The position numbers were made by a program, and so were the translations under genes. A stretch of DNA of 64,000 nt from Chloroflexota bacterium. Its GTDB lineage: Bacteria; Chloroflexota; Limnocylindria; Limnocylindrales; CSP1-4. Positions within the stretch are counted from its first letter, which is position 1; each line of letters opens with the position of its first letter. The stretch spans positions 1-64,000 of the forward strand of contig JAJYNJ010000076.1 of the NCBI GenBank assembly GCA_021786385.1, in the 5' to 3' direction. The notes under the pieces are model-generated. The model made no database searches. It worked only from the letters and a program-made list of their open reading frames with translations, and was not told where the DNA came from. Below, one piece after another: positions 1 through 64,000 of this stretch.

Positions 1-1631
1 ACGTAGCGCGTCTCCCAGCGCGGCGCGAACTTGTCCTTGAAGAAGGCGAGCCCGGCGACGTCGTAGAAGGGACGCACGAGCCGGGCCACGGCCGCCAGCG
101 CGCGCTCCTCGAGGCGCTGCCCGGCCGGGTCGAGGCCGCTGAGGGGCGCGAGGCCCAACGAGAGCGTCGTCGCGCCGGCGTCGCGGAACCGTTCGGCGGC
201 CTCGGCCAAGCAGAACTCCACCGCGCCCGGCACGCCGCCGGGCACGCGCCGGATCAGGTCGAGCACGTACCCGCCGTCCGCGCCGGTCGAGCGGAACGAG
301 ACGACTGCGGTGGGCGTGCCCCGGGCGTCGAGCGCCACCGCGACCGGGACGCGGCGCAGCTCATCGAGTGAGAAGCGGCTGATGGTGAAGCCCATCTCCG
401 GCGGTCCGCTCTCGGCGTGCCAGGCCGCGTCGACCTGCGCGAGCCCGGGGCCCAGCCGTGCGCTGTCCGCTCCGAGCCCGTCCGGGTACCAGGCGAGCGT
501 CAGGCCGCCGCGCTTCGCCCGCGTGATGGTGTGGCGCAGGTTCGCGCGCCGCGAGCCCGCGAGGCTGAAGCTCGGCAGGTCGATGATCGCCTCGCGGCCG
601 ATCGGCGAGGCCTGGAAGCCGAGCGCGCGCAGCCGCTCCAGGCTCGCCTCGGACGCCTGGTAGACGACCGGCACCCAGTCGTGCTGGCGGCACGCGTCGA
701 CGAACGAGGCGAAGACGAGCCAGCGGTCGCGCTCGCTCCCCACCGGTTCGCCCACCGCCACGGCGACCCGTCCGTCGCGGCCATAGGCCACGAAGCCGTC
801 GCGCCCGGCCGGGCTGTACCAGCGCTTGTCGTCGCTCAACTGGAACGGCAGCAGCGCGCCGCGCCCGTAGCGGCGCGCCAGCTCGCGCACCCGCTCGCGC
901 AGATCGGGCGCCGGCGTGTCGTCGCCCACCGGTCGCAGCATGGCGAGGAGCGCGAGCGCGACGGCCAGGCGCGAGGCGATCGCGAGGGCCAAGATCAGCG
1001 TCGTGCGCGGGCCGGAGGGCGGTCCCGCGAGGTCCCCGAACGCCAGCCAGGCGCTCAGCGTGCGGGCCAGATCGGGCAGGTCGGCTGGCTCGGCGGGCAG
1101 GGCGTCGGCCGGATCGTGCAGGATCACCAGCACGGTCGCGAGCGTCGCGATGGCGGCCCCGGCCAGCAGGAGCCCCCAGCTCGTCCAGCTCCACGTCCGC
1201 GCCGAGCGCACGCCGTAGCGGTTCCGGTCGAGCGTCAAGAGCGCCAGCGCGATCGCCGCCACGACCCCGCCGGCGGTGTGCCCGAGGGCGAGCAACTGGA
1301 GTGGCACGCCCGCGGCGAAGACGAGGATCGCGAGCCACCAGGCGAGCCGTTTGCCGCGGACGAGCCCGATGGTGAGCGCCGCCAACCCGACGGCACTGAG
1401 CGCCGCGATCAGCGGGTCCGCGCTCGGCGTGTCGAACGGGAGCAGCGCCTGGACGCTCGAGAGGCTGGCCGTGCCGAACGCGAAGGCGTCGGAGAGCGCC
1501 ACGAACGCGCCGAGCCCCATCACGACGCGGGGGAGCAGACGTGCCGCCCGCCCGGCCCGGCCCGCGCTCGTCGGGCGCAAGGCGGCGGGGCGGATCGCGG
1601 GCCACCGCACGGCCGGGCGCAGGCGGGCCAT
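1..1631 (-). CDS. MprF-like lipid aminoacyltransferase (DUF2156), 3'-truncated by window edge
   Basis: This gene is not in the ORF track; I translated the minus strand from the ATG at 1631. It stays open to base 1 (about 543 residues). The N-terminal half has several hydrophobic segments (for example GLGAFVALSDAFAFG). The C-terminal half is a DUF2156/GNAT-fold catalytic domain with NLRHTITRAKRGG and, near the edge, FFKDKFAPRWETRY, the usual ending region of phosphatidylglycerol lysyltransferases. Known family members move an amino acid from charged tRNA to a membrane lipid. The amino acid and lipid used here cannot be read from the sequence. The start overlaps the stop of the upstream esterase gene (TGATG), so the two are probably translationally coupled. 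The listed ORFs at 361-1605 and 417-1970 are shadows. Confidence 0.8.
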   Translation of the reverse strand, partial: MARLRPAVRWPAIRPAALRPTSAGRAGRAARLLPRVVMGLGAFVALSDAFAFGTASLSSVQALLPFDTPSADPLIAALSAVGLAALTIGLVRGKRLAWWLAILVFAAGVPLQLLALGHTAGGVVAAIALALLTLDRNRYGVRSARTWSWTSWGLLLAGAAIATLATVLVILHDPADALPAEPADLPDLARTLSAWLAFGDLAGPPSGPRTTLILALAIASRLAVALALLAMLRPVGDDTPAPDLRERVRELARRYGRGALLPFQLSDDKRWYSPAGRDGFVAYGRDGRVAVAVGEPVGSERDRWLVFASFVDACRQHDWVPVVYQASEASLERLRALGFQASPIGREAIIDLPSFSLAGSRRANLRHTITRAKRGGLTLAWYPDGLGADSARLGPGLAQVDAAWHAESGPPEMGFTISRFSLDELRRVPVAVALDARGTPTAVVSFRSTGADGGYVLDLIRRVPGGVPGAVEFCLAEAAERFRDAGATTLSLGLAPLSGLDPAGQRLEERALAAVARLVRPFYDVAGLAFFKDKFAPRWETRY

Positions 1632-3313
1632 CAGCGCAGCACCCCCGTCTGGACTTGCCGTTCCGCGACCGCGCGCAGCGCCGGGATGAACTCCAGGCGG
1701 ACGGCCTTCCAGGCGTGCCCCAGCTGGTTCCACAAGAAGTCGGTCGGATACCCCTCGCGGGTCAGCACCGCGGCAAACTGGCTCGCCTGCTGCCCGAAGA
1801 CGCCCGCGTCCGGCTGGGCCGAGAGGACGATGAAGAGCTGCCGGCGGAGCGCGGGCGGGAGCCGCTCGGCCGTCAGCATCGGCGAGTTCGCCGCCACCAC
1901 GGAGGGGACGTGTCCGAAGGGCATCCAGGCGTTGACCGTCTCGCCGCTGCGCAACCCGGCCACGAAGTAGCCGGAGAAGATGACCGCCTGGTGGAAGACG
2001 TCGGGGTGGCGCAACAGCAGGTTCGCGGCGCAGAACCCACCCTGCGAGAAGCCGGCGATGGTGCGCGCCGCCGGATCGGCGATCGTGCGGAAGCGGCTGT
2101 CGAGCGCGTGCACGACCGTCGCTGACACGTAGGTGTCGGCCCGCTCGCGGCCGTCGTACGAGTCGGCACATTCGCTGTTGGGGAACGGGCCGCCCGCGAG
2201 ATCGACGAAGGCCACGATGGTGGGCGGCAGCGTCCCGTCCGCGATGGCCTGGTCGAGGAGCGCGGCGACATGGATCCCGAGCGCCCAGTGGGCCAGGTCC
2301 CAGGGCACGGTGTACACCACCGGGTAGCGCTGGGTGCCGGTCGCGTAGCCCGCTGGCAGGTAGAGCCAGACCGTCGAGCTCGATCGCCGCCCGTCATACC
2401 AGGGCGAGGGGAGCGTGAAGGCCACGACCTGGCCGCGCCCGGTGGGGCGCGCGTTGGCCCACGGTTGGGTCGAGGCGATCGCTCCGCCGCTCGCCGATCC
2501 GTTCGTCACGGCGCCCCCGTCGGCGCCGCCAGCGCCGGTCCCAGGGCCAGCCGCTACGCCGATCGGCCCGCTTCCCGCCGCACCGTTCCCTCCACCCGAC
2601 CCGACACCCGAGCGCCCACTGCCGGTGTCGCCCCCGACGAGCGGCGGGGCCTGCAGGATGGCCCCTCCGGTCATCGCCACGTCGGGGGTGTAGTTGATCA
2701 TGTCCGCGAAGGTGGGGAGCGAGCCGAGCACCACGGCGAGCGCCAAGAGCGGCGCCAGCGTCCGGAGCAGCCGGCGCCGATCCAGGCGGTCCTGGCCGCG
2801 CCAGTCGGCCAGCAGCGCCCAGCCGCCTCGTAGCCAGCGCCGCACCTCGATCGCGAGGGTGGCCATGGCCCAGCCGGTGACGAGGCCGGCCGAGGCGAGG
2901 GTCACGAGCGTGGCCAGCCAGCCGAGCGGCTCGAAGCCCTGCGGCCCATGCGTCGCGATCGCACTGGCCGTCTCGTCGAGGAACGTCCGTCCGAAGACGA
3001 CGGCGAGGCCGAGATACCCCACGATGATCGGCCCGAGGCGCCCGCCGGCCGCGAGCGCGGCGAGGGCGGCGCCGAGCCCTCCGGCGGTCAAGCCGGTGAT
3101 CAGCCGGGCACGGTCCGGATCGAAGCCCATCACCTCGAGGGCCGTGTCGGACCCCGCGAGCGCGCCGGCCAGGCGCAGCGCGACGATCAGGGCAGCGCCG
3201 ATCGCCACGCCGACGAGGGGTCGCCAGACGGCGCGGACGACGGCAGGGGAGCGCCGCGACGCGCGGGCGCGCTGCCTCGCGAACGCCCCGACCAGATCGA
3301 GTACGCCTGACAT
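1631..3313 (-). CDS. membrane-anchored alpha/beta-hydrolase esterase
   Basis: Starting at MSGVLDLVGAFARQ the protein is about 560 residues. The N-terminal ~200 residues carry about five hydrophobic segments, followed by a Gly/Ala/Ser-rich linker. A putative esterase domain (esterase D / antigen 85-like family) follows, with YLPAGYATGTQRYPVVY, the nucleophile elbow GFSQGG and a late His in LGHAWKAV. The domain is expected outside the membrane because it follows the helices and linker, but the topology was not computed. The stop overlaps the start of the MprF-like gene. Esterases beside aminoacyl-lipid synthases are known to remove the aminoacyl group (for example AcvB/VirJ-type enzymes), so this may be the counterpart hydrolase; that is inference. 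An upstream start at 3391 (MSPVLVIRK) overlaps the previous stop and is possible. Confidence 0.72.
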   Translation of the reverse strand: MSGVLDLVGAFARQRARASRRSPAVVRAVWRPLVGVAIGAALIVALRLAGALAGSDTALEVMGFDPDRARLITGLTAGGLGAALAALAAGGRLGPIIVGYLGLAVVFGRTFLDETASAIATHGPQGFEPLGWLATLVTLASAGLVTGWAMATLAIEVRRWLRGGWALLADWRGQDRLDRRRLLRTLAPLLALAVVLGSLPTFADMINYTPDVAMTGGAILQAPPLVGGDTGSGRSGVGSGGGNGAAGSGPIGVAAGPGTGAGGADGGAVTNGSASGGAIASTQPWANARPTGRGQVVAFTLPSPWYDGRRSSSTVWLYLPAGYATGTQRYPVVYTVPWDLAHWALGIHVAALLDQAIADGTLPPTIVAFVDLAGGPFPNSECADSYDGRERADTYVSATVVHALDSRFRTIADPAARTIAGFSQGGFCAANLLLRHPDVFHQAVIFSGYFVAGLRSGETVNAWMPFGHVPSVVAANSPMLTAERLPPALRRQLFIVLSAQPDAGVFGQQASQFAAVLTREGYPTDFLWNQLGHAWKAVRLEFIPALRAVAERQVQTGVLR

Positions 3314-3390
3314 CGGATGGGCCTTGGACTCCGCGTACGATTCGGGACGCGCCGGACCCTCCACCTTACGAATTACTAGAACAGGAGACA

Positions 3391-4428
3391 TCAATAATGC
3401 GGGTTGGTGGCGATCCTCCCGTGGCTCGCTGCCGGCGCGTATGTGGCGTTGCCGGTGAACTTCACCCAATACGCGGTCCAGCCGTTGACGCGTGCGAAGT
3501 AGTGCACTGTTCCGTCCGCGGCTACCCGCCGCAGCGTCAACTGACGCCAGCCGCTCGTCTTCGACGCGACCCAGATCTGCACCAGTGAGCCCGCAAGGTT
3601 CGGGCTCGTCCGCACGAGGACCGTGACGTAGCTGTCGCGGGCCACGGCTAGGCTCCGCGTGCCGAAGCCGGACGTTCCGCGATTGACGCCGGAGGCGACG
3701 GCGTCGGTGGGCGAGACCGGCGTGCGGGTGCCGCCCCCGACGTAGAACGGCTTGCTGGTGGCAGCGGCATAAGCCGCGCTGCTCGTAGCGGTGAGCGTGT
3801 AGAGGTTCGCAGAGCCCCGGGTGATCCTGCAGCCGAAGAACGTGGCGACGCCCTTTACGATCCTGCGGCCCGTGCCGCTCGTGCAGGAGAGCATGCCCAC
3901 CGCCGGGTTAGTCCCGATCGAGAGAGTGACGACCGTCGAGTTGTCCGTCGTGGCGATCTGGTTGGCCGCGCTGACGACCTCCACCACCGGCTGCTGCGCC
4001 CAGACGGTCCCGGTCGCCCCGCCGCCCGGCTGGGTGGCGAAGTAGAGGTGGTTGGTAGCCCGATTGACCGTGAGCGTGAACGGCTGTACCGCGCTGGGGT
4101 TGGTCCCGTTCGCGGCAGTGATCCGGATCGGATACGTCCCGTTGGTCGACGGGGCGGGGGTGCCCGCCAGGGTAGCGGTGCCGGTGTGGTGGTCGGTGAA
4201 CGTCACCCCGGCGGGGAGAGCGCCCGTCTCGCCGAGCAAGGGGGCCGGCGCCCCGGTCGTGGTGACGCGGAAGGTACCCGCCACGCCCACCGTGAAGGTC
4301 GTGCTCTTGGCGCTCGTGACGGCGGGCGCGACGGCGGACGCCGCGAGAACTCCCGAGGGCAACAGTCCGACGACGAGCAATGCCCCACCCAACATAGCTG
4401 CGAGGCGCCGGTTGAAGAGGCCAAACAT
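3391..4428 (-). CDS. secreted protein with putative Ig-like domains
   Basis: The start MFGLFNRRLAAML at 4428 is chosen because AGGAGG lies about 7 bases upstream; the track start is 15 codons earlier. A signal peptide is clear (LGGALLVVGLLPSGVLAASA). The mature part begins with a stretch like putative immunoglobulin (He_PIG) domains: TFRVTTTGAPAPLL, LPAGVTFTDHHTGTATLAGTP, then PIRITAANGTNPSAVQPFTLTV. The rest is beta-rich with no catalytic motif that I recognise, and there is no LPXTG-like anchor. It is probably an extracellular adhesion or structural protein. The stop shares a base with a possible upstream start of the esterase gene, so it may be in the same transcript. Function unknown. Confidence 0.65.
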   Translation of the reverse strand: MFGLFNRRLAAMLGGALLVVGLLPSGVLAASAVAPAVTSAKSTTFTVGVAGTFRVTTTGAPAPLLGETGALPAGVTFTDHHTGTATLAGTPAPSTNGTYPIRITAANGTNPSAVQPFTLTVNRATNHLYFATQPGGGATGTVWAQQPVVEVVSAANQIATTDNSTVVTLSIGTNPAVGMLSCTSGTGRRIVKGVATFFGCRITRGSANLYTLTATSSAAYAAATSKPFYVGGGTRTPVSPTDAVASGVNRGTSGFGTRSLAVARDSYVTVLVRTSPNLAGSLVQIWVASKTSGWRQLTLRRVAADGTVHYFARVNGWTAYWVKFTGNATYAPAASHGRIATNPHY

Positions 4429-4557
4429 CTCACATCCTCCTGGAGAGCCGCATCGCGTTGGCATGGGGAGCACTGGAAGCGCGAGTCGGGACGTCGCGAG
4501 CGCTGGGGGACCGGGCGAACGGTGGCGCGACGGTGGACCACGAGCTACCGCGCATGC

Positions 4558-6165
4558 TCAGCCTCCCGCGAGCCAGTCCAGCAGGTTCGTGGTCAGCTGC
4601 CCGAACCCCGCCGGGACGCCATGGGAAGCGGCAAAGCTCGGCTCGAGCCCCCAGCCCCACCAGAACGTGCCGCTTGCGAAGACCCGTCCGCCTGAGGGCA
4701 GCGCCCGCACCACCGCCTGCGCGGCGACGCTTGCGCCCCCACGTGTGATGGTCATGGTGGAGGCGAAGAGGTGGTCGCCCGGCAGGCTCGCGAGCCCCGG
4801 AAAGACCCGGTCCACCTCGCCGCCGGCGATGCGTCCGAGCGAGTCGCCCGGCGCGAGCCCGGTCCCCGCGAGCAGCCTTGCCGGGGCCCCGGCCGCGAGC
4901 CGATAGGCGTAGTAGCCTGGCACCACGTCGCCGTACTGGACCCCGAAGAGCGCCTGCTCGGGTCGGTTGCCGGCGCGGTGGCCCACCCCGCAGGGCAGGG
5001 AGCGGAACGCGTTGGCATGGCGCGTGAAGCCGCCCGGGCAGCGCGCTGGCAGCGCCGGATCGAAGCGGGCGTCCTTGTACAGCCCGATCGTGCGCGGGCC
5101 GGTCGACGAGGGATCGGAGAAGCTGACTTGCCAGTACCCCGTGTCGGCGGCAAACAGTCCCAAGCCCAGGTCGCCCTGGCGGAGCACATGCTGGTCCAGC
5201 CAGTCGCGGAGCGGCGCCCCCCAGTACTCGCCGTGGCCGCTGAAGAGGACCGCGCGCGGCAGCGGCTGGACGGCCGGGTGCGTCGAGAGGTCGTAGTCGG
5301 TGGTGTAGGTGACGTCGTACCCGTGCCCCTCGAGCCAGGCGATGAAGGGGGCCTCCAGCATGAGGATCTGGCCCGCGCCCGCCTCGTCGGCGAACGGCCG
5401 GTCGAGGCTCACCGCGACGGCTTCGGGGACCCCAGGCGCCGGGCCGCCGACCCCGCTCCAGTAGAGGCTGCTGCCGCCCCAGCGGTTGTAGGCCGCGTAG
5501 TCGAGCGTGTTGCTGACGAAGAGGAAGCGACTCGGACGGGTGGCGCGGACGACGAACGGCGCGTAGCTCTGGGTGCCGCCGACCCCGCTGACCTTGGCCA
5601 GGTAGACCCCACTCGGCCAGCTCGCCGGGATCGGCTGGCTGTAGGTGGCGCGCCAGCCGGCCCGAACCATCTTCGTCGTCGGATCGACGATCGGGCCGCC
5701 CTGGCGCACGCCTGGCTGCACCGGGGACGGGTCGCCCATCGCCTGCACGGTGGCCCCCAGGCGGAAGATCGCCACGGTGTAGGCGGGGGCGTCCGTGCTG
5801 ACCGCCAACCGCAGCGTCTCGCCGGGGAGGTACGAGGGCGCGTCGGCGTAGGCCTCGGTCGGGTGGTCGGGGGTGGACGGCCGCTGGATCTGCCACGCCG
5901 CGTCGCCCCGGAACGTGATCGTGGGCCGCTGGCCGATCATGCTCGCGTCCTCGGTTTCGCCAGGCTGGTCGGCGATGTCGCCGTCGGGCCCTGCGGCCGG
6001 GCTGCCCGCCGCGGGCGCCAGGACCGACGGCGTCACCGACGTGGCCACGGCGCGCGGCCCGACCGTGGCGCTCGAACGGGCCGCCGCCGCGCCGCCGCAG
6101 GCCGCCAGGACGAGCACGAGGACGCCAGCGAGTGCGAGGCTGCGGCTCGGTACGGCGTGGCTCAT
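4558..6165 (-). CDS. lipoprotein related to the N,N-dimethylformamidase beta-subunit C-terminal domain
   Basis: The start at 6165 (MSHAVPSRSLALAG) gives a lipoprotein signal peptide with lipobox LAAC at about residue 20. The remaining ~510 residues match the family named after the large subunit of N,N-dimethylformamidase: SYLPGETLRLAVST, FLFVSNTLDYAAYNRWGG, YDVTYTTDYDLSTHP and the family-typical AVLFSGHGEYWG. Most secreted members are not shown to hydrolyse dimethylformamide, and no small alpha subunit is nearby, so the enzymatic activity is open. The track start 89 codons upstream would put an arginine-rich, proline-rich tract before the signal peptide and is unlikely. It precedes the Ig-like gene on the same strand with a 129-base gap. 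Confidence 0.7.
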   Translation of the reverse strand: MSHAVPSRSLALAGVLVLVLAACGGAAAARSSATVGPRAVATSVTPSVLAPAAGSPAAGPDGDIADQPGETEDASMIGQRPTITFRGDAAWQIQRPSTPDHPTEAYADAPSYLPGETLRLAVSTDAPAYTVAIFRLGATVQAMGDPSPVQPGVRQGGPIVDPTTKMVRAGWRATYSQPIPASWPSGVYLAKVSGVGGTQSYAPFVVRATRPSRFLFVSNTLDYAAYNRWGGSSLYWSGVGGPAPGVPEAVAVSLDRPFADEAGAGQILMLEAPFIAWLEGHGYDVTYTTDYDLSTHPAVQPLPRAVLFSGHGEYWGAPLRDWLDQHVLRQGDLGLGLFAADTGYWQVSFSDPSSTGPRTIGLYKDARFDPALPARCPGGFTRHANAFRSLPCGVGHRAGNRPEQALFGVQYGDVVPGYYAYRLAAGAPARLLAGTGLAPGDSLGRIAGGEVDRVFPGLASLPGDHLFASTMTITRGGASVAAQAVVRALPSGGRVFASGTFWWGWGLEPSFAASHGVPAGFGQLTTNLLDWLAGG

Positions 6166-6283
6166 GTCCCGGGCACCGCCCCGACCGGCAGCGGGTCCAG
6201 GCCGTCGGGCGTGGAGAGGTACCCGCTGCCCGAGCCGGCCACGTCGGTCCGACTGGCACAGGCCGCGCACGGGATGCCGCTCT

Positions 6284-6577
6284 TCACTGGTTGGGGTTCC
6301 CGCCAGGGTTAGCCGGTTCGGGCTGGCCGGACGCTCCCGGCGCGCCGCCCCCGCCACCACCCGGGCCGCAGTCCTGGTTGCTGGCCGCCGCGGCCGTGGG
6401 CGCGGTGACCCGCCCAGCGGCGAAGGCGGCACCTCCGATGGCGATCATGCCGGCCAACAGCAGGGCGACATCGACGCGGCTCCGCCGGCGGCGCATAGGC
6501 GGGGCCGGGTGGGTTGGCTGTTCGGGCGAGATCGGCTCAGTGAGCGTCTCGACCGGCGGCTGGATGGATGCGGACAT
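6284..6577 (-). CDS. small single-pass membrane protein with Gly-rich tail
   Basis: A 97-residue protein. The start at 6577 (MSASIQPPVETL) has AGGAGG 7 bases upstream and lies 10 bases after the stop of the permease gene, so it is the last gene of the export operon. It has a basic stretch (MRRRRSRVD), one transmembrane helix (VALLLAGMIAIGGAAFAAG), then a short outer tail with GPGGGGGGAPGASG ending in NPGGNPNQ. The adaptor gene of the same operon also ends in a polyglycine tract. There is no known domain. It could be an accessory subunit or a substrate of the transporter; I cannot tell which. Confidence 0.6.
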   Translation of the reverse strand: MSASIQPPVETLTEPISPEQPTHPAPPMRRRRSRVDVALLLAGMIAIGGAAFAAGRVTAPTAAAASNQDCGPGGGGGGAPGASGQPEPANPGGNPNQ

Positions 6578-6587
6578 GGGGCACCTC

Positions 6588-7799
6588 CTACTCGTACCGA
6601 AGGGCGGCGATGGGGTCGAGGAGCGCGGCCTGGCGGGCGGGCCAGACGCCGAAGAGGACGCCGACAGCCACACTGAATCCGGCCGCGACCAGGAGCGTGA
6701 GGGGGTCGAACACGAAGCCCCAACCGGCGATCTGGCCGATCCCTGCAGAGAGGAGAAGGCCAATGCCGATCCCAATCGCGCCGCCCAGGAGCGAGAGGGT
6801 CAGGGCCTCGACCAAGAACTGCAAGAGGATGTCGCGGCTGCGCGCCCCGATCGCCTTGCGGATGCCGATCTCGCGGGTTCGTTCGCGGACCGAAACGAGC
6901 ATGATGTTCATGATCCCGATGCCGCCCACGACGAGCGAGATCGAGGCGATTCCGGCGAGCAGCACGGCCAGCAGCGTGGAGACCGACGAGACTGCACCGA
7001 GGAGCTGCGCCTGATTCGAGATCACGAAGTCATCGGGGCGGCCGGCCAGGATCCCGTGGCGACTTCGCAGCGTCGTCGTGATCGCCGCAGCGACCACGCC
7101 CATCTGGTTGACCGAGGCGACACTCACGCCGATCGTCCGGACACTCGTCCCGCCCACGAACTGCGATCGCACGGCGGCGACCGGGACGATGACTTGGTCG
7201 TCCTGGTTGAGGAGGCTCGAGCCGCCCTTCGCCTGGAGGATCCCGATCACACGGAACGGGATCCCCCCGATTCTGATGTCGGTTCCCACGGCGTTGGCGC
7301 CGAGCCCGAGGTTGGTCGCGGTCGTAGCGCCGAGCACGGCCACCCGCAGGCCGAGGGCATCGGTCACGGGGGTGAGAAACGATCCCTGCCAGATCGTCTC
7401 GTTGCGCACCTGCGCGTGGGCGGCGGTCGTGCCGATGATGATGGTCGTCGTGTGCTTGGCGCCCGCGATCACCGGCTGCTGGGTCGCGAGCTCCGGGGCC
7501 ACGGCGGCCACCCCGGCGATCTTGGCGAGCGCCACAGCGTCGTCCAGGGTGAGCGTGGTGGCCGATCCGGGTTCACCGGCGTTGGGCCCACTGACGGCGG
7601 TGCCCGGGTTCACCACGAGCAGGTTGGTGCCGAGGCTGCGCAGCTGGGTCGTGATCCCGCGGGTGGTCCCCTCGCCGACCGACACGAGCGCGACGACCGA
7701 CGCGACGCCGATGATCACCCCGAGCATGGTGAGCGCCGCGCGCAGCCGACTCGAGCGCAGACGGGAGAGGGCCAGGCGGACGAGTTCGAACGCACTCAT
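6588..7799 (-). CDS. MacB-type ABC transporter permease
   Basis: A 403-residue FtsX/MacB-family permease without a fused ATPase. The first helix is in LTMLGVIIGVASVVALVSVG, a large outer MacB_PCD domain follows (about residues 45-240), and three helices close the protein (TLLAVLLAGIASISLVVGG, FLVEALTLSLLGGAIGIGIG, LLVAAGFSVAVGVLFGVWP). The cytoplasmic loop VSVRERTREIGIRKAIGAR is the family hallmark. The start overlaps the ATPase stop by four bases. MacB-type systems use transmembrane mechanotransmission to expel drugs, peptides or lipids from the outer face. Being split into adaptor, ATPase and permease is usual outside proteobacteria. The substrate is unknown. Confidence 0.9.
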   Translation of the reverse strand: MSAFELVRLALSRLRSSRLRAALTMLGVIIGVASVVALVSVGEGTTRGITTQLRSLGTNLLVVNPGTAVSGPNAGEPGSATTLTLDDAVALAKIAGVAAVAPELATQQPVIAGAKHTTTIIIGTTAAHAQVRNETIWQGSFLTPVTDALGLRVAVLGATTATNLGLGANAVGTDIRIGGIPFRVIGILQAKGGSSLLNQDDQVIVPVAAVRSQFVGGTSVRTIGVSVASVNQMGVVAAAITTTLRSRHGILAGRPDDFVISNQAQLLGAVSSVSTLLAVLLAGIASISLVVGGIGIMNIMLVSVRERTREIGIRKAIGARSRDILLQFLVEALTLSLLGGAIGIGIGLLLSAGIGQIAGWGFVFDPLTLLVAAGFSVAVGVLFGVWPARQAALLDPIAALRYE

Positions 7800-8470
7800 G
7801 CGGCCACTCGCCCGTCGCGAACGTGGACCTGGCGCTCCGCCGCCTGCGCGACGTCGCCGTCGTGGGTGATCAAGACGATTGTTCGTCCGCTGCGGTGGAG
7901 TTCATGGAGAAGCTCGATGACTTCGGCGCCGCTCGCGCTGTCGAGGTTCCCGGTCGGTTCGTCCGCCAAGAGGATGGCGGGCTCGGTGACCAGCGCCCGA
8001 GCGATCGCGACCCGCTGCTGCTCGCCGCCGGATAGCTCGGTTGGCTCGTGGGCTAGGCGATCGCCGAGCCCGAGCCGTTCGAGTGCGGCCCTGGCGCGGG
8101 CCTCGCGATCGCGGCGCCCCATCCCCTGGTAGATGAGGGGAGCCGCGACATTCTCGAGGGCGGACATCCGCGGCAGCAGGTTGTACGACTGGAAGATGAA
8201 CCCGATCTCGCGGCTGCGCAGCCTGGCGAGCTCGTTGTCGTCCAGATCCGCGACCGCGGTGCCGGCCAGGACGTAGTGGCCGTTCGTCGGCCGGTCCAGG
8301 CAGCCGAGGATGTTCATCAGGGTCGTCTTGCCGGAACCCGACGGCCCGACGATGGCGACGAATTCGCCCTCCCGAATGACGAGGTCGATCTGGCGCAGAG
8401 CCGCGACGTCGATCCGACCGGTCCGGTAGATCCGGCTGAGGCCCTGCACGCTGATGAGCGGCGCGCTCAT
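7796..8470 (-). CDS. ABC transporter ATP-binding protein (LolD/MacB type)
   Basis: A 224-residue nucleotide-binding subunit. Walker A is GPSGSGKTT, the Q-loop is FQSYNLLP, the signature is LSGGEQQR, Walker B is ILLADEPTGNLDS and the switch His is in LITHDG. It belongs to the LolD/MacB/FtsE group that drives the adjacent permease. It overlaps the adaptor gene upstream and the permease downstream by four bases each (ATGA), giving equal, coupled translation of the three subunits. Confidence 0.93.
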   Translation of the reverse strand: MSAPLISVQGLSRIYRTGRIDVAALRQIDLVIREGEFVAIVGPSGSGKTTLMNILGCLDRPTNGHYVLAGTAVADLDDNELARLRSREIGFIFQSYNLLPRMSALENVAAPLIYQGMGRRDREARARAALERLGLGDRLAHEPTELSGGEQQRVAIARALVTEPAILLADEPTGNLDSASGAEVIELLHELHRSGRTIVLITHDGDVAQAAERQVHVRDGRVAA

Positions 8471-10353
8471 TGCTGGCCCCCACCCCCACCGCCACCGCCC
8501 GGGAGCAGGCCCGGCAACCCGCCACCAGAGCTGCTGGTGCCCGTCTGCGGCGCGGCCGTCCCGGTGACGACGCGTTCACCCTCGGTCAGGCCGGACTTGA
8601 TCTCGGCCAGCGTGGAGGTGACGAGCCCGACCTGGACCGTTCGGTCGTGTGGCCGGCCGGCAGCGTCGAGGACGCGGACCGTGTACTGGCCCGGACTCCC
8701 GGCCAGCGCGACGGACGGCACTGCAAGCACGCCCGGCGCCTGTGCCGTGGTGACGGCGATCTGGGCGCTCATCCCTGCCGCGGTCCCGGGTGGCGCTGCG
8801 TTGAGCGCGATGACGATCGGGTAACTCACGACGCCGGACGACCCAGAGATGGAGCCCGTCAGCCCGATCGAGAGCAGCGTGCCGGCTGCGGTGGCCCCGA
8901 GCGCGCTGATCGCCACGTTGGCCGCCTGGCCGACCCGCAGGGAGGGCAAGTCGGTCTCCGTGACGGTCCCGGTGACCTGCCACCCACCGACGGCGACCGC
9001 AACGTCAGGGGCGGCGGGCGCCGCCGCGCCAGCGACGACGTTGACCGCGGTGACTACACCGTCGAACGGGCTGCGCAGCGTGGCGCCGTCGAGCGTGAGC
9101 TGCGCCTGGCGGACCGACTCCTGGGCGCTGACGAGCGCGGCGGCGTCCGATGCGAGCACCGAGGCCGTTGCCCCGACGACCTTCGAGGCGTACCCGTGCT
9201 GGGCGATCGAGAGCGACAGACTGGCCGCGGCGATCTGGCCGGCTGCCTGATCGAGCGACGAGCGGTGCTGCAGCGTCAGGGTGTCGAGTTGCTGCTGCGC
9301 CTGGGTAATGGCGGCCTGGTCGGCCTGCAGCGTGGCCGTGGGCGGACCGGCCGCCTGGTCGGCGGCAAGCTTCGCCTGTGCCGCCTGGAGGGCCTGCTGC
9401 GCCTGGCTCAGCTTGAGGGCGTTCTGCTGCGCGAGCGCCGACGCCTGGCTGTCGGAGGCCTGGTTCTGCAGCGTCAGCAGGGCGAGTTGCTGCTGGGCCT
9501 GGATCACCGCCGCCTGGTCGGCGGCGATCTTCGCAGGGTCGGGTGGAAGCGGCGAGCTCGACGGGACCGGCACCGGGATCGAGTCCCGCGCCAGCTGCGC
9601 CTGCGCCAGTTGGAGAGCCTGTTGCGCCTGGCTCAGCTTGAGCGCGTTCTGCTGCGCGAGCGCGGACGCCTGGCCCGCGGCGGCCTGGTTCTGCAGCGTC
9701 AGCATGTCGACTTGCTGCTGCGCCTGGGTAATGGCAGCCTGGTCGGCCTGCAGCGTGGCCGTGGGCGGACCGGCCGCCTGGTCGGCGGCAAGCTTCGCCT
9801 GTGCCGCCTGGAGGGCCTGCTGCGCCTGGCTCAGTCGCAAGGCACTCTGACGGGCCGTGTCGGCCTGGCTCTGCTTCGCGAGGCTGAGCTGTTGCTGCGC
9901 CTGCACAATGGCGTCGTAGGCGGAGGCCCGATCGGCGGCGCTCGGACCGGCCTTGTCCACGGCCAGCCGTGCCTGCGCCACGGCAAGGCTCGCCTTGGCC
10001 AGCGCCAGGGACGCGGCGGCGGCGGCCGTGTCGGCCGTCGCCAGAATGGCGCCCTTGGTCACCCGGTCGCCCGGCTTGACAGCGACGCGCTTGACGACCC
10101 AGGTCGTGGCTCCAGAGCTGGCAGAGGCAGGAACCCCGGTTTCCAGGACCGGGCTCGCGCCGAAGGCGAGATCGTAGATCGCCGCCCAGCGGACGGATCC
10201 GCTCGCAGCCATCTGGCGGGCAACGGTGGTCCGTATCACTGCAGACGTCAGGTACTGCGTGGACCCCGAGCCACCGGGCGAGATGATGACGAACCCGGCG
10301 GTCCCGACGCCGACCGCGAGCAGGATGACGGTCACGGCGACTTTCCACTTCAT
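8467..10353 (-). CDS. MacA/HlyD-type periplasmic adaptor with repeated coiled-coil hairpin
   Basis: A 628-residue membrane-fusion protein with an N-terminal anchor (VAVTVILLAVGVGTAGFVII), a biotinyl-lipoyl-like half (VKPGDRVTKGAILATADT), a very long Ala/Gln-rich helical region, the second lipoyl half (LRSPFDGVVTAVNVVAGA) and beta-barrel and membrane-proximal domains. Typical MacA proteins are 370-400 residues. The excess is a hairpin that contains three tandem copies of a roughly 65-77 residue unit beginning LSQAQQALQ, each with a Pro-containing turn (GPPTATL, or an expanded VPVPSSSPLPPDP in the middle copy). The C terminus is polyglycine. It is the first gene of the operon. Confidence 0.88.
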   Translation of the reverse strand: MKWKVAVTVILLAVGVGTAGFVIISPGGSGSTQYLTSAVIRTTVARQMAASGSVRWAAIYDLAFGASPVLETGVPASASSGATTWVVKRVAVKPGDRVTKGAILATADTAAAAASLALAKASLAVAQARLAVDKAGPSAADRASAYDAIVQAQQQLSLAKQSQADTARQSALRLSQAQQALQAAQAKLAADQAAGPPTATLQADQAAITQAQQQVDMLTLQNQAAAGQASALAQQNALKLSQAQQALQLAQAQLARDSIPVPVPSSSPLPPDPAKIAADQAAVIQAQQQLALLTLQNQASDSQASALAQQNALKLSQAQQALQAAQAKLAADQAAGPPTATLQADQAAITQAQQQLDTLTLQHRSSLDQAAGQIAAASLSLSIAQHGYASKVVGATASVLASDAAALVSAQESVRQAQLTLDGATLRSPFDGVVTAVNVVAGAAAPAAPDVAVAVGGWQVTGTVTETDLPSLRVGQAANVAISALGATAAGTLLSIGLTGSISGSSGVVSYPIVIALNAAPPGTAAGMSAQIAVTTAQAPGVLAVPSVALAGSPGQYTVRVLDAAGRPHDRTVQVGLVTSTLAEIKSGLTEGERVVTGTAAPQTGTSSSGGGLPGLLPGGGGGGGGQQ

Positions 10354-10463
10354 CTGTGACTTGCCTCGGGCTTCTCCGTCGACTGGCGTCCGGGAGTCCG
10401 CGCCCTGGGCATCGCACGCCTAGGCAACCCGAAACCGCCTTCGACACACTGTGCGGGAGGGAA

Positions 10464-10482
10464 CATGAAGCGACGGTGAATC
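10464..10482. promoter_or_regulatory. 19-bp repeat box, copy 1 (candidate response-regulator site)
   Basis: The box reads catgaagcgacggtgaatc. A copy with two mismatches lies at 11078-11096. Inside it, TGA recurs at an 11-base interval (tgaag...tgaat), the spacing used by OmpR/PhoB-family regulators. It lies about 110 bases upstream of the adaptor start on the minus strand. Control by the neighbouring response regulator is inferred. Confidence 0.5.
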
Positions 10483-10610
10483 CCAGGCGGGGCCCTCCGG
10501 CGATTCCGCTGTCGGCGAGCCGGTGGACCCTGGCTCTCCGCGACACGGACGGCTGAGGCTCGGGGTCCCTGGATGCACCACCCGCCGCGGCATGTGGGTT
10601 CGGACAACAG

Positions 10611-10644
10611 GTGGGGCCACCGGTCGTGCCACCGATGGCCCCAC
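10611..10644 (-). terminator. hairpin after the small exported-protein gene
   Basis: A perfect 9-bp stem (gtggggcca / tggccccac) with further CGGT/ACCG pairing inside. It lies about 50 bases beyond the stop of the small gene on the minus strand. There is no T-tract, so it may be a pause or processing element rather than a classical intrinsic terminator. Confidence 0.4.
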
Positions 10645-10690
10645 GGAGCTCTTCGGACCGTCACGCCGACGGCCTACCGGGAGCGAGCCG

Positions 10691-11011
10691 TCACTGCTCG
10701 CCCTGGAACTGGTAGTCGGCGATGCTGCCGGCCGCGTCCGTGTGCCCGCCAGGTCCATCGGTCTCAGCGGCCAAACCGGCCGCCTCCGGCGCCTCGACCC
10801 CGGCCGCCTCGGCGGACGCGGAGGCCGTGTCCGGTGCGGTCTGGTCGCCCTGCTGGACATCGACCTGCTGGCCGATGGCGCTCGACCCGCCGGTTGTCAC
10901 GGCCGTCGGGGGCGTCGTCGGGGAATTCGCGGCGAACGCGACGCCCGCGCCGCTGAGGAGCAGCACGGCCATCCCCGAGACGGCCGCGTTGCGAAGACGA
11001 GAGAGCATCAT
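10691..11011 (-). CDS. small exported protein beside the two-component system
   Basis: 106 residues from MMLSRLRNAAVSGMAV; AGGAG lies about 10 bases upstream of the first ATG. The track start at 11578 would run antisense through the response-regulator gene and is rejected. A signal peptide or membrane segment (GMAVLLLSGAGVAFAANSP) is followed by a low-complexity Ala/Thr/Pro/Glu-rich tail ending DYQFQGEQ. There is no known domain. It lies between the two-component system (divergent) and the export operon and carries the same upstream box as the export operon, so it may be a co-regulated envelope-stress or sensor-accessory protein. That role is inference. Confidence 0.6.
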   Translation of the reverse strand: MMLSRLRNAAVSGMAVLLLSGAGVAFAANSPTTPPTAVTTGGSSAIGQQVDVQQGDQTAPDTASASAEAAGVEAPEAAGLAAETDGPGGHTDAAGSIADYQFQGEQ

Positions 11012-11077
11012 GGTGATCGCTCCTGTACCCGGATCAGGCCCGCTGCCCGATCGCTGCGGGCAGAGTGGCAGCTGCAC

Positions 11078-11096
11078 CGTGAGGCGACGGTGAATC
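11078..11096. promoter_or_regulatory. 19-bp repeat box, copy 2 (candidate response-regulator site)
   Basis: The box reads cgtgaggcgacggtgaatc, 17 of 19 identical to the copy at 10464-10482 and in the same orientation. It is about 67 bases upstream of the small exported-protein gene and lies in the divergent gap shared with the response regulator start at 11212, so it could serve both directions. Confidence 0.5.
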
Positions 11097-11211
11097 TGTC
11101 CGGGCCTCGGATTCATCGACCGCTCGTCCTCGGCCGCGACAATGGTGGACGCGATGGACCGCACCAGCATCAGCAGCTGCGATCTGCGCACGCCGTGACC
11201 GAGCGCGTGCC

Positions 11212-11964
11212 GTGAAGCTCCTGCTCCTCGAAGACGACGTACGCCTGAGCGGCCTGCTGCAGCGCGGTCTGCGCGCCGACGGCCACGCGGTGGACGCCGC
11301 GGCGACCATCGAGGATGGGCGCTGGCATGTGTCCGAGGGCACCTACGACGCCCTGATCCTGGACGTGATGCTCCCCGACGGTGACGGCTTCGCGTTCTGC
11401 GCCGAGCTGCGCGCCGCGGGCAACTGGACGCCCGTCCTGATGTTGACCGCTCGCGATGCGGTCGAAGACCGGGTGCGCGGGCTGGACGTAGGGGCGGACG
11501 ACTACCTCGTGAAGCCGTTCGCGTTCGTCGAGCTGCTGGCCCGGCTGAGGGCCCTGGTCCGGCGAGGCCCCAGCGCACGACCCACGGTGCTCACCGTGGG
11601 CGCGCTCGCGCTCGATCCGGCCACCCATCGGGTGACGGTGGCGGGACGGGAGGTGCCCTTCTCGTCACGGCAGTTTGCCCTGCTCGAGTTCCTGGCGCGA
11701 CACCCCGACGAGGTGGTGTCACGGACCCAGATCATCGAGCGCGTCTGGGACTGGGCGTACGAGGGGACCTCGAACATCGTCGACGTCTACGTTCATGCGC
11801 TGCGCGTGCGCCTCCGCGAGCACCCGGAGAGCCCCCCGCTGGACACCGTCCGGGACGTCGGCTACGTGCTCCGCACGCCGCCGGCGAAGCCGCTGCGCAC
11901 CGCGAAGGCGTCGGGCTCGACGCTGGCACCGCCCTCCGCCCCTCCAGAACACGGCCCCGGATGA
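11212..11964 (+). CDS. OmpR/PhoB-family response regulator
   Basis: 250 residues with a GTG start. The receiver domain has the acidic pair EDD near residue 8, the phospho-acceptor Asp at about residue 51 (LILDVMLPDGDG), the conserved Thr in MLTARD and the Lys in DYLVKPF. A winged-helix output domain follows (LEFLARHPDEVVSRTQIIERVW...NIVDVYVHALRVRL). A 25-residue Pro/Ala-rich tail follows the DNA-binding domain. The stop overlaps the sensor kinase start (ATGA). The repeat box at 11078 lies in its upstream region, so autoregulation is plausible. Confidence 0.93.
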   Translation: MKLLLLEDDVRLSGLLQRGLRADGHAVDAAATIEDGRWHVSEGTYDALILDVMLPDGDGFAFCAELRAAGNWTPVLMLTARDAVEDRVRGLDVGADDYLVKPFAFVELLARLRALVRRGPSARPTVLTVGALALDPATHRVTVAGREVPFSSRQFALLEFLARHPDEVVSRTQIIERVWDWAYEGTSNIVDVYVHALRVRLREHPESPPLDTVRDVGYVLRTPPAKPLRTAKASGSTLAPPSAPPEHGPG

Positions 11965-13370
11965 CGCTCCGTACCCGCCTGGCGCTCACCTATGCGGCAG
12001 CGCTGGCGCTCACCCTGGCGCTCGCCGGGCTGACGGTCTGGTGGCAGCTCGGGGTCGGGCTACAGGCCTCACTCGACCAGACCCTGCAGACGCGCGCGGC
12101 CGACGTGGCGACCTCGCTCGAGAACGGGGGCCAGGCCGGGCTCCAGGAGAGCAACACGACCGAGTCCGGCGTGTTCACGCTGATCGTGGACGCCGGCGGG
12201 CATCTCGTGGATGCCACCGCCAACGCGCCCGCCGGGCTGCCGTTGCCGGCGGCGGGCGCGGCGCGCCAGGTCCAGCAGGGCGGGGTGGCCTACCTGCTGC
12301 GCGCGGTCAGCACGCAGGGCGGCGGCATGGTGGTGGCGGGCAGCAGCCTGGAGACGATCAAGCACGCGCAGGCAAGCCTGGCCATCGTGCTCCTCGTGGT
12401 CGGCATGGGGGCCGGTCTCCTCTCGCTGCTCGGCGGCTGGTGGCTGGCCGGGCGGGCGCTGCGGCCAGTCGCCGCGCTTACGCTGGAGGCAGCGGCCATC
12501 GGGACCGCCGATCTCGACCGGCGACTCCCGGAGCCCGCGACCAACGACGAGCTGGGACGGCTCGCGCGCACCCTCAACGGCATGCTGGATCGACTGGAAC
12601 ACGGCGTGCAACAGCAGCGGCGTTTCGTCGCCGCGGCGTCCCACGACCTGCGCAGCCCGCTGGCCGCGCTCCAGGCGGAGCTCGAGCTCGCCGCACGACC
12701 GGGCACCGACGCGTCCGAGCTCCGCGACGCGGTGGTGGCCGCCCATGCCGACGCGGTCCGGCTCGCCGACTTTGCCACGGCGCTGCTGGAGCTCTCGACC
12801 GCGGAGGCTGACGGACGGGCTCTGGTGCGCCGGCCAGTCCGCGTGGACGACCTGGTGGAATCGGTGGTGGCGCGCACAGCAGCCGTGGCGGCGCAACGCC
12901 GGGTGGCCGTCGTCCAGCGAGCGTGCGACCGCGCGGTCGAGGTCGACCGCGTACGCCTCGAACAGTCGATCAGCAACCTGCTCACGAACGCCATCCTCTA
13001 CAGCCCGATGGGGTCGCAGGTGGACGTCCTGGCCGATGTGGAGGATGCCGCTACCGGCGGCACCGCGCGGGGCCCCGGGGACACGGGGCGCTCGGGCGGT
13101 CAAGCCGGCGCGACGCACGGCTTCACGCTGGTGGTGGAGGTGCTCGACCGCGGGCCGGGCCTCCCGGACGCTGTGCGCGAGCATCTGTTCGAACCGTTCC
13201 AGCGCGGCCCGAACGCGACCGGGCCGGGCTTCGGGCTCGGGCTGGCTACGGCCGCCGCCGGGGTACGAGCGCACCGCGGCACGATCGGCGCCGAGCCTCG
13301 AGAGGGTGGCGGGACGCGATTCTGGCTGGGCGTGCCGGCCGTCACTGCACGCAAGAGCCTGGTCACGTGA
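11961..13370 (+). CDS. sensor histidine kinase of the two-component system
   Basis: 469 residues. Helix 1 is TYAAALALTLALAGLTVWW, an extracytoplasmic sensor of about 100 residues follows, helix 2 is AIVLLVVGMGAGLLSLLGGWW, then a HAMP linker. The dimerisation domain carries the phospho-acceptor His in AAASHDLRSPLAAL. The ATPase domain has the N box (SISNLLTNAILYSP), G1 (VLDRGPGLPD) and G2 (GFGLGLATAAAGVRAH). A Gly-rich insert (GGTARGPGDTGRSGG) interrupts the ATPase lid region. It pairs with the overlapping response regulator. The signal is unknown; the linked efflux operon suggests an envelope or antimicrobial-peptide cue. Confidence 0.92.
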   Translation: MTLRTRLALTYAAALALTLALAGLTVWWQLGVGLQASLDQTLQTRAADVATSLENGGQAGLQESNTTESGVFTLIVDAGGHLVDATANAPAGLPLPAAGAARQVQQGGVAYLLRAVSTQGGGMVVAGSSLETIKHAQASLAIVLLVVGMGAGLLSLLGGWWLAGRALRPVAALTLEAAAIGTADLDRRLPEPATNDELGRLARTLNGMLDRLEHGVQQQRRFVAAASHDLRSPLAALQAELELAARPGTDASELRDAVVAAHADAVRLADFATALLELSTAEADGRALVRRPVRVDDLVESVVARTAAVAAQRRVAVVQRACDRAVEVDRVRLEQSISNLLTNAILYSPMGSQVDVLADVEDAATGGTARGPGDTGRSGGQAGATHGFTLVVEVLDRGPGLPDAVREHLFEPFQRGPNATGPGFGLGLATAAAGVRAHRGTIGAEPREGGGTRFWLGVPAVTARKSLVT

Positions 13371-13779
13371 GACCCCAAGCTCCCACCGGCAACGTGGCTT
13401 GGCCCCGGCTGGCGCGTACGGCCTCTTCTTGATGCACGACGTGCGGCATCCGCTCCTCGCCGAACTGACGCTCGTGGCACCCCTCATGGGCGTAGGGCTT
13501 CTCCTGCTGGGCGACGCCCTACTTCAGCCTGCCGCAGCGTGAGTCGGGGGCGTGGGCCGGCTAGTGCCATCCCCGAACGGCCCCGCGCTCCCCCGATCCC
13601 AGATGCCGCCCGGTTCGGCGTCGGCGTGGTGCTTGCCAAGGCGATGTTGGCACGCGTGACTGCAGCAGCGGTGCCGCGCCCCGGGCGGCCGTCTCCCCGG
13701 GTAGGGACGGACTTGGTTCGAGGCGCATCTGTGAAGCTCGGCCGCTCCCCGCTCGCGCCGCCAGCCGGGCTGCGCCAGC
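13371..13779. other. low-information region between the kinase and the decayed glycosyltransferase
   Basis: No gene is supported. The stretch near 13480-13540 could encode a single hydrophobic helix (LVAPLMGVGLLLLGDALL) without a plausible start, and TAGGGC...GCCCTA near 13493-13521 can form a hairpin after the kinase. From about 13600 a frame reading RFGVGVVLAKAMLARVT may be the degraded first helix of the glycosyltransferase that follows. Confidence 0.35.
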
Positions 13780-14596
13780 GTGGCCCCGCATCGTCTCGAC
13801 CCCCTCGCGGCGTGGGACGCTGGCTGGTACATCCGGATCGCGCAGCGCGGCCACCACGCCACGCCCCAGGCGTTGAGCGCGACGAACCTCCACTACGACT
13901 TCGCCTTCTTCCCCCTCTGGCCAATCGGCATCCGCCTCTCCACGCTCGGGCTGCTCCCTGCTGCCCTCAGCGCGGTGCTGCTTGCCAACCTGCTCTTCGT
14001 GGCGGCCGCCGTCCTGCTGTGGAAGCTCCTGGCCGAGCGGTTCCGACCGGCCCTGGCCACCCGGGCGCTCGCGCTCCTCGCCTTCTGCCCGGCGTCCTAC
14101 GTCTTCTCCCTGGGCGTATACCGAGCCGCTGTTCCTGGTTCTCGCCGCGGGCTACTTCCTGAGTCGCACGCATGCCGTCCGGCGCGGCGTGCTTGCCGCA
14201 CTGGCCATGGCCACGCGCATCGCGGGGGCCGCCATCGTGGCGTCCGCGGCCGTGGCGTCCGCGGCGATCGTCGCCCTACGAACGCGGGGTGCCGAGCGCC
14301 GTGCCGCGCTGCTCGCCGTGGCACTCGGGCGCGCGGCATTCGCCGCCTGGTGGAGCTTCATCGCGCTCCTCATGCACGATCCCTTGGGCTTCCTGCGCGG
14401 ATCCCCGAGCTGGGGCCGCTCGGGCGGACTCGTGCAGATCCTCGATCTGGTCCGCCACCATGACCTCCGCCGGCTCGCTGGGGTCGGCGGCACGGGTCGC
14501 GCGGCCTTCCCGACCGCGGCCATCACGACCCGCGGACACGGCCCCGACCAGCTGGCACGCCACACGGCATCTCGCCGAGCGTGCCCAGCCGGATAG
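13780..14596 (+). pseudogene. frameshifted GPI-mannosyltransferase-like (GT-C) membrane protein
   Basis: Two frames together read as a polytopic mannosyltransferase. The first has RLDPLAAWDAGWYIRIAQRG, typical of the DxD-like loop of this family, and helices to CPASYVFSLG. The second, one base out of phase, continues YTEPLFLVLAAGYFLSR and AMATRIAGAAIVASAAV, then FAAWWSFIALLMHDPLGFL. The switch is near 14112-14116 in ggcgtatacc, where one extra base breaks the familiar SLGYTEPLF motif. The N terminus also lacks a normal start and the C terminus dissolves after 14450. It is probably a dead gene; one sequencing indel could explain the frameshift but not the ends. Confidence 0.6.
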
Positions 14597-14827
14597 CCTC
14601 GCTTCTCGGGTGTGGCGCGGGCAGGACCGGCGGATCGGGAGCTGCTCGCGACGGTGCCTTGGCCACCGGCACCGTCGCCACTGGCCGTGGCGGGCGCTCA
14701 ACTCCCGTTGGCCCACGCCGGCCGCGGCGCGCAAGGCAACATCCGGGTCGCCGTCGAGCGCGTGGGCCGACCTTGTGACTCGCGTCAGGGAGACTCACGG
14801 GTGGCTGCCGCTCCGGCAGTCGTGCGC

Positions 14828-15655
14828 TCAGCGTCGCAGGTGCAGCGCCACCGCCTGTGCCTGTGCTTCGAGGCCGTCGTCGAGCGGCGCGAGCGCGACC
14901 TCGCCGTACCGACGCTGCAGCGCGAGCCCGATCAGGTGGTCAGCCAAGGCCGGGTTCTTGGGGAGGACCGGGCCGTGCAGGTAGGTGCCGTAGGCGTGCC
15001 GATAGATGGCCCCCTCGGTGCGGTCCTTGCCGTTGTTGCCCGCGCCCATGACAACGCGCCCGAGCGGTCGCGCCCCCGCCCCCAGATAGGTCCGACCGCC
15101 GTGGTTCTCGAACCCGACGAGTCTCCGGCCCTCCCACTCGACGACCATATTGCCGACCATCCGGCCGCGCCCAGCGCTCGTGATGTCCGTGATCTTGGTC
15201 TGCTCCTCGGCCGCCCAGTGGATCGTCTCGGCATCGAAGACCCCCAGGCCCGCGAGGTCGTCACCGCGGAACGGACGGTATAGGCGACCCCACATCTGGT
15301 AGCCGGCGCAGATGAGCAGCGCAACGCTTCCAGCCTCGATCGCGGTACGGATCGCGTCGCCTTTCACCACCACCAGGTCGCGCGCGATCAGGCGCTGCTG
15401 GGAGTCGGCACCGCCGCCCATGAAGAAGAGATCGACGGCGGACGGGTCGATCGGCGTGTCGACCTCGAGCGGCAGGACCTCGGCGGCGATGCCGCGCCAG
15501 CGGCAGCGTTGCTCGAGACACAGCACGTTGCCCCAGTCGCCGTACTGGCTCAGCACGCTCGGGTAGAGGTAGCCGATCGTCAGCCTCAGAGCGCTCCGGC
15601 GAGCCGGATCGGGTGTGCCCGTCGACCTACATGCCTCCTCGTCGGGGGTGCTCAT
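14828..15655 (-). CDS. gatD: GatD, glutamine amidotransferase subunit of lipid II isoglutaminyl synthase
   Basis: 275 residues from MSTPDEEACRS at 15655; the track start is 19 codons earlier, inside murT. It is a class I CobB/CobQ-like glutaminase with nucleophile Cys in LLICAGYQMWG and catalytic His in TYLHGPVLPKNP, both in the usual GatD contexts. GatD releases ammonia from glutamine for MurT, which amidates the D-glutamate of the peptidoglycan stem. The start overlaps the murT stop by four bases (ATGA), the usual murT-gatD arrangement. Confidence 0.92.
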   Translation of the reverse strand: MSTPDEEACRSTGTPDPARRSALRLTIGYLYPSVLSQYGDWGNVLCLEQRCRWRGIAAEVLPLEVDTPIDPSAVDLFFMGGGADSQQRLIARDLVVVKGDAIRTAIEAGSVALLICAGYQMWGRLYRPFRGDDLAGLGVFDAETIHWAAEEQTKITDITSAGRGRMVGNMVVEWEGRRLVGFENHGGRTYLGAGARPLGRVVMGAGNNGKDRTEGAIYRHAYGTYLHGPVLPKNPALADHLIGLALQRRYGEVALAPLDDGLEAQAQAVALHLRR

Positions 15656-17070
15656 GTCTGCCAGAAGGGCCGCAGATGCCCGCGCCGCACGAATGCCGCC
15701 CGCAGCGCCCACATCGCCGTGTAGGTCGTGATGATGGTGAGCTCCTCGCCGGGCGGCGTGCGGCGCAGCGCCTGATCAGCGGCTTGGCGCAGCGCGGGGA
15801 TGATCGAGAGCCCCCCGGGGTTACTTGCCAGCCCGTCGAGCGCGGACGCGTACTTGAGCCTGACCGCCAGGTCTGCAGCGCGGTGGCCCGAGGCGATCAC
15901 CCATTCCAGGCGGCCGCGCAGTTGTTCGAAGCCCGCGTCCCAGATCCAGGACACGTCCCGGCTGTCCTGCGTGTTGTCGTTGAGGGCGAGCACCAGCCGC
16001 AGGGCGTTGCGCTTGCGGAGCAGGACCTCGGTGACCTGGTCGAAGCTACTCGGGTTCTTCACCAGCGCGAGCAGCACCCGGCGACCGTCGACAGCGAACG
16101 ACTCCAGGCGGCCGAAGGCACCCGCGACGCTGCCCACCGCCGCCCGCACGACGGCGGGCTCGACGCCGAGGCTGTAGGCGGTCGCGGCCGCCGCGATCGC
16201 GTTATACGCGTTGAAGAGGCCAGGCAGCGGGACCTCCAGCGTTTGGGGCCCCCAGGGCGTCTGCAGCTTGATCGTGGAGCCATCAAGCCCCCCGACCTCG
16301 ACGTGCCACGCCGACAGGCGGGGCGTGGGTCGGTGCCAGCCGCAAGCGACGCAGGCATAGTGGCCGAGGTGCGCGTAAAAGGAGAGGCTGTACTCGAGAT
16401 CGCTCATGCAGCGCGGACAGCGGCGCGAGTCGGCGCTGTGCTGCAGCTGCGGCCGTCCCCAGCGCACGTCCTCCAGTCCGTAGTAGAGCACCGGGTTCGG
16501 GACAGACTCCCCGAGATAGGCCACGAGCGGATCGTCGGCGTTGAGGATCAGCGTCGTGGTGGCCGGGAGGCGCTGCAGCGCCGTCGCCCAGAGCGACGCC
16601 ACGAAGTCGACCTCGAAGTAGCGGTCGAGCTGGTCGCGGCAGAGGTTCGTGATGAGGATCATTCGCGGCGCCAGCTCCGCGATCACCCGTGGCAGGTGAC
16701 CTTCGTCCACCTCGAAGACCCCGATGAGGTGCTCGCTGGCGGAGAGCCGCCCGCGCCAGCTGGCCTCGCTGAGGAGGGTCGTCGTAATGCCGCGCAGCAT
16801 GTTCGACCCCTCACGGTTCGTGATGGGGAGCAGGCCAGCGCCGCGCAGTGCCGCGGCGATCATGCGGGTGCTGGTGGTCTTCCCATTCGTGCCGGTGATG
16901 AGCAGGGAGCCGTTGCTGATGCCCTGCGCGAGCTCGCCGGTCAGCCGCGGATCGATGCGCTCGGCGACGAGGCCCGGCAGCGAGGTACCGCCACGACCCG
17001 AGCGACGCAGCAACGCGCGCGTCCCCTTGCCGACCCCCAGGGCAATCAACTGCGATGGGTGGAGCGCCAC
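15652..17070 (-). CDS. murT: MurT, Mur-ligase subunit of lipid II isoglutaminyl synthase
   Basis: 472 residues with a GTG start. The Mur ligase central domain has the P-loop ITGTNGKTTSTRM and EVDEGHLPRVI. A Cys4 zinc ribbon inserted in the middle (CPRCMSDLEY ... YACVACGWHRP) is specific to MurT. The C-terminal MurT domain carries LVLALNDNTQDSRDVSWIWD. With GatD it converts D-Glu to D-iso-Gln in lipid II, a step common in Gram-positive and Chloroflexota cell walls and needed for efficient cross-linking. Confidence 0.94.
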   Translation of the reverse strand: MALHPSQLIALGVGKGTRALLRRSGRGGTSLPGLVAERIDPRLTGELAQGISNGSLLITGTNGKTTSTRMIAAALRGAGLLPITNREGSNMLRGITTTLLSEASWRGRLSASEHLIGVFEVDEGHLPRVIAELAPRMILITNLCRDQLDRYFEVDFVASLWATALQRLPATTTLILNADDPLVAYLGESVPNPVLYYGLEDVRWGRPQLQHSADSRRCPRCMSDLEYSLSFYAHLGHYACVACGWHRPTPRLSAWHVEVGGLDGSTIKLQTPWGPQTLEVPLPGLFNAYNAIAAAATAYSLGVEPAVVRAAVGSVAGAFGRLESFAVDGRRVLLALVKNPSSFDQVTEVLLRKRNALRLVLALNDNTQDSRDVSWIWDAGFEQLRGRLEWVIASGHRAADLAVRLKYASALDGLASNPGGLSIIPALRQAADQALRRTPPGEELTIITTYTAMWALRAAFVRRGHLRPFWQT

Positions 17071-17088
17071 GATCTGACCACTCCCGGT

Positions 17089-18027
17089 TTAGCCGTGCTT
17101 CCGCGCCAGCAGCGAGATCCAGTACGGCCGGACGATCATCTCGATGACGGCGCACTGCTCGACAAACGACAACCCTTTGACCCGCGCGACGAACGGCGGA
17201 CTCGTCGAGTGCTCCGCGACGTCCAGCGCGATCTCCGCGTCGTAGTAATCGGTGAGCCGGAGGACCTGCAGCCCGTTCGCCTCGAGCCACGTCACGATGT
17301 CCGCCAGCTTCAGGTGGTTCTCCCAGACGTGGAGGAACTCGTCCACTACCCAGTCGTCGTCGTGGAGGTCGACCGGCGGCGCTGTATAGTAGTTCTTGAA
17401 GTTGCGGTCCGCCCCGGCCCACTCCCGCACGAGTGCGATCCTCCGGTCGAAGTCGAGCGGATCACCATCGCCGGCGAGCGTCCGAAGCATCTCCTGCTGG
17501 ACGCGACGCTCCCAGTTGCCGTAGTAACCGTAGATGCCGGTGCGCAGGATGCCGCCCGGCAGCAACGCGCGCGCCAGGATGGCCACGCCTTCGGCCGGAT
17601 CCGGCAGGTGGTGGATCGTGCCCCACGAGACGATGTACGCGAAGCGGTCGCGGTCCCCCATCTGCATGATGTCCTGGACCTGGGCGTGCGCATTCGACAC
17701 CCCCTCCGCCGCGAAGGTCGCGTTGGCCCGCTCGACGGAGACTGCCGAGAGGTCGTACCCAACGAACGTGGTGTCCGGGAACGCCTGGGCGTAGTCGAGC
17801 ATCATGAGGCCAGTGCCGCAGGCGAAATCGCCGAACTCCCGGCCCCGCGGGTCGATGCCGAGCTCGTCGAGAAAGCGCCGCACGTACGCGACGTGGTGAC
17901 GGTAGGTGTGCTTCCTCCGAGCCGGTGGGAACGGATGCCGGCGGTACATCTCCCGGACGCGCGCGATGATCTCCTCACGCGTCGCTGGCTGACTACCCCG
18001 TGGCACCGGTTGCCGTGCCGCTGCCAT
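17089..18027 (-). CDS. class I SAM-dependent methyltransferase
   Basis: 312 residues from MAAARQPVPRGSQP at 18027. The track start at 18480 would read antisense through an IS and is rejected. The Rossmann motif I is FGDFACGTGLMMLDYA, motif II is TFVGYDLSAVSVERA, and YIVSWGTIHHLPDP is the methyltransf-25/11 motif IV region. Before it, MYRRHPFPPARRKHTYRHHV is a conserved leader seen in a group of tetratricopeptide-associated or stand-alone methyltransferases. The substrate cannot be inferred. It ends 18 bases before murT on the same strand, so it may be co-transcribed with murT-gatD. Confidence 0.8.
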   Translation of the reverse strand: MAAARQPVPRGSQPATREEIIARVREMYRRHPFPPARRKHTYRHHVAYVRRFLDELGIDPRGREFGDFACGTGLMMLDYAQAFPDTTFVGYDLSAVSVERANATFAAEGVSNAHAQVQDIMQMGDRDRFAYIVSWGTIHHLPDPAEGVAILARALLPGGILRTGIYGYYGNWERRVQQEMLRTLAGDGDPLDFDRRIALVREWAGADRNFKNYYTAPPVDLHDDDWVVDEFLHVWENHLKLADIVTWLEANGLQVLRLTDYYDAEIALDVAEHSTSPPFVARVKGLSFVEQCAVIEMIVRPYWISLLARKHG

Positions 18028-18206
18028 CCGTTCGCCTGCCTCCCTCGGTCGCGCATGACCGACCCGGGCCCACAGGCCCGTCGCACATCGCTGCGGATGC
18101 CTCGCGAGGCAAGCGGCAACGACGCTCGCTGGTCGGACTGTCGACAACGACACCGTACCCGGCGGCCACAGGCCTGTCAACGCGCTGTACGCGTCCCGGA
18201 GGTCCG
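18028..18206. other. short intergenic region upstream of the methyltransferase
   Basis: This holds the 5' region of the methyltransferase gene and the left flank of the IS481 remnant. An acaggcctgt palindrome near 18169 precedes the IS. I see no clear promoter or gene. Confidence 0.4.
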
Positions 18207-18971
18207 TTACACCCGGTAGCCCAGGGAAGCGAGGTACTCGGCGGGAGTGAGGTACCCCAGGGCCCGGTGAGGCCGCACGGTATTGTGGGTGACCTCCCAG
18301 CCCGCCAAGCCGGCCCGCAGAGCCTCCAGGCTGGGCTTCGCGTCGGTCAGCTCCCAGAACTCCTCGGTGTGGGTGCGGTTGGCCCGCTCGACGGTGCCGT
18401 TCAGCTTGGGTGAGCGAGGAGGGAGGGTGAAGAGCCGGATCCCCCGCGCCCGACAGGCCTCCTCGAACTGAGCCATGCACTCCGATCCCCCGTCCACCTG
18501 GAGGGCCCGCACGGGGAAGGGCATCCGTTGCGCCAGGGCATCGAGCACGGTGACCGCGAGGCTCGCGGTGGCCCTCCGGTGGAGCTCGAGCACATCCCAG
18601 CGGCTGACGAGATCGCAGGCCGTGAACTGCTTGAGACAGGTGCCCGGGAGAGGACGGACGTCGAGGGTGTCAAGCTGCACCAGGTCGCCCGGCCGCCTTG
18701 GCCTTGCCCCAGCGGGGGTAGGTCTCCCGCGCCGCTGGACGGCCTCGGCCTCGCGCGCCGTCCACGTCCGGCGGCGCCGCCGCTGGGGCACCGAGCTGCG
18801 GTTCTCCAGACTCAGAAGCCGGTGCCGGTCGAAGCGGCGGAGCCAGCGGTAGACGGTGGGGCGGGAGAACCCGAAGTGGCGGGCCGTGCGGCTGACGTTG
18901 CCGCCGTGGGCGTGGTGCCACTCCAGCATCTTGAGGCGGGCCCGGGCGCGGGGCGAGAGATCAGTCTCCAT
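18207..18971 (-). pseudogene. IS481-family transposase with internal deletion
   Basis: 254 residues against a usual ~310-350. The N-terminal helix-turn-helix is intact (NVSRTARHFGFSRPTVYRWLRRF) and so is the integrase core from GDLVQLDTLDVRPLPG through VDGGSECMAQFEEAC and SPKLNGTVERANRTHTEEFWE (DDE residues). Between them the frame slips: another frame reads ETYPRWGKAKAA, the normal continuation, and then jumps straight to PGDLVQLD. The second part of the HTH/linker (roughly 60-70 residues) is therefore deleted. The element is probably inactive. I could not define its terminal repeats with confidence. Confidence 0.75.
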
Positions 18972-19194
18972 ATCCCTGGCCGGACGCCGGTGCCGGCGTG
19001 AAAATGGGGACTGGGTTGCCCGCGACGCCGGCGCTTCCTTGGTCGTCGAGACCGTGAGTCAGTCTGGCGCCGGGGCCCGACCTGAAGGGTCGCGCACGGT
19101 TGCTTCGAGCCCGCCGATCAGAATTTCGGTTCCCTGACCGAGGCCTCCGGGCAGCCCTCTCGTTTGAGCCATCGAGACGGGAGGAGCTGGTCGC
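18972..19194 (+). ncRNA. candidate IS110 left-end region (possible bridge RNA)
   Basis: About 220 non-coding bases directly upstream of an IS110 transposase. In IS110-group elements this region encodes the structured bridge RNA that pairs with target and donor DNA. It contains a good ribosome-binding site (ggaggagctggtcgc before ATG) at its 3' end. Whether an RNA is made here is inference from the family; I did not fold it. Confidence 0.35.
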
Positions 19195-20537
19195 ATGATC
19201 CGCCACGGGGAAGAGAGCGACGCCGCGGCCCAGGAGGAAATCGTGGAGCGCGTCGCCGCGATCGACGTCGCCAAGGCCTCCGGCAAGGTGCGCACCCGGG
19301 TGCCCCACCCCTCGGGCGCGGGCCGGCGCCGCACCACGGTCTGGGACGTGGCGGCGACCACCCACGCGATCACCACCCTGGCCGACGAGCTGGCCCGCCA
19401 GGGCATCGAGCGGATCGTGGTGGAGGCCACCTCCGACTACTGGCGCCCCTCCGTGTACCTGCTTGCAGGGCGCGGGCTGACGACCTGGCTGGTCAACGCC
19501 CGCGACGTCAAGCAGGTCCCCGGCCGGCCCAAGACCGACACGCTCGATGCGGTCTGGCTGGCCAAGCTGAACGAGCGGGACATGCTCCGCCCCTCGTTCA
19601 TCCCGCCGCCTGAGATCCGCGTGCGGCACGACTACACCAGGCTGCGGGTCGACCTGGCGGAGGAGCGCTACCGCCACAAGCAGCGCATCGAGAAGCTGCT
19701 GGAGGACGCCCGCATCAAGCTCTCGGGCGCGGCCACCGATATCCTGGGGGTCTCGGGACGGGCCATGCTCGACGCGCTGGTCGCCGGCGAGCGCGATCCC
19801 GAGGTGCTCGCCGCACTGGCCAGGGGCCGGCTGCGGGTCACGCATGCCGCCCTCCTCGAGGCACTCACCGGCCGCTTCGACGAGCACCACCCGATCTCGT
19901 CCGGCTGCTGCTCGAGCAGGTCGATGCGCTCTCGGCCCAGATCGACGCCCTCACCGTGCGCATCGAACAGCTCCTTGCGGCCATCCCCGAGGCCCAGACC
20001 CCTGCCGAACCAGGCGACGGCGCGGGCGTCGCGGGTCCGGACGCCGCCCCGCTCGCCGCGCTCGCCCGGCTCGACGAGATCCCCGGCATCGGCGTCCGCG
20101 CCGCGCAGACGATCATCGCCGAGCTCGGCCTCGACATGGCCCGGTTCCCCACCCCGGGTCAGCTGGTCTCCTGGGCCAAGCTCTCGCCGCGCACCATCCA
20201 GTCGGGACCCAGGAGCCGCGGGGGCAAGACCGGCAAGGGCAACCCCTACCGGAAGGTCGTGCTCGGGGAGGCCGCCGCGGCGGCCAAGACCGACACCTTC
20301 CTGGGCGAACGCTACCACCGGCTGGTCAAGCGCCGCGGCAAGCTCCAGGCGCTCGTGGCCGTCGCGCGCTCCATCCTCGTCATCGTCTGGCATCTGCTCG
20401 CCGACCCGACCGCCCGCTTCCACGACCTCGGCGCCGACTTCTCCGCCCGCCGCATCGACCGGGCGCGCCGCATTCGCCAGCTCGTCTACCAGCTACAGGT
20501 CCTCGGCCAACGGGTCACCCTTACCCCTGCCGCCTGA
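19195..20537 (+). pseudogene. IS110-family transposase with one frameshift
   Basis: The first frame gives the DEDD RuvC-like domain (AAIDVAKASGKVRTR, RIVVEATSDYWRP, GRPKTDTLDAVWLAKL) and the start of the linker up to ALTGRFDEHHP. The protein then continues one frame over as DLVRLLLEQVDALSAQIDALT, followed by the transposase-20 domain with EIPGIGVRAAQTIIAELG, SPRTIQSG and GNPYRKVVLGEAAAAA. The shift lies near 19890-19896 (caccacccgatctcg). Joined, the protein would be about 447 residues, a full IS110 transposase. There is no slippery heptamer of the programmed type in view, so this is more likely a mutation or a sequencing indel. Confidence 0.78.
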
Positions 20538-20652
20538 TCAATCGCACGTCGAACCGCTCGGGCACAGGTCTTTTCCGATCAGGGGTGCATCGTCGGGCAT
20601 TTCGACTGGGACGCTGTGCCTGCAGATCACGTTGGGGTTCTTCCCTCTGCCC

Positions 20653-21624
20653 CTACGGGTTGCAGTAGGGGCATTCACCCGGGTCGGCGCGAACCTCGGG
20701 GGAGACGACAGACCGGGTCGCTCGGTGCGCGCAGGCAGGACAGCCGTCGATCTCGGCTCGCGGTCGGGCTACCTCCGTGCCGCACCAGGCGCAGGGCACG
20801 CCGAGAAGGATGTCCACCCTTCCCCAGCCGGGTGCGCCGCAGGCAGGACAGCGTGAGGCGATCCGGCGGGCGAGACGTTCAGCGGCGCCGGCGATGACAG
20901 CCCGGCGCGAGGGGCAGGTGTGAGCCCGGAGATCGGTCTCGACTCGGGCAAGGCCGTCGGCGGCGACGGAGGCGCACTCGGCGACAGCGGCCGTCAACTT
21001 CTCGATGCAGGAAATGCCCTTGTAGATCGGATGCACCGGCCCACTATTCGGCCGGACGATCAGCTGGTGGTCGGGAAAGCGTGCCGCGGCGAGGAACGGT
21101 TCGAGGTCGACTTCGGCCCCCACGCTCGTTGCGGCGGCAACGATATCCCAGCTCGAGTGACTCTCCCATACGACGATCCCATTGTCGTCGTCGACGAGGA
21201 CGATGATCTCGTTGTCGACGAGGATGAATGGCACAGCGGGATCAGGGTGGATGCTTCCTTCGGAGGCCAGGCCGAGACAGCGGCCTGCGGCGCTCATCCC
21301 GAGTCGTGCCTTGGCGATGGCAGTGTCGAGCGGAGGCCCCGACCGGGGGATGTCGCCGGTGAAGGTGCCGAGGGAATCGGTGTCGACGGCCACGGCTTCG
21401 ACCCGCAGCCCGACTGCCCCTTCCAGCGGCGGCGCGATGATGGGGAGCTTGCCGTGCTTGGTGGCGAGCACGGCCGTGCGCCCGGTGTAGGGGTGGTCTG
21501 CCTGCTCCCACCTACGGCAAGGACCAGGTGTCGCAGCCCCGCACCTGGTCTCCACGCTCGACCCCGAGGGGCGGACGTTCGCCACGAAGGGCGGTCCCTG
21601 TCGCGGATCTCGGATCATGGTCAT
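20653..21624 (-). CDS. DUF6671 protein with C-terminal zinc ribbon
   Basis: 323 residues. The family block is YTGRTAVLATKHGKLPIIAPPL, then VDTDSLGTFTGDIPR, LASEGSIHPDP and FILVDNEIIVLVDDD. The C terminus has paired Cys motifs (CPACGAPGWG, CAWCGTE, CPACAHR, CPYCNP) that would form a zinc ribbon. Function is not known for the family. The start overlaps the icd stop by four bases (ATGA), which implies coupled expression with isocitrate dehydrogenase. A later start near the YTGRTAV block is possible, since the first ~45 residues look weakly conserved. Confidence 0.65.
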   Translation of the reverse strand: MTMIRDPRQGPPFVANVRPSGSSVETRCGAATPGPCRRWEQADHPYTGRTAVLATKHGKLPIIAPPLEGAVGLRVEAVAVDTDSLGTFTGDIPRSGPPLDTAIAKARLGMSAAGRCLGLASEGSIHPDPAVPFILVDNEIIVLVDDDNGIVVWESHSSWDIVAAATSVGAEVDLEPFLAAARFPDHQLIVRPNSGPVHPIYKGISCIEKLTAAVAECASVAADGLARVETDLRAHTCPSRRAVIAGAAERLARRIASRCPACGAPGWGRVDILLGVPCAWCGTEVARPRAEIDGCPACAHRATRSVVSPEVRADPGECPYCNP

Positions 21625-23075
21625 TGCCCTTGACCAAGGGAGAAGCCAGGCTGGCCATCGAAGGTGAACAGCCCTTCGGTCTTGATGAACGGGAGCCCGA
21701 CGGCGGCCAGGCGGTCCAGCAAGGCGATGACCTCCTGGTACGCCACGGGGCGGTCAGGTTGGCGGCCCTGGAAGCGGCATCGCCAGTGATCCACACAGAA
21801 TGTCTCGGGCAGCCCGCCCGGGTACACCTTCTGGCCTCTGTTGGTGATCATGACCAGCTCGAGCGGCCCGGCGCTGTCTTCGAGAGCTTTGGCAAGTGCT
21901 TCGACTGGCTGACGCGAGTCGACGAACACGTCGATCCCCACCAGTTCCTTTCGCACAGGTGGACGCTCCGAGACAGCGACGGCGATCCTCTCCGAGTCGG
22001 ACGGGTAGCTGGCGGCCTTGAGCTTCTTCGGCATCTCTCCCAGGCGGGCAATGACCGCGTCCGCGAACTCGGCGGTCCCAACCAACTCTTTGGAGACCGC
22101 CGGGTCGTAGATGTCGTAGGTATGTACCCCGTCCTCGATGGTGCGCAGCCACGCGTTGTGCACCCGCCCAGCGGCCTCGCCCTGGCCGATATGGACGAGC
22201 ATCTGGACAGCCGCGAGCAGCAGGCCCGAGGGGTTGGCGACGTTCTGACCGGCCCGCCGCGGCGCGGAGCCGTGGATCGCCTCGAACATCGCGACCTCGC
22301 TGCCGATGTTCGCGCTCCCTGCTAGCCCGACCGAGCCTGCGATCTGCGCCGCCACGTCGGAGAGGATGTCTCCGTAGAGGTTCGGCAGGACGATGACGTC
22401 GAAGGCCTCGGGGGTGTCGGCGAGCTTGGCCGCGCCGATGTCGACGATCCAATGCTCCGATTCCAGATCCGGGTACTCGGACGCCACCTCGTCGAAGACC
22501 CGATGGAATAGCCCGTCGGTCATCTTCATGATGTTGTCCTTGGTGAAGCAGGTCACCTTGGATCGTCCGAAGCGGCGCGCGTACTCGAAGGCATACCGGA
22601 CCACTCGCTCGGTTCCGGGCCGGGTGATGAGCTTGAGGCACTGGGTCACGTCTTCGGTCTGGCGATGCTCGATCCCGCCGTAGAGGTCTTCCTCGTTCTC
22701 GCGGATGATCACGACATCCATGCCGGGATGCTTGGTCGCCACGAACGGGGAGTACGACGGGCACGGCCTCACGTTGGCGAACAGGCCGAACGCCTTGCGG
22801 ACGGTGACGTTCAGGCTCTTGAAGCCGCCCCCCTGCGGAGTGGTTATAGGTGCTTTCAGGAAGACCTTGGTCCTCCGCAAGGACTCCCAGGCCTCCGGCT
22901 CGATGCCGGCGGTGTTCCCCTGCGCGTAGACCGTCTCGCCGATCTGGATCGTCTCCACATCAAGGGCAGCACCGCCGGCTGTGACGACGCGAAGTGCAGC
23001 CTCCATGATCTCCGGGCCGATGCCGTCGCCGTACGCGACGGTGATCGGAACCGGCCCAGTGGGGTCAGTGCTCAT
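21621..23075 (-). CDS. icd: NADP-type isocitrate dehydrogenase (Thermus-like, long form)
   Basis: 484 residues; AAGGAG lies 7 bases upstream of the ATG. It is a beta-decarboxylating dehydrogenase: AYGDGIGPEIMEAAL, the isocitrate-binding loop GGGFKSLNVTVRKAFGLFANVRPC, IIRENEEDLYGG, the catalytic Lys region FTKDNIMKMTDGLF and the metal and coenzyme loops LPNLYGDILSDVAAQIAG and AMFEAIHGSAPRRAGQN. The extra C-terminal ~140 residues (VGIDVFVDSRQPVEALAKAL ... WRCRF ... LLDRLAAVGLPFIKTEGLFTFDG) are the domain found in Thermus thermophilus-type enzymes. It makes 2-oxoglutarate in the TCA cycle. Confidence 0.92.
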   Translation of the reverse strand: MSTDPTGPVPITVAYGDGIGPEIMEAALRVVTAGGAALDVETIQIGETVYAQGNTAGIEPEAWESLRRTKVFLKAPITTPQGGGFKSLNVTVRKAFGLFANVRPCPSYSPFVATKHPGMDVVIIRENEEDLYGGIEHRQTEDVTQCLKLITRPGTERVVRYAFEYARRFGRSKVTCFTKDNIMKMTDGLFHRVFDEVASEYPDLESEHWIVDIGAAKLADTPEAFDVIVLPNLYGDILSDVAAQIAGSVGLAGSANIGSEVAMFEAIHGSAPRRAGQNVANPSGLLLAAVQMLVHIGQGEAAGRVHNAWLRTIEDGVHTYDIYDPAVSKELVGTAEFADAVIARLGEMPKKLKAASYPSDSERIAVAVSERPPVRKELVGIDVFVDSRQPVEALAKALEDSAGPLELVMITNRGQKVYPGGLPETFCVDHWRCRFQGRQPDRPVAYQEVIALLDRLAAVGLPFIKTEGLFTFDGQPGFSLGQGQ

Positions 23076-23126
23076 CTCCTGGCTCCTTATCTTTCTCGCC
23101 TTCCGCCGAGAGAGCGGCTGACGTCG

Positions 23127-23513
23127 TCACAACGCAGGCAGCGGGGCAACGCTCGGGATACCGTCGAACTCCTCCAACTTGGGCAGCCGCGACCACCGCA
23201 TCCCACCGGGCAGCCGGGCCAGGAGCTCCCAGATCGCTTCGTCGGTCACGTGACCGTCGTCGCGGCGGGTTGCGAAGCGCAGCCGCAGCCCGCCGTGCTC
23301 GTTGTCTCGCGACGCCCCTTCGTCGAGCCGCCCCGCCGGGGCGGCGGCGAGGCGGGGGTGCGTGGCGATTGCAGCAGAGCGAGCCGTCGGCACTCTCTGC
23401 TCCCCACCGCAGGAGCAGTCGACCCACCGGTCGACCCCTACCACCCGCTGACGCTGCCATCCTGGCCGTGCCGCCGCGCTGCGTTGGGTGCTCGAGTTCG
23501 CAGCACTCGCCAT
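23127..23513 (-). CDS. small protein resembling the C-terminal domain of the adjacent isocitrate dehydrogenase
   Basis: About 128 residues from MASAANSSTQRSAAARPG, 51 bases upstream of icd on the same strand. The last 55 residues (GLRLRFATRRDDGHVTDEAIWELLARL ... RWSRLPKLEEFDG) align by eye with the end of the neighbouring enzyme (WRCRFQGRQPDRPVAYQEVIALLDRL ... PFIKTEGLFTFDG). The first half is Arg/Ala-rich and non-descript, so the true start may be later. It could be a free-standing regulatory copy of that domain or the end of an older, truncated icd. Confidence 0.45.
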   Translation of the reverse strand: MASAANSSTQRSAAARPGWQRQRVVGVDRWVDCSCGGEQRVPTARSAAIATHPRLAAAPAGRLDEGASRDNEHGGLRLRFATRRDDGHVTDEAIWELLARLPGGMRWSRLPKLEEFDGIPSVAPLPAL

Positions 23514-23559
23514 CGTACGCTCCAGGATATACGAACTATGGCTCAGTATACGTAGATCG

Positions 23560-23832
23560 TCAGTAGTGCGGCGGGACCCGAGCCCGGCAAGGACCCGGCA
23601 GGCTTCCCAGGAAGTCCCCCCGCAGGTCGGCACGTGCCCAGCGCAGACCGTGCCCGCGCAGCGTCCGCTCCAGTTCGTCGGCCGGGAGCTCGAGGGTGGC
23701 CCGGGGGTCGAGCTTCAGCACGATCCCCCGCTCCGCCCGCCCCAGGTCGCGCAGGCCGTCGAGGAGCGCCTGAAGCACGGCGGGACCGTCGAGGGTCCCG
23801 GCTTCCCACCCGGCCACCTCCCGTGCGGGCAA
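23560..23832 (-). pseudogene. FemAB-type peptidyltransferase fragment downstream of murE
   Basis: A 90-residue frame with REVAGWEAGTLDGPAVLQALLDGLRDL ... GIVLKLDPRATLELPADELERTLRGHGLRWA. This is the part of FemAB/FmhB proteins in which the first GNAT subdomain reports a lysine- and acid-rich strand (LKLDP). The N-terminal domain and everything after about residue 70 are missing, and the frame then becomes low complexity. It begins 10 bases after the murE stop and is a second femAB remnant in addition to the one upstream. Confidence 0.4.
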
Positions 23833-23841
23833 GTCGGGCCG

Positions 23842-25446
23842 TCACGACGCCGTGCTGCTGTTGGGCGGGGGCTGCGCGACGCCGCGGGCCGCCTCGAGTT
23901 CTGCCAGGATCGCGGCCGCGACCGAGCGCTCGTCCCAGGGATGCGGCCCGTCCGCCATCTCGATGGTCGACTCGTGGCCCTTCCCGGCCAGGAGCACCAC
24001 GTCGCCGGCCGCCGCCCGCTCCAGCGCGGCCCGGATCGCCTCCGCTCGGTCGGGGATCAGCACTAGGTCCCGCCCGCGCACCATGCCCGCCTCCGCGGCT
24101 CCGGCAGCGATCTCCTCCAGGATCCGGCCACGGTCCTCGCCGCGGGGATCCTCGTCGGTCACCACCACCAGGCCGCACCGTTCGCCAGCCACCCGTCCCA
24201 TCAGCGGGCGCTTGATCCGGTCGCGCTCCCCGGCCGAGCCGAAGACCGCCACCAGCTTTCCCCCGGCCGCGGCCGCTCGCGGGGCCAGCTCGTCCAGCAC
24301 GAGCCCGAGGGCGTTGGGCGTGTGGGCGTAGTCGACGATCACGGTGAACGGGAGACGCGTGGGCACATGCTCCATCCTGCCCGCCACCCGCTCCACCGAC
24401 GCCAAGCCCGCGCGGACCGCGGCCGGCTCAAGGCCCAGCGCCTCACCGACGCCGATCGCCGCCAGCGCGTTGTGGGCGTTGAACGCACCGGTCAGCCGGA
24501 GCGCGACCGCACCGCTCCAGCGAGGCGTGGCGACCTGGAGCCGGAGGCCGCGCTCGTCCTCCCGGACCTCGAGAAGCCGGACGTCCGCCGCGGGCGCGCG
24601 CCCGTAGGTGACCAGGTGCGTCCCGGCGGCACGCGTCGCGTCGGCGAACTCCGACGCCCACCGGTCGTCCAGATTGATCACTCCGGTCTTGCCCCAGCCC
24701 TTCTCCGGGTTGCGCTCCCCGACCGCCAGCGCGTGGAAGAGACGCCGTTTGGCGGCCCGATACGCCTCGTGGGTCCCGTGGAACTCCAGGTGCTCGTGGG
24801 TCAGGTTGGTGAGGACGGCCACGTCGTAGGCGACCTCACCGACGCGGTCCTGGGCGAGCCCGTGCGAGGTCGACTCGACGACGGCGAACCGGTCGCCGCC
24901 GGCGAGCATGGCGGCGAGCGCCGCCTGCAGCTCCGGCGCCTCGGGCGTGGTGGCACGGCTCGGCCCGCCCCATGGCCGCCCGCCCGCCAGGGTTGTCACC
25001 GTCCCGGTGAGGCCGCAGGGGAACCCCGCCGCCTCGAGCGCGGCGCGCACCAGGAAGGCGGTCGTGGTCTTCCCGTCGGTGCCGGTGATCCCGACGATCC
25101 CCAGCCGATGGCTGGGGAAGCCGGCCAGCCAGGCGGCCGCGGTGGCGAGCGCGGGCCGCGCCGCCCGCACCACGACCTGCGGCGCGCCGATCCCCTCCGC
25201 CGCGCGTTCGACCACCACGGCGGCCGCACCGGCGGCCAGCGCCTGTGGGACGAAGGCATGACCGTCGGCGTGGGCCCCGGATATGGCCACGAAGAGGCTC
25301 CCGGTGCCCACCCGCCGCGAGTCGTAGTCCACCTGCCGGACGACGACGTCCGCCGGGTCCACCGCCCCGGGCACCACCGCCGCGAGGTTGTCCCGCCGTG
25401 CCAGCAGGTCGACGAGCTCCGCCAGGGGGCGCGCTCGAGATTCCAC
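23842..25446 (-). CDS. murE: MurE, UDP-MurNAc-tripeptide synthetase
   Basis: 534 residues from the GTG at 25446 (MESRARPLAELVDLL); the 792-codon track ORF fuses it with a femAB remnant. N-terminal UDP-sugar domain (DYDSRRVGTGSLFVAISG), central domain with P-loop GITGTDGKTTTAFLV, SRATTPEAPELQ and ESTSHGLAQDR, and C-terminal domain with IVDYAHTPNAL and VVTDEDPRGEDRGRIL. In MurE the residues around DxPR contact the third amino acid. Here the motif is DEDPR, not the DNPR of diaminopimelate enzymes, which fits lysine- or ornithine-adding types but does not prove it. It adds residue 3 to the stem peptide in the cytoplasm. Confidence 0.92.
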   Translation of the reverse strand: MESRARPLAELVDLLARRDNLAAVVPGAVDPADVVVRQVDYDSRRVGTGSLFVAISGAHADGHAFVPQALAAGAAAVVVERAAEGIGAPQVVVRAARPALATAAAWLAGFPSHRLGIVGITGTDGKTTTAFLVRAALEAAGFPCGLTGTVTTLAGGRPWGGPSRATTPEAPELQAALAAMLAGGDRFAVVESTSHGLAQDRVGEVAYDVAVLTNLTHEHLEFHGTHEAYRAAKRRLFHALAVGERNPEKGWGKTGVINLDDRWASEFADATRAAGTHLVTYGRAPAADVRLLEVREDERGLRLQVATPRWSGAVALRLTGAFNAHNALAAIGVGEALGLEPAAVRAGLASVERVAGRMEHVPTRLPFTVIVDYAHTPNALGLVLDELAPRAAAAGGKLVAVFGSAGERDRIKRPLMGRVAGERCGLVVVTDEDPRGEDRGRILEEIAAGAAEAGMVRGRDLVLIPDRAEAIRAALERAAAGDVVLLAGKGHESTIEMADGPHPWDERSVAAAILAELEAARGVAQPPPNSSTAS

Positions 25447-25591
25447 GCCCGAATTGTATCCGTCCGCCGGTGGGGCTCCTCCCGCGCCCGGCGACCGGGA
25501 GCCGTGCCGACGACTGCGGCGGTCCGCCCCGCGCGTCACGGCTCGTCCTCCGGCCCGACCCCCTTTCGCTCGCGCGAGAGGCGCCGCCGGG

Positions 25592-26220
25592 TCACCAGCA
25601 CGCGGGCCGCCTGCGCCGTCTCCACGCCGCTTGGCACGAGAGAGGTCGAACGTTGAGGCGCAGCCCTCCCACGTAGTTGACCGCACGACCGCCGAAGCCA
25701 GCCTTGAGCTGCCCGATGCCGGCATGCGACAGGCCCCACAGGTCGTAGATCGCGTAGAACTCGTCCACCCGTTCGGCCCTGCATCCACCACCGCGATCCC
25801 GGCGCGACGCGCCTTCTGAACGTACTGCCGCCATTTGCCGCGCAGTTCGCCCCGCAGCCGCTCCTCGCCGAGGGTGAGGTCGATCCAGCGCGACCTGGCC
25901 GGCTGGGGCGACGGGCAGGCGCGCCAGCCCGCCCGAACGAACCATTCGAGCTCCGGTCCTCCCGCCTCGATCTCCGGGTCAATCACCACGTGGCTGATCC
26001 GCTCCCGGCGTGCCGCGGATCGCAGCGCCTGCGTCCATTGCAGCACGAGCTCCCCGTCCAGCGCAGGCCCGACCGGGCCGCTGGGTGCGTAGCCCACCGA
26101 CCACGGCAGCGGGCCGCTGTGGTGGACGAGCAGCTGGCAACCCAGGCACCGGTCGCCTCCACCGACCCGGACGCAGCGTGATGGATGCCCCGCCAGCGAT
26201 GTGGAGACGGCGGTGTGCAC
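25592..26220 (-). pseudogene. FemAB/FmhB-type peptidyltransferase with internal deletion
   Basis: The first frame reads GDRCLGCQLLVHHSGPLPWSVGYAPSGPVG, then WIDLTLGEERLRGELRGKWRQYVQKARRAGIAVVDAG, clear FemAB. It shifts by one base near 25785 to ERVDEFYAIYD and then jumps to LWGLSHAGIGQLKAGFGGRAVNYVGGLRLN, which is the normal C terminus of these proteins. About 130 residues of the second GNAT subdomain are lost at the IYD/LWG joint, and the N terminus is also short. Intact proteins add amino acids to the lipid II side chain to build the cross-bridge. Its place directly upstream of murE suggests a former cell-wall operon. Confidence 0.62.
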
Positions 26221-26287
26221 GAGCGTCTGAACCTAAGCGGCCTTCGGGCGGCTGCTCTGCCGACTGGCGCCATCGTCGGGTGCTAGC

Positions 26288-26673
26288 TTGGTGGGGCTGG
26301 ATTTTGACAGCGCCCGAGCGTGGCCGATGTCCAATTGGATGGGTCCGTCAAAGGCGCTGCGCGCTCTCAACGCGTACCTGGCCCGTGATCTCGACGCGGC
26401 GGGGTGCGGGCGAACCTGGTCGCCGCCGGGCCGCTTCGAACTCGGGCGGCCTCGGGCATCCCCGGCTTCGAGGTGCTCGTGCATCGCTGGAACCGCGAGG
26501 CGCCGCCGGCCTAGGACCCGACGGACGCGTCCGCAGTGGCCGACGCCATCTGCTTCCTGCTGTCGGATCTTGTCCGGGCGATCACCGGTGAGGCGGTCCA
26601 CGTGGACGGCGGCGTTCACGCGATGGCCACCTGCCTGCGGGACTCCTCGGTCGAGGCGCTGGGGAAGACCTGA
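26288..26673 (+). pseudogene. enoyl-ACP reductase (FabI) 3' remnant
   Basis: Read across one frameshift (near 26397) and one in-frame stop (TAG at 26512), the sequence gives LDFDSARAWPMSNWMGPSKALRALNAYLARDL, then VRANLVAAGPLRTRAASGIPGF, and after the stop DPTDASAVADAICFLLSD, ITGEAVHVDGGVHAMA. This is the C-terminal half of FabI: the SxxK-like catalytic lysine region, the loop and the final VHVDGG strand. The NAD-binding half is absent. It is a dead fragment, flanked by the femAB remnant and a MarR-like gene. Confidence 0.65.
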
Positions 26674-26683
26674 AGGGTCCAGT

Positions 26684-27037
26684 TCAGGAAGCGGCCGCTC
26701 TGCGACGCCGCGGAGCCTCGAGCCCAGCGACGAGCTGGAGGAGCTCGCCGATGCTGTGGGGCTGCTCGACGGGGTGGCGCAGCGGACGATCGGGATTGAT
26801 CTCGTAGTGGTTGCGGCGGCCGACCCGGGTTCGCGTCACGTAGCCCTCGCGCACGAGGTCGGCGATGATCGACTGGGCGGCACGCTCGGTGATCCCGACC
26901 CGGGCGGCGATGTCTCGGCCGCGGACGCCAGGGTCACCGACGATGCAGACGAGCACGTGACCGTGGTTGCTGAGGAACGTCCAGGTGGGCTTGGTCGTGC
27001 CCCCCGGCTCTTCCTTTGGGCGCGGCATGCGCTCCAT
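26684..27037 (-). CDS. MarR-like winged-helix transcriptional regulator
   Basis: About 117 residues from MERMPRPKEEPGGTTKPT (another ATG lies three codons later). A single winged-helix domain is visible: WTFLSNHGHVLVCIVGDPGVRGRDIAARVGITERAAQSIIADLVREGYVTRTRVGRRNHYEINP, with recognition helix ITERAAQSIIADL. The C terminus has a conserved-looking tail (PLRHPVEQPHSIGELLQLVAGL). No ligand domain is present. No obvious target gene remains because the flanks are mobile-element debris. Confidence 0.7.
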   Translation of the reverse strand: MERMPRPKEEPGGTTKPTWTFLSNHGHVLVCIVGDPGVRGRDIAARVGITERAAQSIIADLVREGYVTRTRVGRRNHYEINPDRPLRHPVEQPHSIGELLQLVAGLEAPRRRRAAAS

Positions 27038-27160
27038 GGTAGCTTGCTTCGTGACTGCGGGTCGTTCTCCCAGGCGAGCAAGTCCACGCATGGGACGAGC
27101 TTGTTGGCGAGGGGGCCAGGTCAAGTCTCAGCTCGTGGTGTGCCTCGTGAATAGCGCGGC

Positions 27161-27466
27161 TCAGGCGCTGGCTGGTGAGAGGGCCACCTGGTAGCCAAGG
27201 GCCTCGATCCGATGGACGAGTCGCCGCGTGACGCGTGCGCGGTCGCGCTGGTCGTCGTAGGTGGGGCCGAGGTCGCGGAAGCGGGTGGCCGGATCGGCGA
27301 GCAGGTGGTAGGCGACGACGAGGATGGTGTGGCCGACGGCGACCGCGGCGCGTTTGGCGCCCCGTCGCGCGGCGAGGCGGTGGAACTGCGCCCCCAGATA
27401 GGTCTGCGTCCGCCCTGCGGCATGGGCGGCCTCCACGAGGGCACCTCGGAGCCAGGGCTGCCCTTC
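27161..27466 (-). pseudogene. IS110-family transposase C-terminal fragment
   Basis: In frame from the IS701 boundary: QPWLRGALVEAAHAAGRTQTYLGAQFHRLAARRGAKRAAVAVGHTILVVAYHLLADPATRFRDLG ... RRLVHRIEALGYQVALSP. This is the last ~100 residues of an IS110 transposase, similar in pattern to the ends of the copies at 19195 and 32471. Everything upstream is missing, and the coding match stops within a few bases of the IS701 element. Confidence 0.75.
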
Positions 27467-27470
27467 CTAG

Positions 27471-28989
27471 TACTACAACGCCGGTTATTGACGCCGTGGA
27501 GCATCGGGGGTAGGGTGGCGCCCCGAGAGGGCGCCCGACCGCGGCGGAGCCGTCTGTCCGTGGCGACCCTCGCGAGGAAGGGGTCACCCGCATGCTCGAC
27601 GCTGATCTCGCCGCCCTCCTGCCGGCGCTCGAGACGTTCCATGCCCGCTTCGGGCGCTTCTTCCGGCGCTCGGAGGGACGGGCGGCGAGCCGCAAGTACC
27701 TGATCGGCCTTGCCCTGCCGATCGAGCGCAAGAACGTCGAGAACATTGCCGAACGGGTCGGGGCGCCGCCCCGCAAGCTCCAGGAGTTCCTGTCCGACTC
27801 GCCCTGGGACGACGACGGCTGCATCGGGGAGCTGCAGCAGTTCGTCGGCGAGCAGCTCGGCGCGCCGGGCGGGGTCCTCGTCCTCGACGACACAGGCTTC
27901 CCAAAGAAGGGGATTCACTCGGCCGGCGTCGGCCGCCAGTACAGCGGCACGCTCGGGCGGGTCGACAACTGCCAGGTCGGGGTGTTCCTGGGTTATGCCA
28001 GCCCCCACGGCCACACCCTCGTCGACCGGCGGCTGTATCTGGCCGAGGGCTGGCTCGCCGATCCCGCGAAGCGGGCCTCGCGGCGGGCCGCGGTGCCCGA
28101 GACGGTCCGCTTCGCGACCAAGCTCGAGCTCGCGGGCGAGATGCTGACCGCGGCCATCGAGCGCGGCCACCTGCCGGTGGGCTGGGTGACCGCCGACGCC
28201 GCCTATGGCGACAGCGCCGACCTCCGGGCGCTCGTGGCGCGTCTGGGCCGCTGGTACTGCGTCGAGGTCAGCGGGACGACCGAGGTGTGGACCGCGGATC
28301 CTGCCTGGGCGGTGCCGCCGCGGGCGGGTCGCACGGGGCGGCCGCGCACGAAGGTGCGGCCCAGGTCCGACGCCACCCCGGCCCAGGCGGTGCGCGAGAT
28401 CGTCCGGGCGCTTCCGGAGGAGGCCTGGATCCGGCACCGCGTCACCGAGGGCGAGAAGGGTCCCCGCGAGTACGAGTTCGCCCGCCTGCGCGTGGTCGAG
28501 AAGGTCCATCGCGCCCCCGGCCCGGAGGGCTGGCTCCTCGCCCGCCGCCCGGCCGGCTCGGACCAGGCGGCCGAGATCAAGTGCTATCTCAGCAACGCCC
28601 CCGCCACGGTCGCGCTCGCCGAGCTCGCCGCGGTGGGCTGCCTGCGCTGGACGATCGAGGAGGACTTCGAGCTCGCCAAGGGCGAGGTCGGGCTCGACCA
28701 CTACGAGGTGACGAAGTTCCGCGGCTGGTATCACCACATCACGCTCGCACTCCTGGCGCTCGCCTTCCTCAAGGCGGTCCAGCGCGAGTGGGGGAAAAAA
28801 TGGGGCCCAGGCATCCGTGCCGGAGATCCGCCAGCCGCTTGAGGTCGTCCTGCCGGTCGAGCGCTGGAGCGCTGCCACCGCGATCGCCTGGTTCGAGCGC
28901 CAGCAGCGGCGCAAGGCGGCAGCCCGAGCCAGCCACCGGCGTCGCTGGCTCCGGGAGCATCCACTACGGCAGCAACCGGCGTTGTAGTA
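27471..28989 (+). mobile_element. IS701-family insertion sequence, apparently complete
   Basis: 1519 bp. The terminal inverted repeats are tactacaacgccggttattg (left) and, on the other strand at the right end, tactacaacgccggttgctg (18 of 20 identical). Both sides are flanked by CTAG (27467-27470 and 28990-28993), which fits the four-base YTAR target duplication described for the IS701 family. It carries one intact transposase gene. The intact gene, good TIRs and duplications suggest a recent or still active element. Confidence 0.88.
27592..28842 (+). CDS. IS701-family DDE transposase
   Basis: 416 residues. N-terminal block RKYLIGLALPIERKNVENIAERVGAPPRKLQEFLSDSPWDDD, first Asp in VLVLDDTGFPKKGIHSAGVGRQYSGTLGRVDNCQVGVFLGYA, second in GWVTADAAYGDSADLRALV, and the Glu region ... 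LRWTIEEDFELAKGEVGLDHYEVTKFRGWYHHITLALLALAFL. This order and these motifs are typical of IS701 (IS4-like fold) transposases with the Y-(2)-R-(3)-E type signature. It is uninterrupted and well centred within the element. Confidence 0.92.
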   Translation: MLDADLAALLPALETFHARFGRFFRRSEGRAASRKYLIGLALPIERKNVENIAERVGAPPRKLQEFLSDSPWDDDGCIGELQQFVGEQLGAPGGVLVLDDTGFPKKGIHSAGVGRQYSGTLGRVDNCQVGVFLGYASPHGHTLVDRRLYLAEGWLADPAKRASRRAAVPETVRFATKLELAGEMLTAAIERGHLPVGWVTADAAYGDSADLRALVARLGRWYCVEVSGTTEVWTADPAWAVPPRAGRTGRPRTKVRPRSDATPAQAVREIVRALPEEAWIRHRVTEGEKGPREYEFARLRVVEKVHRAPGPEGWLLARRPAGSDQAAEIKCYLSNAPATVALAELAAVGCLRWTIEEDFELAKGEVGLDHYEVTKFRGWYHHITLALLALAFLKAVQREWGKKWGPGIRAGDPPAA

Positions 28990-29365
28990 CTAGGCACCGC
29001 ATCGTCGGCGGGACCGCGCGGAGCACGTGCAGCGCGCCGAAGACGTTCGTCTCGAAGATCGCCAGCACCTGCGCCGGCGGGAGCGTCTCCACCGCGCCGA
29101 GCTCCCCGATCCCGGCGTTGTTGACCGGCACGTCGAGCCACCCCTCGCGCTCGAGCAGGCCACCGGTCGCGGCCTCGACCGACGCCGGTTCGGTCACGCC
29201 AAGGGCGATCACCGAGACGTGCACCCCGGCCGCGGCAGCCGCCTCGTCCAACCGTGCGGATCTGCGCGGGTCGCGCATCGACGCGTAGACCGCGTACCCG
29301 GCCTTCGCGAACGCCACGGCCGTCTCGAGCCCGATGCCGCTACCGCCACTCGTGATCAGGACCAC
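28990..29365 (-). pseudogene. short-chain dehydrogenase/reductase, 3'-truncated at the IS701 element
   Basis: About 125 residues: VVLITSGGSGIGLETAVAFAKAGYAVYASMRDP (TGxxxGxG site with Ser in place of the first Gly), NNAGIGELGAVETL and IFETNVFGALHVLRAVPPTMR. The sequence then ends two codons before the IS701 right end. The catalytic Ser-Tyr-Lys part is not on the other side of the element; an IS110 fragment is there instead. The start is uncertain (GTG at 29365 or upstream). Inactive. Confidence 0.7.
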
Positions 29366-29457
29366 GCGGATGTGCCCACACCCCCCTTGTGCCGGCAAAC
29401 ATGCGACGCGCATCTCGCGAGTCCGGCGCGGCCCGGGGTGCTGGCACGAGCCGCAGC

Positions 29458-29976
29458 TCAGGGCGCGCCGAGGAGCTTGAGCTGATGGCGCGCGGTGAGC
29501 TCGGCGTCCCAGTCCGGGAGGAAGCCCAGACCGTAGCGCTCGCCCAAGGCGGCCCGCGCCGTCACGAACGCGGCAAGGTCGCTGCTGCGACGGACGAGCT
29601 CAGCCAACTCGGCGAAGAACCGTTCGAAGCCCGCCGGAGAGATGATCTCGACGAGGCGCGCCGGCGCCGGCCCCGGGTTCCAGAACGTGTGTGGCACGCC
29701 GCGCGGCTTGTAGATATAGGTGCCCGGGCCGGCCGTGCCCTCAGCGTCGCCGATACGCACCCCGAAGGTGCCCTCGAGCACGTACGAGAGCTCGTCTTCA
29801 GCGTGGTGGACGTGGGAGGGCACGAGGCGCCCCGGTGCCATGGGGTGTTCGACGATCGAGAGGCGTCCTGCGCTCGCCTCCGCCCCCACTTTGAAGTGCA
29901 CTCCGAGCCCTCCCAAGTCGACCAGGACGCCGTCGGCGGGTCCGACGAGCACGAGTCCGCTGGGCTCACGCGCCAT
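29458..29976 (-). CDS. cupin-domain protein
   Basis: 172 residues from MAREPSGLVLVGPADG at 29976; GGAG lies about 9 bases upstream. The cupin motif 1 is PSHVHHAEDELSYVLEGTFGVRIG and motif 2 is GTYIYKPRGVPHTFWNPG, with His/His/Glu/His metal ligands present. The C-terminal helix region (FERFFAELAELVRR) resembles quercetin-dioxygenase-like small cupins. The reaction is not predictable. It is transcribed divergently from a TetR regulator with a clear inverted repeat between them, so it is probably the regulator's target. Confidence 0.8.
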   Translation of the reverse strand: MAREPSGLVLVGPADGVLVDLGGLGVHFKVGAEASAGRLSIVEHPMAPGRLVPSHVHHAEDELSYVLEGTFGVRIGDAEGTAGPGTYIYKPRGVPHTFWNPGPAPARLVEIISPAGFERFFAELAELVRRSSDLAAFVTARAALGERYGLGFLPDWDAELTARHQLKLLGAP

Positions 29977-29997
29977 GGCGCAGCTCCTCTCGCAGCT

Positions 29998-30026
29998 ATT
30001 CGAATGCACACTATCGTGCAACGAAT
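29998..30026. promoter_or_regulatory. operator between cupin and TetR genes
   Basis: An inverted repeat with half-sites ATTCGAATGCAC and, on the other strand, ATTCGTTGCAC, separated by six bases. It lies in an AT-rich patch about 22 bases upstream of the cupin start and 65 bases upstream of the TetR start, the expected place for a TetR operator covering both promoters. Confidence 0.6.
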
Positions 30027-30090
30027 AATGCTGACACCCGTGGGGCGGCCTGTCAAGGTTCACGACACAACGGCGTGCGATGATTGGTGC

Positions 30091-30720
30091 ATGCGCCGCA
30101 GGTACACGCTCAGGGTGCGCGCCGAGCGCGAGGCGGCGACCCGTCGACGGATCGTCGAGGCCGCCGTCGAGCTGCATCGCACGCGCGGTCCGGCGGAGAC
30201 GACGCTGAGCGCGGTGGCGGACCTCGCGGGCGTCACGCGCCACACGCTGTACCGCCATTTCCCCACCGAAGCCGTGCTCTTGCAGGCCTGTCGGGAGCAT
30301 CTGTTCGCCACGCAGCCGCCGCCCGACTTCGCTGTCGTAGCGGAGATCGAGGACCTCCCAAGCCGGGTGCGCCACGGCCTCACCGCGCTCTACCGCTACT
30401 ACGCGGCCCATGCCCAGCTCATCGGGCACGTCCTGCGCGACGCCGACCGGGTGCCGGTCGGGGAGGGCTTTCGCCGCCTGCGCGTCGATGCGACGGCCGC
30501 GCTGCTCGCCGGGGAGGCGCCGGCGCGCCGGGAGCCTGCGGCGGCGGCGCTCCTCGCCGCGGACTTCGCCGTCTGGCGCGCCCTGACCGAGGGCGCGGGG
30601 CTCAGCCTCGAGGAGGCCGTGGAGCTGATGGTGGGCTTCGTCGTCGCCACGCTGGGTGCGACGGCGCCGCGCGCGACGAGCGGGCCGCCCGTCCGATGCC
30701 GCCGCTCAGCAGGCCGGTAG
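30091..30720 (+). CDS. TetR-family transcriptional regulator
   Basis: 209 residues from MRRRYTLRVRAEREAATRR at 30091; the track extends the frame far upstream through the antisense cupin gene. The TetR_N helix-turn-helix is IVEAAVELHRTRGPAETTLSAVADLAGVTRHTLYRHFPTEAVLLQACREHLF. The ligand-binding part is a typical all-helical domain, ending in a Pro/Arg-rich tail. It faces the cupin gene across the operator at 29998-30026, so it probably represses that gene and itself. Confidence 0.85.
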   Translation: MRRRYTLRVRAEREAATRRRIVEAAVELHRTRGPAETTLSAVADLAGVTRHTLYRHFPTEAVLLQACREHLFATQPPPDFAVVAEIEDLPSRVRHGLTALYRYYAAHAQLIGHVLRDADRVPVGEGFRRLRVDATAALLAGEAPARREPAAAALLAADFAVWRALTEGAGLSLEEAVELMVGFVVATLGATAPRATSGPPVRCRRSAGR

Positions 30721-30995
30721 GGGCGAGGGCGCGGCCGGTGGGCCACCGACCCAGGCAACCCCACCCGCGCACGCCCACGCCGAGCACATCCGCGCCCACA
30801 AGGGCGAGCGGATCCGGCGGGCGGAGGTGAAGGGCTGGCCGGCCAGGGGCCGGTGCGCCGGGCGCTCCATCATCGGGCTCGGTCCGGGACCGCTGGAGCC
30901 CCACCGGCAAGCCCGGGCCGCACCCCGACGTCCTCGGACCCCGGGCCACGCAGCCGCACGAGGCGCGTCGCCGCACCCCGCACCATCGGACTGCC
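30721..30995. other. non-coding region left of an IS1111-type element
   Basis: About 275 bases of very GC-rich sequence after the TetR gene. No start codon with a credible frame is present. It may include the outer left end of the IS1111-type element whose inverted repeat begins at 30996. Confidence 0.4.
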
Positions 30996-31061
30996 ATGAA
31001 GAGGGCCCCGCCGGTGGGACAGTGGGTTCTCGAGGGAACCAGCCACCAGGAGGCCCGAGAC

Positions 31062-32102
31062 ATGTTGTACGCCGGATTGGACCTGTCGCGCCAGAAGCTC
31101 GATGTGCACGTCCTCGACGAGGAGGGCCGGAGCGTCGACCTCCTTGCGGTGCGCCCCGATGCCGACGCCCTGCGCACGCTCGCTGAACGGATCGCCCGCC
31201 ATGGCCAGCCGGTCGAGGCGGCGATCGAGTCGATGAACGGTGCGCGCTTCGTGCACGACACCTTGGAGCGCTACGGCTGGGACGTCGCGATCGCCGATGC
31301 GGCCAAGGCGAAAGGTCTGGCGCCCCTGGCGGCGAAGACGGACAAGATCGACGCGCGGGTGCTCGCCGAGCTCGCTCGTCGGGAACTCGTGCCGGCGATC
31401 TGGCTGCCCGACCCCGAAGTCCGCGCGGAACGCGAGCGGGCGCGCTTCCGCCTCTCCCTCGTGCGCTATCGCACCTCGCTGAAGAACCGCATCCACGCCA
31501 CCCTCATCACCTTCGGCCACCCGGTGCCGGTGAGCGACCTGTTCGGGGTCGCCGGCCGCAAGCTGCTCGCCTCCCTGGCGATCCCCGAGCCCTGGGCCAC
31601 CACGCTCGCCACGAGCCTACGCCTCGTCGACGAGCTCGAAGCCGAGATCGACAGCTGCGAAGCCGAGCTGCGGGCGATGGGGGCTGACCATCCCTACGTC
31701 CCGCTCCTGTGCACCGTGCCCGGCATCAGCTGGGTGCTGGGGTACACGATCGCCGCCGAGATCGGCGACATCGGCAGGTTCGCCAGCCCTAAGCGCTTCA
31801 CCGGGTACACCGGGCTCTGTCCCCGGGTCTACCAGTCAGGCCCGGTCGACCGCCGGGGCTCGTTGACGAAGAGCGGCCCGAAGTACTTGCGCTGGGCGCT
31901 CATCGAGGCGGCCGCCACCGCCGCACGCAATCCCCAGTACCACGAGCGCTACGAACACACCAAGCGCCGGCTCGGCAAGCAGCGGGGCAGCAAGATCGCC
32001 CGGGTGGAGCTCGCCCGCGACCTCGCCAGCGCGATCTGGCACATGCTCACGCGCCAGGAGCCGTTCCGAGCGGCAGGCCCCACCAATCGCCTGGTCGCCT
32101 GA
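31062..32102 (+). CDS. IS110/IS1111-family transposase
   Basis: 346 residues from MLYAGLDLSRQKLDVHVLDEEG; AGGAGG lies 8 bases upstream, so the track start 22 codons earlier is not used. DEDD domain: GLDLSRQK, VEAAIESMNGARFVHD, LAAKTDKIDARVLAELAR. C-terminal transposase-20 domain: CTVPGISWVLGYTIAAEIGDIGRF, AGYTGL-like FTGYTGLCPRVYQSG, GPKYLRWALIEAA with the conserved Ser region SGPVDRRGSLTKSG. Full length and uninterrupted. These recombinases cut with both DEDD and Ser residues and are directed by an element-encoded RNA. Confidence 0.92.
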   Translation: MLYAGLDLSRQKLDVHVLDEEGRSVDLLAVRPDADALRTLAERIARHGQPVEAAIESMNGARFVHDTLERYGWDVAIADAAKAKGLAPLAAKTDKIDARVLAELARRELVPAIWLPDPEVRAERERARFRLSLVRYRTSLKNRIHATLITFGHPVPVSDLFGVAGRKLLASLAIPEPWATTLATSLRLVDELEAEIDSCEAELRAMGADHPYVPLLCTVPGISWVLGYTIAAEIGDIGRFASPKRFTGYTGLCPRVYQSGPVDRRGSLTKSGPKYLRWALIEAAATAARNPQYHERYEHTKRRLGKQRGSKIARVELARDLASAIWHMLTRQEPFRAAGPTNRLVA

Positions 32103-32231
32103 CGACCCTCATCTGACTTGGGCCGCCGCTGTCTCCCACCCAACTGAGTCCTCCCCCTCGAGGAGGCCGATAGAGACGTGAGAAGCGCACTCTCAGCCTG
32201 CACACGATCACCGCCTCGTGCCTTGACAGCA
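32103..32231 (+). ncRNA. candidate IS1111 right-end guide RNA region
   Basis: About 130 non-coding bases between the transposase stop and the right inverted repeat. In IS1111-subgroup elements the targeting RNA (seekRNA/bridge RNA) is encoded in this 3' segment. I see GC-rich segments that can pair (ccccctcgagg) but did not fold the RNA. Family-based inference only. Confidence 0.35.
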
Positions 32232-32244
32232 GGGCCCTCTTCAT

Positions 32245-32470
32245 AGTGGTGGCGGGCCGCTGGCGCGGCCACCCGAGACCGATGAAAGTAGGCGCGGGTC
32301 GCCTGGTGACGTCGGCTTCTCATTGGTGCCAGCGGAGCCCGTTTCATAGTGGGGCGCGGGGACCTCGGGGCACGATTGACTGCGCCGCGAGCGCGAGCTT
32401 CAGATTCCACGCGAGTGAGGTCCCTCCAGGTGGCCCGGCGGTACACGGACCGATTACGGAGGGCTGCCTC
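32245..32470 (+). ncRNA. candidate left-end region of the next IS110 element (possible bridge RNA)
   Basis: About 225 non-coding bases between the IS1111 element and the next IS110 transposase, the same length as the leader before the IS110 copy at 19195. Both leaders contain a related tract before the gene (gaggtccctccag here, gaggcctccgggcag there). The sequence ttcatagtgg occurs at both 32240 and 32346, suggesting an old element boundary. Confidence 0.35.
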
Positions 32471-33706
32471 ATGGACACGTTGATCGAGCGCTGCGCCGGG
32501 CTCGACGTCCACAAGGACACGGTGGTCGCCTGCGTGCGGGTCAGGGACGGGCGGGGTGCGCCGCAGGTCGAGACCGCGGAGTTCGGCACGACGACCGCCG
32601 CCCTGCTGGCGCTGCGCGACTGGCTCACGGGCTTCGGCGTTCAGGTGGTGGGCATGGAGTCGACGGGGGTCTACTGGAAGCCCGTGTACTACGTGCTCGA
32701 GGGCGCCATGACCTGCTGGCTCCTCAACGCCCGCCACCTGCGCAACGTGCCCGGGCGCAAGACCGACCTGGCCGACGCGGCCTGGATCGCCCAGCTCGTC
32801 GAGCATGGCCTGGTGCGGCCCAGCTTCGTGCCACCACCGGAGATCCGCGAGCTGCGCGATCTCACCCGCTATCGCAAGTCCCAGATCGAGGAGCGCACCC
32901 GCGAGGCCCAGCGTCTCGACAAGGTGCTCCAGGATGCCGGTCTCAAGCTCTCCTCGGTGGCCTCCGACATCCTCGGCGTCTCGGGCCGGGCGATGCTCGC
33001 CGCCCTCGTCGAGGGCACCCGCGATCCGGTGGCCCTGGCCGAGCTCGCCAGGGGCGCGCTGCGGGCGAAGATCCCGGCCCTCCGGGAAGCGCTCTCCGGG
33101 CGCTTCAGCGCCCACCACGCGCTGCTCGTGGGCGAGATCCTCGCCAAGCTCGACTACCTCGACGAGGCCATCGGGCGTCTCTCGGCCGAGATCGATCGGC
33201 TGATTGAGCCCTTCCGCGCACAGGTCGCCCTCCTGGACACGATCCCGGGCATCGACCGGCGCTGCGCCGAGGCGCTCATCGCCGAGATCGGCGTCGACAT
33301 GACCCGCTTCGGCGACGCAAGCCGGCTCGCCTCGTGGGCAGGCGTGTGTCCGGGTCAGCACGAGTCGGTCGGCAAGCAGAAGACCGACCGGACCCGCAAG
33401 GGACCGAAGTGGCTCCAGGTCCACCTGAACGAAGCAGCCAAGGCCGCCGCCCGCTCCAAGGGCACCTATCTCGCGGCCCAGTACGCTCGCCTACGACCCC
33501 GCCGGGGCCACGCCAAGGCCACCATCGCCGTCGAACACTTGATCCTCGTCGCCGCCTACCACATCCTCGACCGCGGCGTCCCCTACGCCGACCTCGGCGG
33601 GGACTGGTTCTCGCGCCGGCACGACGCGGAACGTCACGCCCGCCACCTCGCCCGCCAGATCGAGGCGTTGGGCTTCGAGGTGACCCTGAGCCCGGTGGCT
33701 GCGTGA
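32471..33706 (+). CDS. IS110-family transposase
   Basis: 411 residues from MDTLIERCAGLDVHKDTVVACV; GGAGG lies upstream of the ATG at 32471. The DEDD domain is intact (GLDVHKDTV, VGMESTGVYWKPVYYVLE, PGRKTDLADAAWIAQLVEHGLV), as are the coiled linker and the transposase-20 domain (LDTIPGIDRRCAEALIAEIGVDMTRFGDASRLASWAGVCPGQHES, KGPKWLQVHLNEAAKAAA). It is the intact relative of the frameshifted copy at 19195, with similar middle sequences (DILGVSGRAMLAALVEGTRDP). The right end probably lies in 33707-33760. Confidence 0.92.
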   Translation: MDTLIERCAGLDVHKDTVVACVRVRDGRGAPQVETAEFGTTTAALLALRDWLTGFGVQVVGMESTGVYWKPVYYVLEGAMTCWLLNARHLRNVPGRKTDLADAAWIAQLVEHGLVRPSFVPPPEIRELRDLTRYRKSQIEERTREAQRLDKVLQDAGLKLSSVASDILGVSGRAMLAALVEGTRDPVALAELARGALRAKIPALREALSGRFSAHHALLVGEILAKLDYLDEAIGRLSAEIDRLIEPFRAQVALLDTIPGIDRRCAEALIAEIGVDMTRFGDASRLASWAGVCPGQHESVGKQKTDRTRKGPKWLQVHLNEAAKAAARSKGTYLAAQYARLRPRRGHAKATIAVEHLILVAAYHILDRGVPYADLGGDWFSRRHDAERHARHLARQIEALGFEVTLSPVAA

Positions 33707-33887
33707 ACCGCGGGTGCTACTTTCGCTTCAGAAAACGGATCATGGGGGGCTCCGATCCGGCCAGGGTGGGGCGGGACGAGATACTGGTGTCGGCGTCACG
33801 CGCATCGTTGGCGTCGCGCTCGGGCTGAGTGATGCATGGCGTCGGGCCCGCTAGATAGGCGGGGAGGGACGATGAGGAGCGCACCCG

Positions 33888-34134
33888 ATGGCCAGGACCC
33901 CGGAGCCCACCAGCACGGAGCAGCTCGCCGAGCGGTTGGCGAAGGCGCGCGATGCCTGGGCGTTCTTCCAGGCGGACGTCGAGGCCCTCAAGGAGGCCAT
34001 GCACCGGGCCGCGACCCCGGCCCCAGGACGCGGAGCTGCGGCGCCTCGAGGCGTACGGCGCCCTGGAAGGGCGCGACGAGGGGATGGGGAGCGAGCGCGA
34101 CGCGGCCGAACCGCAGGAAGGGGACGCACGATGA
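33888..34134 (+). pseudogene. small helical ORF with a frameshift
   Basis: The first frame reads MARTPEPTSTEQLAERLAKARDAWAFFQADVEALKEAMHRAATP. One base away near 34016 (ccccggcccc) the frame continues PQDAELRRLEAYGALEGRDEGMGSERDAAEPQEGDAR and stops at 34134, overlapping the next start by four bases (ATGA). That overlap favours the second frame as the genuine end of the gene. The protein would be about 80 residues, charged and helical, with no known domain. Confidence 0.4.
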
Positions 34135-34355
34135 CGAGGGAGCAGGAGCTCGCGCAGGACGACCGCGCGGAGTGCCTGGCCGAGCTGACGGAACGGATGG
34201 TCCGTGAACGCACCACCCTGACCGCTCTGCCGCCAGCCGAGGCCGGTGGGGTGATCGAGCACCTCGCAGAGGCCGCGCGCGAGCTGCACACCATCGCCCA
34301 CCCGGTCACCGCGCAGCGCAAGGGCGGCGACGCCACGATGCGGGGGAAGACCTGA
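34131..34355 (+). CDS. small hypothetical helical protein
   Basis: 74 residues: MTREQELAQDDRAECLAELTERMVRERTTLTALPPAEAGGVIEHLAEAARELHTIAHPVTAQ... It is charged, amphipathic and probably all alpha. It overlaps the preceding small ORF by four bases, as in a compact operon. No domain recognised. These short tandem genes between an IS110 element and a VapBC module look like accessory or prophage-type genes. Confidence 0.5.
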   Translation: MTREQELAQDDRAECLAELTERMVRERTTLTALPPAEAGGVIEHLAEAARELHTIAHPVTAQRKGGDATMRGKT

Positions 34356-34368
34356 GCCCGCCCCGGGG

Positions 34369-34611
34369 ATGCGCCGCTGCATCGGATCGGCGAAGGTCGG
34401 GATCGCGCCGCCCGAGGCGCGGACGGAGACCTCTCCGCTCCAGCCGAGCCAGCGCGACGGCCTGGGCCGGCTGTGCCCGCGCCACGCGAACGCGGACACC
34501 GCAGGTTTGGCGAGGGACGCCACGGCCCGCCGGGCGGCCCAGGCCGCGCTGGCGGCAGAGCCCGAGGACGCCGAAGGGGTTGGCACCGGTGCGGATTCCG
34601 CACCCGGCTGA
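34369..34611 (+). CDS. small hypothetical protein with Cys and His residues
   Basis: 80 residues: MRRCIGSAKVGIAPPEARTETSPLQPSQRDGLGRLCPRHANADTAGLARDATARRAAQAAL... The Cys near the start and the later CPRH suggest a small metal-binding fold; the DGLGRLCPRHA segment looks conserved. It lies 13 bases after the previous small gene. Function unknown. Confidence 0.45.
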   Translation: MRRCIGSAKVGIAPPEARTETSPLQPSQRDGLGRLCPRHANADTAGLARDATARRAAQAALAAEPEDAEGVGTGADSAPG

Positions 34612-34619
34612 TGACGCGC

Positions 34620-34985
34620 CTGACCCGGGCCTCGCGGATGGACGGCGGCCAGGGGTTGCTGCGCCGGCTCACGCTGGTGATGTTGGCATACACGACCACG
34701 GTGCTGCGCTTGATCGGGATCCCGGTTGCCCGAGATGCCGCGGCGACCAGCTGGGCGACGCTCTCGAACTGGGCGTCCGTGTAGGGCTCGGGTCCTGCGC
34801 CCGAGCACTCGATCGACTCGTGCACCCACTCGTTCATGGTCATCCCGAGGCGACCGCGGCGATGGTCGGGAGCTTCCGGTTGGGCGAGGCGACGTCGCCC
34901 TGGCTCGAGGCCGCGTACTTCCCTGCGTCGATGGCGCGGACGATCGTGCCGTCGCGGTCGATGGAGGCCGTTGCCGGCGGCCCCC
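34620..34985 (-). pseudogene. N-acetylmuramoyl-L-alanine amidase remnant
   Basis: On the minus strand, ASIDRDGTIVRAIDAGKYAASS ... SPNRKLPTIAAVA runs to a stop. One base out of frame the sequence resumes MTMNEWVHESIECSGAGPEPYTDAQFESVAQLVAAASRATGIPIKRSTVV. This is the pattern of amidase_2 (PGRP-like) enzymes, where PYTDAQ...LVA...GIPI precedes the zinc-ligand His loop. Here the His loop (normally GHxxI) is degraded to VVYANI. The fragment is dead; such amidases often come from prophages or secreted lysins. Confidence 0.5.
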
Positions 34986-35015
34986 AGGACCCTGTGGGGT
35001 GCCTTTATTCGGCCG

Positions 35016-35110
35016 TCATGCCGCGACCTCGTATTCGTGGATCAAGCCGCCCAGCCGATCATGCCGCAGGACCTGCCGGATGTCCCGGTCGAGGCCGATG
35101 AGCCGGTCGC
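35016..35110 (-). pseudogene. possible transposase C-terminal tail
   Basis: A short minus-strand frame LRRRDRLIGLDRDIRQVLRHDRLGGLIHEYEVAA followed by a stop. DRLGGLIHEYE is a familiar ending of IS481/integrase-core transposases. It is only about 32 residues and is followed directly by the vapC stop region. Confidence 0.3.
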
Positions 35111-35122
35111 GGCGGCGCAGGC

Positions 35123-35539
35123 TTATTCCTTCTCGGCCGAGATCAGTTCGACGGTGACGGGGAGACGGGGCCACCCGGCGTCCGTGGTGACGATTCGAGT
35201 TGCGTTGTGGACCAGCGCGGTTGCGACGACGAAGGCGTCCGGCAACCGCAACCGGGCGCCGTGACGGGCGCGCAGGTCGGCGGCCTGGGCCGCGATCGCC
35301 CTGCTGATCGGCTCGATGGCCGCAGGCAACGCATCGACGAAGGCGTCCACCGTGCCGACCGCCTCGCCACCCCGGCGGTGCGGTGCCACGAGGATCTCGG
35401 CATATGCCGAGGCCGGGAGCAGGAGCCTGTCGCCCCGCCCGAGGGCCTTGCGGACCGCGTCGACGGCTGCGGCGTGGTGCGCGTCGGTCGCGTCGAGGAC
35501 GCCGATGAGCACGCCGGCGTCGAGAACGGTCAGCTCCAC
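35123..35539 (-). CDS. VapC-type PIN-domain ribonuclease toxin
   Basis: 138 residues. PIN acidic residues: VLDAGVLIGVLD (first Asp), ASAYAEILVAP (Glu), LRLPDAFVVATAL (Asp) and VTTDAGW (Asp). The length and order are typical of VapC. The start overlaps the antitoxin stop by 10 bases, the classic toxin-antitoxin arrangement. VapC enzymes cleave tRNA or rRNA when the antitoxin is lost. It sits in the mobile-element-rich zone. Confidence 0.9.
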   Translation of the reverse strand: MELTVLDAGVLIGVLDATDAHHAAAVDAVRKALGRGDRLLLPASAYAEILVAPHRRGGEAVGTVDAFVDALPAAIEPISRAIAAQAADLRARHGARLRLPDAFVVATALVHNATRIVTTDAGWPRLPVTVELISAEKE

Positions 35540-35781
35540 TCGCGTCGCAACGCGTCGAGTTCGCCCGCCGGGTAGACGTCGGTCAGTGCGCCGGCGAAGC
35601 GAGCCACGGGGTCATCGTCGCGGATGAGCGCGACCTCTCCGGGGCCACGGACCTCTGCCCGCAGCCGATCGCCGGTGCGGATGCCCGCCTCCTCGAGCGC
35701 ATCCAGCGGGATCGTCACCTGGTGCTTGCCACTGACTCGCGTGTATCCACGCCGCCGCCTGGCCTTTACTCTCGGGTTCAT
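35530..35781 (-). CDS. AbrB/MazE-type antitoxin
   Basis: 83 residues from MNPRVKARRRRGYTRV at 35781 (the track uses a TTG two codons earlier). The SpoVT/AbrB swapped-hairpin domain is YTRVSGKHQVTIPLDALEEAGIRTGDRLRAEVRGPGEVALIRDD. The C-terminal helix (VARFAGALTDVYPAGELDALRREWS) would wrap the toxin. It pairs with the overlapping VapC gene and probably represses their common promoter. Confidence 0.88.
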   Translation of the reverse strand: MNPRVKARRRRGYTRVSGKHQVTIPLDALEEAGIRTGDRLRAEVRGPGEVALIRDDDPVARFAGALTDVYPAGELDALRREWS

Positions 35782-35881
35782 GAGCAAAGCTTAACGCCGC
35801 CGGCTGCACTCGCGCAACGATGGAGCGGCGCCGAGGGCCCGCGTCCGGTTGGTCCGGTCGAGCCCACTCCAACCTCTCACC

Positions 35882-36752
35882 TCATCCCTCCACCAGCCCC
35901 GCCCGGGCGAGCGCCTCGGTGGTGGCCCGCGCGTAGCGGCGGGTGACCTCCACCGAGGAGTGCCCGAGATAACGGGAGACCTCCTCAAGGGGCATGCCGT
36001 GGTTGACGAGCAAGGTGGCGGTGGCATGGCGGATGCGGTGGGCGCCGAAGGTGGGGAGCGTGCCCCCGCCGTTCCGATACCGGCGGCGCAGCATCAGGGA
36101 GAGCGAGTTTCTGGTCAGGGGTGCGGGGCCCTGGCCGCGATGCGCGGAGAGGCAGACAAACCCAGGATCGAAGGTGGCGTCGCCCAGCAACGCAGCTCGA
36201 CCGCCTTCGAGATAGGCCGCGAGGGCGCGGGCGCTCTCCGGATGGAGCGCCACCTCCAAGGTCTTGCCGCCCTTGCCCCGCCGGAACAGGAGCACCCCAT
36301 GGGCGAGGTCGAGATCCTCGATCCGCAATAGGCGCACCGCCGAGCTTCTGGCGGCGGTCGTTTTCAGCACCGAGACGATCGCCTGATCACGCAGCTCGAG
36401 TGGCCCCTCCCCCGCGCAGCCCCGCTCGAGTGCGGCGAGATCGGCGCGGGGGGCCGACTTCGGTGGCGTCTCCTCGGACGGCAGCAGCGGATTGAGGCCG
36501 GCCCGCCGGTGGGTGCGCCGGAAGGGGTTGACCGCCAGGATCCCCTCATCGAGGAGCCACAGGCAGAGGGCGCGCAGCGGTCGCATGTACGCGTTCACGG
36601 TGTTGAGCGAGAGTGGCTCCGAGGCACCCCGGGCGAGCGCCCGGATCCGGGCGTCGGGAGCGCCCTTCCAGACCCCGGTGCACTTCGGACGGGTCCGCAG
36701 GTCCGCCACATACGCGGCGAGCGTGAGAAGGTCAAGGGAAGCCGTCGTGGCG
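35882..36752 (-). pseudogene. tyrosine recombinase/integrase, 5' end cut by ISNCY element
   Basis: The catalytic domain is complete: RDQAIVSVLKTTAARSSAVRLLRIEDLDL (the usual catalytic Arg context reads ARSSAVR), KGGKTLEVALHPES, AHRIRHATATLLVNHGMPLEEVSRYLGHSSVEVTRRYA with the HxxR, GH and Tyr residues. The N-terminal SAM-like part begins LDLLTLAAYVADLRTRPKC and is cut at 36752, where the inverted repeat of the next element starts; the track ORF continues upstream only by reading antisense through that element. It may lack only its first 10-20 residues, but no native start remains. Confidence 0.7.
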
Positions 36753-38196
36753 GTGTGGACGGCCAGCGATTCTGTCACGCGTAATCGGCCAGCGACTTTG
36801 TCACTGTGCCGGGCATGGACAGACGAGCGCGACCCGACCATGACCGACGACCCGAGCAGCGACAGGAGGTGCTGGTACACCTCGCCGACGGGACCCTGTC
36901 CCTCGAGCAAGGGGCGGCCATCCTGGACCGCTCCACGCGCCAGGTGCGCCGCTTGCTGGCGGCCTATGCGCGCGAGGGGCCGGCCGCCCTGCGCCACGGG
37001 AACGCCGGCCGGGCACCCGCCAACCGGATCGAGCCTGTCCTCCGCGAGCGCCTGGTGGGGCTTGCCTCGAGCACCGATGCCGGGGTCAACCGGGCCCATC
37101 TGGCCGAGCTGCTCGCCGAGCGCGAGGGGATCGCGGTGGCGGAGCGGACGTTGCGGCGGATCCTTGCCGAGGCGGGGCTGCCGGCCGCGCACGTCCATCG
37201 GCCGCCCCGCCACCGCAGCCGCCGGGAGCGCCTGCCGCGGGCCCGGATGCTCCTGCAGACCGACGGCTCGCGCCATCACTGGTTCGGAGCGGAACGGCCC
37301 TTCGCGACGCTCGTCGGGACCATCGACGACGCCACGAGCAGGGTAACTGGGGCCATCTTCCGGGATGCCGAGGATGCCGCAGGCTACTTCACCGTGCTGG
37401 CCGGAGACGAGCGCGGACTATGGGCTGCCCTCAGACCCTCTCCAGCGATCGGCACGGGATCTTCGTGCGCCAGTCGGACCGCCCGCCCACGCTCACCGAG
37501 CAACTCACCGGCAAACGCACGCTCACGCAGGTGGGACGGGCCCTCGAAGAGGCCGGTATCGGCTGGCTGGCGGCCGGCTCGGCACAGGCGAAGGGTCGCG
37601 TGGAGCGCCTGTGGGGCACCCTCCAGGACCGCCTGCTCGTCGAGCTGCGCCTCGAGACGATCACCACGATCGGCGAGGCGAACGCTTTCCTGCCTGGCTT
37701 CCTGCTGCGCCACAACGCCCGCTTCGCGGTGCCCCCGGCCGATCCCGAGCCGGCCTGGCGGGCCTGGCCGGCGGGCCTCGCGGCCGAGAGCGTCTTCTGC
37801 TTCCACTATCCCCGCCGGGTGGCCCGCGATGCCACCGTGAGCTCCGGGCGAAGGCGCGCTCGCCCTGCCCCGTCGACACGACGGACGCGGCTGGGCCGGC
37901 TGCGCGATCGTGCTCGAAGAACGCCTCGACGGCTCGCTCTGGGCGCGCCACGAGGGCCGCCCCTACCCGCTCGTCGAGGTCCCCGCAGCGCCTGCGCTAC
38001 TCCGGGCCCGCCATCTCTCGCGCCGCAGCGAGGGACGGCCCGACGTGCCTCTCAGCGTGCCCGACCCGGAGCCTGGCCCGTCTACGGAACCCACCAAACG
38101 CTGGCGTCCAGGCCTCGATCACCCTTGGCGGCGCTGAGGAAACCGGAGGACAGAATCGCTGGCCGAAACATGGCCAGAATCGCTGGCCGTCGACAC
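36753..38196 (+). mobile_element. ISNCY-type insertion sequence with duplicated terminal motifs
   Basis: The left end gtgtggacggccagcgattctg (from 36753) mirrors the right end, which on the minus strand reads gtgtcgacggccagcgattctg (ending 38196), 21 of 22 identical. Each end has a second internal copy of ggccagcga(t/c)t(c/t)tg, at 36787-36800 on the left and 38151-38164 on the right. Repeated sites at each end suggest multiple transposase-binding sites. No clear target duplication was seen. The transposase inside is frameshifted twice. Confidence 0.65.
36806..38137 (+). pseudogene. ISNCY-family transposase with two frameshifts
   Basis: Frame 1 (from MPGMDRRARPDHD) gives the HTH domain (LADGTLSLEQGAAILDRSTRQVRRLLAAYAREG) and the first part of an rve-type core (MLLQTDGSRHHWFGAERPFATLVGTIDDATSRVTGAIF). 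Near 37410 it shifts to a second frame with LSSDRHGIFVRQSDRP, QVGRALEEAGIGWLAAGSAQAKGRVERLWGTLQDRL (second Asp and the Glu). Near 37845 it shifts again to GALALPRRHDGRGWAGCAIVLEERLDGSLWARHEGRPY, the C-terminal domain. All DDE residues survive, so decay is recent. Confidence 0.78.
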
Positions 38197-38362
38197 GCTG
38201 CACCAACGGCCCTTGACCGATCCCGCCCCCAGGCGTACCACTCCACGTGGGCGGGGTGGACTCCCCCGATTGGAGCACGGCTCGCCTCGGGCGTCGAGCC
38301 CCCGCCCATCTCGCCCAACCTGCGCCGCCGGCACGCACGGGCGGAGCAGGCGGGGCGCCCGC

Positions 38363-38716
38363 TCAGCAGGTAGCGTGGAGGACCGCGTACACGTCCGCTG
38401 GCTCGAGCGTCGCGAGCAGGCGGCAGGCGTCGCCGGTAGGGAGGGCAACGATGACGATCCCGCGTCGCGCCGCCTCCGCGTGCACCTCCGGGGCGATAGG
38501 TAGCCCGCCCTCCGCGCCCGTGCCGACGATGAGCCGCCCGCCTCCCCAGGGGATCTCCTCGGCGAGCGAGAGAGGCGTGTGCCCGTACCGCTCACGGAGA
38601 GCTTTCGAGCGCCCCTTGCGGCGACGCCGGATGCGGCCGGCGTCGATGACCACGTCGTGGGCGTAGCGGGCGCCCTCGATCTCGAGTGTCCCGAACGCGA
38701 CCAGTTTCGCCCGCAC
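38363..38716 (-). CDS. Mth938-like domain (DUF498) protein
   Basis: 117 residues from the GTG at 38716 with GGGAG upstream. The fold's signature is clear: FGTLEIEGARYAHDVVIDAGRIRRRRKG, then RLIVGTGAEGGLPIAPEVHAEAARRGIVIVALPTGDACRLL. Relatives include MTH938 and the mitochondrial complex I assembly factor NDUFAF3; the bacterial function is not established. It stands alone between an IS element and the lut genes. Confidence 0.8.
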   Translation of the reverse strand: MRAKLVAFGTLEIEGARYAHDVVIDAGRIRRRRKGRSKALRERYGHTPLSLAEEIPWGGGRLIVGTGAEGGLPIAPEVHAEAARRGIVIVALPTGDACRLLATLEPADVYAVLHATC

Positions 38717-39327
38717 GAGCAGAGTCTCCCACGCGCGTCGACGAAGCGCGCTGCATGGGGCTGGTCGAGGACCGCCGTCTGTTCCTCGTCGGAGAGTGCC
38801 AGCGGAGAGCGCCCACGGGCCCGAGGGGTCGCAGGTGGCCGCGGCCACCTGCGACGATACGCCCTGCGCCCGGCTGACACCCGGTGTTCACGGGCGGGAG
38901 AGCGCCTCACCCGATCCTGGCAGAGAGGGCTGCTACGGGTCGTCCTCTCACCCGCCATCGCCTGAGCCGCGCTTCACGAGGAGCACCAGCGGTAGAACCA
39001 TGACCGACGTGCACTTTGGTCACGACGGCATCGGGCAGTGGTTTCGAAGGTACTCGTACGCACATGGCCACGGACACCGGTAGTGGGAATGAAAGCGAGC
39101 TCATCCGCGGGGGATACCTTTGGGGTGCGCCCCTCCCACACCGCGATGAGCGCAGCCGGCACGTCGGCCGCGGAGACGACGAGGTGGGTTCACAGGCGGG
39201 GGTGTCGACCTGGCGGGGGTGTCGACCTCGTGCGGCATCCATCTGGTGGGTTCGACGCGGATCTGCACTGCGTCAACGCGCCGCGGTTCTGAGCGTTCGA
39301 CCGGGCACCTGCCCTGCGCCCTCGAGA
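38717..39327. other. region without an identifiable gene
   Basis: About 610 bases. A minus-strand frame near 38990-39180 (PAALIAVWEGRTPKVSPADELAFIPTTGVRG) looks like decayed coding sequence but I do not recognise it. A 14-base direct repeat gggggtgtcgacct occurs twice near 39206-39232. Nothing else is supported. Confidence 0.4.
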
Positions 39328-39347
39328 GGGGCGGGCGAGTCCGCCCC
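39328..39347 (-). terminator. hairpin after lutC
   Basis: A 7-bp GC stem (ggggcgg / ccgcccc) with a six-base loop, about 18 bases beyond the lutC stop on the minus strand, at the end of the long rhamnose-lactate operon. There is no T-tract, so its role as a terminator is moderate. Confidence 0.42.
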
Positions 39348-39364
39348 ACGTGCAGCAACTCGCC

Positions 39365-40018
39365 CTACCAATCGCCGATCACGACACCCAGACGACCGGG
39401 GCCGTGCACGCCGATCGAGATGTCGCCCTCGATGTCGGCGCTGCGACTGGGCCCGCTGACGAGGTTCACCGTCGAAGGCAGGCCGCCGTGCTCTGCCGCG
39501 TACGCCGAGAGGAGACGCAGCCCCTCGGGCACACCTTGCACGATCTGCCCGGGGCGCAGGAGGCACAGGTGCGCCGGCGGCAGCAGACTCGGCAGACGGC
39601 CGGTGCCGGCAGTCGCGTAGAGCGCGAGCGTTCCTGTCTCAGCGACCGCCCAGGCACAGGCGGTGATCCCCAAGACGCTCGTCGCGCTCGCTTCGCGGAG
39701 CCGAGCGCGCGCGACGGCGAGAGACTCCGCATTGGGCCGCCAGGGCACATACTCCGTCCCCAGCTCGGCAAGAAGCCCTGGCAGATCGAGTGAGCCGAGC
39801 TCGTCGGTCGCCCAGGCCACGACGTGCGGGACGCCAGCCTCGGACGATCGGTCGCCGGTCAGCTCCCTGACTGCCTCAACGATCCGTCGCCGCACGTCGG
39901 CGCGTCCTCCAGGTGCCAACCAGGCCGCGCCACCGAGCGTGCGGACGCGCTCGGTGAACTGGGCGACGAGTTGCTCAGTGGCCGGTGACGGCTCCGTCGG
40001 CGCTGCACGGTGCGGCAT
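39365..40018 (-). CDS. lutC: LutC, LUD-domain subunit of L-lactate oxidation complex
   Basis: 217 residues from MPHRAAPTEPSPATEQ at 40018. The LUD domain shows GITACAWAVAETGTLALYATAGTGRLPSLLPPAHLCLL and the ending NLVSGPSRSADIEGDISIGVHGPG, which is the YkgG/LutC signature. LutABC oxidises L-lactate to pyruvate in the cytoplasm. The start shares one base with the lutB stop (TGATG). It is the last gene of the rhamnose-lactate operon. Confidence 0.92.
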   Translation of the reverse strand: MPHRAAPTEPSPATEQLVAQFTERVRTLGGAAWLAPGGRADVRRRIVEAVRELTGDRSSEAGVPHVVAWATDELGSLDLPGLLAELGTEYVPWRPNAESLAVARARLREASATSVLGITACAWAVAETGTLALYATAGTGRLPSLLPPAHLCLLRPGQIVQGVPEGLRLLSAYAAEHGGLPSTVNLVSGPSRSADIEGDISIGVHGPGRLGVVIGDW

Positions 40019-41625
40019 CACGGCACGTTCCGTTCGGTGCGCTCGGGCGCGCGCGTCGCCCCGTCGGCCGCCGGCGCAGCAGGCCGTTCGCCCGCTGGAG
40101 CCTGCGCGAGCGCCGATGGGTCGGTCCCGGGCACTGCAGGGGCGAGGGTTGACCTGCCGGTCGAACCGTCTGACCGACCCCGGTGCCTCCCCCACCACTC
40201 GTGGAACGTTTCACGCGCCACAGGCGGCGCGTCGCGGGTGGCCAGCCAGCCGCCCAGGAGCCCCGGGGCGGGCAGATAACGGGGCACGGGTCCGAGCCTC
40301 CCCTTGCGGAGGTAGGCACGCTGGCCGAGCCGCGCCAGGCGGACGGTGCGTCGATAGCCACCTGGGCTCGCCCACAGATGGGACCAGAGCGCGACGGTGA
40401 AGCGCTGACTGGCTGGTTCGATCTGGCGCCGGACCTGCATCACCCGCAGCGAGAGGATGTGGTGCGGCAGGTCGATCGTCATCGGGCAGGCGTCGCGACA
40501 GGCGTAGCACAGCGAGCAGGCCGACTTGGGCAGCTCGGGAGCATGCTCGATGCCACCGAGCAGCGGGGTTAGGACGACGCCGATCGGACCGGAGTAGATG
40601 CTCCCATAGGCATGGCCGCCGATCGTGCGGAAGACTGGGCAGACGTTGAGGCAAGCGCCGCAGCGGATGCAGGTGAGGACGTCCTCGAACTCGCTGCCCA
40701 GGAGCTCGCGCCGTGCATTGTCCAGGAGGATCAGGTGGAACTCTTCGGGCCCGTCGAGTTCCTCCTCCCGCCTGGGTCCGCTGATCAAGCTGACGTACGT
40801 CGTCAGGCGCTGGCCGGTCCCGCTCAGAGGAGCCTGCTGGAGGACGAGACCGAGATCCTCCCACGTCGCAAGGACCTTGTCGACGCCCACCACGGCGATG
40901 TGCACGGGCGGCAAGGACGTCGACATCCGCCCGTTCCCCTCGTTCGTGATCAGGACGAGCGTGCCCGTCTCGGCAACCAGGTAGTTGCCTCCCGAGATCC
41001 CGATGTCGGCGGCCAGGAACGCTTCGCGCAGCTGGCGTCGGGCGAAGGCCGTCAGCGCGGGCGTGCTGTCATCGGCGGGGGGTGCGGCGGCCGCGCTCCG
41101 CGCCTCTCGGTCGAAGATCTCCCGGATCTGGCCACGCGTCTTGTGCGCGGCGGGGACGATGATGTGCGACGGCCGCTCGTGCGCGAGCTGGATGATGTAC
41201 TCCCCGAGATCGGTCTCGCGCACGTGCAGCCCGGCCGCCTCCAGGCGGGCGTTGAGCTCCACCTCCTCGGTCGCCATCGATTTCGACTTGACGACGCGCC
41301 GCGCCCCGCGTCTGCGGGCCACGTCGAGCACGTATCGGGCGACCTCGTCCGGGCCTGCCGCACGCACGACATACCCGCCGTGGGCCTCGACGTTGCGGGT
41401 GCACTCCGCCAGCAGCTCATCCAGGCGCGCCACCGAGGCTCGCTTCGCCGCCCGTGCGGCGTCACGCAGCTCGCCGCCCCGCGCGTAGCCAGCGTACGCG
41501 GCGTCACGCTGTGCGGCGAGGTTGTGCGTGCTGCGGGAGATCGCACCCTGCAGCGTCGTATCGGCGAGGGCATGCGCGAGCCGCGCCTTCCACGGCGTGC
41601 CCGGTGGCGGCAAGACGCCCGGCAT
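40018..41625 (-). CDS. lutB: LutB, iron-sulfur LUD-domain protein
   Basis: 535 residues from MPGVLPPPGTPWKARL at 41625; the track start lies within lutA. N-terminal LUD domain (VVKSKSMATEEVELNARLEAAG, ISGGNYLVAETGTLVLITNEGNGRMSTSLPPVH, SGPRREEELDGPEEFHLILLDN), then two 4Fe-4S motifs CIRCGACLNVCPVF and CSLCYACRDACPM. A C-terminal region includes the usual LutB ending and a Pro/Ala-rich extension. It is the electron-transfer core of the lactate oxidation complex. One-base overlaps with lutA and lutC. Confidence 0.93.
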   Translation of the reverse strand: MPGVLPPPGTPWKARLAHALADTTLQGAISRSTHNLAAQRDAAYAGYARGGELRDAARAAKRASVARLDELLAECTRNVEAHGGYVVRAAGPDEVARYVLDVARRRGARRVVKSKSMATEEVELNARLEAAGLHVRETDLGEYIIQLAHERPSHIIVPAAHKTRGQIREIFDREARSAAAAPPADDSTPALTAFARRQLREAFLAADIGISGGNYLVAETGTLVLITNEGNGRMSTSLPPVHIAVVGVDKVLATWEDLGLVLQQAPLSGTGQRLTTYVSLISGPRREEELDGPEEFHLILLDNARRELLGSEFEDVLTCIRCGACLNVCPVFRTIGGHAYGSIYSGPIGVVLTPLLGGIEHAPELPKSACSLCYACRDACPMTIDLPHHILSLRVMQVRRQIEPASQRFTVALWSHLWASPGGYRRTVRLARLGQRAYLRKGRLGPVPRYLPAPGLLGGWLATRDAPPVARETFHEWWGRHRGRSDGSTGRSTLAPAVPGTDPSALAQAPAGERPAAPAADGATRAPERTERNVP

Positions 41626-42536
41626 CAGCCCTCCCCTCCCCGAGCCTCGGCGGCCCGCGCGATCCCGAGCGGCGTGAGCTCGCCCTGGTCGGCGAGGTCG
41701 ACGAGCTCCGCGACATGGAGCACGGGGTAGGTGTCCCCTGCGCGCTGCAACCGGCCCCCCAGTTGCAGCAGGCAGCCCAAGTCCGCGCTGACGAGGCACG
41801 CCGCGCCGTCGGCGCGCGGCGTCGCCAGCGCCTGCAGTTTCGTGTCCGCCATCGCTGCAGAGAGCTCAGGCTCGGACAGGGCGAACGTACCGCCGAAACC
41901 ACAGCACTGGTCTGCGTCAGGGAGCTCGTGCCCGGCCGCACCGGCAGCTTCGAGCACGTGGATCGGTGGCTCGGTGACCTGCAGCAGGCGGCGCATATGG
42001 CATCCCGTGTGCCAGGCAACCGGCACCGGCCCAACCGTATCCGGCCCCGGCTGGGTGGCCGTCGGTGCGGTTGAACCCTCCGCCGGGTTGGAGTTGACCC
42101 GAGCGACGTCACGCTCGAGCCAGACGCTCAGCTCGACGACCCGTCGGGCAAGCGACTCCGCGCGACGACGCCAGCGTTGGGCGGTCGCCCGCGCCGCGCC
42201 GCGATCCAGCGCGTCGCGCTCGAGGAGATCGGGCAGCTCGTGCGACACCATCGCCGCGCACGACCCGGACAGCGCGATGACCGGGACGTCCGCCACCGCC
42301 GCCGCATCGCCCGGGGTCGCTTGCTCGAAGGCGCGCACGAGCTGGCGTCCCATCGCGGCGGCCTCCTTGTGATGCCCCGCGTTGAAGGCGAACTGGCCAC
42401 AGCAGGTCTGTGCCATGGGGAACTCGACCGCGAGGCCGCGTCGCTCGAGCAGCCGCACCGCGGCGATGCCCACTCGCGGCCGGAAGAGGTCGACCATGCA
42501 GGTCACGAACAGCTGCACGCGGGGCGTCTGCGGCAT
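41625..42536 (-). CDS. lutA: LutA, cysteine-rich CCG-domain protein
   Basis: 303 residues. Two CCG domains: TCMVDLFRPRVGIAAVRLLERRG ... QTCCGQFAFNAGHHKEA, and WHTGCHMRRLLQ ... DQCCGFGGTFALSEPELS ... LVSADLGCLLQLGG. This is the (Fe-S) oxidoreductase subunit of the L-lactate oxidation complex, related to GlpC and HdrB. A Pro/Thr/Gly-rich insert (NSNPAEGSTAPTATQPGPD) separates the two halves and is longer than usual. It follows rhaI by 71 bases. Confidence 0.92.
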   Translation of the reverse strand: MPQTPRVQLFVTCMVDLFRPRVGIAAVRLLERRGLAVEFPMAQTCCGQFAFNAGHHKEAAAMGRQLVRAFEQATPGDAAAVADVPVIALSGSCAAMVSHELPDLLERDALDRGAARATAQRWRRRAESLARRVVELSVWLERDVARVNSNPAEGSTAPTATQPGPDTVGPVPVAWHTGCHMRRLLQVTEPPIHVLEAAGAAGHELPDADQCCGFGGTFALSEPELSAAMADTKLQALATPRADGAACLVSADLGCLLQLGGRLQRAGDTYPVLHVAELVDLADQGELTPLGIARAAEARGGEG

Positions 42537-42607
42537 CTCAGGATCCCTCCAGCTCCGCCGCGGGTGCTGCCGCCAGAGCGTCCGACTGACGCGCCATCAA
42601 CTCACCG

Positions 42608-43828
42608 TCATCCCCAGCCGGCTGCTGCCCCGCCGGCACGTGCGGCCGCACGCTGCTCCGCCTCGCCACTCACGAGATATGCCTGGAACGGATCCGCGGG
42701 AAGCCCGCGCTCGACGCGCAGGCGCGCGAGTGCCGGCCGCACGTCAGTCGCAAAGGCGTCGGCCAGCACACGGTTCGCCTCCAGGACGTCGCCCGCCGCC
42801 TGGGCCGCGACCAACGCCTCACGGTCCACGAGCAACGCCTTTGCGAACGCTTCCTGCAGGTTCATGACCGAGCGGATCATTGCCGGCAACTTCGGCTCGA
42901 TGTTGTGGCATTGATCGATCATGTACACGGTTTCGCGCGCACACCGCTGCGCCACCGGATCGCCGTCGTCGCGCATCGCGTTGACGAGCTCGTGGGCGAT
43001 CCGGAAGAGCTGGTACGGATCGATGCTGCCGAGCATCAGGTCGTCATCGCCGTATTTCTTGTCGTTGAGGTCGAACCCACCCAGGCGACCCTCCGCAAGG
43101 AGGATCGCCACGATCTGCTCGATGTTGACCCCCATTGCGTGATGGCCGATGTCGACGCAGACCATCGCGCGGTCTCCCACGAGTCGGGAGACCGACAGCG
43201 CCTGACCCCAGTCCTGGACGTCCGTCGAGTAGAAGGCCGGCTCGTACAATTTGTATTCGAGGAAGAGGCGGGCCCCTTCGGGTAGATGCGGATAGATCTC
43301 GCGGAGTCCGGCGACGAGACGGTGCCGCCGCCAGCGCAGGTCGTCCTGCCCCGGATAGTTGGTCCCATCGCCGAGCCACACCTTGACGACGCGCGACCCG
43401 ATCTCGGCGGCGATTTCGCAGCATTCGACGATCGCAGCGACGGCCTTGGCGCGGGCGGCCGGCGAAGGGTGACAGAGGGAGCCCAGCATGTAGTCCTCAT
43501 CCTGGAACGTGTTGCTGTTGATCCCTCCGATGAGGAGCCCACGGTCCGCTGCGTACGCGGCGAGAGATGCGAAGTCGTCGACACGATCCCACGGAATGTG
43601 CAGGGCGACCGTCCCGGCGATGCCCGTGTAGCGCTTGACGGTGGCAGCGTCGTCGATCTTTTCGAAGACCGTCCGTGGCACGCCGGGCTGGGGGAACACG
43701 CGGAACCGGGTCCCGGTGTTCACGAAGCCCCACGACGGCAGCTCGACGGTCAACCCGTCGACCGCCCAGGCGATGCGGTCATCGAGCGGGGCCGATGTGG
43801 GCTGCGCGATGGATGGGTCAAGGGCCAT
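42608..43828 (-). CDS. rhaI: L-rhamnose isomerase (RhaI type)
   Basis: 406 residues from MALDPSIAQPTSAPL at 43828; GAGGAG lies about 8 bases upstream, better than the GTG three codons earlier. It is a xylose-isomerase-like TIM barrel: LPSWGFVNTGTRFRVFPQPG, ALHIPWDRVDD, FLEYKLYEPAFYSTDVQDWG (metal-binding Glu), MVCVDIGHHAMGVNIEQI and GGFDLNDKKYGDDDLMLGSIDPYQLFRI. It converts L-rhamnose to L-rhamnulose. This sequence type is not the E. coli RhaA type. Confidence 0.9.
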   Translation of the reverse strand: MALDPSIAQPTSAPLDDRIAWAVDGLTVELPSWGFVNTGTRFRVFPQPGVPRTVFEKIDDAATVKRYTGIAGTVALHIPWDRVDDFASLAAYAADRGLLIGGINSNTFQDEDYMLGSLCHPSPAARAKAVAAIVECCEIAAEIGSRVVKVWLGDGTNYPGQDDLRWRRHRLVAGLREIYPHLPEGARLFLEYKLYEPAFYSTDVQDWGQALSVSRLVGDRAMVCVDIGHHAMGVNIEQIVAILLAEGRLGGFDLNDKKYGDDDLMLGSIDPYQLFRIAHELVNAMRDDGDPVAQRCARETVYMIDQCHNIEPKLPAMIRSVMNLQEAFAKALLVDREALVAAQAAGDVLEANRVLADAFATDVRPALARLRVERGLPADPFQAYLVSGEAEQRAAARAGGAAAGWG

Positions 43829-43873
43829 GGTTCGCACTCCTCTTGGACAAGATGGCGCCCGACATTTGGTGCC

Positions 43874-45379
43874 CTAGTCCACGGCTGGCGCTGCCGCCGG
43901 CTCGACGCGGTCGCGGAGCAACGCGTCGAAGCGCGTACGCGCCTCGCTCCAGTCGGAGCGCGGCTCGTACACAGTGAACGGAAACGACCGCGCGATCAGC
44001 TCCCGCGCTTCGGAGACACTCGAGAGCTCCCCCAGGGCGATCGCCTGCACGACGAGATTGCCGACCAGCGCCGCCTCGACCGGTCCTGCGCGGACGGGGA
44101 GGCCGGTAGCGTCCGCCGTCAGCTGACACAAGAGCCGATGATTGGCACCGCCGCCCACCACATGGATCCCCTCCACGGGATACCCCACGGCAGCGCCAAG
44201 GTCGCCGACGACACGTGCGTACCGCAGCGCGAGGCTGTCGAGCAACACGCGCAGCAAGGTCCCGGTGTCCGACGGCACCTTCTGGCCGGTCTCGCTGCAG
44301 TACATGCGGACCCGGTCAGGTAGGTCCCCGGGTCGTAGGAAGCGCTCGTCATCGGGGTCGATGAACGCTGTCCAAGGGGGCGCCGCGGCGGCGAGGGCCG
44401 CAAGCTCCTCATACGAGGGCCCGTCGTCGGCCGCCCAGAGGGCTCGACGACTCTCCTGGACGAGCCATAGCCCCATCACGTTGCGCAACAACCGGATCGT
44501 GTGTCCGAAGCCGCCCTCGTTGGTCAAGTTGGCTGCGAACGACGCATCGTTGATGACGGGCGCAGGGACCTCGAGCCCGATCAGCGACCAGGTCCCCGAG
44601 GACAGGAACGCGGTCGTGGGTCCAGCTAACGGCGTCCCCGCGACCGCGGACGCCGTGTCGTGCGAGGCGACAGCGACCACGCGCGACCCCGTCAGTCCCG
44701 TCTCGGCGGCGACATCCGCGCGTACGGGGCCGAGGACAGTGCCGGGTTCAGTCAGCTCGGGCAGGAAATGCGTCGGAATGCCGAGGCGCTCGAGGAGCGG
44801 TCGTGCCCAGGTGTGTGTCCGGCAATCGAGGCACTGGCTGGTGCTGACGTTCGTGTATTCCGCCACCATGCTGCCGGACAAGAAGTGCGCGAACAGGTCG
44901 CCCATCATCAGCAAACGGTCCGCCTGACCCAGCAGTGGATCGTCTGCGCGCACCATCGAGAGCAACTGGTACAACGTGTTGATGGGCATGAATTGGATGC
45001 CCGTCGCGTTGTAGATCTCCGCGCGTGGAACGAGCGCGGCGGCCGCCTCGAGCATCCCGCTCGTGCGTCCATCGCGATAATGAACAGGGTTCGCGAGCAA
45101 GCGGCCGCGCGTGTCGAGCAATCCGAAGTCGACGCCCCACGTGTCGACCCCGACCGCGTCGACCGGCCCTCCCTGGGCCGCGCGGCGGAGCCCCGTGAGC
45201 ACCTCGCCGAAGAGCCGCAGGAAATCCCAGTGCAACGTCCCGCCGACGGCAACCGGTACGTTTGCGAAGCGGTGGGCGTCATCGAGCGAGAGCCGACCTC
45301 CGTCGAAAGTGCCGACTCCTACCCGTCCGCTTTCGGCCCCGAGATCGGCCGCGACGAGCCGCAGCTTCGCCTCAGTCAA
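43874..45379 (-). CDS. rhaB: L-rhamnulokinase
   Basis: 501 residues, FGGY kinase family: AADLGAESGRVGVGTFDGG (phosphate 1), DAVGVDTWGVDFGLLDTRGRLLANPVHYRD, GIQFMPINTLYQLLSM, ASHDTASAVAGTPL and FLSSGTWSLIGLEVPAP, IHVVGGGANHRLLCQLTADATGLPVRAGPVEAALVGNL. The GIQFMPINTLYQL segment is specific to rhamnulokinases. It phosphorylates L-rhamnulose at C1. The start overlaps the rhaM stop by 8 bases. Confidence 0.94.
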   Translation of the reverse strand: MTEAKLRLVAADLGAESGRVGVGTFDGGRLSLDDAHRFANVPVAVGGTLHWDFLRLFGEVLTGLRRAAQGGPVDAVGVDTWGVDFGLLDTRGRLLANPVHYRDGRTSGMLEAAAALVPRAEIYNATGIQFMPINTLYQLLSMVRADDPLLGQADRLLMMGDLFAHFLSGSMVAEYTNVSTSQCLDCRTHTWARPLLERLGIPTHFLPELTEPGTVLGPVRADVAAETGLTGSRVVAVASHDTASAVAGTPLAGPTTAFLSSGTWSLIGLEVPAPVINDASFAANLTNEGGFGHTIRLLRNVMGLWLVQESRRALWAADDGPSYEELAALAAAAPPWTAFIDPDDERFLRPGDLPDRVRMYCSETGQKVPSDTGTLLRVLLDSLALRYARVVGDLGAAVGYPVEGIHVVGGGANHRLLCQLTADATGLPVRAGPVEAALVGNLVVQAIALGELSSVSEARELIARSFPFTVYEPRSDWSEARTRFDALLRDRVEPAAAPAVD

Positions 45380-45686
45380 GATGGAACACCTCGTCGAGGC
45401 GCCGATGGAACCCGGTGGCAGGGTCCGTGCACGGATCGATCAGCGTCGTCATCTCGGCCTGCCAACGGGTGTTCGCCTCCGATGCGGCCATCATGCTCCG
45501 GAACCGCTCGAAATCATCCACCTCGAAATAGCCGAAGAGATCCTCGTCGCGCTGGAATATCGAGTAGTTGTGGCAGCCCGCGCGACGAAGCGCTTCGAGC
45601 ATCTCGGGCCAGACCGACGCATGGCGCCGACGGTACTCCTCGGCCTTTCCAGGCAGGAGCCTCATAACGAAGCCGACGCGTTCCAC
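45372..45686 (-). CDS. rhaM: L-rhamnose mutarotase
   Basis: 104 residues: MERVGFVMRLLPGKAEEYRRRHASVWPEMLEALRRAGCHNYSIFQRDEDLFGYFEVDDFERF ... RWQAEMTTLID. The length, the His in RRRHASVWPEM and the paired YSIF...LFGYFE strands are those of RhaM/YiiL. It interconverts the alpha and beta anomers of L-rhamnose and feeds the isomerase. Between rhaS and rhaB in the operon. Confidence 0.94.
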   Translation of the reverse strand: MERVGFVMRLLPGKAEEYRRRHASVWPEMLEALRRAGCHNYSIFQRDEDLFGYFEVDDFERFRSMMAASEANTRWQAEMTTLIDPCTDPATGFHRRLDEVFHLD

Positions 45687-45755
45687 GAACCTGCCCTCTA
45701 GACGGTCGGCCGACCCGGACGGCGGCGCCGCGCGGGTCGGCCCGACCGAGCGATG

Positions 45756-46895
45756 TTAGAAGCCAAACTCCTGGACGTACTGGTCGATGTTGCTCTTGTT
45801 GAAGACGAACGGCGGACCGAGCACCACGACGTTGTTCGGGCCGATCGTGTACGGCTGATTGTTGTTGAGGCCGTTGACCGTGAACGTCTCGCCGACGTTG
45901 CCCTTGATCTTGCCGGTAACGAGGTCATACGCGACGGCGTAGGCCAGGTACCCGAGGTCAGTCACGTTCCACAGGGCGAACTCGGGCGCCACACCGGCCT
46001 TGACGTACGCCTCCATACCCTTCGGCGTCCCGAGGCCGGTCACGAAGACCTTGCCGGTCTTACCGGCCGACTGCACCACTTGGGCGGCCGCCACGATCCC
46101 GACCGTGGTCGGCGCAACGATGACCTTGAGGTTCGGATGCGCCTGGAGCAGGCCCTGCGCCTGGGTTGTGCTGATCTGCGGGTCGTCATTGCCGTAGACA
46201 ACGCCGTCCCACACGAGGTTCTTGTACTTCGCCTCCTTCATGGTCTGCTTCATGGCCGCGATCCAGGCGTTCTGGTTGGTCGCCGTCTCCGCAGCCGATA
46301 GGACAGCGATCTCGCCGCTGCAGTTCGGCGCGAGGTCGCACGCCATTTGGACGAGCCCCTGGCCGATGCCGTTCGTGTCGGCCTGGTTGACGAACACGTT
46401 GTACGCGCCCACGGCTGGGCTCGAGTCGTAGCCAACGACCTTGATACCGGCCGCCATCGCCGCCTTGAGGGCCGGTGCGATCGCAGTGGCGTCGTCAGCC
46501 GAGATCAGGATGGCGCTCACGTGTTGGGTGGTGGCCGTTTGGATGAACGGGATCTGCTGGGGCGCGGATGCAGCGCTCGGCCCGACCTGCGTGACGGTGC
46601 CTCCGAGATCCGCTGCCGCCTTCTGCGCGCCCTTGAACGCGACGTCGAAATACGGGTTGTTGATCTGCTTGGGGATGACGACGACATTGATGGCCGCGGC
46701 GGACGCGCCGGGCGCCACCGACGCGGGGGCCGCAGATGCGGGCGGCGCCGACGAGGCCGGGGCCGATGCCGCCGGCGCGGCTGATGCCACTGGCGCCTGG
46801 GACGCAGGTGCCGGCGTCGCCGCCGAGCCGCACGCGGCTACGACGAGCGCGACCGACGCGATCCCGGCGACGACGCGCAACGATGAACGGAACAT
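45756..46895 (-). CDS. rhaS: rhamnose ABC transporter substrate-binding lipoprotein
   Basis: 379 residues. Lipoprotein signal peptide (LRVVAGIASVALVVAAC) and an Ala/Pro/Ser-rich linker, then a periplasmic binding protein type 1 domain: VVVIPKQINNPYFDVAFKGAQKAAADLGG, AILISADDATAIAPALKAAMAAGIKVVGYDSSP, QNAWIAAMKQTMKEAKYKN, VTGLGTPKGMEAYVKAG and LYAVAYDLVTGKIKG-like segment near the end. This pattern matches sugar-binding RhaS/LsrB-type proteins. It captures L-rhamnose outside the membrane for RhaPQT. Confidence 0.88.
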   Translation of the reverse strand: MFRSSLRVVAGIASVALVVAACGSAATPAPASQAPVASAAPAASAPASSAPPASAAPASVAPGASAAAINVVVIPKQINNPYFDVAFKGAQKAAADLGGTVTQVGPSAASAPQQIPFIQTATTQHVSAILISADDATAIAPALKAAMAAGIKVVGYDSSPAVGAYNVFVNQADTNGIGQGLVQMACDLAPNCSGEIAVLSAAETATNQNAWIAAMKQTMKEAKYKNLVWDGVVYGNDDPQISTTQAQGLLQAHPNLKVIVAPTTVGIVAAAQVVQSAGKTGKVFVTGLGTPKGMEAYVKAGVAPEFALWNVTDLGYLAYAVAYDLVTGKIKGNVGETFTVNGLNNNQPYTIGPNNVVVLGPPFVFNKSNIDQYVQEFGF

Positions 46896-46931
46896 CGAAC
46901 GTGTACCTCCTCTCGTTACGATGCGACGACG

Positions 46932-48014
46932 CTAACCAACCACCTCGCCGTGTGCGACCGGGTCGGGCGGCGGATGCCTGGCCCTCAGTACCCTCCCGAT
47001 GACCGTCCTGGCCTGGCGAGCAATGTAGGGAGCGGTGATCGAGACGATGAGCAGCAGCCCCACGGCAACCGTCTGATAGTCGCCCGATACACCCGCGAGG
47101 TTCAGGGCGCTCTGTAGAGTGGCCAACGTAAAGACGGCAAGGATGACTCCGGGGATCGTCCCTTTGCCGCCGTTGATGTCCACGCCACCCAGCAGCACGA
47201 TCGTGACCACCGTCAGCACGAGCCCGCTGCCGTTGTCGCCCCGAGCACTCGAAAACCGTGCCGTGAGGATGATCCCGGCAAGGGCTGCCAAGACGCCGGA
47301 CACCACGAAGAGTGCCGTCTTGAGCGCGGCCACATCGACCGCTGCGTACCGTGCAGCATCCTTGTTCTTCCCCACGGCGAACACTTGCCGGCCAATCCAG
47401 GTTGCGTGAGCGACGAACCAGAAGACGGCGCCGAGCATTGCGAAGACGATCAGCGTCCACGGAATCGGAGACCCCGGGACCGTGCCGAACCCGAAGGCCG
47501 TGAAACCAGATGGGAAGTCGCTGATCGCCCGCGTGCCCAGCACCACCTGCGCCAAGCCGCGGTACAGCGCCAGCGTCCCGAGCGTGACGACCAGCGACGG
47601 TAGGCCGGCTCGTGCGACAAGAAGGCCGTTCAAGAGCCCGGCCAACCCACCGACGGCGAGGACGAGTGGGATATCCACCTCGAGGGGGACACCAGCCGCC
47701 CAGAGAAAGCCGAGGATGGCGCTCGCAAGTCCAAGTGTGGACTCGACGGAGAGATCGATCTCCCCGGCGATGATGATCAACGTGGCAGGCAGCGCCATGA
47801 TTGCAACCTCCATCATGGCGCTCGTCAGGTTTGCGAAGTTCGAGGGCGTCAGGAAGTACGGGGAGACACGCGTCCCCATCCAGACGAACAAGCCCAGGAT
47901 CAGGACAAGAAAGAACTCCCAGCGGGCAAGGACGGAAGGGTGCGCCCATGGACGGGCCACCGCAGGCGACACAGGGGCCGATTCGGGCGCGGCCACGGCC
48001 CGCTCCTTGGTCAT
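46932..48014 (-). CDS. rhaQ: rhamnose ABC transporter permease
   Basis: 360 residues from MTKERAVAAPESAPVSP at 48014; the track start lies inside the upstream gene. It is a branched-chain/ribose-type permease with ten or so helices, including the family motif AGEIDLSVESTLGLASAILG and VVTLGTLALYRGLAQ. The late EAA-like segment is LLGGVDINGGKGTIPGVILAV. It overlaps the other permease by four bases (ATGA). Assignment to rhamnose comes from its operon. Confidence 0.9.
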   Translation of the reverse strand: MTKERAVAAPESAPVSPAVARPWAHPSVLARWEFFLVLILGLFVWMGTRVSPYFLTPSNFANLTSAMMEVAIMALPATLIIIAGEIDLSVESTLGLASAILGFLWAAGVPLEVDIPLVLAVGGLAGLLNGLLVARAGLPSLVVTLGTLALYRGLAQVVLGTRAISDFPSGFTAFGFGTVPGSPIPWTLIVFAMLGAVFWFVAHATWIGRQVFAVGKNKDAARYAAVDVAALKTALFVVSGVLAALAGIILTARFSSARGDNGSGLVLTVVTIVLLGGVDINGGKGTIPGVILAVFTLATLQSALNLAGVSGDYQTVAVGLLLIVSITAPYIARQARTVIGRVLRARHPPPDPVAHGEVVG

Positions 48015-49024
48015 GGGACAACGGCCTGCCTGGTGCCGCGGGCGCGTAGACGAACGAAGGCGTCGGTCGCCACTGCGATCAGGATCACCGCGCCATAGAT
48101 GACCTGCAGCAATTCCTGAGGCAGGTTCAGGAGCAGGAGCGCATTGTTGATGAGACCGAGAAACAGGGCGCCGATCGCGGCGCCGACGACGGTTCCGGAG
48201 CCACCCGAAATGGCCACGCCGCCGACTACGACAGCTGCAACGACCTGCAGCACAACCCCGGACGCAGACGTCGCATAGATCGTCCCGAACTCCACGCCCC
48301 ACAGTACGCCGGCCACTCCGGCGAGCAGTCCGCACAACGAAAACGCCACGAAGATCACCCAGCGACTATGGATGCCCATGACGGTCGCGGCCTCACGATC
48401 GCTGCCGACGGCATAGAGCTGTCTGCCGAACCGCGTGGAGTGCAGCGCGACGGCTGCGAGAGTCGTGGTCAGTACTGCAACGATCACGAAGAGTGGCACG
48501 CCAAAGATCGTCTGAGTCGCGGGGTTCGTGTAGCCCGCAGGCAGGTCGGACAAACTGATCTGGGTTCCATTCGCGACGAAGAAGACGAGCCCCCGATAGA
48601 CGTTGAGCGTGCCGAGAGTGACCACGATGGAGGGCACCCGGAAGATCGTGATGATGGCGCCGTTCACCATCCCGAGGACGAGGGCCAGACCAAGCCCCAT
48701 CGCCCACGCCTCTGGCACAGACGTCGAATGCTCCCGGAGCACTGCGCCCACGACAAACGCGATCAGGCCCATCGTCGATTCGACAGACAGGTCCACCTCA
48801 CGAGTGATCACCACGAGCGCCTCGCCCACCGCGGCGATGGCGATGATGGCCGCCAGCACGGTGACCTGATTCAAGTTGTCAGGCGCAAGGAAGTTGGGCG
48901 CGCGAACCGTCACCAGGACAGCCAACACGACCATCACGCCGGTCAGAGTCAGTTCCCTCGAGCGGCCCAGCGCGCCGAGTATGGGCCCCAGTCGTGTGCG
49001 GTGGACGGCCCAGCTAACGCTCAC
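48011..49024 (-). CDS. rhaP: rhamnose ABC transporter permease
   Basis: 337 residues, GTG start overlapping the ATPase stop by four bases. Same family as its neighbour: TREVDLSVESTMGLIAFVVG, VVTLGTLNVYRGLVFF, FGRQLYAVGSDREAATVMGIHSRW and VVGGVAISGGSGTVVGAAIGALFLG. The two permeases form the heterodimeric channel for RhaS-delivered sugar. GTG start and overlaps suggest translational coupling throughout the transporter block. Confidence 0.9.
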   Translation of the reverse strand: MSVSWAVHRTRLGPILGALGRSRELTLTGVMVVLAVLVTVRAPNFLAPDNLNQVTVLAAIIAIAAVGEALVVITREVDLSVESTMGLIAFVVGAVLREHSTSVPEAWAMGLGLALVLGMVNGAIITIFRVPSIVVTLGTLNVYRGLVFFVANGTQISLSDLPAGYTNPATQTIFGVPLFVIVAVLTTTLAAVALHSTRFGRQLYAVGSDREAATVMGIHSRWVIFVAFSLCGLLAGVAGVLWGVEFGTIYATSASGVVLQVVAAVVVGGVAISGGSGTVVGAAIGALFLGLINNALLLLNLPQELLQVIYGAVILIAVATDAFVRLRARGTRQAVVP

Positions 49025-50658
49025 GCGGTGCCTCCTGCGTGAGAAGCCTCGGACGGGCCACCCGCCTCGGCCGACGCTCCACCGTCGTGTCCGGTAGCTG
49101 CGAACATGACACGCTCCTCACTCGCCTCGGCCCGCGGAATCTCGGCCGTGATCCGACCTTCGTGGAGGACGAGGATCCGATCGCTCATCGCGAGCACTTC
49201 GGGGAGATCGCTCGAGATCAGCACGATCCCCAGGCCCGAGGCGGCCAGTTCGGACACGATCCGATGGACCTCGACCTTCGCGCCGATGTCGACGCCGCGC
49301 GTCGGTTCGTCGAGGATCAGGACCTTAGGGTGCGTGGCCAGCCACTTCGCGATGACGACCTTCTGCTGGTTCCCGCCGGAGAGCGCCTGGACGAGCTGGT
49401 CGACGCTCGTCGCCCGGACTCGCAGCCGGTCCACGAAGCCTCTGGCCAGCGTTCGCTCCGTGGCGGGGTGCACGAGGAGATGCGGAAAGAGGCGCGGCAA
49501 GATCGGCAGCGTGACGTTGTCCGTAATGGAGAAGTCGAGGATCAGCCCGTCTCGATGCCGATCCTCAGGGACGTACGCGATCCCGGCACGCAGCGCCGCC
49601 GACGGCGAGGAGAGGTGCAGCGGCCTCCCGTCGAGCAGCATTTCCCCTCCGGACGCCTGATCGATCCCGAACAAGACTCGGGCGATCTCCGTGCGTCCGG
49701 CCCCCACGAGGCCCGCCATGCCGACGATCTCGCCTGCATGGACCTTGAAGCTGACGTCCTGGAAGGCGCCTGGACGCGAAAGATGGCGCACCTCGAGCAG
49801 CACCTCCCCGATCGGCGCCTCGGCCTTCGGGAAGAGCGTCACGGCCCGCCCCACCATGTGGCGCACCAGATCGGCCGTGGTCAGATCACCGACGGATGCG
49901 GTGATGATGTGCCGTCCGTCCCGAAACACCGTCGCCCGATCGCACAGCTCGAAGACCTCTTCCAGTCGGTGGCTGACGAACAGGACCGCCACACCGCGAT
50001 CGCGGGCCCGACGGACGATGGCGAAGAGCCGCTCGACCTCGTGCGCGGACAGCGCGGAGGTCGGCTCATCGAGGATCAGGACGCGGGCGTCCACCGAGAG
50101 CGCCTTGGCGATCTCGATGAGTTGCTGATCAGCCATCGACAAGCCGCGTACGGTCGCGCCCACGTCCAGGTGCACGCCCAGTTCCTCGAAGAGGGCTGCC
50201 GCCATCTGGCGCATCTCGGCCCATGAGATGGCCCCCAAGCGGCGGGTCGGCGGGTGCGCCAGAAAGACGTTCTCGGCAACGGACAAGTCGGGGAAGAGGC
50301 GGGGTTCCTGGTGCACGACGGCGATCCCGAGGAGGCGCGCCGTCACCGGGTCCGGGATCTGGACCTCGACACCATCGAGCAGGATCGTTCCCGAGTCCGG
50401 GACGTGGACCCCGGCGAGGATCTTGACGAGCGTGCTCTTGCCCGCGCCGTTCTCACCGACCAGGGCGTGGATCTCGCCGGCGCGGAGCTCCAACGAGACG
50501 TCGGTGAGCGCGGCCGTCGCGTCGAACCGCTTCGAGACGTTGCGGACCTCCAGTCGCGATCGGCTAGGAGAATCCGCTGGACCGTCCGGCGCGACGCCCG
50601 GCGTGTCGACACGGCTGCGGACCGAGCTTCCCGCCCCGGGAGCGTCGCCCATCGTCAT
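49021..50658 (-). CDS. rhaT: rhamnose ABC transporter ATP-binding protein (two NBDs)
   Basis: 545 residues from MTMGDAPGAGSSVRSRV at 50658, 17 bases after the rhaR stop. The track start at 50826 lies inside rhaR. Two nucleotide-binding domains: the first is canonical (GENGAGKST, GLSMADQQLIEIAKALS, VLILDEPTSAL); the second has the degenerate Walker A GLVGAGRTEIARVL and an intact signature LSGGNQQK with ILDEPTRGVD, as usual for ribose-type transporters. It powers RhaPQ. The C terminus has a Gly/Ala/Ser tail. Confidence 0.9.
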   Translation of the reverse strand: MTMGDAPGAGSSVRSRVDTPGVAPDGPADSPSRSRLEVRNVSKRFDATAALTDVSLELRAGEIHALVGENGAGKSTLVKILAGVHVPDSGTILLDGVEVQIPDPVTARLLGIAVVHQEPRLFPDLSVAENVFLAHPPTRRLGAISWAEMRQMAAALFEELGVHLDVGATVRGLSMADQQLIEIAKALSVDARVLILDEPTSALSAHEVERLFAIVRRARDRGVAVLFVSHRLEEVFELCDRATVFRDGRHIITASVGDLTTADLVRHMVGRAVTLFPKAEAPIGEVLLEVRHLSRPGAFQDVSFKVHAGEIVGMAGLVGAGRTEIARVLFGIDQASGGEMLLDGRPLHLSSPSAALRAGIAYVPEDRHRDGLILDFSITDNVTLPILPRLFPHLLVHPATERTLARGFVDRLRVRATSVDQLVQALSGGNQQKVVIAKWLATHPKVLILDEPTRGVDIGAKVEVHRIVSELAASGLGIVLISSDLPEVLAMSDRILVLHEGRITAEIPRAEASEERVMFAATGHDGGASAEAGGPSEASHAGGTA

Positions 50659-50674
50659 CTGTCCGTCGCTGCAG

Positions 50675-51547
50675 TCACAGCTGCTGCCCTGCCTCGTTGG
50701 GCGCCGAATCGTCGGCGCGCGGATGATCGTCGGACGACGCCCTCGAGGGGACGAGCCACACGTCGACGCCGGCGGCACGTGCTTCTGCGACCAGCTCTGG
50801 GGGGGCTGCGACATCGGTAAGGACACGCGTGATGCGGTCTGCGCGACAGAATGTCGCGAACGACGCGCGCCCCCACTTCGTGTGATCGATCACGGCGATC
50901 ACCTCGCGTGCGGCGCCCACCATCGCGCGCTTGATCTGCGCTTCCTCCTCGGTCGCGTCAGTCAGGCCGGTGCCGATGGTGAACCCGGCAGCACCGACGA
51001 TCGCTTTCTGAATGTTGATCCGCCTAAAAACACCATCTCCGAGGCCCCCCACGAGCGAAAACGCCTCGTGGCGCACCCAGCCGCCCAACAGCAACACGCT
51101 GATCCCTGGGTAGCCGGCCAGCTCTGAAGCGATGCGCAGGCCGTTCGTCACGACCGTCAACAGCGACCAGCCGCCGCGCGATTTGAGCTCGCGCGCCACG
51201 TACAGGGCGGTCGTGCTCGCGTCGAGGGCGATTGCCTCACCGTCCTGGACCAGGTCGACGGCGGCAGCGGCGATCGAAGCCTTCTCGTCCCGCTGCAGGC
51301 GTTCGCGCATCTCGAACGCCCCTTCCGGCCGGGCCACGCCGATCGCCACAGCCCCGCCGTGGGTGCGCACCAGACGGCCTTCCTGCTCGAGCCGGACGAG
51401 ATCCTTTCGGATCGTGACGGCAGAGACGCCGAATTGAGAAGCCAGCTCGTTGACCCGAGCGCGACCGTGCTCTTCCACAATGCGCCCGATCTTGTACTGG
51501 CGCTCCCTGGCGAACTCCTCCCCGACCGCGGCCGCTGGCTTCGTCAC
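50675..51547 (-). CDS. rhaR: DeoR-family regulator of rhamnose genes
   Basis: 290 residues. DeoR helix-turn-helix: RQYKIGRIVEEHGRARVNELASQFGVSAVTIRKDLVRLEQEGRLVRTHGGAV. The sensor domain shows ALDASTTALYVARELK and VTNGLRIASELAG, then EEEAQIKRAMVGAAREVIAVIDHTKWGRASFATFC, which binds sugar phosphates in this family. It is the first gene of the long operon, directly under the promoter at 51606-51634, so it controls its own synthesis. The natural inducer is probably a rhamnose pathway phosphate. Confidence 0.88.
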   Translation of the reverse strand: MTKPAAAVGEEFARERQYKIGRIVEEHGRARVNELASQFGVSAVTIRKDLVRLEQEGRLVRTHGGAVAIGVARPEGAFEMRERLQRDEKASIAAAAVDLVQDGEAIALDASTTALYVARELKSRGGWSLLTVVTNGLRIASELAGYPGISVLLLGGWVRHEAFSLVGGLGDGVFRRINIQKAIVGAAGFTIGTGLTDATEEEAQIKRAMVGAAREVIAVIDHTKWGRASFATFCRADRITRVLTDVAAPPELVAEARAAGVDVWLVPSRASSDDHPRADDSAPNEAGQQL

Positions 51548-51605
51548 GCGTCCCCCTGCCCATTAATCCGCTGCGGATGCTTGCCGGACGTTTGCGGTGG
51601 ACCGG

Positions 51606-51634
51606 ACGATACCGCTGCGAATCGCAGGTGTCAA
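51606..51634 (-). promoter_or_regulatory. rhaR-operon promoter with palindrome in its spacer
   Basis: On the minus strand, TTGACA (51634-51629), 17 bases, then TATCGT (51611-51606). Inside the spacer, CTGCGAATCGCAG (51615-51627) is a perfect 13-base palindrome with a one-base centre. A repressor bound there would block RNA polymerase directly. The transcription start would be near 51598, about 50 bases upstream of rhaR. Confidence 0.6.
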
Positions 51635-51652
51635 CAGAATGATACGAAAGTC

Positions 51653-51681
51653 TTCAAAACCATCCGGCAGCGTGGTATGGT
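51653..51681 (+). promoter_or_regulatory. candidate rhaEW promoter
   Basis: TTCAAA (51653-51658), 17 bases, TATGGT (51676-51681), each 4 of 6 to consensus, in the right place for the TTG-started rhaEW gene at 51749. It is separated from the divergent rhaR promoter by about 20 bases. Confidence 0.4.
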
Positions 51682-51748
51682 TCCCGCCGGACGCTTGGCG
51701 CAGAGAGCGTGACATACCAGCGGCGCCGGCGGACCGGAGGGATGACGC

Positions 51749-53827
51749 TTGACTACGACAGCCGGGCCACGGGCGGACACGAGTGAGCGCGGCGCGCCCT
51801 CGCCCGTACAAGAACTGCTCGCGCGATCGCACAGACTTGGGGCGGATCCGAGGAACACCAACTACGCAGGCGGCAACACCTCCGTCAAGGCGCTGGCCAC
51901 CGATCCGGTCACCGGGCAGCCGGTAGAGCTGATGTGGGTGAAGGGATCAGGGGGCGATTTGGCCACGCTCAAAGAGGAGGGTCTCGCCGTCCTACGGATG
52001 GACCGGCTTCGCGCACTGGTCGACGTGTACTCAGGCGTCGAGCACGAGGACGAAATGTTCGCCGCCTTCGACTACTGCCTGCACGGCAAGGGGGGCGCGG
52101 CACCCTCGATCGACACCGCTTCCCACGCGTTCGTGGACGCGCCTCACGTCGACCATCTGCATCCGGACTCGGGGATCGCCCTGGCGACCGCCGCGGACGG
52201 TGAAGCCCTCACCCGTGAGTGCTTCGGCGGTCGAGTGGCCTGGGTGCCCTGGCGCCGTCCCGGGTTCCAGCTCGGTCTCGACCTCGCAGCGATCCGCCGC
52301 GATCACCCGGAGGCGATCGGTGTGATCCTCGGGGGTCATGGGATCAGCGCGTGGGGCGCTACGTCGGACGAGTGCGAAGCCCACTCGCTCGAGATCATCC
52401 GCACCGCCGAACAGTTCATCGCCGAACGCGGCAAGCCCGAGCCGTTCGGTCCGTTGGTCCGAGGACGCGAGCCCTTGCCGGAAACTGAGCGCCGGGCGCG
52501 GGCAGCAGCCCTCTTTCCGCTGATCCGCGGGCTCGTATCGACGGACCGCCGGCAGGTGGGTCACTACACCGACAGTGACGTCGTCCTCGACTTCCTCGCC
52601 CGTGCCGAGTGCCCCCGACTCGTAGCGCTGGGAACGTCGTGCCCCGACCACTTCCTGCGCACCAAGGTCCGCCCGCTGCTGGTCGACACGGCGGCGGATG
52701 CGCCGCTGCCAGACGTCATCGCGCGCATCAAGGAGCTCCACGCGTCCTACCGAGACGAATATCGGGCGTACTACGAACGGTACGCACAGCCCGACAGTCC
52801 GCCGATGCGCGGTGCAGACCCTGCGATCGTGCTGGTGCCCGGCATCGGTATGTTCAGCTTCGGCGCCAACAAGCAGACTGCGCGCGTGGCCGGCGAGTTC
52901 TACGTCAACGCCATCAACGTGATGCGTGGTGCCGAAGCGCTGTCGACGTACGCACCCATCCCCGAATCGGAGAAGTTCCGCATCGAGTACTGGGCACTCG
53001 AAGAGGCCAAGCTTGCACGTCTTCCCAAACCGAAGCCACTCGCGTCGCGCATCGCCTTCGTCACCGGCGGAGGCTCCGGGATCGGGCGGGCGATCGCCCA
53101 CCGGCTGGCCGCAGAAGGCGCGTGCGTCGTCATCGTCGATGTCGACGGGGACAACGCGCGTGCCGTGGCAGAGGAGCTCGGCGGATCGGACACCGCCATC
53201 GCGGCCACCGCCGACGTGCGAGACGAGGAACAGGTCGCGGCCGCACTCCAACGCGCGGTCCTCGCCTTTGGCGGCGTGGACCTCGTTGTGAACAACGCTG
53301 GCCTCTCCCTCTCCAGGCCGCTCTTGGAGACGAGCCTCGCCGACTGGGACCTGCAGCACGACGTCATGGCAAGGGGCTCGTTCCTGGTCTCCCGCGAGAC
53401 CGCGCGCATCATGATCGACCAAGGGCTAGGCGGCGACATCGTCTACATCGTCAGCAAGAACTCACTGTTCGCCGGTCCGAACAACGTCGCGTACGGCGCG
53501 GCGAAAGCGGACCAAGCACACCAGGTGCGGTTGCTCGCGGCAGAGCTCGGTCAGTACGGGATCCGTGTCAACGGCGTCAACCCCGACGGCGTCGTGCGCG
53601 GCTCGGGGATCTTCGCCAAAGGCTGGGGCGCGCAGCGTGCGGCGGTCTACGGGGTGCCCGAAGACAAGTTAGGCGAGTTCTACGCGCAGCGGACCTTGCT
53701 CAAGCAGGAGGTGCTGCCCGAACACGTGGCGGGCGCCGTCTTCGCGCTCACGGCCGGCGACCTGAGTCTGACCACCGGGCTACACATCCCCGTCGATGCC
53801 GGCGTGGCAGCCGCGTTCCTGCGGTAG
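51749..53827 (+). CDS. rhaEW: bifunctional L-rhamnulose-1-phosphate aldolase / L-lactaldehyde dehydrogenase
   Basis: 692 residues, TTG start with GGAGGG 7 bases upstream. Residues ~20-400 are a class II aldolase (NTNYAGGNTSVKALATDP, ELMWVKGSGGDLATLKEEGL, DAPHVDHLHPDSGIALATA with metal His residues, VILGGHGISAWG). Residues ~430-692 are an SDR (IAFVTGGGSGIGRAIAHRLAAEGA, DLVVNNAGLSLSRPLL, VSKNSLFAGPNNVAYGAAKADQAHQ). This fusion, known from Chloroflexus and Bacillus, cleaves rhamnulose-1-phosphate to DHAP and L-lactaldehyde and oxidises the aldehyde to L-lactate, which LutABC can then use. Confidence 0.94.
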   Translation: MTTTAGPRADTSERGAPSPVQELLARSHRLGADPRNTNYAGGNTSVKALATDPVTGQPVELMWVKGSGGDLATLKEEGLAVLRMDRLRALVDVYSGVEHEDEMFAAFDYCLHGKGGAAPSIDTASHAFVDAPHVDHLHPDSGIALATAADGEALTRECFGGRVAWVPWRRPGFQLGLDLAAIRRDHPEAIGVILGGHGISAWGATSDECEAHSLEIIRTAEQFIAERGKPEPFGPLVRGREPLPETERRARAAALFPLIRGLVSTDRRQVGHYTDSDVVLDFLARAECPRLVALGTSCPDHFLRTKVRPLLVDTAADAPLPDVIARIKELHASYRDEYRAYYERYAQPDSPPMRGADPAIVLVPGIGMFSFGANKQTARVAGEFYVNAINVMRGAEALSTYAPIPESEKFRIEYWALEEAKLARLPKPKPLASRIAFVTGGGSGIGRAIAHRLAAEGACVVIVDVDGDNARAVAEELGGSDTAIAATADVRDEEQVAAALQRAVLAFGGVDLVVNNAGLSLSRPLLETSLADWDLQHDVMARGSFLVSRETARIMIDQGLGGDIVYIVSKNSLFAGPNNVAYGAAKADQAHQVRLLAAELGQYGIRVNGVNPDGVVRGSGIFAKGWGAQRAAVYGVPEDKLGEFYAQRTLLKQEVLPEHVAGAVFALTAGDLSLTTGLHIPVDAGVAAAFLR

Positions 53828-54255
53828 GGAAGCCGGCCGGCGCGCACGCAGCTCCAGCAGCACCGACCGTACCGCCGTCATCGTCCTGGCGCCCGCCTGT
53901 ATCGGAGGAAGAGCTGATCCGCCGCCGGCCGAACCGGCGCGACCGAGCGACCGCGGCACCGTAGTCGCGACTGAGCCGGGGGCGGATGGATCCGCCAAAC
54001 CGGCGTGCGCAGCGTCGAGCTCGCCAGAAGCGCTGCCCGCGATCATCGTCGATTGGGCTGCCAGCCCGAGTGCAGACCGCCAACGCGCGAACGACGCTCG
54101 GCGTCCGCCAGCATCCCGCTGCGCCGTGCGAGATCGACCTGGAGCGTCGGGCGGGCGGGCGCCGCCATGGCGTCGCTCAGCCCATCTCGCAGCTCGAGCC
54201 CACGGATCTGGGAACGAGCATCGGTCTTGACAAGCGCGATAATGTGGGCCAACAC
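53828..54255. other. intergenic region between rhaEW and the GntR operon
   Basis: About 430 bases. A hairpin ggcgga-tgga-tccgcc lies at 53981-53996, about 155 bases after the rhaEW stop, without a T-tract. Near the right end, gataat at 54238-54243 is a good -10 for the regulator. No coding sequence is convincing; the ORFs drawn across it are Arg-rich. Confidence 0.45.
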
Positions 54256-54969
54256 ATGTCTAGACAGATGGCCATCTACCGGCAGATCAGCGAAGCACTC
54301 GAGGACGAAATCCGGGGCGGGCAGCTGGGAGTCGGGGGTCAGCTGCCCGCTGAGAACGACCTCGCCCGACGCTTCGGCGTCAGCCGCATGACGGTGCGCC
54401 AGGCGTTGGCCGAGCTCGCACGCAAGCGCCTCATCACCACGCGGGCGGGCTCAGGCAGCTATATCACGTTCGATGACCAGCAGCTCGACTGGCGGCAGGG
54501 CTGGTCGCGCGCGCTGGCGATCCATGGGGCCCGCATCGAGTCGCGCGTCCTGCGCTTTGGACCCATCGAGGACGCCGCGCTGGCTGAGCGCTTCGGGACC
54601 GCAGCCGAGTTCATCGCACTTGATCGGGTGCGCCTGCTCGACGGCCGCCAGCCGATCTCCCTCGAGCGCAGCCGCATCCCGCTCGTCGAGCGCACCCAGT
54701 CGCTTCTCGATGTCGACTTCGCCCGCGAGTCGTTGATGGACGCCATGCGCCGTGCAGGGCTGGTACCTGCGAGCAGCGAGGAGTGGATCGAGGTCGCGCA
54801 GCTCACGACCGATGAGGCGCGCGCTCTCGACCGCGCCATCGGCGAGGGATTTCTCCTGAGCCGGCGCGTGACGCGCGACGCGCAGGGGGCGCTCATCGAG
54901 CACGTCACGAGCCTCCTCGATCCGGCGCATTTCCGGCTGCACATCACCTTCGATCTTGGCCCGCGATGA
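54256..54969 (+). CDS. GntR/HutC-family transcriptional regulator
   Basis: 237 residues from MSRQMAIYRQISEALEDEI at 54256; the track start is 90 codons upstream. GntR winged helix: QLGVGGQLPAENDLARRFGVSRMTVRQALAELARKRLITTRAGSGSYI. The UTRA ligand domain follows (LRFGPIEDAALAERFGTAAEFIALDRVRLLDGRQPISLERSRIP). No ribosome-binding site precedes the ATG and the -10-like gataat lies only 18 bases upstream, so the mRNA may be leaderless. First gene of a four-gene operon; the family usually senses a pathway sugar phosphate. Confidence 0.88.
   Translation: MSRQMAIYRQISEALEDEIRGGQLGVGGQLPAENDLARRFGVSRMTVRQALAELARKRLITTRAGSGSYITFDDQQLDWRQGWSRALAIHGARIESRVLRFGPIEDAALAERFGTAAEFIALDRVRLLDGRQPISLERSRIPLVERTQSLLDVDFARESLMDAMRRAGLVPASSEEWIEVAQLTTDEARALDRAIGEGFLLSRRVTRDAQGALIEHVTSLLDPAHFRLHITFDLGPR
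54257..54266. promoter_or_regulatory. TGTCTAGACA palindrome at the GntR start codon
   Basis: A perfect 10-base palindrome overlapping the ATG. Its core GTCTAGAC is the core of known HutC-subfamily operators such as DasR/NagR sites. It lies 14 bases after the -10-like gataat, so a bound regulator would block its own operon. Confidence 0.5.
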
Positions 54970-56027
54970 CCCAGGGACGGACCGGCGCGCTGGATCCGCA
55001 GGCGGCGCTCGCGCGCGCCCGGGGCGCGCTCTATGGCCTGGCCATCGGCGATGCCCTGGGGATGCCGACCGAATTCCTTCCCCGCCGCCAGGTGACGGCG
55101 CTCTTCCCGGAGCTGCGCGGCTTCGAGCCCGGACCCGCGGCCAACGAGCTCAGTGCGGGCACCCCTGCGGCCACGGTTACCGACGACACGCAGCAGGCGC
55201 TCATCGTGGCGCGCTTGCTGGTCGAAGGGCAAGGCCACATCGATGCCGGCCGGTTTATCCACGCGCTGCTCGCCTGGGCGGATGCCGCCGAGGCCGACGG
55301 CAGCGAGCAACTTGGTCCCTCGTCGCGGCGGGCGTTGGAGGCCGTGCGGCGCGGGGTGCCTCCCGAGACCGCGGCTCGGCGCGGCGACACGAACGGCGCG
55401 GCCATGCGCATCGCGCCGCTCGGCGTGGCCATCCCCCCCGACCCGCTCGAACGGCTGCTGGATCGGGTCGAAGAGGCATGTCGGCCGACCCACTTCACAG
55501 GCCTCGCGATCGCGGGCGCCGCGGCCGTCGCCGCGGCCGTGAGCGCAGGCGTCGACGGCGCCTCTTTCGCCGACGCGTTCTCGCTCGCGCGCCACGCTGC
55601 GCGCGCCGGGCAGCTGCGGGGCCACTATGCGGCGGGCGCGAGCGTCGCTGAGCGGCTGGTATGGGCGGTCGACTTGGTGACCGGCCTGGACGAAGCGAGT
55701 GCCCTCGACGCCATCGAAGCCCTCGTCGGCACCGGCGTCACCACGCAGGAGGCGGTGCCGGCCGGGTTCGCCATCGCGGCCCGTTGGTCGGCCGATCCCT
55801 GGCAGGCCTGCCTCGTGGCGTCACGCCTGGGTGGGGACAGCGACACGATTGCGGCGATGACAGGCGCTATCGTGGGTGCCTGCGTCGGAGAGGCTGGGTT
55901 CCCGGTGGCGGCGGTCGACGAGGTCCAGCGAGTCAATCGCCTCGACCTGGCACGCATGGCCGGGGACCTCCTCGAGGTACGGGCAAGGGTGCTGGCCGAG
56001 GATGGCGCCAACCAGCGCACAGAGTGA
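54966..56027 (+). CDS. ADP-ribosylglycohydrolase-family protein
   Basis: 353 residues, overlapping the GntR gene by four bases. DraG/ARH fold: ARGALYGLAIGDALGMPTEF, the metal-binding ATVTDDTQQALIV, GDTNGAAMRIAPLG, and the closing LGGDSDTIAAMTGAIVGACVG, with both Asp pairs of the dinuclear Mg site present. Family members release ADP-ribose or ribose-type groups from proteins or small molecules. In this operon, with a nucleobase-type permease and a PfkB kinase, a small-molecule nucleoside-like substrate is likelier than a protein. That is inference. Confidence 0.85.
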   Translation: MTQGRTGALDPQAALARARGALYGLAIGDALGMPTEFLPRRQVTALFPELRGFEPGPAANELSAGTPAATVTDDTQQALIVARLLVEGQGHIDAGRFIHALLAWADAAEADGSEQLGPSSRRALEAVRRGVPPETAARRGDTNGAAMRIAPLGVAIPPDPLERLLDRVEEACRPTHFTGLAIAGAAAVAAAVSAGVDGASFADAFSLARHAARAGQLRGHYAAGASVAERLVWAVDLVTGLDEASALDAIEALVGTGVTTQEAVPAGFAIAARWSADPWQACLVASRLGGDSDTIAAMTGAIVGACVGEAGFPVAAVDEVQRVNRLDLARMAGDLLEVRARVLAEDGANQRTE

Positions 56028-56043
56028 GAGCGAGGAGGCATCG

Positions 56044-57507
56044 ATGAGCGGGCAGCTACCCGAAAGCGACCGCGTCTGGGCGATCGAGCTGAACGGCATC
56101 CGGCCCATTGCCGAGGCGGAACGGCACGGCACGCCCTTCGAGCTCTTCTGGGTCTGGTTCGCGGCCAACATCGGGATTCTGGGCGTCATCTACGGCGCGA
56201 TCCTGACGAGTCTCGGGCTCAACCTTTGGCAGAGCGCCTTCGTGGCGCTCGTGGGGTCGGCTGGGTCGTTTGCCCTCGTCGGCGTCTTGAGCGTCGCGGG
56301 CAAGTGGGGCGGCGCGCCCGCCTTGACCCTGTCGCGAGCCCCCTTCGGCACGCGGGGCAACCTCGGGCCGACGCTCGTGAGCTGGATCAGTCTGGTGGGC
56401 TGGGAGACGGTCACGGTCGTCACTGCGGCCTACGCGTTCCTCGGGCTCCTCAATCTCGCGGGCATCCCGTCCGACACCTTCTGGACCGTGATCAGCCTCG
56501 TGGTCGTGGCCGTGCTCGTCGTCCTCTTCGGCCTCCTGGGCCACGCCACCCTGGTCTGGCTGCAGCGCGCCGCCACCTACATCTTCGGGGTCCTGACACT
56601 CGTGATCGTCGCGCTCCTCATCGGCAAGACAGACTGGTCCGCCGTGCTCGCGGCCAAGCCCGGGCCCTGGGACTCGGGGGTCCTGGCCACGCTCAGCATC
56701 ATCGCCGCGGGCACCGGGATCGGCTGGGCCAATGCGGGCGCGGACTACGCGCGGTACCTGCCCCGGCAGGCCAGCGGCGGCGCGATCGCCGGGTGGACGG
56801 TGTTGGGGGCCACGCTGCCGCTCTTCGTCCTGATCATGGTGGGCGCCCTGCTCTCCAGCAACGTGAAAGATCTGGCCTCTTCGGCCAACCCGATCCAAGC
56901 CATCGGCAACGCCCTGCCGGCATGGATGGCCGTGCCCTACCTGCTGACGGCGATCGGTGGCCTGCTCGCCGAAGCGGACCTCTCGATCTACTCCTCGGGG
57001 CTCAACCTGCTGGCGATGGGCTTCAAGATTCAGCGCTACAAGACCGTCCTCGTCGACGGGGTGATCATGGTCGGCGGGTCCATCTTCGTGATGGTCATCG
57101 CCCAGAACTTCTTCGGCCCGTTCGAGAGCTTCCTGCAGCTGCTCGCGGATGGCCTCGCGGCCTGGGCCGCGGTCTTCCTGGTCGATATGGCCCTGCGCCG
57201 CGGATACGACGAGGCAGGCCTCGTCGACACGGGCCCGCAGAGCCCGTACTACTACACGCGTGGGGTCCACTGGCGGGCCGTCGCCGCCTGGGCCGCGGGG
57301 ATCCTGGTCGGCCTCGCCTTCACAACCTCGCCCTGGTTCAGCGGACCGTTGGCCGTCGGCGTGTTCGCCTCGAGCAGTCTCGGCTACTTCATCGGATTCA
57401 CCGTGAGCGCCCTCGGGTACTGGGCGCTCGTTGCTGCGCGCCCCGCGCCCCGGGGTGTGGTCCCCGCGCCCGCGCCCACCGACGCCGCGGACCCGACCCG
57501 GAGCTAA
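56044..57507 (+). CDS. NCS1-family nucleobase/cation symporter
   Basis: 487 residues from MSGQLPESDRVWAIE at 56044 with GAGGAGG upstream. About twelve helices. NCS1 hallmarks: FWVWFAANIGILGVIYGA in helix 1, GAPALTLSRAPFGTRGNLGPTLVSWISLVGWET in helices 2-3, GTGIGWANAGADYARYLPR in helix 6, and AEADLSIYSSGLNLLAMG. Relatives carry cytosine, purines, allantoin, hydantoins or thiamine precursors with sodium or protons. It lies between the DraG-like hydrolase and the PfkB kinase and probably imports their substrate. Confidence 0.88.
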   Translation: MSGQLPESDRVWAIELNGIRPIAEAERHGTPFELFWVWFAANIGILGVIYGAILTSLGLNLWQSAFVALVGSAGSFALVGVLSVAGKWGGAPALTLSRAPFGTRGNLGPTLVSWISLVGWETVTVVTAAYAFLGLLNLAGIPSDTFWTVISLVVVAVLVVLFGLLGHATLVWLQRAATYIFGVLTLVIVALLIGKTDWSAVLAAKPGPWDSGVLATLSIIAAGTGIGWANAGADYARYLPRQASGGAIAGWTVLGATLPLFVLIMVGALLSSNVKDLASSANPIQAIGNALPAWMAVPYLLTAIGGLLAEADLSIYSSGLNLLAMGFKIQRYKTVLVDGVIMVGGSIFVMVIAQNFFGPFESFLQLLADGLAAWAAVFLVDMALRRGYDEAGLVDTGPQSPYYYTRGVHWRAVAAWAAGILVGLAFTTSPWFSGPLAVGVFASSSLGYFIGFTVSALGYWALVAARPAPRGVVPAPAPTDAADPTRS

Positions 57508-57509
57508 GG

Positions 57510-58460
57510 GTGCCGCTGCTGGCTCGTCCGCGTCGGTTGGTCCTCATCGGCAGCGTCCTGGTCGACGTCCTCCTGTACGTCGACCAGCTCCCCGAACGCG
57601 GCGGCGACCGCGTGGCCGCGCACAGCATCGTGACCTCGGGGGGCGGCTTCAACGTGCTCGTGGGGGCCGTCCGCCTGGGTCTGCCGGCGGCATACGCGGG
57701 ACGCGTAGGGGACGGCCCCTTTGGGATGCAGGTCGCGAAGGATCTCGCCGCGGCGGGCATCGAGATGCTGCTGCCCCCCATCGCGGGGGAGGACAGCGGC
57801 TTCGACATCGGCCTGGTGGAACCAGATGGCGAACGCACCTTCGTCACCGCTCCGGGGTGCGAATCGCGGCTCCAGCGCGCCGATCTGCTGGCGCTTCCAC
57901 TGCGGCCCGGCGACGCTGTGTACGTCTCGGGTTACGACCTGTGCTATCCCGTCTCGGGTACCGCGCTCGGCGCCTGGCTCCCCACGCTCAGTGATTCGCA
58001 GCTGCTGCTCATCGACCCGGGCCCACTCGTAGCCGAGATCCCGGCCAAGCGGCTGGCGGCCGTGCTGGCGCGGACGGACATTCTCACGCTGAACGCGCGT
58101 GAGACACGCCTCCTGACCGGCGCAGACGATGTCGCCGCCGGCGCGGCCGCCCTGGTCGATCGCGTCGCCGACGGTGGATGGGTGGTGGCGCGGGCGGGAG
58201 CGGGCGGCTGCTGGGTGGCGAGCCGCCTTCAGGGGCCGGTCCATGTGCCGACCCCACCGACCGAGGCGATCGACACCACCGGCGCCGGGGATGCGCACGC
58301 GGCGGCGCTGCTCGCGCGGATCGCCCTGGGTGAGGAGATGATCGCGGCTGCGTGGGCGGCCAACGTCGCCGCCTCGATCGCCGTCACCCGTCGCGGGCCG
58401 GCCGCTGGCCCGAGCGCCGAAGAACTCGAGGCCACGCTGGCCGCGACCAGCTCCCGTTGA
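57510..58460 (+). CDS. PfkB-family carbohydrate/nucleoside kinase
   Basis: 316 residues, GTG start two bases after the permease stop codon. PfkB motif 1 is SIVTSGGGFNVLVGAVRLGLPAAYAGRVGDGPFGMQVAKDL; motif 2 is TEAIDTTGAGDAHAAALLARIALGEE with the catalytic Asp of GAGD. FVTAPGCESRLQRADLL lies in the lid/substrate region. The track starts far upstream in another gene's antisense. It would phosphorylate a sugar or nucleoside released or imported by the two preceding proteins; ribokinase-, YegV- and pseudouridine-kinase-like substrates are all possible. Confidence 0.86.
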   Translation: MPLLARPRRLVLIGSVLVDVLLYVDQLPERGGDRVAAHSIVTSGGGFNVLVGAVRLGLPAAYAGRVGDGPFGMQVAKDLAAAGIEMLLPPIAGEDSGFDIGLVEPDGERTFVTAPGCESRLQRADLLALPLRPGDAVYVSGYDLCYPVSGTALGAWLPTLSDSQLLLIDPGPLVAEIPAKRLAAVLARTDILTLNARETRLLTGADDVAAGAAALVDRVADGGWVVARAGAGGCWVASRLQGPVHVPTPPTEAIDTTGAGDAHAAALLARIALGEEMIAAAWAANVAASIAVTRRGPAAGPSAEELEATLAATSSR

Positions 58461-58631
58461 GGGTGCCCCAGACGGGCCGGCTGCGCCGCGCGCCCTGGAC
58501 GGCATCGGGATCGACGACGGGGACCCCGACCCGGTCGGGCTGCGCAGCCGTCGGACTGCGCAGCCGGGAGGAATCCACCGCCCCAGCACCTGATCCGATG
58601 GTAGTATGTTGACCGCAAGCTCCAATAGCGA
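58461..58631. other. intergenic region before the cobalamin riboswitch
   Basis: GC-rich palindromic segments (ggctgcgcagcc near 58538 and again a related copy near 58553) could end the PfkB operon. tagtat at 58602-58607 is a possible -10 for the riboswitch RNA. No gene. Confidence 0.4.
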
Positions 58632-58756
58632 CAGAGGTAGCCTCCTCCCCCGCGTGGGGACCAGGCTCAAACGGGGAAGCCGGTGCGATGCCGGCGCTGT
58701 CCCGCAACTGTATCCATCCAGAACGGATGGGAGCCAGATCGCCGGCCTCTGCCGAA
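58632..58756 (+). ncRNA. cobalamin (B12) riboswitch aptamer
   Basis: The conserved core is present in order: agaggtagcctcctcc (P1/P2 side), ggggaagccggtgcgat, gccggcgctgtcccgcaactgt (the B12 box), a peripheral hairpin atccatcc...ggatggga, and gagccagatcgccggcct. It lies directly upstream of a corrinoid uptake and salvage operon, the expected target. It binds adenosyl- or methylcobalamin and would switch the terminator at 58811-58844. Confidence 0.93.
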
Positions 58757-58810
58757 CTCAGCCGCAGCTCTTCGAGAGAGAGGCGTAGGCTCGCTCGGGC
58801 GCCGTCCCGA

Positions 58811-58844
58811 CCCCCCTCGCCCTATCCCCATGGGCGGGGGTTTT
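58811..58844 (+). terminator. intrinsic terminator of the riboswitch expression platform
   Basis: ccccctcgccc, an eight-base loop, then gggcggggg followed by tttt. It sits 55 bases after the aptamer and 63 bases before btuF. This indicates control by transcription termination when cobalamin is bound. Confidence 0.78.
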
Positions 58845-58906
58845 ACGTTGGCCCCGTTCCTCCTCGGTGGCTGCAGCCCGCCAGGCCGTTACCCGAGGAG
58901 GTACGC

Positions 58907-59860
58907 ATGCGCTCGAGCGTCCGCTCACTGCTTCTCGCTCTCACTCTCGTCATCGGAGCCTGCGCGGGCGCCGTTCCGGCGAGCCCCTCCCGGGTACCGC
59001 CGGTTCCGTCGTCGAGTGCGGCACCCGCTGCGACCGTCACCGCGGCCCCGCTGACCATCCGCGACGATGCCGGGCGGGTTGTCACCTTCGCGACGACGCC
59101 CCAACGGATCGTTACGGCAGCCCCGAGCGCGACCGAGCTCGCCTTCGCCCTTGGGCTCGGAGACGAGGTGGTCGCGGTCGACAAATACTCGAACTACCCG
59201 CCCCAGGCGGCTTCGAAGGCCTCGATCGGCAGCTACATCGACCCTGATCTCGAGGCGATCGTCGGGGCGAATCCGGACCTCGTCCTGGTCACCGACGTCC
59301 ATCTCGCGAAGCTCGTTCCGGCACTCGAGGCGCGCCACATTCCGACTGTGGTCCTGAGCGCCAAGAGCATCGAAGGCGTCTACGTGGACCTCGAACTGCT
59401 GGGTCAGATCACTGGGCGGCGTGCGCAAGCCGAGACGCTGATCAACCAACTCCGGGAGCGTGTCGCACGGGTCGAGCAGGCGGTGGCCGGTGCAACACCC
59501 GTCCGCACGTTCTACGAGATCGACCCCACGCTGTACACGGCCGGTCCGGGAACGTTCATCGACGATGTGATCCGTCGCGCCGGTGGGGTGAACATTGCCG
59601 CGGGTGCGACGACTGCATACCCGCAGTTGAGCCAAGAACAGGTCGTGAGCGCGAATCCAGAAGTGATCATCCTCGCGGACGGGAACGCCGGCGTTTCTCC
59701 GGCCGTGGTCCGCTCGCGTCAGGGTTGGTCGCGGGTGGCCGCGGTTGCATCGAACCGAATCTTCGCCATCGATCCCGACATTGCCGAGCGGCCCGGCCCC
59801 AGGATCGTCGACGCGCTCGAGCAGGTCGCCCACTTGCTCCATCCCGACCGCGTACCGTGA
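58907..59860 (+). CDS. btuF: BtuF-type corrinoid-binding lipoprotein
   Basis: 317 residues from MRSSVRSLLLALTLVIGAC at 58907 with GAGGAGG upstream. Lipobox IGAC, then an Ala/Pro/Ser linker. Periplasmic-binding-protein type 3 fold: IRDDAGRVVTFATTPQRIVTAAPSATELAFALGLGDEVVAVDKYSNYPPQA, IVGANPDLVLVTDVHLAKLVPALEARH and YPQLSQEQVVSANPEVIILADGN. The cobalamin riboswitch and downstream cobalamin genes identify the ligand as a corrinoid. First gene of the operon. Confidence 0.9.
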   Translation: MRSSVRSLLLALTLVIGACAGAVPASPSRVPPVPSSSAAPAATVTAAPLTIRDDAGRVVTFATTPQRIVTAAPSATELAFALGLGDEVVAVDKYSNYPPQAASKASIGSYIDPDLEAIVGANPDLVLVTDVHLAKLVPALEARHIPTVVLSAKSIEGVYVDLELLGQITGRRAQAETLINQLRERVARVEQAVAGATPVRTFYEIDPTLYTAGPGTFIDDVIRRAGGVNIAAGATTAYPQLSQEQVVSANPEVIILADGNAGVSPAVVRSRQGWSRVAAVASNRIFAIDPDIAERPGPRIVDALEQVAHLLHPDRVP

Positions 59861-60915
59861 CGGGCGCCCCGGACCTCCGGGCCGTGGCGTCGTCCCGCCG
59901 CCGCGTGTACGCCGCGTCTCTGGGCCTAGGACTACTGCTGGTCGCGAGCATGATCCTGGCCATCGGATCCGGACCGGTGCCCATATCGACGGCGGACGAG
60001 CTGGCGGTCCTCGCCTCCCGCCTCGACGCTCATGCTGCGGCCGTCGATCCGCGCCTCGCCTCGATCCTCCTCGATATCCGGCTGCCGCGCGTCCTGCTTG
60101 CCGCCGTCACCGGCGCCGCGCTGGCAACGGCCGGGGCGGCGCTGCAGGGCCTCTTCCGCAACCCACTCGCTGACCCCTACTTGGTGGGGGTCTCGTCCGG
60201 GGCCAGCGTCGGTGCGATCCTGGCGATGACGGTCACCCTGCCGCCCGCCCTGTACGCGGCCGGGGCGGTGCAGCTGGCGGCGTTCGTCGGAGCGATCGTG
60301 GCGGTCGGTGTCGCGCTCCTCCTGGCCCGAGTGGGCGGCCGAACGTCCGTGCCCTCCCTCCTCCTCGCCGGCGTCGCCGTGACGGCGATCGGAGGGGCCG
60401 CCAGCTCGTATCTGCTCTTCTCGCGCGGCGACCGGCTCTTCGCCGCCTATGCCTGGCTGCTCGGAAGCTTCAACGTGTCCGACTGGTCGCTGTTCGACCG
60501 TATTGCCCTGCCCGTGCTCGCCGGTACGATCGGGCTCGTCGCGCTCGGGCCTTCCCTCGATCTCCTGCAGCTCGACGAAGACGCCGCGACGGCGCTCGGG
60601 CTTCGCACCGAGCGTACGAAGCTCGCGGTCGTCGCGTGTGCCGCGCTGACCACGGGCGCTGCCGTTTCGGCGGCCGGGCTGATCGCGTTCGTCGGTCTGG
60701 TTACGCCACACGTCATCCGGATGCTTGTCGGGGCGGAACACCGGCCGCTCCTCCTCCTCTCCGCCCTCGGCGGAGCGGCCTTCATGGTGTTGGCGGATCT
60801 CGCGGCACGGACCGTCCTGCCGGAAGGAGACCTGCCTGTTGGCGTCGTGACGGCGGCCGTCGGTGGTCCGTTCTTCCTTGCGCTCCTGTGGTCGAAGCGG
60901 GGTCGGTTGGGATGA
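59857..60915 (+). CDS. btuC: BtuC/FecD-family corrinoid ABC transporter permease
   Basis: 352 residues, GTG start overlapping the btuF stop (GTGA). Family motifs: ILLDIRLPRVLLAAVTGAALATAGAALQGLFRNPLADPYLVGVSSGASVGAIL, then LLLAGVAVTAIGGAASSYLLF, ATALGLRTERTKLAVVACAALTTGAAVSAAGLIAFVGLVTPHVIRMLVGAEHR and LPVGVVTAAVGGPFFLALLW. About ten helices. Together with BtuD it carries corrinoids delivered by BtuF. Confidence 0.92.
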   Translation: MTGAPDLRAVASSRRRVYAASLGLGLLLVASMILAIGSGPVPISTADELAVLASRLDAHAAAVDPRLASILLDIRLPRVLLAAVTGAALATAGAALQGLFRNPLADPYLVGVSSGASVGAILAMTVTLPPALYAAGAVQLAAFVGAIVAVGVALLLARVGGRTSVPSLLLAGVAVTAIGGAASSYLLFSRGDRLFAAYAWLLGSFNVSDWSLFDRIALPVLAGTIGLVALGPSLDLLQLDEDAATALGLRTERTKLAVVACAALTTGAAVSAAGLIAFVGLVTPHVIRMLVGAEHRPLLLLSALGGAAFMVLADLAARTVLPEGDLPVGVVTAAVGGPFFLALLWSKRGRLG

Positions 60916-61697
60916 TCGAGCCCGGTATCACCATCCGCAGCGCCAGCGTCGTGATCGGTGGTCGGACACTGCTGAGCGGAGTCGAGCTGCAACTACGGCC
61001 GGGTGAGCTCGTTGCGATCGTCGGGCGCAACGGCGCCGGGAAGAGCACGCTCCTTCGCCTGCTGGCTGGCCTCCTCCGGCCGAGCCGGGGCGAGGTGGCC
61101 CTGGACGGCAGGCCCCTCCGCGCATACTCGGCCCGCGAACGGGCGCAACGGCTCGGGTTCCTGGCGCCTTCTCGGTTGCCGGTCCCGGCGGGCTTCACGG
61201 TGCGCCAGGTCGTCGGCCTGATGCGGTTCGGCCATCACAGCTGGTGGCGCGCCACAGGTGCCGACGACGTCACCGTCGCTGCGGCGATCGCTGGCCTCGG
61301 GCTCGATGCCTTCGTCGAGCGTCGACTCGAGACCCTCTCGGATGGCGAACGCCAGCGCGTCTGGCTGGCCGGCCTCCTCGCACAGGAGACCGCGTACGTC
61401 CTGCTCGACGAGCCGACAAGCCATCTCGATCCGCCGCACGCGATCGAGAGCCTTCAGACGGTCCGCTCGTGGGCCACTGCCGGCCGGGGCGTCGCGATCG
61501 TCCTGCACGATCTCGACGCGGCACTCGCCATAGCCGACCGGCTCGTCCTCGTGGACGCCGGACGGATCGTGCTGGACGAACCCGTCGCCTCCGTTGCACT
61601 CGACGTGCTCGGCCACCGGCTCGGAGTTCGTCTCGCCGAAGTCGCCCTCGACGGGCGGCGCCGGGTGATCACGCAGGACCTCTGGGGCGTTCAATGA
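60912..61697 (+). CDS. btuD: BtuD-type ABC transporter ATP-binding protein
   Basis: 261 residues from MIEPGITIRSASVVIGG at 60912, overlapping btuC by four bases. Walker A GRNGAGKST, Q-loop FLAPSRLP (the Gln is replaced by Pro/Ser in this short reading), signature LSDGERQRVWLAGLL (Asp instead of the usual Gly), Walker B YVLLDEPTSHLD and switch HD in IVLHDLDAAL. The track ORF extends upstream through the permease in another frame. FecE/BtuD family. Confidence 0.88.
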   Translation: MIEPGITIRSASVVIGGRTLLSGVELQLRPGELVAIVGRNGAGKSTLLRLLAGLLRPSRGEVALDGRPLRAYSARERAQRLGFLAPSRLPVPAGFTVRQVVGLMRFGHHSWWRATGADDVTVAAAIAGLGLDAFVERRLETLSDGERQRVWLAGLLAQETAYVLLDEPTSHLDPPHAIESLQTVRSWATAGRGVAIVLHDLDAALAIADRLVLVDAGRIVLDEPVASVALDVLGHRLGVRLAEVALDGRRRVITQDLWGVQ

Positions 61698-62239
61698 ACC
61701 CTCCTCGGACTCCGCTCGTGATCGTCCTGACCGGGGACGGGAAGGGCAAGACCACCTCAGCGTTCGGTCAGGCGCTCCGGGCCGCGGGAGACGGTCTTCG
61801 GGTCGCCATCGTCCAGTTCATCAAGGGCTCCTGGCAGACTGGCGAGATCCGGGCGCTCGAGCATACCGATCTGCCGATCGTGATCGAGCGAGCCGGTCGC
61901 GGCTTCACACTCGAGCAGCTGCGCGATGCGCGCATCTCGCTCAGCGATCACGCCGAGGCCGCTCGCCACGGGCTCGCCCGAGCACACGAGCACGTCAGCT
62001 CGGGTGAGCGCGACCTCGTGGTCCTCGACGAGATCTTCGGCGCCGTTTCAGCCGGCCTCATCGAGGAGTCTGACATCCACGGCCTCCTCGACGCCCGCCA
62101 CCCGGCCGTCCACGTCGTGCTCACGGGACGTGGGGCGCCCGCCAGCGTCATCGAGCGTGCCGACCTCGTCAGCGAGGTGCGGCTCGTCAAGCACCCCTAC
62201 CAGCGGGGCATTCGTGCCCAGCTCGGGATCGAGTTCTGA
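61694..62239 (+). CDS. cobO: cob(I)alamin / cobyrinate adenosyltransferase (CobO/BtuR)
   Basis: 181 residues, overlapping btuD by four bases. P-loop VLTGDGKGKTTSAFGQALRAAGDGLRVAIVQFIKG, ITLEQ-like GFTLEQLRDARISL, and LVVLDEIFGAVSAGLI and VLTGRGAPASVIERADLVSEVRLVKHPYQRGIRAQLGIEF, the standard CobA/CobO/BtuR sequence. It adds the adenosyl group to reduced corrinoids before further assembly. Confidence 0.93.
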   Translation: MNPPRTPLVIVLTGDGKGKTTSAFGQALRAAGDGLRVAIVQFIKGSWQTGEIRALEHTDLPIVIERAGRGFTLEQLRDARISLSDHAEAARHGLARAHEHVSSGERDLVVLDEIFGAVSAGLIEESDIHGLLDARHPAVHVVLTGRGAPASVIERADLVSEVRLVKHPYQRGIRAQLGIEF

Positions 62240-62247
62240 GGTGGCCC

Positions 62248-63006
62248 GTGCGTGAATGGCGCGGCGCACATCGGCTCGGGCCACGAACCGTCATGCGGGA
62301 GATCCGGTCGGCGACCGGCCTCCTGACCCGGTTCCCGGTCGCGGAGGCGGGGGGCACGGCGCGGACTGGATCGGCCGCGTTCGCGCTGGTCGGCGCGGGG
62401 CTGGGCCTGCTTGCAGCGACGCCGATCGTGGCATTCGGCGACGCCCACCGACCGCTTGCCGCGGTGGTCGCCATCGGGCTCCTGACCCTTGCCACGGGGG
62501 CGCTCCATCTCGACGGCCTGGCCGATACCGCAGATGCCCTGGCCGCCTCCGATCCGACCACCGCGGAGCGCGCCCGACGCGATCCGGCTGTCGGCACGGC
62601 CGGCGCGGCGGCGGTGGTCCTCGTTCTGATGCTCGACGCGGCAGCACTCGCGGCCGTTCGGAGCCCGAACGCCGCGTCCGCGGTCGTGGTCGCCGGTGCC
62701 GTGTCACGGGCCATTCCCGCACTCGCCGCGCCGTGGGTCCCCCGTGCGGACCATGGGTTCGGGGCCTGGTTCGCCGCAGCGTCGGGCCGCGGCGGCGCCG
62801 CTGCTGTCGTCCTGACCAGCTTCGCGCTGGCCCTCCTGCTGCCAGGCACCTCACCGAAGTTCGGCGTGCTCGCAGGCCTGATCGGTGGGCTGGTGGTGCT
62901 CGTCGCGCTGGTCCGTCGCTTCGGTGTCGCCAGCGGCGACACGTTCGGGGCGGCGATCGAGATCGCCTTCGCGGCATCGCTCGTCGCACAGGCGGTAGCC
63001 AGCTGA
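62248..63006 (+). CDS. cobS: CobS, adenosylcobinamide-GDP ribazoletransferase
   Basis: 252 residues from the GTG at 62248, which has GAGGTGG just upstream; an ATG at 62293 (MREIRSATGLLTRFPV) is the usual family start and equally possible. Polytopic membrane enzyme with ALHLDGLADTADALAASD (the conserved DGLADTxDA), RRDPAVGTAGAAAVVL and GVASGDTFGAAIEI. It joins the lower ligand alpha-ribazole to adenosylcobinamide-GDP, the last step of cobalamin assembly. Confidence 0.9.
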   Translation: MREWRGAHRLGPRTVMREIRSATGLLTRFPVAEAGGTARTGSAAFALVGAGLGLLAATPIVAFGDAHRPLAAVVAIGLLTLATGALHLDGLADTADALAASDPTTAERARRDPAVGTAGAAAVVLVLMLDAAALAAVRSPNAASAVVVAGAVSRAIPALAAPWVPRADHGFGAWFAAASGRGGAAAVVLTSFALALLLPGTSPKFGVLAGLIGGLVVLVALVRRFGVASGDTFGAAIEIAFAASLVAQAVAS

Positions 63007-63716
63007 TGGGGAGCGGCGATGGCGCGGTGGGCGTCGTCCTCGAGCGCCAGGAACTACTCTCGGGTGTCGTGTACGAGCGCCGTGATCGATCGATCCTCCT
63101 TCGTCTCGACGCACCATGGCAGGTGTTGAGCAGCGCCGTCCTCGGCGGTGGACGGCGACACGCACGCGCCGTCCTCAACCTTCGTGTTTCCCCCGCGTAT
63201 CGAAACATGCACCCGGAGCGAGATCTGCGCGAGGCGGCCCGGGCACTCGAGCTTCCCGGGCCCGTCGTCGGCATGATGACCGCGGTCGACCTCGCCGAGG
63301 CCCAGGTCTTTGCGGGCCAGGTCGGCGAGACGGCTGTCCGAGCCGTCATCACGGCCGGGCTGCGGAACGCGAGCCGTCCGGGCGATCCGGCGGCAGGAAC
63401 GCCGGGCACCATCAATGCGGTCTTCTTGTGCGCGGCGCGGCTCCGCGATCCGGCGGCGGTCGAGCTCGCGATGCTCATCGCCGAAGCCAAGGCGGCGGCG
63501 ATGGTCGAATCCGGCCTGGTCACGACGTCCGGGCGTCGGGCGAGCGGGACCAGCACCGACGCGGTCGCCATCCTCTGGCGCCAGACGCGCGGTCCGGAGA
63601 TCCGGCATGCGGGTGCGTCGACCGGGCTCGGCGAGCTCGCGGGCCGCATCATGAGCGCTGCGGTCAACGCAGTCGTGTCCCGCACAGGGGCCCGGACGGT
63701 GGGCGAGCAGCCGTGA
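63006..63716 (+). CDS. cbiZ: CbiZ, adenosylcobinamide amidohydrolase
   Basis: 236 residues, start overlapping the cobS stop by one base. CbiZ family: LRLDAPWQVLSSAVLGGGRRHARAVLNLRVSPAYRNMHPERDLREAA, VVGMMTAVDLAEAQ, ITAGLRNASRPGDPAA, GTINAVFLCAARLRDPAAVELAMLIAEAKAAAM, and ASGTSTDAVAILW. It cleaves the aminopropanol arm of adenosyl(pseudo)cobinamide to give adenosylcobyric acid, allowing salvage of foreign corrinoids. Its place before cbiB, which reattaches the arm, is functionally coherent. Confidence 0.92.
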   Translation: MGSGDGAVGVVLERQELLSGVVYERRDRSILLRLDAPWQVLSSAVLGGGRRHARAVLNLRVSPAYRNMHPERDLREAARALELPGPVVGMMTAVDLAEAQVFAGQVGETAVRAVITAGLRNASRPGDPAAGTPGTINAVFLCAARLRDPAAVELAMLIAEAKAAAMVESGLVTTSGRRASGTSTDAVAILWRQTRGPEIRHAGASTGLGELAGRIMSAAVNAVVSRTGARTVGEQP

Positions 63717-64000
63717 GACGGCCGCTGCTCTGGCTCGTGGCACTTGGGGTCGACGTCGTCGCGGGTGAGCCGCCCTCGGCGGTCCACCCGGTGGTCGTCG
63801 CCGGTCGGCTGATCCGCGCGCTCGAGGATGGACGTTCGTCCGATCGCGCGAGCCGTCGCGCTGCCGTTGGGCGCGGCACCCTCCTGGTGGTCGTTCCGGC
63901 CGGCCTCGCGGCCGTCCTCGGATGGCTCGTCGAGCGGATCCGTCCGAGCTGGCTGCGCCTCGCCTGCACCGCCTGGCTGCTCAAGTCCTCGTTCGCGCTC
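63713..64000 (+). CDS. cbiB: CbiB/CobD, adenosylcobinamide-phosphate synthase, truncated by window edge
   Basis: Open to the end of the window, about 96 residues from the GTG at 63713 that overlaps the cbiZ stop (GTGA). It begins RPLLWLVALGVDVVAGEPPSAVHPVVVAGRLIRALEDGR, the usual CbiB start (D..GEPP..HPV...G), and continues with hydrophobic helices. It attaches aminopropanol phosphate to adenosylcobyric acid, directly using the CbiZ product. Confidence 0.88.
   Translation, partial: MRRPLLWLVALGVDVVAGEPPSAVHPVVVAGRLIRALEDGRSSDRASRRAAVGRGTLLVVVPAGLAAVLGWLVERIRPSWLRLACTAWLLKSSFAL

Follow-up and report, generated by a model that had tools for sequence, protein, structure and literature searches.

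Membrane charge depends on aminoacylated lipids, as does resistance to cationic peptides. According to a 2015 abstract by Smith and colleagues, formation of alanyl-phosphatidylglycerol (Ala-PG) reportedly requires two proteins, a synthase and a putative esterase whose gene lies upstream. The nearest described system is the PesT-AlaDAGS pair of Corynebacterium glutamicum (Smith et al. 2015, Mol Microbiol 98:681, as relayed in PMC10580965), in which a putative esterase gene is paired with an MprF homologue. As relayed in passages of PMC10580965, C. glutamicum pesT is reportedly needed to make Ala-PG; these passages also describe a pesT alaDAGS double mutant without the genes that make Ala-DAG and Ala-PG, contain the proposal of a transferase moving the aminoacyl group from aminoacyl-diacylglycerol (aa-DAG) to phosphatidylglycerol (PG), postulate a “secondary enzyme” for Lys-PG, and cite Smith 2013 for a hydrolase of aminoacyl-PG in Enterococcus faecium. 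In mycobacteria, disruption of Rv1639c/MMAR_2446, which lies downstream of lysX, left lysyl-DAG unchanged (PMC12637418, a preprint). In proteobacteria, AcvB is an eraser encoded in the operon of its synthase (PMC13197417), in line with one of the loci sampled here (L287).

The window, the whole stretch of 64,000 nucleotides that was analysed, begins with a pair of genes on the minus strand, of which the upstream gene encodes a membrane-anchored esterase and the downstream gene an MprF-type synthase (Table 1). Both reading frames and their one-base TGATG overlap were located as the first-pass annotation had described them, and the GFSQGG motif that it had named in the esterase occupies residues 421 to 426.

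Table 1. Features of the esterase-synthase gene pair (window coordinates).
Feature	Position	Strand	Remarks
Membrane-anchored CE1/PF00756 esterase or acyltransferase (P0001)	1631..3313	-	560 aa
Esterase start and stop	ATG at 3313, TGA at 1633-1631	-	
N-terminal membrane domain, aa 33-201	2711..3217	-	About five TM helices; model and positive-inside loops
Gly/Ser/Ala-rich low-confidence linker, aa 204-270	2504..2704	-	pLDDT < 50
Alpha/beta-hydrolase (CE1-like) domain, aa 294-558	1640..2434	-	Pfam, model, Foldseek
Cys382 codon	2168..2170	-	Invariant, with Cys428, in window class and actinobacterial PesT-type esterases
Putative nucleophile Ser423 codon	2045..2047	-	In GFSQGG; invariant in family
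Cys428 codon (Ser+5)	2030..2032	-	Invariant; likely disulfide partner of Cys382
Putative catalytic His533 codon	1715..1717	-	Kept in 35/36 and 54/54
TGATG stop-start overlap	1629..1633	-	One base; translational coupling
MprF-type aminoacyl-lipid synthase (P0002)	1..1631	-	Synthase half only; 543 aa seen
Synthase start codon ATG	1631-1629	-	
Synthase membrane part, aa ~32-232	936..1538	-	Aligned to synthase half of full-length MprF
PF09924 aminoacyl-tRNA-dependent transferase (GNAT-like) domain, aa 266-543	3..836	-	

The window and its contig (C72) start at the same base, so the synthase is cut by the contig end. Two further contigs of the same genome, C18 and C83, have the last ~125 bp in common with this end of the synthase, and each extends the protein by about 50-60 residues to its C-terminus. 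The two synthase C-termini are near-identical and diverge completely right past the stop codon, so that an assembly fork lies within the 3′ end of the gene (window 1-125; in G000, the start of C18 and the end of C83). Besides these two end fragments, no other synthase of this kind was found in the genome. On C18, a PF03706 flippase-like gene is located 0.6 kb downstream of the synthase end. We did not count it as a third gene of the module, since C83 offers an alternative continuation to C18 and no such gene occurs nearby in relatives. On the other side of the pair, the gene at 3391-4473 (4473..3391) encodes a probable secreted protein with Ig-like repeats; it was rejected as an operon member, having no homologue near the pairs of the relatives.

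The synthase matches Pfam PF09924 (LPG_synthase_C, 1.1e-62), and its closest solved structures are MprF/LpiA and the Ala-PG and Lys-PG synthases (PDB 7f47, 2.6e-38). The alignment to 7f47 covers positions 342-837 only, which correspond to the C-terminal half of full-length MprF, and the match to NF033480 starts at position 325 of 841 and reaches 228 bits against a cut-off of 600. By both comparisons, the window synthase has the PF09924 synthase domain and lacks the N-terminal flippase half of bifunctional MprF. It also lacks a LysX-type C-terminal lysyl-tRNA synthetase, given that the ends on C18 and C83 supply only the short stretch mentioned above. In a quick tree with some long branches, the synthases of the window class group in a single clade (SH-aLRT 100) and are separated from the esterase-linked synthases of actinobacteria as well as from LysX and canonical MprF. 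Members of a single esterase family thus appear to have synthases of several lineages as partners.

The esterase matches Pfam PF00756 (Esterase, 1.8e-17). In its AlphaFold2 model (mean pLDDT 86), the helices fit five TM segments, the linker at residues 204-270 is disordered, and the alpha/beta-hydrolase domain is confident. Because the Arg-rich segments of the protein are found at the N-terminus and between TM4 and TM5 (7 and 8 K/R), the positive-inside rule would place the hydrolase domain outside the cytoplasm. The top Foldseek matches of the model are CE1 feruloyl esterases, with 5vol first. Ser423 is invariant in the alignment, partly by construction, as the sequence set was partly filtered on the GxSxGG motif, while His533 is kept in 35 of 36 proteins of the class and in all 54 actinobacterial ones. 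Cys382 and Cys428, which likely form a disulfide, are present in 36/36 class and 54/54 actinobacterial proteins versus 0/19 generic CE1 proteins. The triad acid is expected to follow strand 7 (aa 498-503 of P0001, window ~1803-1822); by alignment, the residue there is D or E in 54/54 actinobacterial proteins and variable in the window class.

To what extent the two genes belong together was evident from the class-wide search of 177 genomes, in which PF09924 exceeded the cut-off in 30, the source genome included, and strong esterase matches fell in the same genomes. Within the window class, relatives contributed 31 synthase loci, and in 30 of them the esterase is adjacent and on the same strand; this count used wider flanks, and the single exception (L091) stops at a contig edge. 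The esterase gene comes first in 12 of the 30 loci and the synthase gene in 18. In 24 of the 30, the downstream gene has a possible start codon, as distinct from a determined true start, whose overlap with the stop of the upstream gene is 4 bases long. Pairing at this frequency far exceeds what chance would give. The linkage is near-complete in the class and patchy elsewhere in the phylum, where 4 of 20 sampled synthase loci have an adjacent esterase. The coupling of an MprF-type synthase to a membrane-anchored serine esterase, as claimed in the first-pass annotation, is therefore conserved across the class, and the rare linkage in relatives that the annotation had named as the result to speak against it was not found there.

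Three synthase-linked esterases from outside the class (L355, L358, and L370) have EWG(N/D) near the place of the cysteine pair, which they lack. The pair was rejected as a mark of all synthase-linked esterases because Rubrobacter lacks it, as do three or more of the four linked loci sampled elsewhere in the phylum. Esterase paralogues were also observed, some in tandem with the pair and some synthase-free (L082, L083, L085, L087, L092, L101, and L095, the last at G000:C13:3374-4444); genome G041 has about six of them.

Beyond the phylum, relatives of the esterase were found beside several other synthases. A genome scan with actinobacterial synthases yielded 80 named loci; in 11 of them, from Pseudonocardia, Gordonia, Williamsia, and Pseudoclavibacter, the gene immediately upstream encodes a membrane esterase. 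Of 40 esterase loci from the family around Williamsia, chosen solely for similarity of the esterase, 19 carry a PF09924 gene next to it on the same strand; these include small genomes that resemble Corynebacterium in size and GC content. In these small genomes and in Pseudonocardia, Gordonia, and Williamsia, the esterase upstream of the PF09924 gene has the membrane anchor, the CE1 domain, and the Cys382/Cys428 pair. The window class, the actinobacterial type, and Rubrobacter form one clade against generic CE1 proteins in the esterase tree (local support 1.0), and a profile comparison of the window esterase with the actinobacterial alignment gave a 97.5% probability over the hydrolase domain. 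The actinobacterial model, with four TM helices and a CE1 domain, matches both 5vol and antigen 85 (Ag85); it and the window model have the CE1 fold and the same best PDB match, 5vol.

Compared with PesT-AlaDAGS, the window has the same arrangement, a PF00756 gene directly adjacent to and upstream of a PF09924 gene. Its esterase is of the PesT type by its multi-TM anchor, its clade, and its cysteine pair, where PesT membership was judged on architecture and synteny in the actinobacterial relatives that stood in for C. glutamicum; these carry a membrane-anchored PF00756 esterase of the same clade upstream of the synthase. However, the window esterase has five TM helices instead of the four of the actinobacterial type, and its triad acid is not conserved. 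The window synthase, placed in a clade of its own in the synthase tree, is not of the AlaDAGS type; it is short, without the long N-terminal part of the actinobacterial partner, and the gene order is inverted in many relatives of the window class.

The mycobacterial LysX is a PF09924 lysyl-DAG synthase with an adjacent PesT-type esterase (downstream Rv1639c) that has the same cysteine pair, but LysX carries a lysyl-tRNA synthetase domain, and its esterase is ~20% identical overall to the window esterase. Such an esterase adjoins LysX in five sampled loci of mycobacteria-like genomes (L265, L375, L377, L381, and L382; PF09924, PF16995, and LysRS), which probably correspond to Rv1640c-Rv1639c, and it is a candidate for the second enzyme postulated in Lys-PG synthesis. 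One Corynebacterium-like genome has a PesT-type esterase directly upstream of a full bifunctional MprF (L227:1503-5601; NF033480, 777 bits). The best plasmid match of the window esterase lies in an esterase-synthase-flippase cluster of Rubrobacter radiotolerans (L106), which has a PF00756 esterase and a short synthase in the same order, but its esterase lacks the cysteine pair and the multi-TM domain, and a separate flippase gene follows. The Ag85 mycolyltransferases and CE1 feruloyl esterases resemble the window esterase in fold and in Ser/His; they differ in having no membrane domain and no synthase partner, and the similarity is remote, with no match to Ag85 by single sequence and weak profile matches only (4e-5). 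The proteobacterial LpiA/MprF-AcvB system (VirJ family) likewise combines a synthase and a serine hydrolase outside the cytoplasm in one operon. AcvB, however, is a soluble periplasmic PF06057 protein with two alpha/beta-hydrolase domains and without sequence similarity to the window esterase. An AcvB/VirJ kinship, a comparison proposed in the first-pass annotation, was rejected: the esterase has no PF06057 match at E 0.1, whereas AcvB beside a proteobacterial mprF (L287), the positive control, scored 1.9e-84; BLASTP gave E 0.6, and the profile search was negative.

We propose, at about even chances, that the two enzymes make up an aminoacyl-lipid module of the PesT-AlaDAGS kind in which the esterase acts as a second-step aminoacyl transferase. 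Working on the cytoplasmic side with aminoacyl-tRNA as donor, the synthase would esterify a lipid, presumably diacylglycerol or phosphatidylglycerol, with the amino acid. The co-translated esterase would act on the aminoacyl ester from the outer face and form an acyl-enzyme at Ser423. Most likely it would do more than hydrolyse the ester and, in line with the proposal for the C. glutamicum pathway, pass the aminoacyl group to a second lipid, e.g., PG (aa-DAG + PG -> aa-PG + DAG). Being neutral, aa-DAG could move across the membrane with no dedicated flippase to help it, which would be in keeping with a synthase that has no flippase half. The proposal draws on the adjacency and co-direction of the two genes in the class, in both orders and mostly with possible overlapping starts; on the occurrence of the same esterase type, in one clade, upstream of actinobacterial PF09924 genes; on the 5vol match of both models and the Ag85 acyltransferase match of the actinobacterial one; on the double mutant and the aa-DAG-to-PG transferase proposed in the passages of PMC10580965; and on the unchanged lysyl-DAG after disruption of the lysX-linked gene (PMC12637418). 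Some observations count against the proposal: the partner at L227 is a full MprF, a type that makes aa-PG directly, so that a DAG-to-PG transfer would be unneeded there; the triad acid varies among proteins of the window class; and many esterases of the family have no adjacent synthase.

Alternatively, the esterase may be an eraser that tunes lipid charge by hydrolysing, on the outer leaflet, the aminoacyl ester that the synthase has made. Its function would then match that of AcvB or of the E. faecium aminoacyl-PG hydrolase, although it is not in the AcvB family. We regard this eraser role as the main rival to transfer, though less likely. The strict coupling of the synthase with an extracytoplasmic serine hydrolase, the nearest solved structures being esterases and hence hydrolases, the canonical MprF as one partner (L227), and the precedent of AcvB for erasers within synthase operons (PMC13197417; L287) are consistent with it. 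On the other hand, there is no homology to AcvB/VirJ, the nearest described partner gene has a role in making Ala-PG according to the passages of PMC10580965, and disruption of the lysX-linked gene brought no rise in lysyl-DAG (PMC12637418), which is unexpected for the loss of its main eraser. We ranked transfer above hydrolysis because of the published role of that nearest partner gene. For the first-pass annotation, which had read the locus as a writer/eraser pair, this means that the writer and its coupled esterase stand, while an eraser as the default does not, given its actinobacterial PesT-type kin and the reported need for pesT in making Ala-PG in C. glutamicum. Nor is an occurrence outside proteobacteria, which the annotation had called of interest, new by itself, since the E. 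faecium hydrolase is cited in the same passages.

An action of the esterase on another envelope ester (an acyl- or glycolipid, as for Ag85), with mere co-regulation in an envelope-stress operon, appears unlikely. PF00756 substrates are very diverse, a genome may hold up to about six paralogues away from any synthase, and the pair is present at few of the sampled phylum loci outside the class (4/20); yet the pairing survives gene-order inversion with start-stop overlap and is found with four kinds of PF09924 synthase, which is more than co-regulation needs. That the pair reflects chance neighbours or an assembly artefact, as a synthase at a contig end with an assembly fork might suggest, is refuted by conservation, the pair being intact in 30 other loci, and has a negligible probability.

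The PesT-AlaDAGS arrangement is already known, and the comparisons made here point to its presence in another bacterial group with a distinct synthase lineage and an invertible gene order. Because the module is kept through order inversion with start-stop overlap, the esterase would belong to lipid aminoacylation chemistry. Tentatively, and with a good deal less confidence than for the transferase role in the window, we suggest a general second step, in which one membrane-anchored CE1-type family provides outer-leaflet aminoacyl transferases for MprF-family synthases of four or more kinds (those of the window class and of actinobacteria, LysX, and canonical MprF) in at least two phyla, the mycobacterial lysX-linked gene included. 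The occurrence of this esterase type at LysX and canonical MprF loci offers a concrete candidate for the “secondary enzyme” of Lys-PG mentioned in the passages of PMC10580965. If the esterase is indeed a transferase, aminoacylated PG could form on the outer face of the membrane without the MprF flippase.

Follow-up and report, generated by a model that had tools for sequence, protein, structure and literature searches.

A co-conserved GntR-ARH-NCS1-PfkB gene set in a Chloroflexota bacterium, proposed to serve N-riboside catabolism

Within a 64,000-nucleotide stretch of Chloroflexota DNA (contig JAJYNJ010000076.1; from here on the window), the plus strand carries at positions 54256-58460, in this order, the genes for a GntR/HutC regulator, an ADP-ribosylglycohydrolase (ARH), an NCS1 permease and a PfkB kinase. 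A sequence-only reading had claimed that these genes form a real pathway module. The co-conservation, gene fusions and co-variation reported below support this claim, namely that the operon is a co-conserved module by which a nucleoside-like compound is imported, cleaved at its glycosidic bond and phosphorylated. With about even confidence we go further and propose a GntR-controlled N-riboside catabolism, in which import and 5'-phosphorylation precede N-glycoside cleavage. The N-riboside would be brought in by the NCS1 permease and phosphorylated by the PfkB kinase at the 5'-OH of the ribose with the base still attached; the metal-dependent ARH-fold hydrolase would then split the phosphorylated riboside at its C1 N-glycosidic bond, yielding the free base and ribose-5-phosphate, which would enter central metabolism. 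GntR would bind to TGTCTAGACA at the operon start, and either the substrate or its phosphorylated form would release it.

The four genes and the putative operator

All four open reading frames lie at the positions and on the strand assigned to them by the sequence-only reading and are supported by Pfam. The GntR/HutC-family transcriptional regulator (237 aa; 54256..54969), in which both the GntR helix-turn-helix (PF00392, 5.9e-20) and the UTRA domain (3.9e-17) are present, is followed by a YegU-like ARH-fold enzyme (353 aa; 54966..56027; PF03747, 7.3e-61), proposed to be an N-riboside (5'-phosphate) hydrolase, an NCS1-family permease (487 aa; 56044..57507; PF02133, 2.2e-53), proposed to be the riboside importer, and a PfkB kinase of the ribokinase superfamily (316 aa, GTG start; 57510..58460; PF00294, 4.6e-43), proposed to be a riboside 5'-kinase. 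The intergenic spacing (-4 bp for GntR/ARH, +16 bp for ARH/NCS1 and +2 bp for NCS1/PfkB) fits a single operon. A scan detected neither sigma-70 promoters nor terminators.

Directly downstream of the operon lies a cobalamin riboswitch. The link to alpha-ribazole or vitamin B12 that it suggested was dropped because the riboswitch heads a separate unit and because B12 genes were not seen in other annotated cassettes.

The perfect palindrome TGTCTAGACA (54257..54266), of which the window contains one exact copy, overlaps the first start codon of GntR. Ktedonobacteria and two Streptomyces carry the same 10-mer where their GntR gene begins, and in 1.37 Mb of related loci 7/7 occurrences are at a GntR start. 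From this sequence pattern it is likely the GntR operator of the operon. Since the ATG at 54256 overlaps the conserved palindrome, translation of GntR may begin at the next ATG (54271). The regulator is 44-48% identical to the GntR proteins of Paraburkholderia and Rhizobium cassettes, and no NCBIfam equivalog scored above cut-off with it.

Conservation of the set and exchange of the carrier

Lack of co-conservation had been named as a finding that would speak against a common pathway. This was put to the test and did not refute the module: a set of 69 NCS1-type loci from Chloroflexota, Actinomycetota and Pseudomonadota includes 46 with the order GntR-ARH-NCS1-PfkB, and since the identical set recurs across many phyla, the clustering of the four genes is not due to chance. 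The distance matrices of the proteins are correlated with r = 0.97 for ARH-PfkB, r = 0.86 for ARH-NCS1 and r = 0.81 for NCS1-PfkB, values as high as these being reached in none of 999 permutations. In three divergent actinobacteria (L043, L045 and L080) ARH and PfkB are fused in a single ORF; the three fusions share 56-61% identity and are on separate tree branches. Where plasmid records contain an NCS1 relative (35% identity or more; 17 records), ARH directly adjoins it in 15. A search of viral contigs with NCS1 found no relative. Three strong relatives of the kinase in Chloroflexota (G199, G230 and G310) are without an adjoining ARH, which counts against our main reading.

The permease of the window scores 182.1 bits with PF02133 (cut-off 23.5) and falls below the cut-offs of the NCBIfam subfamilies CytX (HMP) (66.4 vs 309.9) and TIGR00800 NCS1 (84.2 vs 353.1). 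It is 69-75% identical to the permeases of Ktedonobacterial and 45-47% to those of Paraburkholderia cassettes. At other ARH loci its place is taken by an NHS/MFS nucleoside permease, a PotABCD-like ABC transporter (PotD-like) or a PTS of the beta-glucoside or mannose type. More distant ARHs adjoin Bmp/PnrA-like ABC carriers, and one ARH adjoins an inosine-uridine nucleoside hydrolase. The PTS apart, these substitutes and neighbors point to nucleoside-like or cationic solutes, carrier-family names being no proof of substrate. The proposed change of carrier away from MFS has to be turned around: NCS1 is the widespread carrier and the MFS of E. coli the exception, the E. coli version being one derived clade beside an NCS1-bearing Plesiomonas cassette.

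It is rather improbable that the substrate is a glycoside that lacks ribose or is not a nucleoside, such as an amine or sugar in N-glycosylated form, with carriers matched to it. The beta-glucoside-type and mannose-type PTS, the PotD-like ABC transporter and, in one distant cassette, a SIS-domain protein are atypical of nucleosides and would be explained by such a compound; however, the NCS1, NHS and Bmp carriers, the aminoimidazole riboside (AIRs) kinase of Salmonella discussed below and the nucleoside hydrolase contexts all indicate nucleosides, and in the ARH tree the SIS, mannose-PTS and Bmp cases all fall outside the main YegU-like group.

Two indications of a particular N-riboside were also considered. 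The acidic E121 near the NCS1 substrate site was rejected as a sign of a cationic substrate, since it is not kept in lactobacilli. One Lactiplantibacillus cassette is adjoined by pncB and by nicotinamidase-like and NrtR-like genes, which suggested nicotinamide riboside. This reading is kept as no more than a lead, because a second Lactiplantibacillus plasmid is without these genes and because the isochorismatase-type hydrolase partner that some actinobacterial cassettes carry is without the nicotinamidase metal-site motif.

Hydrolase, kinase and the order of the two steps

ARH-fold enzymes are known almost solely as removers of ADP-ribose from proteins. Known ARHs cleave the C1 bond of 5''-phosphorylated ribose, in keeping with kinase first; that they prefer alpha-linked ribose, whereas common nucleosides are beta, is a point against our main reading. 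We know of no member of the present ARH subfamily with known biochemistry. The ARH of the window scores 206.8 bits with PF03747 (curated cut-off 26.2) and contains the metal motifs T72DDT (72-75) and G289GDSDT (289-294), which are invariant or nearly so in its relatives. The nearest PDB structures to its AlphaFold model (pLDDT 95.9) are MJ1187, ARH3 and DraG. It is 40% identical to YegU; the two belong to different starred clades inside one 74-row tree group, which has support 92 and is not itself starred.

The fold and the metal motifs are shared with DraG, ARH3, Tri1 and Lmo0067, which would suit a DraG-like or toxin-immunity ARH that de-ADP-ribosylates proteins and stands beside transport genes by chance. 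We regard this as very improbable indeed, since the enzyme stays far under the NCBIfam equivalog cut-offs (71.7 vs 337 bits for DraG, 72 vs 490 for Tri1) and since ARH is fused to PfkB in three genomes and co-varies with permease and kinase. A search for DraT in the bacterium's own genome gave no match, the control search being equally silent.

The kinase has the catalytic GAGD at 258-261 and an AlphaFold model with pLDDT 95.2. Its nearest group by profile is that of the ribokinases (E 1e-43), and the top fold match is E. coli RbsK, which is a point against our main reading because such a kinase fits free ribose equally well. Yet the ribokinase ribose contacts N14, K43 and E143 are missing (the position of E143 in the alignment is uncertain), the equivalents of D16, G42, N46 and D255 being kept; K43 and E143 are also missing from E. 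coli psuK and gsk and from the Salmonella AIRs kinase. With the ribokinase equivalog TIGR02152 the score is 98.2 (cut-off 299.7). Identity to E. coli YegV is 31%, and the match to the AIRs kinase structure 1TYY, itself nearer to fructokinases, is too distant for a close relationship (E 4e-8 only).

The reverse order, in which ARH cuts the unphosphorylated riboside to ribose and base and a ribokinase-like PfkB then makes ribose-5-phosphate, is the less probable one, although a serious competitor. In its favor are the relationship to ribokinases in profile and fold and the lack of a PfkB near the ARH linked to the inosine-uridine nucleoside hydrolase and in the Bmp-ABC versions (0/3), whose carriers are not PTS. 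Against it are the three lost ribose contacts, the low NCBIfam ribokinase score and the PTS versions without PfkB, which would still have to deal with a phosphorylated glycoside. Among loci with full flanks, PfkB is present in 61/61 NCS1 and 14/14 Pot-ABC versions; in the PTS versions (three records, two tree positions), which import with phosphorylation, it is present in 0/3. Together with the missing contacts and the AIRs kinase activity of the Salmonella PfkB, this favors kinase first, and toward this order the evidence leans.

More tentatively, and at somewhat less than even confidence, we suggest that this kinase-first nucleoside pathway is widespread, with the ARH-fold enzyme as a metabolic N-glycosidase of nucleoside 5'-phosphates, with interchangeable NCS1, MFS, ABC and PTS carriers and, in some actinobacteria, with the isochorismatase-type hydrolase processing the released base. 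A riboside that is modified or cationic is a possible substrate. Carrier swaps, the PTS/kinase trade-off, the fusions and the putative 10-bp operator turn what was a vague resemblance into specific testable predictions.

Comparison with known systems

The nearest relatives are the cassettes of the Ktedonobacteria Ktedonosporobacter and Thermogemmatispora, which have the same gene order and the same putative operator; their proteins are 58-75% identical to those of the window, and sequence divergence is the sole difference found.

The proposed pathway resembles the pseudouridine system of E. coli, which consists of the carrier PsuT, the PfkB kinase PsuK and the glycosidase PsuG acting on the 5'-phosphate. 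ARH would replace PsuG, which belongs to an unrelated glycosidase family. The likeness is an analogy only, the bond in pseudouridine being C-glycosidic and the one proposed here N-glycosidic.

As the sequence-only reading had noticed, yegTUVW of E. coli (YegT MFS, YegU ARH, YegV PfkB, YegW/GgaR) unites the same four functions at a single locus. It differs in that YegT is an NHS/MFS carrier (TIGR00889 nucleoside permease) rather than an NCS1 protein (PF02133), in that yegW is convergent and in its gene order. That yegTUVW has no settled function still stands, but in 2024 YegW (GgaR) was linked to ADP-glucose and glycogen: it senses ADP-glucose, represses yegTUV only and affects glycogen accumulation (PMC10819704). 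An equivalent ADP-glucose/glycogen control here has only a small chance of being correct. An importer, be it NCS1, MFS, ABC or PTS, is the conserved partner, whereas an internal metabolite needs none; YegW is just 28% identical to the GntR of the window, and glycogen genes are not linked in the annotated cassettes viewed.

To call the system undescribed, as had been done, is too strong, since the cassette type is already known by annotation from yegTUVW, SERP2216-2218 in SCCmec V and STM4065-4067. On the function of ARH-PfkB-transporter sets, our literature search found annotations and the GgaR paper only. The ARH-NCS1-ribokinase trio SERP2216-2218 is annotated in Staphylococcus epidermidis RP62a and the J3 region of SCCmec V (PMC3637587; PMC3321955); by annotation its three families and their order are those of the window, and the annotation tables of both papers list no adjoining GntR.

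If this branch of ARHs is catabolic, many "ADP-ribosylglycohydrolase" annotations beside carriers and kinases would change their meaning together, among them those of E. coli yegTUV, Salmonella STM4067 and the SCCmec V trio. STM4067 is required for full persistence of Salmonella in pigs, and the kinase of STM4065-4067 is reported to have AIRs kinase activity (PMC3161100). This locus (MFS, AIRs kinase, ARH, then a GntR gene) unites, like that of the window, a transporter, a PfkB kinase, an ARH and a GntR regulator. It differs in its MFS carrier and gene order, in an ARH from a distant clade and in a kinase of the fructokinase-like branch; this PfkB, which matches PDB 1TYY over its full length, acts on the intact N-riboside.

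The operon and its flanks

The four genes proposed by the sequence-only reading as a yegTUVW-like operon with a changed carrier were all found as open reading frames at exactly the positions it had given, on the + strand: by homology, a GntR/HutC regulator (54256-54969), an ADP-ribosylglycohydrolase (ARH; 54966-56027), an NCS1 permease (56044-57507) and a PfkB kinase with a GTG start (57510-58460), separated by -4, +16 and +2 bp. In the profile search none of these proteins reached an NCBIfam equivalog cut-off (ARH 72 bits versus 337 for DraG and 490 for Tri1; permease 84 versus 353; kinase 98 versus 300 for ribokinase), so that family membership is safe and specific functions are not assigned.

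Directly downstream lies a cobalamin riboswitch (RF00174, 48.7 bits; 58618-58764, + strand), treated as the start of the next unit and outside the operon; the reading frames after it, judged by eye, appear to encode B12/siderophore-type uptake (binding protein, permease, ATPase) and cobalamin synthesis. The upstream gene of a bifunctional rhamnulose-1-phosphate aldolase/dehydrogenase (51749-53827; 1314 bits) was also treated as outside. With a divergent DeoR/AgaR-like regulator (50675-51547) and a sugar-type ABC ATPase (49021-50826), it forms an adjoining sugar catabolic locus (48011-53827).

The candidate operator TGTCTAGACA (54257-54266) overlaps the first GntR start codon. Among 1.37 Mb of related loci this 10-mer occurs seven times, 7/7 at the GntR start: in Ktedonobacteria (loci L023, L024, L030 and L158, of which L023 and L158 hold identical sequence), in L145 and in two Streptomyces (L026, L028). 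L146 has the close variant TGTATATACA there. Since most other GntR loci lack TGTCTAGACA, it is the putative operator of one regulator branch. The conserved TCT and AGA codons in a gene of 70% GC would fit a constraint on DNA better than one on coding.

Partners, carriers and distribution

Related loci were collected with ARH alignment A1 from contigs of one genome per species, with neighbours annotated by homology; the best 80 of 512 confirmed candidates, biased towards close relatives, were joined by loci from plasmids, E. coli and additional Chloroflexota. In this set ARH, NCS1 and PfkB occur together in 69 loci, in the order GntR-ARH-NCS1-PfkB in 46 and NCS1-isochorismatase-(GntR)-ARH-PfkB in 12. 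Their pairwise protein distances correlate strongly (ARH-PfkB 0.97, ARH-NCS1 0.86, NCS1-PfkB 0.81; matched by 0 of 999 permutations), shared species history being part of this correlation. In a reverse search, ARH stood directly beside an NCS1 relative (at least 35% identity) in 15 of 17 plasmid records.

The fourth partner of the actinobacterial version, an isochorismatase-family hydrolase that may process the released base, is absent from the window. A nicotinamidase identity was not adopted for it because it lacks the DxH metal motif of a nicotinamidase-like protein from Lactiplantibacillus. On the plasmid of the latter (L018, 2842-9214), genes for an NrtR-like regulator, nicotinate phosphoribosyltransferase and this nicotinamidase-like protein immediately precede ARH-NCS1-PfkB, which hints at NAD-related ribosides as substrate.

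On the ARH tree (86 rows) NCS1 is the common carrier, and the MFS (NHS) carrier of the E. coli type forms one starred clade (97). This clade lies within a starred group (98) that also includes a Plesiomonas cassette with NCS1, next to the lactobacilli. The carrier change noticed from the sequence is therefore real, though it was the E. coli branch that underwent it. PotABCD-like ABC systems, whose substrate-binding protein is nearest to PotD, take the place of NCS1 in Rhizobium, Mesorhizobium, Burkholderia, Paracoccus and Acidisoma; the rows with a carrier label require at least 9 changes. More distant ARHs are accompanied by a PTS (L019, L020, L161) or a Bmp/PnrA-like nucleoside-type ABC system (L148, L153, L157). 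The Klebsiella plasmid locus L161 (2065-7788) combines ARH and GntR with a mannose-type PTS and a pair of amidohydrolase genes; it has no PfkB.

Among 400 Chloroflexota genomes, at the thresholds used, the ARH was found in 22, the kinase in 20 and an NCS1 relative in 50. Horizontal acquisition of the window operon fits the data, since the cassettes most similar to it are Ktedonobacterial (58-75% identity) and most genomes closely related to that of the window have no such cassette. Two genomes (G230, G310) keep NCS1-PfkB and one (G199) the kinase, all without ARH. Four have only an NCS1-isochorismatase pair (L133 4113-6180, L134 5027-7095, L135, L136), without ARH or YegV-like PfkB, which may represent a form of the pathway for bases only. 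Because a canonical nucleoside hydrolase is encoded elsewhere in the window genome, the operon may, as a weak suggestion, serve a compound that ordinary enzymes do not handle. In another Chloroflexota locus (L147, 2111-9059) the ARH, again one of the more distant ones, adjoins two genes of the type I phosphodiesterase/nucleotide pyrophosphatase family and one for an inosine-uridine nucleoside hydrolase, a set suggesting nucleotide scavenging.

Proposed order of phosphorylation and cleavage

The predicted ARH structure is of high confidence (pLDDT 95.9) and matches MJ1187, ARH3 and DraG, and both metal motifs are conserved. Characterized ARHs hydrolyze the C1 bond on 5''-phosphorylated ribose; by analogy, a 5'-phosphoriboside would be a natural small substrate. 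We propose that PfkB would phosphorylate a riboside and ARH would then cleave the phosphoriboside.

Three lines of evidence favour phosphorylation before cleavage. A PTS imports its solute in phosphorylated form, and PfkB is found within about 6 kb in 0/3 PTS loci, a small sample, versus 61/61 NCS1 and 14/14 Pot-ABC loci with full flanks; the Bmp-ABC versions likewise lack it. Secondly, of the ribose contacts of ribokinase (N14, D16, G42, K43, N46, E143, D255; PMC9604405), the window kinase and its relatives retain D16, G42, N46 and D255 and lack N14, K43 and E143, save for a Glu at 143 in one relative, L064 (position uncertain); K43 and E143 are also missing in psuK and gsk, two nucleoside kinases of E. 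coli, and in Salmonella AIRs kinase. Thirdly, in the parallel Salmonella operon STM4065-4067 the PfkB, whose entire length matches PDB 1TYY, is reported to be an aminoimidazole riboside kinase (PMC3161100, citing Dougherty and Downs, 2003), so that a PfkB in such a setting does use a riboside that is still intact. Against this order, the closest matches of the window kinase in overall profile and fold are ribokinases.

ARH and PfkB form one continuous reading frame in three actinobacterial assemblies (MAGs): L043 (7806-10010, 734 aa), L045 (7971-9938, 655 aa) and L080 (7983-10034, 683 aa). As these are only 56-61% identical and on separate branches, the fusion probably arose more than once. 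Such proteins are good candidates for purification, since the two activities might be seen together in a single enzyme.

Comparison with known systems

That the window operon is a catabolic operon for small-molecule N-glycosides is well supported and quite likely; the specific pathway via riboside phosphorylation first has about an even chance. SERP2216-2218 of S. epidermidis RP62a and a trio in SCCmec V belong to the same three families as in the window; they carry the annotations ADP-ribosylglycohydrolase, cytosine/purine permease and ribokinase, with no function given (PMC3637587, PMC3321955). In E. coli, yegTUV is the only repressed target of YegW (GgaR), which responds to ADP-glucose (PMC10819704), and deletion of STM4067 lowers Salmonella persistence in pigs (PMC3161100). 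With these precedents the window operon joins a known but unexplained kind. New here are its broad distribution, the side on which the carrier changed, the trade-off between PTS and kinase, the ARH-PfkB fusions, the absence of ribose contacts from the kinase and the putative operator.
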